The position numbers and the translations under genes were made by a program. DNA of 22,782 bases from a virus, in the IMG/VR virus record IMGVR_UViG_3300025141_000822, positions 1-22,782 of that record. One strand, written 5' to 3'. Of the stretch, positions 1-22,782 are shown piece by piece. Position 1 is the stretch's first letter, and the number at the start of each line of letters is the position of its first letter. The notes below the pieces were generated by a model. It saw nothing but the letters and a program-made list of their open reading frames with translations, had not been told where the DNA came from and ran no database searches.

Positions 1-3000
1 TGGGCTTGTTTAATTACAGATGAATTATTGGCGGCTGTTACTGCTTTCGCTATTAATCTTAAAAATGTAAATGTTGAGGAGGGTGTAGCATTTGATTGTA
101 GAGATATGTTAGCCGCAGACGGTAGAACTTTTGGCGTTTGGGGTGTATCAGAAGATGCAATAATTGTAAAAGCCCACAATCCAACAAGAAATATCTTACC
201 TTTATCAGATATGTTTGAGGCCACTCTACACAAAGATTGGGGTATACAAGCGGCACAATTAGAATACGGTGAATATAGCACAATATCTAATTCACTCGGT
301 AGTTGGGGTATAGCGGCTTCCGCATCATCTAATGAACCTATAGCAAATACTAATATAGACAAATCAAAAAGAGTAGATGTAGGATATATCCCAAAAACAG
401 TTTTACAAATAAAATCAAAGGGTAGAGGTTATCATGCTAATACACCTACACCTATACTTGTGGATTCTTTAAATGACCCTGTAGACGTAATGAAATGGCG
501 TAAGGGGCTAAAGGGCGAAAACTTTACTTCAATACCCGGCGACCATATATTACCAAAAATTCAAAATATAAATTTAAAATTAAATATGGCGTCACCAACG
601 GACCACGGCCTCCAAAAATTAGTTGTACAAACAGCAAGTTCGCATAACATTTGGCCTCTTTTAATTCCTGCCGGTAATTATTCAGGCGTTTTGACAGATA
701 CTTCGGGCGGAACAAAAGTAAAAACGCCATCATTAGGTGAAAGAAAACTCATTTACTATGGGTCCGAGGCTAAAGCCGTGGCATCTTCTATTGAAGGTAC
801 TACGTCTCATCAAGCAATAAAATGGGAAACTATTACTGCTAACGATGAATGGATAGCATCAATCCCTGCTCTTTCATCAGGGGATATTGTAATTTCAAAT
901 TTTGGGGATGAAAAATATACTCAACAATTTGATGGTATAAGATATTTAGGAAGTGTAGAAAGTGAACCTATAATTTATTTCAAAGGTGGAAAAGATAGTA
1001 TAGACCACGATGTTCCACTATATTTTGGCGGTGGATTTTCGGGTGTGGTTTTAGATATTAATGATGGAACACAAAACGATTATTCAGAATTTTATACTCA
1101 TGAATATTCAACAGGACCTACGGGTTGTACGGGTATTCAACACGCTAACGAAATAAGTACATCTTTTGCTTTATTAGATTGTAATGCAATGTTTGCGTTT
1201 TTCCCCGGTGCATCGTTAGTAAATCAACATAGAGGTTCGTTAAGTAAACCGATGCAAAATAGAGATAGTGTACTTTCAAGTGATTTAGCGGGTGCTACCT
1301 TCCCACCATACGGCGCTCATCCCTACAAAACTAAATACACAAATGGACTACTATTGCAAAAACCAAGTCCGTTAATTCTAAGATTTGCACATCCTACGGC
1401 AAGATATGATGACCATATAACAGGAATAAATAATAAAACCACATACATAATTTTTGGTCCCGGTCAGGCTTGTCCATCTATGGAAGATAGTAGTAACGCT
1501 ACAAATGAGCCTGACCCCGCTTATGTTGTAACTGTCGGAAACTCATGGTCTAAAGTCCCAAGCGGTGTTTTTCTACCTAATGAAATCACAAATGATGCAG
1601 GTGATGATGGGGCCTTTACATCAACATATCAAACAGCAAACCATCGCTTACATTGGAGAACATACCTAAATTGGGAACCACCAATGGGAATACCAAGTAT
1701 AGGAGATGTAGGTGCGGCTGGTCTTAATCAACGACCTGAATCGGGTAGAATGTATGGAGAGCATTTTACAAATCCTCACGGTACAGCCATTAATGCAAAT
1801 TCTTTAGCCGGATATAAAAAAGCGCATCCAATGAGACATTCAGTTTATCCGTGGTATGGTGTATCTATGTCTGCGGATTTATGTTTTCAGATGGATGGAG
1901 GGTTTGCACCCGGTGGTTCATGGTTAGATAATCAGATTACCTTTAATCCACCAAATCCAAATGCAGGTTATAGAATTGCTAAGAATGCATGGAATACCAC
2001 ACACCCTACATCATTTAGAGTATCTGCTGTTTTAGCAAAAAATATTTTACCAAATACAGGTTCAATCTCAACTTCTGATATAGATATGGAATATATTGTA
2101 GTTGATGGTACGAGAGCACAAAACGGTGAAGAGTTAGCCACAATTGTTGGGCAAGCGATAAATGAATTTCCGGGCGCAGGGGCTCTTAAAGCGATGGGCG
2201 GAACCTTTGCACCATCAATGGGTAATGGTATGAGACAAGACCGATACGGATGGTATGAACTTAATTGGGTAGATTATAGTGCGGCAACTATAGTACCGAC
2301 AGTAAATACACCTACACCCACACCACTAAGTACATCATTAGCAAACTCACAAGTTTATATTCAAGGCACACTAGGTGGCTCGGGTACACAAGATGCTTTT
2401 GAACAAATACCACAAAGCGGTTGGTTAAGAACAGATAAAGGAGGAAGAGACCCATTAGGACCGGCAGGAGGAGCCGCAGGAAACCCTGTACCTATGTTTG
2501 CACCCTATCATAGTAGAGAAGTTTACGAAGTAGGTGGTAATTGGGTCGTAAGATTTTGGTTAGCACCAAACCGTATAAGCGGATTTCCTCTCTTAGAAGA
2601 TATTTATACATTCCATGACTTAGGTACAGGTGCAAATTTAACATTCCCTAATGGAACCGCTGAAACAGGTGGAGATAATGTAACAAAAATATACATTTGG
2701 ACTAAAGCGGGTGTCCATCAATATAAGAATGAAAATGTGGCAACACGTAATCACATGGCACAAGTTCATTTTAACGGTTTAATAGATGCAATAGATAGAA
2801 CAAGACCCGTAGGTGCTTATGGTTGGGCAGGAGAAAGATATTCTTATCTTAATACACTTAAAGTTGGGTCAGAAGGTTATGGTGCGGGTCTCGGTGCGTG
2901 GTTCCCTAAACTCGGCTTCTCGCCTTATGGTTCAGGAAATTCTTGTTTAAATATACTCGGTCATTTACCTAATTATGCCCCCACGTTAGGAAGTCCTGAA

Positions 3001-6000
3001 TCTTCGCCAAGAACAGACGGTGATTTAGGTAATGATACTAATATTGGAACATTGTATAATTGGAATATAAATCACGCATACGCCGCCTACTTATCTACGG
3101 TTTATCCTGCTTCTCCCGCAGGATATAAATTTAAGCAACAACATGATTCTGATTATTATAACTTAATGCCTACTAAAGATTCTACTTTAGATATATTATC
3201 AAATCTACACCATCCACAAGGAATCTTTAGTCGTGGATATGTTGTTGTATCTTATGAAAGTGAACTTTCACTTGTAGGAAAAACAGATAGAGATGGAATT
3301 ACGGCTACGGGGGATTGGTTATCTCTTGTAGGAAAAACAGACGCAGGGGTAGCCGCATCTACGGCTATTCAGTTCGCAGGAACAACACGTTGGGATGAAC
3401 GTATACATGATTCAAATCGTTTTACTGCTCCTGCACACGCAGGACCTAATGTTGAAGCATTAATAGCAACAGGAACTACATTACCCACAATAGGAGATTT
3501 TAATGACCCGCAAGCCTCCTTTGGCTCAACATATGTTTTACACTCAACAATTACTGATGATGTGAATCTACATAACGCCGAACCATGTTTTGCAAAAACA
3601 GGTGATTTATTCTTTGATTTAGATAAAAGTGTCGGCTCATTTTTCCTTGAGCAAGATACTGATGTTCAAAGAAATATTGCTGTGGATTCAGGGTCAGCAA
3701 CTGCTCTTGGAAATAGATACGGTACGGGAGCAGACGCAAACACCTATTGGGTTGGCGATGTTAATGGTTATGATACTCATCGCTATTCACCCGCCAAGAA
3801 TTTCTCTATTGAACATATAGTTTGGAAGAGAATGGACGGCGGAAATCTAAGTATGCCCGCTATAAACGCAAGAGGTCTTGGTGCTGTACCGTGGGTTACA
3901 AGAGTAAATGGTGTTAATTCATACGTTTCAGGAGAAAAGTTACTCGGAAACTGTAGGTTTAGTTTTGAGACAACAAATTCCGCTATGTACCCTATAATTC
4001 AATCACAAGAACTTTCACATCCACAAATAGCCGCAAGGCATCCTGACGAATTAAAAAATATTCTTGCTATACCAAACGAAGAAGAACAATTTTTAGATAT
4101 AATGGTTGAAGATGATACAGGACAAATACATACCATAAACGGTGGTTCGCCGTTTGGAACCGTTATTAGGGCTTTCAGAACTCTAAGTAATCGGACATCA
4201 GAAGGTCTTGCTCCTTCAATAACAAATAGTAATATTGAGCCTAATTTAAAAATTAGATTACCTGACCCTGATTCAATACCCGGAAATATATTAGTTAGAA
4301 GTGGATTTGATAGAATACAGGCTTATCAAACCGAAACAATGGGTAGTGGGGGTATGTTAGGTCCCGGTGTTAATAGTGCAAATCTAAAACATTTATTTGA
4401 TAATTCTATCTCTAATCCAAGAATTGGACCAACGTTTGATAATCATAATTGGGAACACATAAGTCAGAAATCTTCAGGTGTGGCTTTTCCCGACAGTTCA
4501 AAAGAAAATTGGGATGAAACAACCGGCAATAATCCATTACAAACTTCTTATGAACTTCACGATAGAACATTATTTTTCCATATTACAAAGTCAGGACACA
4601 CTCATACTCATAAATATCCTGTATCATACTCACACGCAAACGGTGTAGTAAATAATGATTTAACGGGTGTAAGTTATGTTGGAACTACTCTTACTGTTAA
4701 TGCCGCTGTAAATACATCTGTTTTCACAACAGGATTTGGTGAGCAAGAGAAGGCTACGCTCGCAGGAGACCCTGCGGGACGAAGATTTTTGAGATTGTAT
4801 GACCCTACAACTGATAGAGGTGGGGTAGCATCATACACGGCAATTGCAGGTTCAACATTTACGGGTTGTGTGGGTGATGCAGAATTTGATGAATTAGTTT
4901 CAGGTTCTATAACTTCTCTAAAAGTTGTACCCTCATACTATATTCCTGCGGGTAGTACAAGATTCTACGCAAGCAGAAGATTAAGAGACCACGCAGAAGT
5001 AAGCGGAGCAAGCCCTGATATGGCACAAGTGAATTATTTTAATGGTGTATCGGCGTCAGACCCTGCCTATACTGTTTATAGTAAACCTGTTTTAACACCG
5101 TTACCAATTCCAAGAATGGGTCATCATTTCATTACCCCAACTATGGCTATGCTTCCCGGTCATTGGGCTCATCCCGCATATCAGGGATTATATGATTTAC
5201 ATTACGCTTGTCGTTCCTCAACGGTTCCAAATAAAGAAAGTAATTTATTAAGTTTAGAATCAAAAATAGACCATAAAGCCGCTATACCTGCCTCAACCAC
5301 ACAACAGTTTAACACTTTATCTCCACCTGTAACCTTCGGTGCTTTAACAGCGACACCTTCGGGACCTAGTGATGTTCACGGCGGGGCGTTTACTTTAATG
5401 TTTGAATCTAAAATAAGAGCAGACGGTTACGGAATACTTGCATCAAAAGGTCAAGCGGGTGTTATAAATTCAAAAGGAGGACATAGTATTGTATTAGAAG
5501 GAGCGGCTAATTATACATTAAATAATCACTTCCCCGACCCATCAGAAGTCGGAGCATACCAAATTGTTATACAACCGAATATACATTCATCGCAGTTCTT
5601 AGGTTTTCACGCTAACGGAGCCGCAACTGCATTACCCGATGGCTCCGTGAAAGAATTAACATCGCAACAAGTTGCCCTCGTTATAGGTATAAAGACTAAT
5701 TATAATATTAAAGGCGGATTAACACTTGTACTTGCAGAAGCAGTAATGGCAGATACAAGAGGATGTGAAGTTTTCATTAATGAAGTAATGTTAGACCATG
5801 ACCCTGATTTTGGTTCTCAATTCACTAATATTCCTCCCTTACTTCTCTTCAATCCATTGGGATTACAGGGGACTGAATCTCCATCTTTTACAAGAAAATC
5901 GTTCCCATATCATCCGGGAATGTTTAATCATTCAACACCTGAATTTACAATAAATATCCCGTGGTGGAGCATATTACACACAACAGCACCTGATGATACA

Positions 6001-9000
6001 ATATCAGCGGGCTATAGATATATTACGCAGTTAAGATATGATAATTATTATGAATTTTTAAGAGCAAGTAATGGCTCTATATCATGTCAAATAACACTCG
6101 GTGGTTATCCAAGTATTTATCCTGATATTTATTCAACTATTTTAGAAAATGTAAGTTTAAACCCAAGATGTGCTGTTATGGCTATAGATAAAGCAGGAAC
6201 AGCGGGATGGAACCCAACGGCAGGAACGCATAAACCACGCTCGGCAGTAAAAGTAGATAACGCAACAGGATTTTTAGAGAAACCATATTATAATCAAAAA
6301 CTTGAATACACGGATGTAGGTGGAATAAGAAGAGTTACTAATTATGAAACAAGAACAGGAATATCACATGGTGACTTAAACGAACCTACAGTATTTTTAG
6401 TAGGAGATGTAGTTGGTGGAACAAATATTTGGTGGGATAATTTAACTGTAGGTTCTATACTAAGATTAACAAAAGGATATGATAATCTTGCATCAGGTGA
6501 GATTCTAAAGGATTCTAAAAATAGTATTATTACAAGAACTCTTCCGCAAACACTACAAGGTAGTAGAGATACAAACAGTTTACATTTAGCAGATGCTTAT
6601 CTATGTCTTTGGCATCCTAATCTTGGTAGACCCCATACTTTCTATAGCGATGTAGGGAGAACATGGTTAAGCCCAACATCTGATAGAGCAATAGCCGCAA
6701 AATCGTATAACTCTATGCCTGAACATTTTGAGACTATTCATTATCACGATGCTCATTATCAAGCAAGCATGGGGCCTTTTGGTTTTCAAATGAAGAGTCC
6801 AAAGCCTCCAATAGATACTGACCGTACAACCGTTAGTATGTCAATTGTAGTAGGTTCAGGTGGCTCAAATCAAAGCGTAAGAGTAGTTACAACAGGTTCA
6901 GGTTCTATGGGTCAATTTACACAAGGAAAATATATTTCCGCAGAAGGTAAGGCTCTTGGTATAGTGGTATCAGTCACAGGAAGCACCATCATACTTGCAG
7001 GTATGAGAGATTATTCTGTAGCCGCAGGAAAGAAAATTTACATTGATGGTGACGGAAGTGTAGAAACCGCACATAACATTGACAGTATGCTAAATTACTC
7101 TCATCAAGGAGGTAAATATGGTGCAAGCACAGGTACTAAAGTAATGTATAACAAGTTTTGGCCTTGCGGGAGTAGAGGCGGTCCTCTTGTTAGTAGACTT
7201 GATGGGTATGCAGAAGTCTCAACATCTTGGAGTAATCCAAGACAACATGATTTCGGAGGACCTGTATGGAAAGATGTTGATGATGATGGTTCTTATGTAG
7301 CCGCAAATGGTTTGGGTAGAGATGACTATGATGATTTATCAGGTCAAACACGCCCACGCCCATTCGGTTATCGTTTCGGTATAAGACAACCATACAATCG
7401 CCCACAATGGGGGCTACATGGAGCAAGAGGTTATATTGAAATTGAGCAAGCGAAGGGAGTATCTATCTTTGCATTATCGGCGGCAGGAACGGGTTATTCG
7501 GTAGCAACAAACGTTGCAACATCGGCGTCAGCATCAGGTACGGGTTGTACTGTGAACATAGATACAGTCGGTGGTGGTGGCGCAATTACTGCTGTTTCTA
7601 TACACACACCCGGAATTAACTATGTAGCGGGAGAAGTTGTAACTGTTTCAGGCGGCGGCGGAAACGCAACTTTAGTAGTAGCAACTAAAACTCTTGAAAA
7701 TGTTTCAGGATATTATCATGGAGCATTGGTTCAGCATGAAACTCAAACTTGGACTTACAAGGGTGCAGGGACGGGAGCAGGTGATATAAACAAAACATAC
7801 CCCTCAACTTATGTAGGAATTTTAGAAAGACAAACAAACTTTAGTGGAATGCTTGGACCCGATAAATCTGAATGGCAAGTTAGATATAACGAAGGAAGGA
7901 GAATGACCCGACCTTATGGTTGCCCTGTACGCACACTTCGTAACAAAGCAACAGTAGCAAGAGATTGGTGGGGCGATGGAGAAAATAAGGAACTCTCTAC
8001 AATAGACCAAATAGCGGGATATTATATTGTGGATTGGTGGGGTAATACAAGAGGCGAAGATGTAAGAAGATACCCTGTAAGAAGCATGGGTATCAGGCCC
8101 GCATGGGACGCAGGTAATGCGTATGAGTATGACCGAGCAAATAACAGAACACCGTGGGATAGATTACTAAATAACGGTAAACCTATTTTTAACATTCTAA
8201 ATGTCGTAGCGGCTGGTGGAACTACAGTCTCTTTAACATCGGGTTATACTTTACCAAGATTTGCAGGTAATCTAAATAACGATAATAATAATACCACGAA
8301 TAAATTAGTTGATGTTTTTGCCCCTACAAATTCTATGAGAGTAGGAGATATGGGTAACGGGCGTGGTGTAAGATACCCGACACAATTTAATGAAGATATA
8401 CTCACATCATTAGACGAACCTACTCACACTACAGGTCTTGTACTATCAGGTAATACAGCCGAGCCGCCTATTGGTAATGGTTTCATAAGAGCGAGAAATG
8501 ATACTTTACAAAATGATGAAATCCCGAGAGGTATTAGTAATAGATTAGGGATTGCAGAAGATGGTTTATTAAAACCCGAAGCGGTTGTGAGTGATAAAAC
8601 AGAAGTTATTACAGGTGATTCACCTCATAAAGACGCTATCAGTAGAAGTAGTCCAAGAATTGGTTTAGATGCAGATAATTTAGAAGATATTGATGCTAAT
8701 GTTATTGCTATAAATACAGAAGCACATAGTCTACACACCGACAGAAATGTAGGACAAAGAGTAGTTCTACACGGTGGTATGATTGGTGGAAGTTCTACAC
8801 TTATTGATTATGATTTGACGGCTATAAATTTCGCAAGTCAACCGAGAGGTGGTGTAATGCGCTTTAGTCACACTAATCCATTTTCAGTATTAGGAGGAAC
8901 TTATATTCTTGAGTCACGAAATTATTTAGGCTTCTTCAATGACGAAGATTGGGGAGGTGGTTCTGTTTCAAGTAATCCTTATACTACCGCAGTATTCGTT

Positions 9001-9573
9001 AGTTCGTCTCAAACTAATTATAGTGATAAATCTGTAAAATTCCTTATCAGACCTGTAAGAATGTTAGATAACAAACACGTAGAAATTTTCAGAACAAATA
9101 ATGATTTACATTCCTCAAGCCCACAGTTTGGTTCAGACGCCTTTTCAACAACAAGCGGTGGAAAATATGGTATATTCTCCTATGATATGCCTAATGGAAG
9201 AGCAAGCGGTGGAACATATATGAGAGCCACAAACCCTGATACAAATCCACCTTACGCCCCTGTGTATTACATAGACCACGCTGTTAGTGTCACAACACCA
9301 CAAAGTCAAGGACCTAAAATTCTCGGAACAGAAGTAACAGGATATGATAAAACAACTTTGGGCTCTACTGTAAGTAGATTAGTAATATCTGAAAATACTC
9401 TTCAACATTATCGTTCTGACGCATCACGCCGCCGAACACCTATAGAAAGCGATGATGTAGAGAAGAGATTAGATTTCAATATTGAGCCAAGATTCAGTCA
9501 ATCTCTCCATCCTAAAGGAGATAAAGGTGATGTATCGTTTAACGCATCAGACCATAGTGGGGATGGCACATGA
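1..9573 (+). CDS. Giant virion/tail fibre-like protein, 5' partial (at least 3190 aa)
   Basis: The reading frame is open from the first base of the window, with in-frame residues before the first possible TTG start at 28, so the true N-terminus lies upstream. I recognise no single family. The composition (Gly, Ser, Thr, Asn, Tyr and Trp rich, few Lys and Cys, no long hydrophobic segments) fits an extended beta-rich structural protein. Visible pieces are: a TPTPTP linker near nt 2310-2330; a short internal repeat, LSLVGKTD, twice near nt 3265-3345; a segment near nt 5380-5800 that may be a LamG/concanavalin-like beta-sandwich (tentative); and a glycine-rich stretch at about nt 7470-7690 resembling repeats common in phage fibres and adhesins. 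It overlaps the next gene by ATGA, so it heads or continues a tail operon. It is most likely a fibre, tape-adjacent or adsorption protein; the exact role is not shown. Confidence 0.85.
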   Translation, partial: WACLITDELLAAVTAFAINLKNVNVEEGVAFDCRDMLAADGRTFGVWGVSEDAIIVKAHNPTRNILPLSDMFEATLHKDWGIQAAQLEYGEYSTISNSLGSWGIAASASSNEPIANTNIDKSKRVDVGYIPKTVLQIKSKGRGYHANTPTPILVDSLNDPVDVMKWRKGLKGENFTSIPGDHILPKIQNINLKLNMASPTDHGLQKLVVQTASSHNIWPLLIPAGNYSGVLTDTSGGTKVKTPSLGERKLIYYGSEAKAVASSIEGTTSHQAIKWETITANDEWIASIPALSSGDIVISNFGDEKYTQQFDGIRYLGSVESEPIIYFKGGKDSIDHDVPLYFGGGFSGVVLDINDGTQNDYSEFYTHEYSTGPTGCTGIQHANEISTSFALLDCNAMFAFFPGASLVNQHRGSLSKPMQNRDSVLSSDLAGATFPPYGAHPYKTKYTNGLLLQKPSPLILRFAHPTARYDDHITGINNKTTYIIFGPGQACPSMEDSSNATNEPDPAYVVTVGNSWSKVPSGVFLPNEITNDAGDDGAFTSTYQTANHRLHWRTYLNWEPPMGIPSIGDVGAAGLNQRPESGRMYGEHFTNPHGTAINANSLAGYKKAHPMRHSVYPWYGVSMSADLCFQMDGGFAPGGSWLDNQITFNPPNPNAGYRIAKNAWNTTHPTSFRVSAVLAKNILPNTGSISTSDIDMEYIVVDGTRAQNGEELATIVGQAINEFPGAGALKAMGGTFAPSMGNGMRQDRYGWYELNWVDYSAATIVPTVNTPTPTPLSTSLANSQVYIQGTLGGSGTQDAFEQIPQSGWLRTDKGGRDPLGPAGGAAGNPVPMFAPYHSREVYEVGGNWVVRFWLAPNRISGFPLLEDIYTFHDLGTGANLTFPNGTAETGGDNVTKIYIWTKAGVHQYKNENVATRNHMAQVHFNGLIDAIDRTRPVGAYGWAGERYSYLNTLKVGSEGYGAGLGAWFPKLGFSPYGSGNSCLNILGHLPNYAPTLGSPESSPRTDGDLGNDTNIGTLYNWNINHAYAAYLSTVYPASPAGYKFKQQHDSDYYNLMPTKDSTLDILSNLHHPQGIFSRGYVVVSYESELSLVGKTDRDGITATGDWLSLVGKTDAGVAASTAIQFAGTTRWDERIHDSNRFTAPAHAGPNVEALIATGTTLPTIGDFNDPQASFGSTYVLHSTITDDVNLHNAEPCFAKTGDLFFDLDKSVGSFFLEQDTDVQRNIAVDSGSATALGNRYGTGADANTYWVGDVNGYDTHRYSPAKNFSIEHIVWKRMDGGNLSMPAINARGLGAVPWVTRVNGVNSYVSGEKLLGNCRFSFETTNSAMYPIIQSQELSHPQIAARHPDELKNILAIPNEEEQFLDIMVEDDTGQIHTINGGSPFGTVIRAFRTLSNRTSEGLAPSITNSNIEPNLKIRLPDPDSIPGNILVRSGFDRIQAYQTETMGSGGMLGPGVNSANLKHLFDNSISNPRIGPTFDNHNWEHISQKSSGVAFPDSSKENWDETTGNNPLQTSYELHDRTLFFHITKSGHTHTHKYPVSYSHANGVVNNDLTGVSYVGTTLTVNAAVNTSVFTTGFGEQEKATLAGDPAGRRFLRLYDPTTDRGGVASYTAIAGSTFTGCVGDAEFDELVSGSITSLKVVPSYYIPAGSTRFYASRRLRDHAEVSGASPDMAQVNYFNGVSASDPAYTVYSKPVLTPLPIPRMGHHFITPTMAMLPGHWAHPAYQGLYDLHYACRSSTVPNKESNLLSLESKIDHKAAIPASTTQQFNTLSPPVTFGALTATPSGPSDVHGGAFTLMFESKIRADGYGILASKGQAGVINSKGGHSIVLEGAANYTLNNHFPDPSEVGAYQIVIQPNIHSSQFLGFHANGAATALPDGSVKELTSQQVALVIGIKTNYNIKGGLTLVLAEAVMADTRGCEVFINEVMLDHDPDFGSQFTNIPPLLLFNPLGLQGTESPSFTRKSFPYHPGMFNHSTPEFTINIPWWSILHTTAPDDTISAGYRYITQLRYDNYYEFLRASNGSISCQITLGGYPSIYPDIYSTILENVSLNPRCAVMAIDKAGTAGWNPTAGTHKPRSAVKVDNATGFLEKPYYNQKLEYTDVGGIRRVTNYETRTGISHGDLNEPTVFLVGDVVGGTNIWWDNLTVGSILRLTKGYDNLASGEILKDSKNSIITRTLPQTLQGSRDTNSLHLADAYLCLWHPNLGRPHTFYSDVGRTWLSPTSDRAIAAKSYNSMPEHFETIHYHDAHYQASMGPFGFQMKSPKPPIDTDRTTVSMSIVVGSGGSNQSVRVVTTGSGSMGQFTQGKYISAEGKALGIVVSVTGSTIILAGMRDYSVAAGKKIYIDGDGSVETAHNIDSMLNYSHQGGKYGASTGTKVMYNKFWPCGSRGGPLVSRLDGYAEVSTSWSNPRQHDFGGPVWKDVDDDGSYVAANGLGRDDYDDLSGQTRPRPFGYRFGIRQPYNRPQWGLHGARGYIEIEQAKGVSIFALSAAGTGYSVATNVATSASASGTGCTVNIDTVGGGGAITAVSIHTPGINYVAGEVVTVSGGGGNATLVVATKTLENVSGYYHGALVQHETQTWTYKGAGTGAGDINKTYPSTYVGILERQTNFSGMLGPDKSEWQVRYNEGRRMTRPYGCPVRTLRNKATVARDWWGDGENKELSTIDQIAGYYIVDWWGNTRGEDVRRYPVRSMGIRPAWDAGNAYEYDRANNRTPWDRLLNNGKPIFNILNVVAAGGTTVSLTSGYTLPRFAGNLNNDNNNTTNKLVDVFAPTNSMRVGDMGNGRGVRYPTQFNEDILTSLDEPTHTTGLVLSGNTAEPPIGNGFIRARNDTLQNDEIPRGISNRLGIAEDGLLKPEAVVSDKTEVITGDSPHKDAISRSSPRIGLDADNLEDIDANVIAINTEAHSLHTDRNVGQRVVLHGGMIGGSSTLIDYDLTAINFASQPRGGVMRFSHTNPFSVLGGTYILESRNYLGFFNDEDWGGGSVSSNPYTTAVFVSSSQTNYSDKSVKFLIRPVRMLDNKHVEIFRTNNDLHSSSPQFGSDAFSTTSGGKYGIFSYDMPNGRASGGTYMRATNPDTNPPYAPVYYIDHAVSVTTPQSQGPKILGTEVTGYDKTTLGSTVSRLVISENTLQHYRSDASRRRTPIESDDVEKRLDFNIEPRFSQSLHPKGDKGDVSFNASDHSGDGT

Positions 9574-10991
9574 CCCTGATAAGTAATTCAGCAACAGGTC
9601 GGTTTAGCACCGATGTTGTAGAGGTTATGGACCACATAAGAAAACCCGTGTTTGTTGATAATGCTATACATCACGCCAAAACAAAACAAAGAATTGATGA
9701 TAAAATTGAGATTGAGATTGAGAAAAATAATAGTATAAACTTCCAAGTTACAAACGAAAGAAACTATTTGTTAGTGGAAGGACAATCAGCAGTTCAAATA
9801 TCACACCACTCAACACCCGGGCATTCCTTCACAGGCAATCCATTTTTTGGTGACAACGTAGTTTCAAGCACCAATATTCCCATGATGCTTTATAGCCAAT
9901 ACAAACCGGCGAATCGCTTAACACCATCAACAGTAGAGAGTGCAAACGTTGGTATCAATATGAACTTGAGAAATATGAAAACACGCTCTCTATCAGATAT
10001 TGGTTTTGAGGGGTCAACTGTAAAATTGGGTCAATCTATAGACGTTGGATTTAGAACAAGCGACCTTGCGCTTCGGATGGGAGACTCTATAGCAAATTCT
10101 CTAACATCTGTAAACATTGGATTACCGAGGAAATCTTCAAGCACTAACGCAGGGAGAAGAATGCACAGCCAACGATTCTTAGCACAGGATTTTTACGGTC
10201 TAAATCTTTCAACTGCGTTAAAATATGTTTCAAGACATGATAATAGAATGGTGGTCTTAGATAGGTTTGGTAACTTACTCTACATACCATATCGGTTTAG
10301 TGAGACTAATAGGAAAATTGATTCAAGATTTAGAATAGGCTCTAAGATAAAAGACCCAATAGATAACACGGTGAATCGTGTGGCTGTTCAAGGTAAAGCA
10401 ACGAGTCTGAATGAGAATGCTTACGCAAAAATAGATGATGGGGAGAAACAAAGTGGCGAACATGGAGAGATTTTAGAAACACTAACACCTATAATTGATA
10501 TGACCGTAACTAATACAAGAAGCGCAAGAAGAGTTGCACGACAAATTTTGAAAGCGAACTCGCTAATAAAAGGGAGCATCAGCACAACAGGGCATTTTCT
10601 TGTATCTGATTTAAGACCCGGAATGACGATAATGTATGATAATCAACTACGAATAATTACAGAAGCAAGACATTATTTAGACAGAAAAACAAGCGATTTG
10701 GTATTGTTGAATATAGATACAGGGTTAGAGGGTATATTAAGCGGCATGACTGAAGGTACGATAGCATTAGCCTTTGATGAAAATCCAAATGGAGACGTTC
10801 AAATTGTAAGTGAAGATTTAGGTTTCTTCGGAAAAGTTGAATTGAAACTAACAAAGAGTGTCGTATTAAGAGGCGTAGGAGATACCCGAATGTTAATTGG
10901 TGGAACCAAAGGAACAAAAAAGAGAGGGACTGTGGGGAAGAATGCGGGGCTACCTATCGGAAGTAACAAATCTAAATGGAGAGTGAATTAA
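9570..10991 (+). CDS. Probable baseplate hub-like tail protein (473 aa)
   Basis: The start ATG overlaps the stop of the giant gene (ATGA), which implies coupled translation. The second half has the pattern of the baseplate-hub family (gpD/gp27-like, the ring that carries the tail tip). A strand-rich block at about residues 225-275 contains VVLDRFGNLLYIPY and RVAVQGKA. Then comes a helix with repeated Arg/Ala (about 314-332, ending ARRVARQILKAN), then GSISTTGHFLVSDLRPGMTI, where a PG turn precedes a binding-type strand, then RIITEARHYLDRKTSDLVLLNI (about 361-382), a typical 'return' strand pair. The last 40 residues are Gly/Lys rich and probably flexible. The family call rests on pattern memory and was not tested by a profile search. 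Its position between a giant fibre-like gene and small tail genes supports a tail role. Confidence 0.6.
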   Translation: MTLISNSATGRFSTDVVEVMDHIRKPVFVDNAIHHAKTKQRIDDKIEIEIEKNNSINFQVTNERNYLLVEGQSAVQISHHSTPGHSFTGNPFFGDNVVSSTNIPMMLYSQYKPANRLTPSTVESANVGINMNLRNMKTRSLSDIGFEGSTVKLGQSIDVGFRTSDLALRMGDSIANSLTSVNIGLPRKSSSTNAGRRMHSQRFLAQDFYGLNLSTALKYVSRHDNRMVVLDRFGNLLYIPYRFSETNRKIDSRFRIGSKIKDPIDNTVNRVAVQGKATSLNENAYAKIDDGEKQSGEHGEILETLTPIIDMTVTNTRSARRVARQILKANSLIKGSISTTGHFLVSDLRPGMTIMYDNQLRIITEARHYLDRKTSDLVLLNIDTGLEGILSGMTEGTIALAFDENPNGDVQIVSEDLGFFGKVELKLTKSVVLRGVGDTRMLIGGTKGTKKRGTVGKNAGLPIGSNKSKWRVN

Positions 10992-11335
10992 TGCCTGTAA
11001 GTAATCATATACGCCGTTTGTTGTTAAAGACAATAGCCGATAATATAAATGAAATAACATTGGGTTTTGATGGCACTCCTGCTACATCTTCTGATGGTGC
11101 GGCAGGTAGACCCGCTGTAACACTCACACCAACGGTGACTATCATAGACGATAGCACTCTTTTGTTAGAAGCAAAGTTACCTATTGATAATTCTTATACA
11201 GAAGAGTTGAAGGAAGTATACGTGCAATTTAGGGACACTACATCATTCACGCCCGTAGCGAGATTTACCACAAGACCAATAACAAAGACTACAAATAATG
11301 AGGTTTTGATACAGATGATGATAGAGGTGGCGTAA
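10991..11335 (+). CDS. Small tail-associated protein (114 aa)
   Basis: The frame has an earlier ATG at 10976, but the ATG at 10991 forms a TAATG overlap with the hub gene stop and has GGAGAGTGA just upstream, so I choose 10991, giving MPVSNHIRRLL. After a short basic helix, the body is a run of beta-strand-like segments (TLTPTVTIIDD, LLLEAKLPI, EVYVQFRDTT) ending in NNEVLIQMMIEVA. It has no Cys and no membrane segment. The family is unknown. Position between the hub-like protein and the fibre-like protein, with overlapping junctions on both sides, suggests a connector, chaperone or small structural component of the tail tip. Confidence 0.75.
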   Translation: MPVSNHIRRLLLKTIADNINEITLGFDGTPATSSDGAAGRPAVTLTPTVTIIDDSTLLLEAKLPIDNSYTEELKEVYVQFRDTTSFTPVARFTTRPITKTTNNEVLIQMMIEVA

Positions 11336-12450
11336 TGACAGGGAATCCATTATCAGGGCATACTAATCACAATATGCCCGCATTGTCGGGAACCGCAACA
11401 TCAGTTGATGGTTTAGCCGATGGCGACCATATCATATCTGCGAGTTTAACTAATCTCTACGAAGGAACACATGGTAACGGAATTTTGTTATTAGAAGATA
11501 CAGCAACGGGGGCGAGCAATCGTAATGTTCCTGAAGATTTACCCGGTGTATGTGAGCAAATAACTAACGCTTACACCGTGAGAGTGGTGGGTGGTCATTG
11601 TGTTTTAGATGGGGTGATATACGACTTTGCGGGCGGCGTGGGGTCGCATGAAGATTTAGACCTAATCACAGCAAGCGCACATAAGAGAGGCTCACCAAGC
11701 GCACTTACAACGGGTCAAGAGGCATTAGTAGTAGTGTATGTATCAACTGATGACGCCGCAGGTGTGGCTCATTTGTATTGGGAGATGGGAACAGCGGTTA
11801 CAACAGGAACTAATGTTTATCCCGCTTGTCCAACATCATTTCTTAACGAACCCAATGCCGCTTTAAGTGTAAAACAAAGTGTCGTCTTAGCGGTTCTAAG
11901 AGTAGTGTATCAGTCTAATGCGAGTAACCTTGATGTTCAAATCACAGAAAGTAACGATAAGCGTGTATTCATCAGACCAACACCAATGTATCTATCACCT
12001 GTTACAACGGGAGCAGTAGGTGCTACAACAGCCGTAAACAGTCATACAGCACTTGACAACATACACGGCGGCGGTGTGCAAACAGGTGACTTTGCTGGTA
12101 GCACACTCGGTGGTATTTGGCAATCCTTTGATGGCGATGGAAACAACGTTCTATACTATAGTGCTAAACAGGGCGGTAGTAGACACACATGGAGAATGAT
12201 GCCTAATCGTGTAACAACAAGCACCGCCACTTCATTAACAGTAAAGTTTGATGACAGTAATATCCTCGTCTTAACCCCCGGTGGGCCATGCACAGTTGCT
12301 GTAAGTGGAACATTCCCACCGGGTCATGTTGTAGAGATTAAAAATAAGAGCGGTTCTAACACCGTTACTTTTGCGGGATTGACAGCCATAGTCGCAAGCG
12401 GCTATGGTAGATTCGTATACACGGGTTCGGCTTGGGAACGGTTACTTTAG
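11335..12450 (+). CDS. Tail fibre / receptor-binding-like protein (371 aa)
   Basis: The ATG overlaps the previous stop (TAATG). The sequence is rich in Gly, Ser, Thr and Val. The N-terminal third contains a motif common in phage tail proteins with a short beta-fold ('GGHCVLDGVIYDFAGG', about residues 86-101). The C-terminal end reads as a typical fibre tip: GTFPPGHVVEIKNKSGSNTV, then a short turn-rich stretch ending FVYTGSAWERLL. That 'non-zero offset ... G.W..L' ending is seen in many phage fibres and spikes. It is the last plus-strand gene and is followed by a convergent junction. The probable role is host recognition or capping of the fibre; specificity cannot be read from the sequence. 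Confidence 0.65.
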   Translation: MTGNPLSGHTNHNMPALSGTATSVDGLADGDHIISASLTNLYEGTHGNGILLLEDTATGASNRNVPEDLPGVCEQITNAYTVRVVGGHCVLDGVIYDFAGGVGSHEDLDLITASAHKRGSPSALTTGQEALVVVYVSTDDAAGVAHLYWEMGTAVTTGTNVYPACPTSFLNEPNAALSVKQSVVLAVLRVVYQSNASNLDVQITESNDKRVFIRPTPMYLSPVTTGAVGATTAVNSHTALDNIHGGGVQTGDFAGSTLGGIWQSFDGDGNNVLYYSAKQGGSRHTWRMMPNRVTTSTATSLTVKFDDSNILVLTPGGPCTVAVSGTFPPGHVVEIKNKSGSNTVTFAGLTAIVASGYGRFVYTGSAWERLL

Positions 12451-12475
12451 GCATAAATGTTGTATCGTTTAAATA

Positions 12476-12494
12476 CCCTCAAAAAACAAAAGGG
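12476..12494 (-). terminator. Candidate T-rich terminator of the minus-strand operon
   Basis: Read on the minus strand, this is CCCT, then a T-rich run (TTTTGTTTTTTG), then AGGG. It lies 25-43 bases past the last minus-strand stop codon. Archaeal termination commonly occurs at T tracts, so this is a reasonable terminator. The CCCT/AGGG pair is only 4 bp and may be irrelevant. Confidence 0.4.
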
Positions 12495-12500
12495 TAAACT

Positions 12501-12517
12501 CAATGACGCTTTAAATA
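12501..12517 (-). promoter_or_regulatory. Conserved TATA-containing 17-base element, copy 1
   Basis: Minus strand TATTTAAAGCGTCATTG. It shares 18 consecutive bases (12500-12517) with the copy at 16882-16899 and the consensus TATTTAAASCGWCAWTG with two further copies. It begins immediately after the TGGTGA stop of the last minus-strand gene, with no gene downstream on that strand. If it is a minus-strand promoter, it would make RNA antisense to the tail fibre 3' end. The orientation is not certain, because TTTAAATA also reads as a TATA box on the plus strand. Confidence 0.45.
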
Positions 12518-12518
12518 C

Positions 12519-12704
12519 TCACCAACGGGGGTCGTCATCAGCATTTGCTGAGTCTTGCCAAAAATGCCCACATTTACGGCAATTTAAAAGAAAAATGTAT
12601 TCTCTTTCTTCATCGTGATACCTGCCGCTTATACGTCTTGGTATGTGCCAATGCTCGCAACGGCGACATTTCACCTTCAATCTATCAATCAGTCTGCCCA
12701 TCAT
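12519..12704 (-). CDS. Small zinc-ribbon protein (61 aa)
   Basis: Two CxxC knuckles (CRRC and CRKC, Cys 13/16 and 42/45 counted from the chosen start) are separated by about 25 residues, as in rubredoxin-like zinc ribbons. An acidic C-terminus ends in Trp. An upstream ATG at 12722 is possible, but ATG-ATG at 12704/12701 is preceded by GAAAGGG and needs a smaller overlap (about 20 bases) with the upstream gene, so I prefer it. It is the last gene of the operon. The protein may bind DNA or RNA or act as a partner of the replication or transcription machinery; nothing more specific is visible. The opposite-strand frames here are its shadow. Confidence 0.7.
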   Translation of the reverse strand: MMGRLIDRLKVKCRRCEHWHIPRRISGRYHDEEREYIFLLNCRKCGHFWQDSANADDDPRW

Positions 12705-12930
12705 CAACCCTTTCAAAACCAAAGTCGTGCATCGTTTTATCGCTTACTTCAAATTCTATTAAAATATCTAAAAGTTTCATTTCATTATGACATGCGGAAC
12801 AACTATGTTTCCGTAAAGGCTGTATTCTTCTTTTTTGCCACTTAAACAATCTGTTACAAATTTGACATCTTATTCTTCTCTTTTTGGGCGACATATTAGG
12901 GTCACTTTTCTCACCTAATATAAACGGCAT
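12685..12930 (-). CDS. Small basic zinc-ribbon protein (81 aa)
   Basis: It starts 2 bases after the chaperonin stop. Residues 15-21 are very basic (PKKRRIR), followed by CQIC (22/25), a Lys/Arg-rich stretch with WQKRR, and CSAC (44/47), giving a four-Cys zinc ribbon of about 26 residues with a positively charged face that suggests nucleic acid binding. The C-terminal half is acidic and helical. A second start at the internal ATG (12894) is possible. It overlaps the following zinc-ribbon gene, and the two may act together. No family is recognised. Confidence 0.7.
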   Translation of the reverse strand: MPFILGEKSDPNMSPKKRRIRCQICNRLFKWQKRRIQPLRKHSCSACHNEMKLLDILIEFEVSDKTMHDFGFERVDDGQTD

Positions 12931-12932
12931 GA

Positions 12933-14435
12933 TTATTCAACGGGCCGTCTACCGATAATATCATCAATTCTTAGAAGTGCTATGGCTACTTCACCCGCAC
13001 TCAATACGGCCTGTCTTACAAGAGCAGTTGGTTCATACACACCAAGAGTTCTCATATCGGTTAAACCGCCTTCTTCAACATCAGGACCCATCCATGTAAT
13101 ATCATTCAACACTTCGTGTCTCATAGCCAATACCGTGTCTAAGGGGTCATACCCTGCATTCTCGGCTATGGTGGCAGGGATGGTCTCAAGGGCATCAGAA
13201 AACGCCTCAATAGCCATCTGCGCCCTACCACCTATAGTAGCGGCGTGTTGCCTCAAGTGTGCGGCCATCTCTACATAGGCTGTGCCACCGCCGTAAACAT
13301 AAGAGTCGTTATTCATAACAAGGCTAACGACACCAAGTGCATCATCAAAGCCTCTTTCTACCTCTTCTAAAGTATGTGTTGTAGCGCCCCTAAGAATGAG
13401 CGTTCCCATATCATCTGCACAATCACCTTCAACGAATAGATACCAAACGTCATGATGCCTTTGGCGTCTAATTACTGCATCGGCTGACACTTCAATATCC
13501 AAAACGGTTTGTGCAATTTCTATACCTAAAGACTTTGAGAGAGCCTTTAATGTGCTTTGCTGTACTCTCCTTACAACAGCAACATTGTGTTTCTTTAGAT
13601 AAGCGCACACATGGTCGTCTACACTATCTCTACAAAACAAGACCCCGCCATCAGGCAACAGGCTGACTATTAATTTAGCATGAGATAAAATATCATCCTT
13701 ACTTGAAGCCTTGAAAGTTTGATATGACTCGGCATCTAATTGAACTTGAACGTTGTCATCGCTTTTCTCTTGGGTGAGTCCTGTATTGACCAACAAAACC
13801 TTTGTTTGGTTTGCAACCGTACACTCAATATAGTAATCCTTGTTCACTACTACACCATTAAAAAGATATGAATCTTCAAGCGAATCACCCGGTAGTGGTA
13901 GCACTCTAACACTTTCAGCATCACCTGCTTTTTTCACGGCGTCAACGCATAATGCCGCTACCTTGTCAAGTGCATTCTCTAATGTCTTACCTGTAATGGC
14001 TGTACGTGCAACCTTTACTAACAACTCTTTATCACTACCATCCTGTGAGATATTATCTTTTAGATAGTTAGTAGCCATCTGTGCGGCCTCATGATAACCA
14101 CGACAAATTACGTTAGGGTGTAATCCTTTTTCAAACAACATTTCACTATTAGCCAAAAGTTGTCCTGCTAATACTACGGTGCTTGTAGTTCCATCGTAGC
14201 ATAAACTCTCTTGAGTCTTTGCTACTTCTACCATCATCTTACCGCCGGGGTGCGCCACGTCTAACTCTCTAAGTATGGTTGCACCATCGTTAGTGACTAT
14301 TACGTTCCCACCCCCGTCTACCATCATCTTATCCATGCCCATTGGTCCGAGCGTGGACTTCACCGTTTCAACAATCTTTTTAGCCGCACGAATGTTATGC
14401 ACTTGCGCCATACTTTTACCTTCACCTTCACTCAT
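12933..14435 (-). CDS. Group II chaperonin (thermosome/CCT-like), 500 aa
   Basis: It is recognisable end to end as an archaeal/eukaryotic type chaperonin, an ATP-driven ring that encloses unfolded proteins without a GroES cap. Nucleotide-site motifs are present: LGPMGMDKMMVDGGG (29-43), NDGATIL (49-55), DGTTSTVVLAG (81-91), and GGGTAYVEMAAHLR in the C-terminal equatorial domain, followed by IEAFSDALETIPATIAENAG. Near the end LGVYEPTALVRQAV and LLRIDDIIG match the family. The apical helical protrusion region (around QTFKASSKDDILSHAK) is retained. Differences are: about 45 residues shorter than cellular thermosomes, mainly a short N-terminus; Tyr instead of the usual Gly before DGTT; and no Gly/Met-rich tail. 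The start has a strong AGGTGGTGA six bases upstream, overlapping the stop of the previous gene. It may fold large viral proteins. Confidence 0.95.
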   Translation of the reverse strand: MSEGEGKSMAQVHNIRAAKKIVETVKSTLGPMGMDKMMVDGGGNVIVTNDGATILRELDVAHPGGKMMVEVAKTQESLCYDGTTSTVVLAGQLLANSEMLFEKGLHPNVICRGYHEAAQMATNYLKDNISQDGSDKELLVKVARTAITGKTLENALDKVAALCVDAVKKAGDAESVRVLPLPGDSLEDSYLFNGVVVNKDYYIECTVANQTKVLLVNTGLTQEKSDDNVQVQLDAESYQTFKASSKDDILSHAKLIVSLLPDGGVLFCRDSVDDHVCAYLKKHNVAVVRRVQQSTLKALSKSLGIEIAQTVLDIEVSADAVIRRQRHHDVWYLFVEGDCADDMGTLILRGATTHTLEEVERGFDDALGVVSLVMNNDSYVYGGGTAYVEMAAHLRQHAATIGGRAQMAIEAFSDALETIPATIAENAGYDPLDTVLAMRHEVLNDITWMGPDVEEGGLTDMRTLGVYEPTALVRQAVLSAGEVAIALLRIDDIIGRRPVE

Positions 14436-14441
14436 ATTTTC

Positions 14442-14699
14442 TCACCACCTTAATACCCATCTTTTTCGCTCTTCTTGTAATTTTTGATTTATTAATTCCG
14501 CTCGGTGCCATGCTTCGTAGGCAAAGACCGCTAAACTACCTTTCGCCCCTTGATTGCGGCGTAGTTCATTCCGAAAATAGCGTACTTCCATTTGTAGAAA
14601 TTCTATATTTTCATTCGGGTTTTTATCAGCATCATACAATTCCTTAGCCTTCGCCTCTAATTCATACCATTCGGTTTCATCATCTTCATTCATACTCAT
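14442..14699 (-). CDS. Small helical protein of unknown function (85 aa)
   Basis: I choose the ATG at 14699 (MSMNEDD) rather than 14711, because GGTGAT lies four bases upstream of it and overlaps the stop of the exonuclease gene. The protein is charged and predicted helical throughout, with an acidic N-terminus and a basic C-terminus (QKLQEERKRWVLRW). Its last codons TGG-TGA carry the GGTGA ribosome site for the chaperonin gene. There are no known motifs and no membrane segment. Confidence 0.75.
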   Translation of the reverse strand: MSMNEDDETEWYELEAKAKELYDADKNPNENIEFLQMEVRYFRNELRRNQGAKGSLAVFAYEAWHRAELINQKLQEERKRWVLRW

Positions 14700-14704
14700 T
14701 TTAA

Positions 14705-15316
14705 TCACCATTCAATTTCTATTTCTACTATTTTTCCTGTTTTCAAACACCGGCTTTTGACAAAACCTTCCGTCTGTCCGTGTTTGAATAAGTCGTATGT
14801 TAGTTGGGCGTCAGACAAACAATACTTTGCTACTTCGTCATAGTTACCCGCCCTCCATTCTTTCGGAGCATCATAACTGCTCATTATTTTTTGTTCTGAT
14901 AATGTGGATTTTACAAGCGTGTTGAGTGTTGTATCGCACGTCAAGCCCTCAATTAGAGCAACCGATTTCTTCACCATGTTATGTGTATCTAAAACCGATT
15001 CCGCTTTACCCAACAAGTCACCTGCTGTCCAACAATCAAGCGCATCTCTAAGAATAGGTAAGTCAAAACCTTTGATATTGTGACCCAAAATTTTTCCACC
15101 CTTTTCTATATGTTCAGCCATATCATCACCTAATGTTCTTGGGTGCAATTCTTTTACTGTCGCCTCAATGTTGAGAGATTTATTACAGTATATGTTACCG
15201 TTATCTCCATCCCATGTGGCTACAACTATGGGCTCAAACATCGCTGTCTTATCCCATCCACCTATCTCAAAAGAGTAGTTGCTTGTTTCAATATCAAGGG
15301 CCATAATGTCGCTCAT
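14705..15316 (-). CDS. DEDDy 3'-5' exonuclease, RNase H-like fold (203 aa)
   Basis: The catalytic set is visible. Motif I is ALDIET (Asp8, Glu10), motif II GHNIKGFDLPIL (Asp85), and motif III YCLSD (Tyr165, Asp169), giving the DEDDy signature of proofreading exonucleases and DnaQ-like enzymes. Asp110 in VLDTHNM is a further candidate. The enzyme would remove nucleotides from 3' ends using two metal ions. Its length matches a stand-alone domain. It lies between the P-loop ATPase and a small gene in the replication operon. Since family B polymerases usually carry their own exonuclease domain, this separate copy may serve recombination or RNA processing, or replace a defective one. The N-terminal half of PolB is outside the window, so this cannot be judged. 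Confidence 0.85.
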   Translation of the reverse strand: MSDIMALDIETSNYSFEIGGWDKTAMFEPIVVATWDGDNGNIYCNKSLNIEATVKELHPRTLGDDMAEHIEKGGKILGHNIKGFDLPILRDALDCWTAGDLLGKAESVLDTHNMVKKSVALIEGLTCDTTLNTLVKSTLSEQKIMSSYDAPKEWRAGNYDEVAKYCLSDAQLTYDLFKHGQTEGFVKSRCLKTGKIVEIEIEW

Positions 15317-15330
15317 GAATTTTCCAACCC

Positions 15331-16725
15331 CTATTTACCTTTCAACTTAATGTAATTTCTTCCGCCATCTTTTGTAATTTTAAACAAAGTAAGGGCGTAG
15401 TCTTTGTAATGTCTATTAGCGGTAGGCATAGAAACACCTGTATTGGCTATGTAACGTTTCTTAACTGTTGTCTGCCTACGCCAATGGGGACCTCTATCAC
15501 TTAAATCAAATTCTGAACATTCATTATATGCCTTCAACCAACGCTCTTTGTAATGGGTCTTTTCTGCTTCTTTCATACCTACCTCAACTTCATCTTCAAG
15601 CCATGAGATAAGATTAGTGAAAAGGTCGTAAAGAATTTCATGAGCCATATCCACGTATACAGGTTTTACTTCCCAAGACTCGTCAAGCATAGCAATATGA
15701 GTAGAAAAGATACCAAGATAATTCTCTATCCCCGGTAAGAAAGATGCCACTACCTCCGAAAGCGAAGGGTCCATGAGTTTTACAAGTTCAAAATAATCAT
15801 CTTTTGCTTGCTGTAACGCAACTCTAAAATCATCATCATAGGTAAAACATTCCCACCAATTTTCTTGAACCGTCACTTCTTGTTCTTCTCTTGTCATAGA
15901 GTCCCAATCTATGAAAGAAGTTTCAGAAAGGTCAAGTAATCTATTCCTAAGTCTCTTGTCAAGATTTCTGAAATAATCATAAATATCATTCTTACTCATG
16001 GTAACTTTCTTGGGCTTTTTACCGAAGGTATCTAAACGCATAGTGCTAACATTTTGTCGTTTGTCCATATCCCATTCACCCCAATACAACAACACTCTTT
16101 GGAAGATACCTTTCGTGAGAACATACTCTTTAACACCCTTCGGGGGAAACGTAGTTATCCATAAAGAAACCAATGATTCATTTTCCACGACACCGTTTTT
16201 CATGTGCTTTACAATTTTATTATTTTCTGTTCCTATGGGGTTACATGCTGATTGTAAGTAAAGAACAGTCTCTTGTGAATGCTTACCGGGCATAAGAATA
16301 ATAGAACCCTCATCAAAATTTATACATTTTCTACCTGAAAGTAAACCATCAACAACTTCTGTTGTGGGCGGCTCTCCCTTCTCTCCCTTTATCTCTATGA
16401 TAGAACCCGCTAAACCGGCATCTGTTCCTGATGCATACATAGTAGCAGGAATATCAATTTCTTTTAAAACGTCTCCAATAAAATTCCAAGCAATAGATTT
16501 GCCTGAACGTGAGGGTTGAATCCAAAACACATGAACTCTAAGGTCAAGATGTGAGTCACCCGTTGGTAAACGAATATAGGGAACTGTTACCTGTCCTTGT
16601 ATGAAGAAGAATGACAAAAGACCCGGTATGGGATTTGACATAGATGTATTCTCAAAATTTTCAAGGTATGCTCTCAATAGAGGGAACTTCCTCACCGCTT
16701 CATATTTTTCGTAAACTTTAACCAT
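15331..16725 (-). CDS. P-loop ATPase, probable replicative helicase (464 aa)
   Basis: Walker A is WIQPSRSGKS (Lys at about residue 76 from the chosen start); the usual first Gly is replaced. Walker B is CINFDEGS. A sensor-like strand is SLVSLWITTFP, and GIFQRVLLYW carries a candidate arginine finger. The last 40 residues (GVSMPTANRHYKDYALTLF) look like a winged helix, so the order ATPase then wHTH resembles DUF3987-like or MCM-like viral helicases. Family assignment is tentative. An ATG at 16746 lies only a few bases after the TATTTAAA box (16760-16753), too close to be downstream of its transcription start. The ATG at 16725 (MVKVYEKYEA), 35 bases from the box, is the best start, probably with a very short or absent leader. 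Confidence 0.7.
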   Translation of the reverse strand: MVKVYEKYEAVRKFPLLRAYLENFENTSMSNPIPGLLSFFFIQGQVTVPYIRLPTGDSHLDLRVHVFWIQPSRSGKSIAWNFIGDVLKEIDIPATMYASGTDAGLAGSIIEIKGEKGEPPTTEVVDGLLSGRKCINFDEGSIILMPGKHSQETVLYLQSACNPIGTENNKIVKHMKNGVVENESLVSLWITTFPPKGVKEYVLTKGIFQRVLLYWGEWDMDKRQNVSTMRLDTFGKKPKKVTMSKNDIYDYFRNLDKRLRNRLLDLSETSFIDWDSMTREEQEVTVQENWWECFTYDDDFRVALQQAKDDYFELVKLMDPSLSEVVASFLPGIENYLGIFSTHIAMLDESWEVKPVYVDMAHEILYDLFTNLISWLEDEVEVGMKEAEKTHYKERWLKAYNECSEFDLSDRGPHWRRQTTVKKRYIANTGVSMPTANRHYKDYALTLFKITKDGGRNYIKLKGK

Positions 16726-16736
16726 CTTTCTCATTC

Positions 16737-16766
16737 TCCAATCCATTGTCGGTTTAAATACTAAAT
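16737..16766. repeat. 30-base repeat, copy A (matches 22204-22233)
   Basis: Thirty consecutive bases are identical to 22204-22233. The repeat contains the 17-base TATA element plus about 7 bases on each side, ending in the TGGATTGG stretch (minus strand). It lies at the 5' end of the ATPase gene. Confidence 0.9.
16744..16760 (-). promoter_or_regulatory. Conserved TATA-containing element, copy 2; promoter of the helicase operon
   Basis: Minus strand TATTTAAACCGACAATG. An archaeal TATA box places the transcription start about 25 bases downstream, here near 16729, which meets the ATG at 16725. It would serve the ATPase, exonuclease, small protein, chaperonin and zinc-ribbon genes. The spacing to the start (35 bases) nearly equals that of the copy at 22211-22227 (34 bases to the GTG at 22193). 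Confidence 0.6.
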
Positions 16767-16813
16767 TAGTTTTAGAGACAATTTCGTAATAGTCATACGG
16801 GAGGCCACCACTA

Positions 16814-16830
16814 TATCAAATTATTTGATA
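16814..16830. repeat. 17-base palindrome (TATCAAAT T ATTTGATA)
   Basis: Eight-base arms are perfectly symmetrical around one central base. It is suited to binding a dimeric repressor or initiator, or to forming a hairpin in RNA. Confidence 0.7.
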
Positions 16831-16835
16831 GGACA

Positions 16836-16849
16836 CATGATAAATCATG
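16836..16849. repeat. 14-base inverted repeat (CATGAT AA ATCATG)
   Basis: Six-base arms are separated by two bases, five bases after the previous palindrome. The core ATGATAAA recurs directly at 16854-16861. Confidence 0.6.
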
Positions 16850-16882
16850 AGAAATGATAAAAGTCCTACCCCCCTAAAACTT

Positions 16883-16899
16883 CAATGACGCTTTAAATA
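16883..16899 (-). promoter_or_regulatory. Conserved TATA-containing element, copy 3
   Basis: Minus strand TATTTAAAGCGTCATTG, sharing 18 bases with copy 1 at 12500-12517. It starts five bases after the ERCC4 nuclease stop. As a minus-strand promoter its transcript would begin near 16868, inside the inverted-repeat segment, and run into the helicase gene. Confidence 0.5.
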
Positions 16900-16904
16900 A
16901 GATG

Positions 16905-17597
16905 TCACTTTTTGCGCTCAAAACGCACTTCTTCTTCTGATGTTAGTATATTAATGATGCGAGAACGTAATGTAGGCCCAAGACCCTTGATTAATTTTAA
17001 TGAATCAGGATGACACATCTCTTCTATAGAGCCACATTTCTCAAGTATTCTTTCAGCCATATCCGCCCCAATGCCGGGTATAGTTAGCAGAATGTCAAGA
17101 CGTGCATCATTACTCGCTACTCTCCTAAGTGATTGAGCCCCATGACGTGATGCGGGCTTCTGTAACTTGTCGTGTAACTTCGTGATGAACTGTGCGGCTT
17201 CGCTTACATTACCTGTATAGAAAACTTGACATTCAAAATCACACATGACCCGGGCTATAGTACCCGTTAGTTCATTTTGTACTTTTGAATATGTAACTCT
17301 TCTACCGTTTCTTTTAGCCATAGCAACGTACTTATCAATACCGCCGTGTATAACAAGAAAGAATCTTTCATAGTTAGCATCCATGTTATCAAGTTGTCTC
17401 CACAGATGCCCGCTATGGCTTGATTGAAATAAGTCGTTAATACTCTTCGCTTCAACCAATGCGCCTCCTAATAGATAGTCACCAACAAGTAATGGCTTTC
17501 TTATTACTCTAATCCCCATCCTCTTCGCTTTCCTTTCTATGGATTCGCAAAGACTACCTCTTTCATTAGAGTCTATGATAAGTTCTTGTTTACTCAT
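16905..17597 (-). CDS. ERCC4/XPF-type nuclease with helix-hairpin-helix tail (230 aa)
   Basis: N-terminal ERCC4 nuclease domain: LIIDSNERG, then LLVGDYLLGGALVEAKSINDL, which holds the metal-site Asp of GDY and the E-x-K-x3-D form of the family's ERKxxxD motif. The C-terminus has two helix-hairpin-helix units: LLTIPGIGADMAERIL (about 172-187) and LIKGLGPTLRSRII (about 204-217). This is the Mus81/XPF/Hef nuclease arrangement without the helicase part. Such enzymes cut 3' flaps, forks and branched DNA next to duplex. The chosen start, ATG 17597 (MSKQEL), has GGTGAG just upstream; starts at 17609 or 17600 are possible. It overlaps the winged-helix gene by 8 bases. The likely role is resolving replication or recombination intermediates. 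Confidence 0.88.
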   Translation of the reverse strand: MSKQELIIDSNERGSLCESIERKAKRMGIRVIRKPLLVGDYLLGGALVEAKSINDLFQSSHSGHLWRQLDNMDANYERFFLVIHGGIDKYVAMAKRNGRRVTYSKVQNELTGTIARVMCDFECQVFYTGNVSEAAQFITKLHDKLQKPASRHGAQSLRRVASNDARLDILLTIPGIGADMAERILEKCGSIEEMCHPDSLKLIKGLGPTLRSRIINILTSEEEVRFERKK

Positions 17598-17874
17598 CAT
17601 ACTCACCACGAAGTTTCCATCTTGAAGTTTTGTAAGTGTTAGACATACCTTCCGTTACACCCTCGTTATCTACAAAAACAAAGTCTTTAAATTTAGATAG
17701 GATATTACTTAATTCATTTCGGGTCGGAGAGTTTGTGTATGGACGGTTTGTGTTTAATTGTTTTTGAGATAATAAACCTTCATAAATTTCTGTATGCGTT
17801 TTAGGTTTATTATTAATTTCATACAGACGTTTAATACGCTCTATCGTGCGATTCTTATTATTACTTTTAGCCAT
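17590..17874 (-). CDS. Winged-helix-like small protein A (94 aa)
   Basis: The ATG at 17874 overlaps the previous stop (TGATG); a TTG one codon earlier is less likely. The protein is basic. The segment SPTRNELSNILSKFKDFVFV looks like a recognition helix plus turn, followed by a wing-like hairpin and ending KTSRWKLRGEYDE. It shares this pattern with the next gene upstream (ARNHLGGLLSKMDCLEKLG, ending MKYKLKDEF), so the two appear to be diverged duplicates. The probable role is DNA binding; regulator or replication accessory cannot be separated. Confidence 0.65.
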   Translation of the reverse strand: MAKSNNKNRTIERIKRLYEINNKPKTHTEIYEGLLSQKQLNTNRPYTNSPTRNELSNILSKFKDFVFVDNEGVTEGMSNTYKTSRWKLRGEYDE

Positions 17875-18125
17875 CAAAATTCATCCTTTAATTTGTATTT
17901 CATATTTCTTCTACAGCGAGATTTCTGATGCCCAAGTTTTTCTAAACAATCCATTTTTGATAAAAGACCCCCCAAATGATTTCTCGCCGGAACGTTCTTG
18001 GGTGCATGTTCCCACCACCAATCATGAAGGTCATGTAAATCAAAACTTTCTACTGATGATGCAAACTCCAAAATTTTTTTCCTTATCCTGCTATTGGGGT
18101 CATTTATGGGTTTTTTATTTGTCAT
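17874..18125 (-). CDS. Winged-helix-like small protein B (83 aa)
   Basis: The start ATG overlaps the primase stop (ATGA) with AGGTGATG five bases upstream, a strong coupled ribosome site. The sequence has a basic N-terminus (RIRKKILEFA), an aromatic/His middle (LHDLHDWWWEHAP), then ARNHLGGLLSKMDCLEKLG and basic residues, consistent with a winged helix. It is paralogous in pattern to the 94-aa protein that follows. Position directly after primase suggests a replication accessory or auto-regulator. Confidence 0.65.
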   Translation of the reverse strand: MTNKKPINDPNSRIRKKILEFASSVESFDLHDLHDWWWEHAPKNVPARNHLGGLLSKMDCLEKLGHQKSRCRRNMKYKLKDEF

Positions 18126-19213
18126 ATTTCATCACCTGTTCCATCATAATACTTACACTTACCAAGACAAAAACCCTCCATATATAGCGTAGAGCAGGTC
18201 GGATGGCTGTAGCCCGCCGTTACAATGCTTGCCACTTGACCCTCGGTTCTTATGGGGTCATAATCCACCCAACCCTGTTGCCCACATATTTGAGAAATCT
18301 GTTGTATATGTTCTCTTTTACTTTTATCAGATACAGTATAATGTGGTCTAAAATTTCTTAATCTATCCGCTAAATATGAAGCGAAGAAAACCCTCGCTCT
18401 ATGCGGAGGGTTGCCCTCACCCATAGCAGAATGCGCTATACATGGGAGAATATGAATATCAGAAAGTGACGTTGTGGCTACATCAACGGTTTCTATTTCA
18501 CCGAATGATACCTCAACATTATCCTTTACATTGAGTTTAATAGATGTATTACCGTGTTGAATGAAGCCTCTATGTGGGTCTTGTGATTGCTCCATGAAAT
18601 CTTCGTAGGTATTTTCCATGATTTGTGTGGTTGTTAAAGGCATCATCCAACAGCCCCTTTTAGCGTTGTAAGAATTAGGTATGCGTATCATTCTCGCTGT
18701 GTCAAAATATACACCGGGGTCATTACATCGCAAGTTAAACATTTTATGCCACTCATTAACCATCTTTCTACCGGCGTGTTTAATCCTTGAAACCGCTGAA
18801 CCACTACTCGGGGTATGTGTTCTATCAAGCATAATCCAAACATGAAAACCTCCGCCACTAAACCAAACATAGTGCTTAATATCTTCCTCAATAAAATACT
18901 GATGTAAATCCTTTACCTGTTGTTGCGGAATTTCAAAGGGAACCTCTACCCCCTTATTTCTAAAATCCTTACAGTCAAAATCCATAACAAAGTGATGTAT
19001 CATTGGTGTATCATAATTTACTCTATGATGCTTAGGCGCTTGCGTTCCTCTATACCCATAGGTAGTAAAGAAAACATTTCCACTTCCGTTACGACCCCTC
19101 CAATATGATTCTAATTCTTTTTCATTTTTTACAAGTAATCTATAACCCATGATACCCTCAATACTTGAGAGAACTAATACCTCTCTTGGAAAATCTATGG
19201 GAACAAAACTCAC
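18122..19213 (-). CDS. Archaeo-eukaryotic primase: PriS catalytic domain with PriL-like Cys domain (363 aa)
   Basis: GTG start with GGTGAT four bases upstream. Catalytic motifs of the PriS fold are all present: DFD (Asp78, Asp80), SGGGFHVWI (119-127, His124), and DTARMIRIPNSYNAKRG (Asp171 onward). The C-terminal third (about 255-355) carries five Cys (258, 310, 340, 349, 353) in the order PCI...C...PTC...GFC..C, resembling the iron-sulphur domain of the large subunit PriL. So one chain may combine both primase subunits, as in some archaeal plasmid and nanoarchaeal enzymes. It makes primers for the polymerase. It lies between a small gene and two winged-helix genes. The primase call is firm; the PriL-like part is by pattern only. 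Confidence 0.88.
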   Translation of the reverse strand: MSFVPIDFPREVLVLSSIEGIMGYRLLVKNEKELESYWRGRNGSGNVFFTTYGYRGTQAPKHHRVNYDTPMIHHFVMDFDCKDFRNKGVEVPFEIPQQQVKDLHQYFIEEDIKHYVWFSGGGFHVWIMLDRTHTPSSGSAVSRIKHAGRKMVNEWHKMFNLRCNDPGVYFDTARMIRIPNSYNAKRGCWMMPLTTTQIMENTYEDFMEQSQDPHRGFIQHGNTSIKLNVKDNVEVSFGEIETVDVATTSLSDIHILPCIAHSAMGEGNPPHRARVFFASYLADRLRNFRPHYTVSDKSKREHIQQISQICGQQGWVDYDPIRTEGQVASIVTAGYSHPTCSTLYMEGFCLGKCKYYDGTGDEI

Positions 19214-19217
19214 GTCA

Positions 19218-19523
19218 TCACCAATTACGATGTTTTCTCACATACTCACTTATGTCATCCATCAGGTCATGAAAGAGATTGTAAATCTTTTCAGGTGTAA
19301 CGTGAAAGATATTTACTGTGTAAAATATACTTCCGCCGGGTAAGTTCTTTGGCTCACCTGCTTCAATATCCATGTATTCTGAAAGTGTGGTTTGTCTCCA
19401 TGCCTTTCTTTCAAAACTCTTCTTACCTAAGCCCTTCATAAGTTTCACACTTACTGTGTAACTTGGCGGTACTGCATTCTCTAACGCTATCTGCAATAGC
19501 ATCCTTGTTATTTCATCACTCAT
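19218..19523 (-). CDS. Unknown protein of the replication operon (101 aa)
   Basis: The preferred start is ATG 19523 (MSDEITRM); ATG 19529 is also possible. Both lie inside the end of the Cas4-like gene. The N-terminus is helical, the middle is basic (KLMKGLGKKSFERKAWRQTT), then comes an acidic turn with a strand-like SIFYTVNIFHVTPEKIYNLF and a C-terminal helix ending HRNW. The final TGG-TGA supplies the ribosome site of the primase gene. It has no motif I know. Neighbourhood suggests a primase or nuclease partner. Confidence 0.7.
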   Translation of the reverse strand: MSDEITRMLLQIALENAVPPSYTVSVKLMKGLGKKSFERKAWRQTTLSEYMDIEAGEPKNLPGGSIFYTVNIFHVTPEKIYNLFHDLMDDISEYVRKHRNW

Positions 19524-20496
19524 CTTCATTCAACCCTAATCTTCTGTCCAAATCCTCACCCGTAAATTTCGGGCATATTTCCATGAAATCACAAAAGCCA
19601 CATTGAATGTCGCTCGCACTCGCAGGAAACAAGCCGTCTAAATGTGCCTGAACTAATTTTTCTAAAGACTTTTCCACGCTCTTTGGTGTGTATCTTGCAT
19701 CCTTCACCGGCTCAAAATATATGTGTGCGCCGTCACCGCCCTCTATACCACCGCCGGGAAATTCCCAACCCCAATGGGTGATAGGTAAGTATTCATAATG
19801 TGGGCTATTTTCAATCATCATCCTGTAAAACTGCATCTCTTTACGCATCTGCGTTCTCTTTCTCTTACCTGCGTTCTTCCACTTACCCGTCTTTAATTCC
19901 ATGAGAGCAAACGTGCCATCATCGTTAGCGAATATGCTATCAATAAATCCCTTCATGTGGATAGGTATAGGGTCGCCGTCAATCTCTACCATACGATAAG
20001 CGTGTATCTCGGCCTCACATTTAGCGGGTTCCCAATTAACACCGTTTGTATGCTCAAACCTACTGAACTGCCAATCAACCCATTGTCTGATTTGTTCTTC
20101 TTCACCATAAGCATAAGGTTCAGGTGGAACAGGTATAACATCATGCATCATAGCCCTCGCACGTTCTCTATGACCCTCATACATCAACTTGAAAATATCA
20201 TCTCTTACTTCACCAACATTTTCCCAAAAGTATTCCATCGCATCATGCACGTTCAAACCTCTTGTATGGTAGTATACAGTTTCGCCCTCTATCTTTTCAA
20301 AATATACGAACCAATACTGCTTAGGACACCAATTAAATGTTCCAAGTGATGATTTTGAAACTCTAAGTCTTTCGTCATGATGCTTTTTAGGGTCCCAATC
20401 ATTACGGCTTATGGTGTATGATTTTCTCAAATCTTCATGCGGGTAATCGTCTATGGATGGCCTTACATCATCTTCGCCTTTAGGATTAAATCTCAC
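19516..20496 (-). CDS. Cas4/RecB-like PD-(D/E)XK nuclease with iron-sulphur Cys (326 aa)
   Basis: GTG start with GGAGGTG seven bases upstream. The nuclease core is clear: His84 (motif I, VHDAMEYF), GFIDSI (Asp186), MELKTGK (Glu200, Lys202) and EMQFYRMM (Gln222). One Cys sits in the N-terminal SSLGTFNWCPKQYW (Cys57) and three in CGFCDFMEIC (299, 302, 308). This four-Cys layout is that of Cas4, AddB and Dna2-like proteins, whose iron-sulphur cluster holds the nuclease together. Such enzymes resect DNA ends. No cas1, cas2 or repeat array is near, so a role in viral recombination, Okazaki or end processing is more likely than CRISPR adaptation. Confidence 0.9.
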   Translation of the reverse strand: MRFNPKGEDDVRPSIDDYPHEDLRKSYTISRNDWDPKKHHDERLRVSKSSLGTFNWCPKQYWFVYFEKIEGETVYYHTRGLNVHDAMEYFWENVGEVRDDIFKLMYEGHRERARAMMHDVIPVPPEPYAYGEEEQIRQWVDWQFSRFEHTNGVNWEPAKCEAEIHAYRMVEIDGDPIPIHMKGFIDSIFANDDGTFALMELKTGKWKNAGKRKRTQMRKEMQFYRMMIENSPHYEYLPITHWGWEFPGGGIEGGDGAHIYFEPVKDARYTPKSVEKSLEKLVQAHLDGLFPASASDIQCGFCDFMEICPKFTGEDLDRRLGLNEDE

Positions 20497-20660
20497 GCTT
20501 CCACCTCCACGCCATAGGCTTCTAAGATGACCCGCACAGTCCGTAATACCTCTTCCTTCGCTTGTGTAGTAGGAACGTAACCTGTGCTTTGGCCCTTCAT
20601 ACCATCCAAGTATTCAACTAACGCCTTCGTCATTTTCTCGTAATCTCTCTTCAACATCAT
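20493..20660 (-). CDS. Small unknown protein (55 aa)
   Basis: An uninterrupted 56-codon frame with an ATGA overlap at its start (the 34-aa gene stop) and a 4-base overlap at its end with the Cas4-like gene GTG. An upstream ATG (20660) and the next ATG (20657) are both possible starts. The sequence is helical: MMLKRDYEKMTKALVEYLDG, a Ser/Thr/Pro turn, then a helix TQAKEEVLRTVRVILEAYGV. Its coupling at both ends argues that it is real. Function is unknown; it may be a small partner protein. Confidence 0.65.
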   Translation of the reverse strand: MMLKRDYEKMTKALVEYLDGMKGQSTGYVPTTQAKEEVLRTVRVILEAYGVEVEA

Positions 20661-20761
20661 ACTCCACTCACTATGTAGCCGGTAGCCGTCACAATAACAT
20701 CGCAGTTACCGCAGTAAGAGCCGAACAATATGTGTTTGCATACAGGGCAATCTTTTGTCAT
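20657..20761 (-). CDS. Micro zinc-ribbon protein (34 aa)
   Basis: The 35-codon frame begins at an ATGA overlap with the 54-aa gene stop and ends at an ATGA overlap with the 55-aa gene. Four Cys form two knuckles, CPVC and CGNC (5/8 and 17/20), an exact small zinc-ribbon spacing, followed by a Val/Thr/Gly-rich tail. The perfect placement in a chain of overlapping genes and the paired CxxC motifs make chance unlikely. Confidence 0.6.
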   Translation of the reverse strand: MTKDCPVCKHILFGSYCGNCDVIVTATGYIVSGV

Positions 20762-20789
20762 TCGCTCACCTCATCAAGTAGGGCTTCAA
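20758..20789. repeat. 32-base direct repeat, copy 1
   Basis: Identical to 20919-20950, 161 bases away. It codes the shared C-terminus (EALLDEVSE) and stop of the two duplicated small genes. Confidence 0.9.
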
Positions 20790-20922
20790 TGTTATCAGCC
20801 GCCGAAGAATACGGCAAGGCTATTCCCATGATTCTGTTTGGGTCGCCCTTGATATATGCAAGGCGATAATTTGCGATTAATTCACGCAATTTCGCCTCAA
20901 GTAATTTCATCTTTATACTCAT
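20758..20922 (-). CDS. Short duplicate of the neighbouring 121-aa protein (54 aa)
   Basis: Start ATG (20922) overlaps the stop of the preceding 121-aa gene (ATGA). Its LEAKLRELIANYR and AADNIEALLDEVSE match LEAKLRDLMISWK and AANILEALLDEVSE at the C-terminus of that gene. The last 32 bases, coding the end and stop, are identical in both. It is therefore a tandem duplication of the C-terminal half, diverged in the middle (IKGDPNRIMGIALPYSS). It is predicted helical with no known motif. Confidence 0.75.
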   Translation of the reverse strand: MSIKMKLLEAKLRELIANYRLAYIKGDPNRIMGIALPYSSAADNIEALLDEVSE

Positions 20923-20950
20923 TCGCTCACCTCATCAAGTAGGGCTTCAA
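20919..20950. repeat. 32-base direct repeat, copy 2
   Basis: Identical to 20758-20789. It codes the C-terminus and stop of the 121-aa gene and carries the overlapping start of the 54-aa gene. Confidence 0.9.
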
Positions 20951-21284
20951 GTATATTTGCGGCTTCACTATAACGTATGGCTGTGCTACCATCAGATAGT
21001 CGTGGTAGTTTCATTTCTTTTCCATCTTTCATTACGCTATATGTTCTTTCATATTTCCATGAAATCATCAGGTCACGCAACTTCGCCTCAAGCGTCTGCT
21101 CTCTTGTACGTAGCCGCTGAACATAGATAGCCCCATCCATCAACTCATGTTGTAGATGTTCCAACCACTCATAGTGGCTAAGGTCATCACGCTCCATCGT
21201 TGCACCATCATACTTCTCCACGATTGTCGCTTTCTTCGCTCTCGCTTGTATCAATTCACATACTTCATCTTCTACTTTACTCAT
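20919..21284 (-). CDS. Unknown helical protein (121 aa), parent of a tandem duplicate
   Basis: The start at ATG 21284 (MSKVEDEV) is preferred over 21296 because GGTGAA lies five bases upstream and overlaps the previous gene's end. It has an acidic helical N-terminus, ARAKKATIVEKYDGA, then a helix-rich body with LEAKLRDLMISWKYERTYS and a C-terminus shared with the next gene. There is no recognised domain. It forms part of the small-gene run between PolB and the nuclease genes. Confidence 0.75.
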   Translation of the reverse strand: MSKVEDEVCELIQARAKKATIVEKYDGATMERDDLSHYEWLEHLQHELMDGAIYVQRLRTREQTLEAKLRDLMISWKYERTYSVMKDGKEMKLPRLSDGSTAIRYSEAANILEALLDEVSE

Positions 21285-21285
21285 T

Positions 21286-21585
21286 TTATTCACCATCCTT
21301 TTTACTTAATTTCTCTAATTCTTCTAATTGTTCCCATGTTAATTTATCAGTAATTTCATAATATCGTTCCTCTCGCTCATAGGCAATTTGTTTCTTTACA
21401 GACATACCACCATCTCTCTTTACTACTCTTTCAATTTGGCCTAATAATTCATCCCAACTCGGTAATGTTATATCTATACCCCACAATTCATTATCATAAT
21501 CACCCTCTTTTTCAAGGACAGCCAAAAGCAATAATAATGCGGAGGCAGGTTTCGTTCTCGTTTTTATGTTATTTGCCTTACTCAT
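21286..21585 (-). CDS. Unknown small protein (99 aa)
   Basis: The ATG directly follows the previous stop (TGA-ATG) with AGGGGG 10-15 bases upstream. It has a short hydrophobic helix near the N-terminus (PASALLLLLAVLEKEG), too short and too early in a charged context to call a membrane segment with confidence. Then comes a charged helical half (YEREERYYEITDKL, WEQLEELEKLSKKDGE), possibly a coiled coil. Family unknown. Confidence 0.7.
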   Translation of the reverse strand: MSKANNIKTRTKPASALLLLLAVLEKEGDYDNELWGIDITLPSWDELLGQIERVVKRDGGMSVKKQIAYEREERYYEITDKLTWEQLEELEKLSKKDGE

Positions 21586-21804
21586 TCATATATTCCCCCT
21601 GTATTTTCTCGGTTCTCCTTCCAATCCTATGCTCTCCATAGTTACGGGAACGGGCTCAAACATCTGCTTGTCAAAGTCCGTAAGCCTTGTTTGGTTCTCG
21701 CTAATAAACTCAAAACCAAACTCTTCTAAGGCCGTCTGTCTAAATTGTAGACCACCGCATTGACACAGATGATGAGTGCATTCTTTTTTCCTAAACCAAT
21801 TCAT
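21586..21804 (-). CDS. Unknown small protein with a Cys cluster (72 aa)
   Basis: Strong AGGAGGGG eight bases before the ATG, which overlaps the previous stop (ATGA). Residues 8-18 (ECTHHLCQCGG) hold three Cys and two His, possibly a metal site, followed by a basic/aromatic to acidic body (FGFEFISENQTRL, FEPVPVTME). It is too short for a full zinc finger of a known class. Confidence 0.7.
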   Translation of the reverse strand: MNWFRKKECTHHLCQCGGLQFRQTALEEFGFEFISENQTRLTDFDKQMFEPVPVTMESIGLEGEPRKYRGNI

Positions 21805-22193
21805 TTCTTACCCCTCCTGTGTAACTTTCTCGCCGCCTTTCGTTGGCTAATGCTTCCTTCAAAACGATGGTCTGTTCTTGATGAAGGTTCAACGCCTGTG
21901 TTTCTAACACCGCCTTGACCTTCTGAATTGTTCCTTATGGTATCTAAAACCCTTTCGTCACGTTTGCCCATCCACTCTTTTCGCATCGCTTCCTCGCAAT
22001 CCGCAATTTTCTTCTTCGTGGCGTCTATACGTCTAATCAAAACTGTTTTACCTCTTTTTAGTTCTTTACCATAGTATGCAATATCTTCATCCTTTTTATC
22101 CTGTAGTGCTTTCTCTCTTACCACAAGTTCGGCTTGCCATCTTGCCATGCGAATCTTTAATCTATCTCGTTTTGTTTTATCCAAAATCTTCAC
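21801..22193 (-). CDS. Basic coiled-coil-like protein (130 aa)
   Basis: Two starts are possible. TTG 22208 sits inside the 30-base repeat, just after the TATA box, too early for a transcript from it. GTG 22193 (MKILDKTKRD) is 34 bases from the box and is chosen; the transcript would be nearly leaderless. The sequence is highly charged, with heptad-like helices (RARWQAELVVREKALQDKKD, then RRIDATKKKIADCEEAMRKE) and a very basic tail (SQRKAARKLHRRGKK) fit for nucleic acid. Function unknown. It heads the operon that starts after PolB. Confidence 0.65.
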   Translation of the reverse strand: MKILDKTKRDRLKIRMARWQAELVVREKALQDKKDEDIAYYGKELKRGKTVLIRRIDATKKKIADCEEAMRKEWMGKRDERVLDTIRNNSEGQGGVRNTGVEPSSRTDHRFEGSISQRKAARKLHRRGKK

Positions 22194-22203
22194 TTCCTTA
22201 TTT

Positions 22204-22233
22204 TCCAATCCATTGTCGGTTTAAATACTAAAT
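22204..22233. repeat. 30-base repeat, copy B (matches 16737-16766)
   Basis: Identical over thirty bases to the copy before the helicase gene. It begins just inside the polymerase stop codon and ends in the start region of the coiled-coil gene. Confidence 0.9.
22211..22227 (-). promoter_or_regulatory. Conserved TATA-containing element, copy 4; promoter of the small-gene operon
   Basis: Minus strand TATTTAAACCGACAATG, six bases after the PolB stop. The expected transcription start is near 22196, against the GTG at 22193. Confidence 0.6.
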
Positions 22234-22782
22234 CACCAATACTGCTTTGGTCTATGGAACGCTACTAAGTTCTCTAAATCCCAATTGAGCATTTCATATA
22301 ATTTCCTAAGTTTCATTGTTATCATTTTATCTACCGACTTATGCCAATCAATAGAAAAGTTTTCTAATTCCTTTTCATCTCTATATGCTATCTGCGGTAT
22401 AGTAGGTTTACCTTCAGGAACCCCGTTTACGAAAATCCAAGATACACTATCCCCTTTTCTAAAATTTTCCTGCCCCGTCCCTATATGCTCATTATAATAC
22501 TTAGCCGCCTTCACACCAAGACCGGGCAAAACGTAGTCTTTAAATTCACGATTTAATCTTGTAAATGTGGTTATGTCTTTTAGAGGAATTGTATTATCAT
22601 AGACAGACTTAATGATAGGTCTCACGACCTCATAAACAGCCTCTTCACATTCCCCCGTAGCAATAAGGTTGAATGCGGCCTCCTGAACTTTTTTAGTTAA
22701 TGGAGAAGCGTTAGCGGCCTTCAACTCAAAACCTGTTACTTTCATTACACCCACATCTTGAGGCGGATATGACTTGATACCA
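22233..22782 (-). CDS. Family B DNA polymerase, C-terminal end (partial, about 183 aa visible)
   Basis: The frame is open to the right edge of the window, beyond the GTG at 22754, so the gene continues outside. The residues match the thumb and tail of archaeal PolB: GFELKAANASPLTKKVQE, then FRKGDSVSWIFVNGVPEG, then FSIDWHKSVDKMITMKLRKL and MLNWDLENLV, ending RPKQYW. The palm, finger and exonuclease parts lie outside. This polymerase would replicate the viral genome together with the primase and helicase downstream. The stop TGG-TGA is followed by the conserved promoter element, so transcription of the next operon appears to be set separately. Confidence 0.85.
   Translation of the reverse strand, partial: GIKSYPPQDVGVMKVTGFELKAANASPLTKKVQEAAFNLIATGECEEAVYEVVRPIIKSVYDNTIPLKDITTFTRLNREFKDYVLPGLGVKAAKYYNEHIGTGQENFRKGDSVSWIFVNGVPEGKPTIPQIAYRDEKELENFSIDWHKSVDKMITMKLRKLYEMLNWDLENLVAFHRPKQYW

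Follow-up and report, generated by a model that had tools for sequence, protein, structure and literature searches.

In the halovirus HF2 (Haloferacalesvirus) intergenic repeats have been identified as promoters by reporter assays, some of these elements are embedded in direct or inverted repeats, and the TATA box begins at −26 from the measured transcription starts (PMC8707807). Inverted repeats beside some promoter cores of SIRV2 and SMV2 have been proposed to be repressor sites (PMC11065993). For the magroviruses (Magrovirales, e.g. Aoguangviridae) gene sets and an opposed arrangement of gene blocks have been described (PMC10768690, PMC10160649), while promoters, intergenic regions, palindromes and replication origins find no mention in PMC10160649.

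Here we analysed an intergenic interval within a stretch of 22,782 bases from an IMG/VR virus record (the window). By its ORF layout a rightward block of structural-looking genes and a leftward block converge at ~12.45 kb. By Pfam, PHROG and NCBIfam searches the leftward block encodes an ERCC4 nuclease, a PD-(D/E)XK nuclease, a PolB-like fragment, primase-like and exonuclease-like proteins and a group II chaperonin; it also contains the gene of a putative ATPase. The ERCC4 nuclease, the archaeal primase-like protein, the PolB-like fragment, the group II chaperonin and the opposed replication and structural blocks are shared with magroviruses (PMC10768690, PMC10160649), and since gene set and block arrangement agree with the published descriptions, the window is, by its gene content, a fragment of a magrovirus-like virus of marine archaea. 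More than 100 IMG/VR contigs match it, while searches of named phages with the DNA of the region or with the ATPase protein gave no match. The nearest relatives are L004 and L005 (ERCC4 81-82%, ATPase 66-67% identical); scans with the ATPase alignment, the chaperonin or sister-clade proteins found none nearer. The largest gap of the leftward block, 422 nt without a convincing gene (20497-20918), precedes the gene of the PD-(D/E)XK nuclease.

The studied interval sits between the genes of the ERCC4-type nuclease and the putative ATPase, both of which are read leftward. An earlier note had described it as a gene-free segment between two promoter elements in which nested complementary arms enclose two tight palindromes. 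The features of the locus are as follows.

16905-17609, minus strand: ERCC4/XPF-type nuclease gene, upstream neighbour (Pfam ERCC4, 5.7e-19; NCBIfam Hef/Xpf partial matches)
16883-16899, minus strand: P1, TATTTAAAGCGTCATTG, predicted archaeal TATA-box promoter directly after the ERCC4 stop codon
16768-16881: spacer between P1 and P2, the studied interval
16768-16775 and 16874-16881: outer 8-bp arms AGTTTTAG and CTAAAACT, at the ends of the spacer
16799-16804 and 16869-16874: arms GGGAGG and CCCCCC, which require a G-T pair and overlap the outer arm by one base
16831-16834 and 16863-16866: arms GGAC and GTCC
16814-16830: tight palindrome TATCAAATTATTTGATA, 8-bp arms, 1-nt spacer, a putative operator-like site
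16836-16849: tight palindrome CATGATAAATCATG, 6-bp arms, 2-nt spacer, likewise a putative operator-like site
16726-16766, minus strand: P2, AATTTAGTATTTAAACCGACAATGGATTGGAGAATGAGAAA, predicted promoter of the ATPase operon, TATA box at 16753-16760
15331-16725, minus strand: putative ATPase/helicase-like gene with the Walker-A-like motif WIQPSRSGKS
22193-22233, minus strand: second copy of P2, upstream of ORF 21801-22208, 93% identical over 41 nt
12496-12517, minus strand: second copy of P1, at the convergent junction, beyond the final leftward gene

The segment is indeed gene-free over 158 nt by the ORF limits. The true start of the ATPase gene is most likely the ATG at 16725, approximately M8 of the listed ORF, rather than 16746, since the proteins of the relatives begin at about this residue in the protein alignment; the gap then measures ~179 nt, and the TATA box of P2 comes to lie 28-35 nt upstream of the revised start. 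We call the 15331-16725 product a putative ATPase solely for its Walker-A-like motif, as it has no match in Pfam, PHROG or NCBIfam. Searched alone against viral contigs, the protein found no relative, its alignment gave no match in prokaryote genomes, and its predicted structure (pLDDT 45) is too poor for use.

P1 and P2 flank the interval as the earlier note had proposed, and both appear to be genuine promoter elements directed leftward. Of the 39 TATWTAAA sites in the window and three relatives, 33 fall outside coding sequence (pooled P ~4e-20); 12 sites outside genes belong to G002, the contig that carries L004, and 12 to G004, which carries L018. Most sites of these two contigs, 10 of 14 in G002 and 11 of 13 in G004, are closely followed by a gene start on their own strand, mostly at a distance of 29-45 nt. 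The elements of both contigs carry a common tail, CCAACAGTAGAATT or GCAACAGTAGAA, within a longer common element, AATTTTATATTTAAACCAACAGTAGAATT or GTTGATATATAAAGCAACAGTAGAA. P1 and P2 belong to this virus-wide promoter class. The P1 core TATWTAAA[GC]C[AG]NCAT recurs at the same position in L004, L018, L040, L042, L044 and L059, and with an altered TATA in L047, L048 and L065; P1 adjoins or overlaps the ERCC4 stop codon in several diverged relatives. Across all viral contigs the exact P1 sequence has two unrelated chance matches only, and no bacterial promoters or terminators were found at the region. Applying the −26 rule of HF2, transcription is predicted to start near 16873 from P1 and near 16734 from P2.

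The spacing of the two promoters is similarly kept: L004 has 131 nt and L005 135 nt, compared with 139 nt for the window and 142 nt for L018, a more distant relative. Among 53 representative gaps two TATA elements are present in 10 (a few of them doubtful) and one in 31; the gap between the ERCC4 and ATPase genes is merely 20-60 nt in most relatives, and many do with a single promoter and lack a dyad. What the sequence establishes is the class of the promoters, their orientation and the conservation of their place and spacing.

The locus resembles HF2 in having repeated intergenic AT-rich TATA-type elements upstream of gene blocks in an archaeal tailed virus, but sequence and lineage differ, and here two tandem promoters predicted from sequence lie ~139 bp apart. 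Near-identical TATA promoters common to many genes of one virus are likewise a property of the early-gene promoters of SIRV2 and SMV2, whose inverted repeats, however, overlap the promoter core, whereas the palindromes described here lie between two promoters. Judged by its conservation, the tandem promoter region is real, new in sequence and ordinary in kind. For uncultured viruses of marine archaea it defines a promoter as TATWTAAA followed by [CG]CAACA, and it locates the region that controls the replication operon of these viruses.

Taken as a whole, the interval probably serves this magrovirus-like virus as the tandem promoter/operator region that controls its leftward replication/chaperonin operon. 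Transcription of the operon would begin at either promoter, at P1 where the upstream gene ends or at P2 where the ATPase gene starts, with the archaeal factors TBP and TFB recruited to both. A dimeric regulator that adjusts the activity of P1, of P2 or of both may bind the intervening palindromes and TCA half-sites, and the region would act as DNA and not as an RNA element. The P1-P2 spacer can be aligned among the window, L005 (62% identity) and L004 (44%), and the alignment retains CTCA-N6-[CA]TCA and TTGATAT. The TCA half-sites, repeated 10 and 12 bp apart and common to the two relatives, and the tight palindromes, whose centres are ~21 bp apart, have spacings that may fit protein binding along one face of the DNA. 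The earlier note had likened the segment, as DNA, to an initiator or repressor region, and the repressor half of this proposal is compatible with the two-fold symmetric sites adjoining the promoters (16814-16830 and 16836-16849, P 0.008-0.045), while its initiator or origin half found no support. No regulator was identified. One small protein of the same operon gave an all-helical model of low confidence (pLDDT 63). Two small operon proteins of 95 and 83 amino acids (17590-18125, minus strand), which gave no match in L004, L005 or two sister-clade genomes, are possible virus-specific regulators.

Several observations speak against the operator function: the sequence of the tight palindromes is not conserved in L004 or L005, the two relatives that can be aligned, their enrichment is modest (P 0.01-0.05), and a single promoter with no accompanying dyad suffices in many relatives. 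The first two fit an alternative that we regard as rather unlikely but worth serious attention, namely that the palindromes arose by chance in an AT-rich promoter spacer and lack a function, so that P1 and P2 alone matter; moreover, the palindromes were picked by a reader scanning 22 kb. The earlier note had itself cautioned that AT-rich palindromes arise by chance. As for the outer arms, when the 158-nt gap is shuffled with its dinucleotides preserved, 20% of the resulting sequences contain at least one pair of perfect 8-bp arms, so that the proposed closing stem calls for no explanation. The nested arms and both tight palindromes are all present as described, but CCCCCC overlaps an outer arm and the outer arms are at chance level. 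For the tight palindromes, a chance origin is countered by a weak enrichment (P 0.008-0.045): arms of 8 bp around loops of up to 6 nt arise in 1.8% of dinucleotide shuffles, at least four dyads are counted in 0.8%, and with looser loops of up to 8 nt the proportion for tight palindromes is 4.5% (P 0.045). At most about 1% of contig windows equal the gap in tight dyads, and different dyads recur at the gap in several clades, which also argues against chance.

In a sister clade an imperfect palindrome of ~100 bp, TTGTCCGTTGTCTTGTCTATAC ... CGGACAATCAAGACAAC, recurs three times per ~106-kb genome, with one of these copies between P1 and P2 of the homologous gap; copies are located at the following positions.

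L181, 14684-14790: palindrome copy
L180, 256-357: palindrome copy
L184, 16966-17058: palindrome copy
L189, 11091-11198: palindrome copy
L186, 8352-8444: palindrome copy
L191, 4076-4177: palindrome copy

The palindrome is strongly conserved, with alifold z scores of -5 to -8 on both strands (P < 1/300), and is more unusual than the interval itself. A covariance model built on it detects the three copies of each of two ~106-kb genomes, all lying within intergenic DNA or bordering it, while its best score in the gap of the window is 6 bits, which is at chance level. The occurrence at several sites and an equal strength on either strand favour a DNA site, and a tendency towards G-U over A-C exceptions leaves an RNA role for this palindrome open. 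Crossing arms in pseudoknot order were considered for the sister clade and rejected, as alifold gave a nested hairpin.

A third clade has a TGACC-N(4-8)-GGTCA dyad that follows a TATA-like stretch and stands just before the start codon of the ATPase gene, with two-sided changes in some members (carriers L078, L162, L164, L166, L168, L173, L006, L067, L210, L219, L353 and L363); it is possibly an operator or a start-site hairpin. Differing dyads across clades are expected if the site of a regulator changes quickly, while chance or turnover would allow them too. We consider it a long shot that the gap carries one fast-changing but functionally kept dyad, such that the palindromes of the window, the sister-clade palindrome, the ATATCTCA array of L005 and TGACC/GGTCA would form a single family of virus-specific control or initiation sites co-evolving with a viral DNA-binding protein.

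As RNA, the earlier note had suggested, the segment could fold into a structure closed by the 8-bp stem. In its present form this alternative holds that P1 makes a structured leader or small RNA from the leftward strand, spanning the interval and acting in cis on the operon or in trans, and we consider it improbable. The exact interval, whose ends were chosen for their arms, folds with z -2.0 on the plus strand (7 of 200 shuffles) and z -2.5 on the minus strand (4 of 200), the latter being in favour of an RNA; several nearby protein-coding stretches of the window fold with an equal or lower z. Folded as single-stranded DNA, the gap in its full length does not differ from its shuffles (z -0.4). 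The spacers of L004 and L005, the nearest relatives, fold no better than their own shuffles (z -0.5 and -1.0), which counts against a conserved structure.

Covariation, which the note had proposed as a check, was analysed in the alignment of the window with these two relatives, and the stems of the note showed none. At two-sided changes the pair is kept in 5 of 11 cases versus 42% expected, at one-sided changes in 8 of 35 versus 30%, and 71 of 500 shuffles attain their score; the closing arms, themselves at chance level, are neither kept nor compensated. The minimum-energy fold of the minus strand gives a slightly better, marginal result, with 11 of 17 doubly changed pairs kept (P ~0.046) and no excess at one-sided changes (10 of 33), and alifold scores the three-sequence alignment above column shuffles (P 0.01-0.02). 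The good scores of this fold are, however, inflated because the structure was derived from one of the three aligned sequences.

Support for an RNA also comes from the sister clade, where a strongly conserved long hairpin occupies the same place and its exceptions are mostly G-U and not A-C; yet this hairpin is equally strong on the opposite strand and recurs intergenically, which fits a DNA site at least equally well. No Rfam 15 family reached the gathering score in the interval, with one chance-level match nearby; the tRNA search of the region gave none, and neither terminators nor matches to the sister-clade covariance model were found. Finally, with the start of P1 predicted near 16873, the 5′ closing arm (16874-16881, read leftward) would lie outside the P1 transcript.

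That the interval is all or part of a replication origin, as an AT-rich initiator-binding site adjoining the replication genes, is very improbable: it does lie inside the replication gene block, the same gap holds the ATATCTCA array in L005, and the sister clade has its three-copy long palindrome at this place, but in the skew check that the note had proposed the 4-fold-site skew keeps its sign across the homologous gap in two ~106-kb relatives (G004 and G005) and tracks gene orientation, the overall skew of the window switches near the 12.45 kb convergent junction and not at the interval, the gap of the window has no enriched repeat that would form an iteron family, and the 20-60 nt gap of most relatives is too short for such an origin. 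Both the RNA and the origin reading of the gap depend on arms explicable by chance.

Upstream of its P1, L005 has an iteron-like array (5699-5802) in which ATATCTCA / TGAGATAT repeats occur in either orientation; 6 of the 13 TATCTCA copies in 29 kb are clustered inside a stretch of ~330 nt in this gap. At the convergent junction of the window, two leftward TATA elements are found at 12475-12517 (minus strand), one of which equals P1 over 18 nt. With no leftward gene downstream, these elements would, if active, drive antisense RNA of the structural genes.
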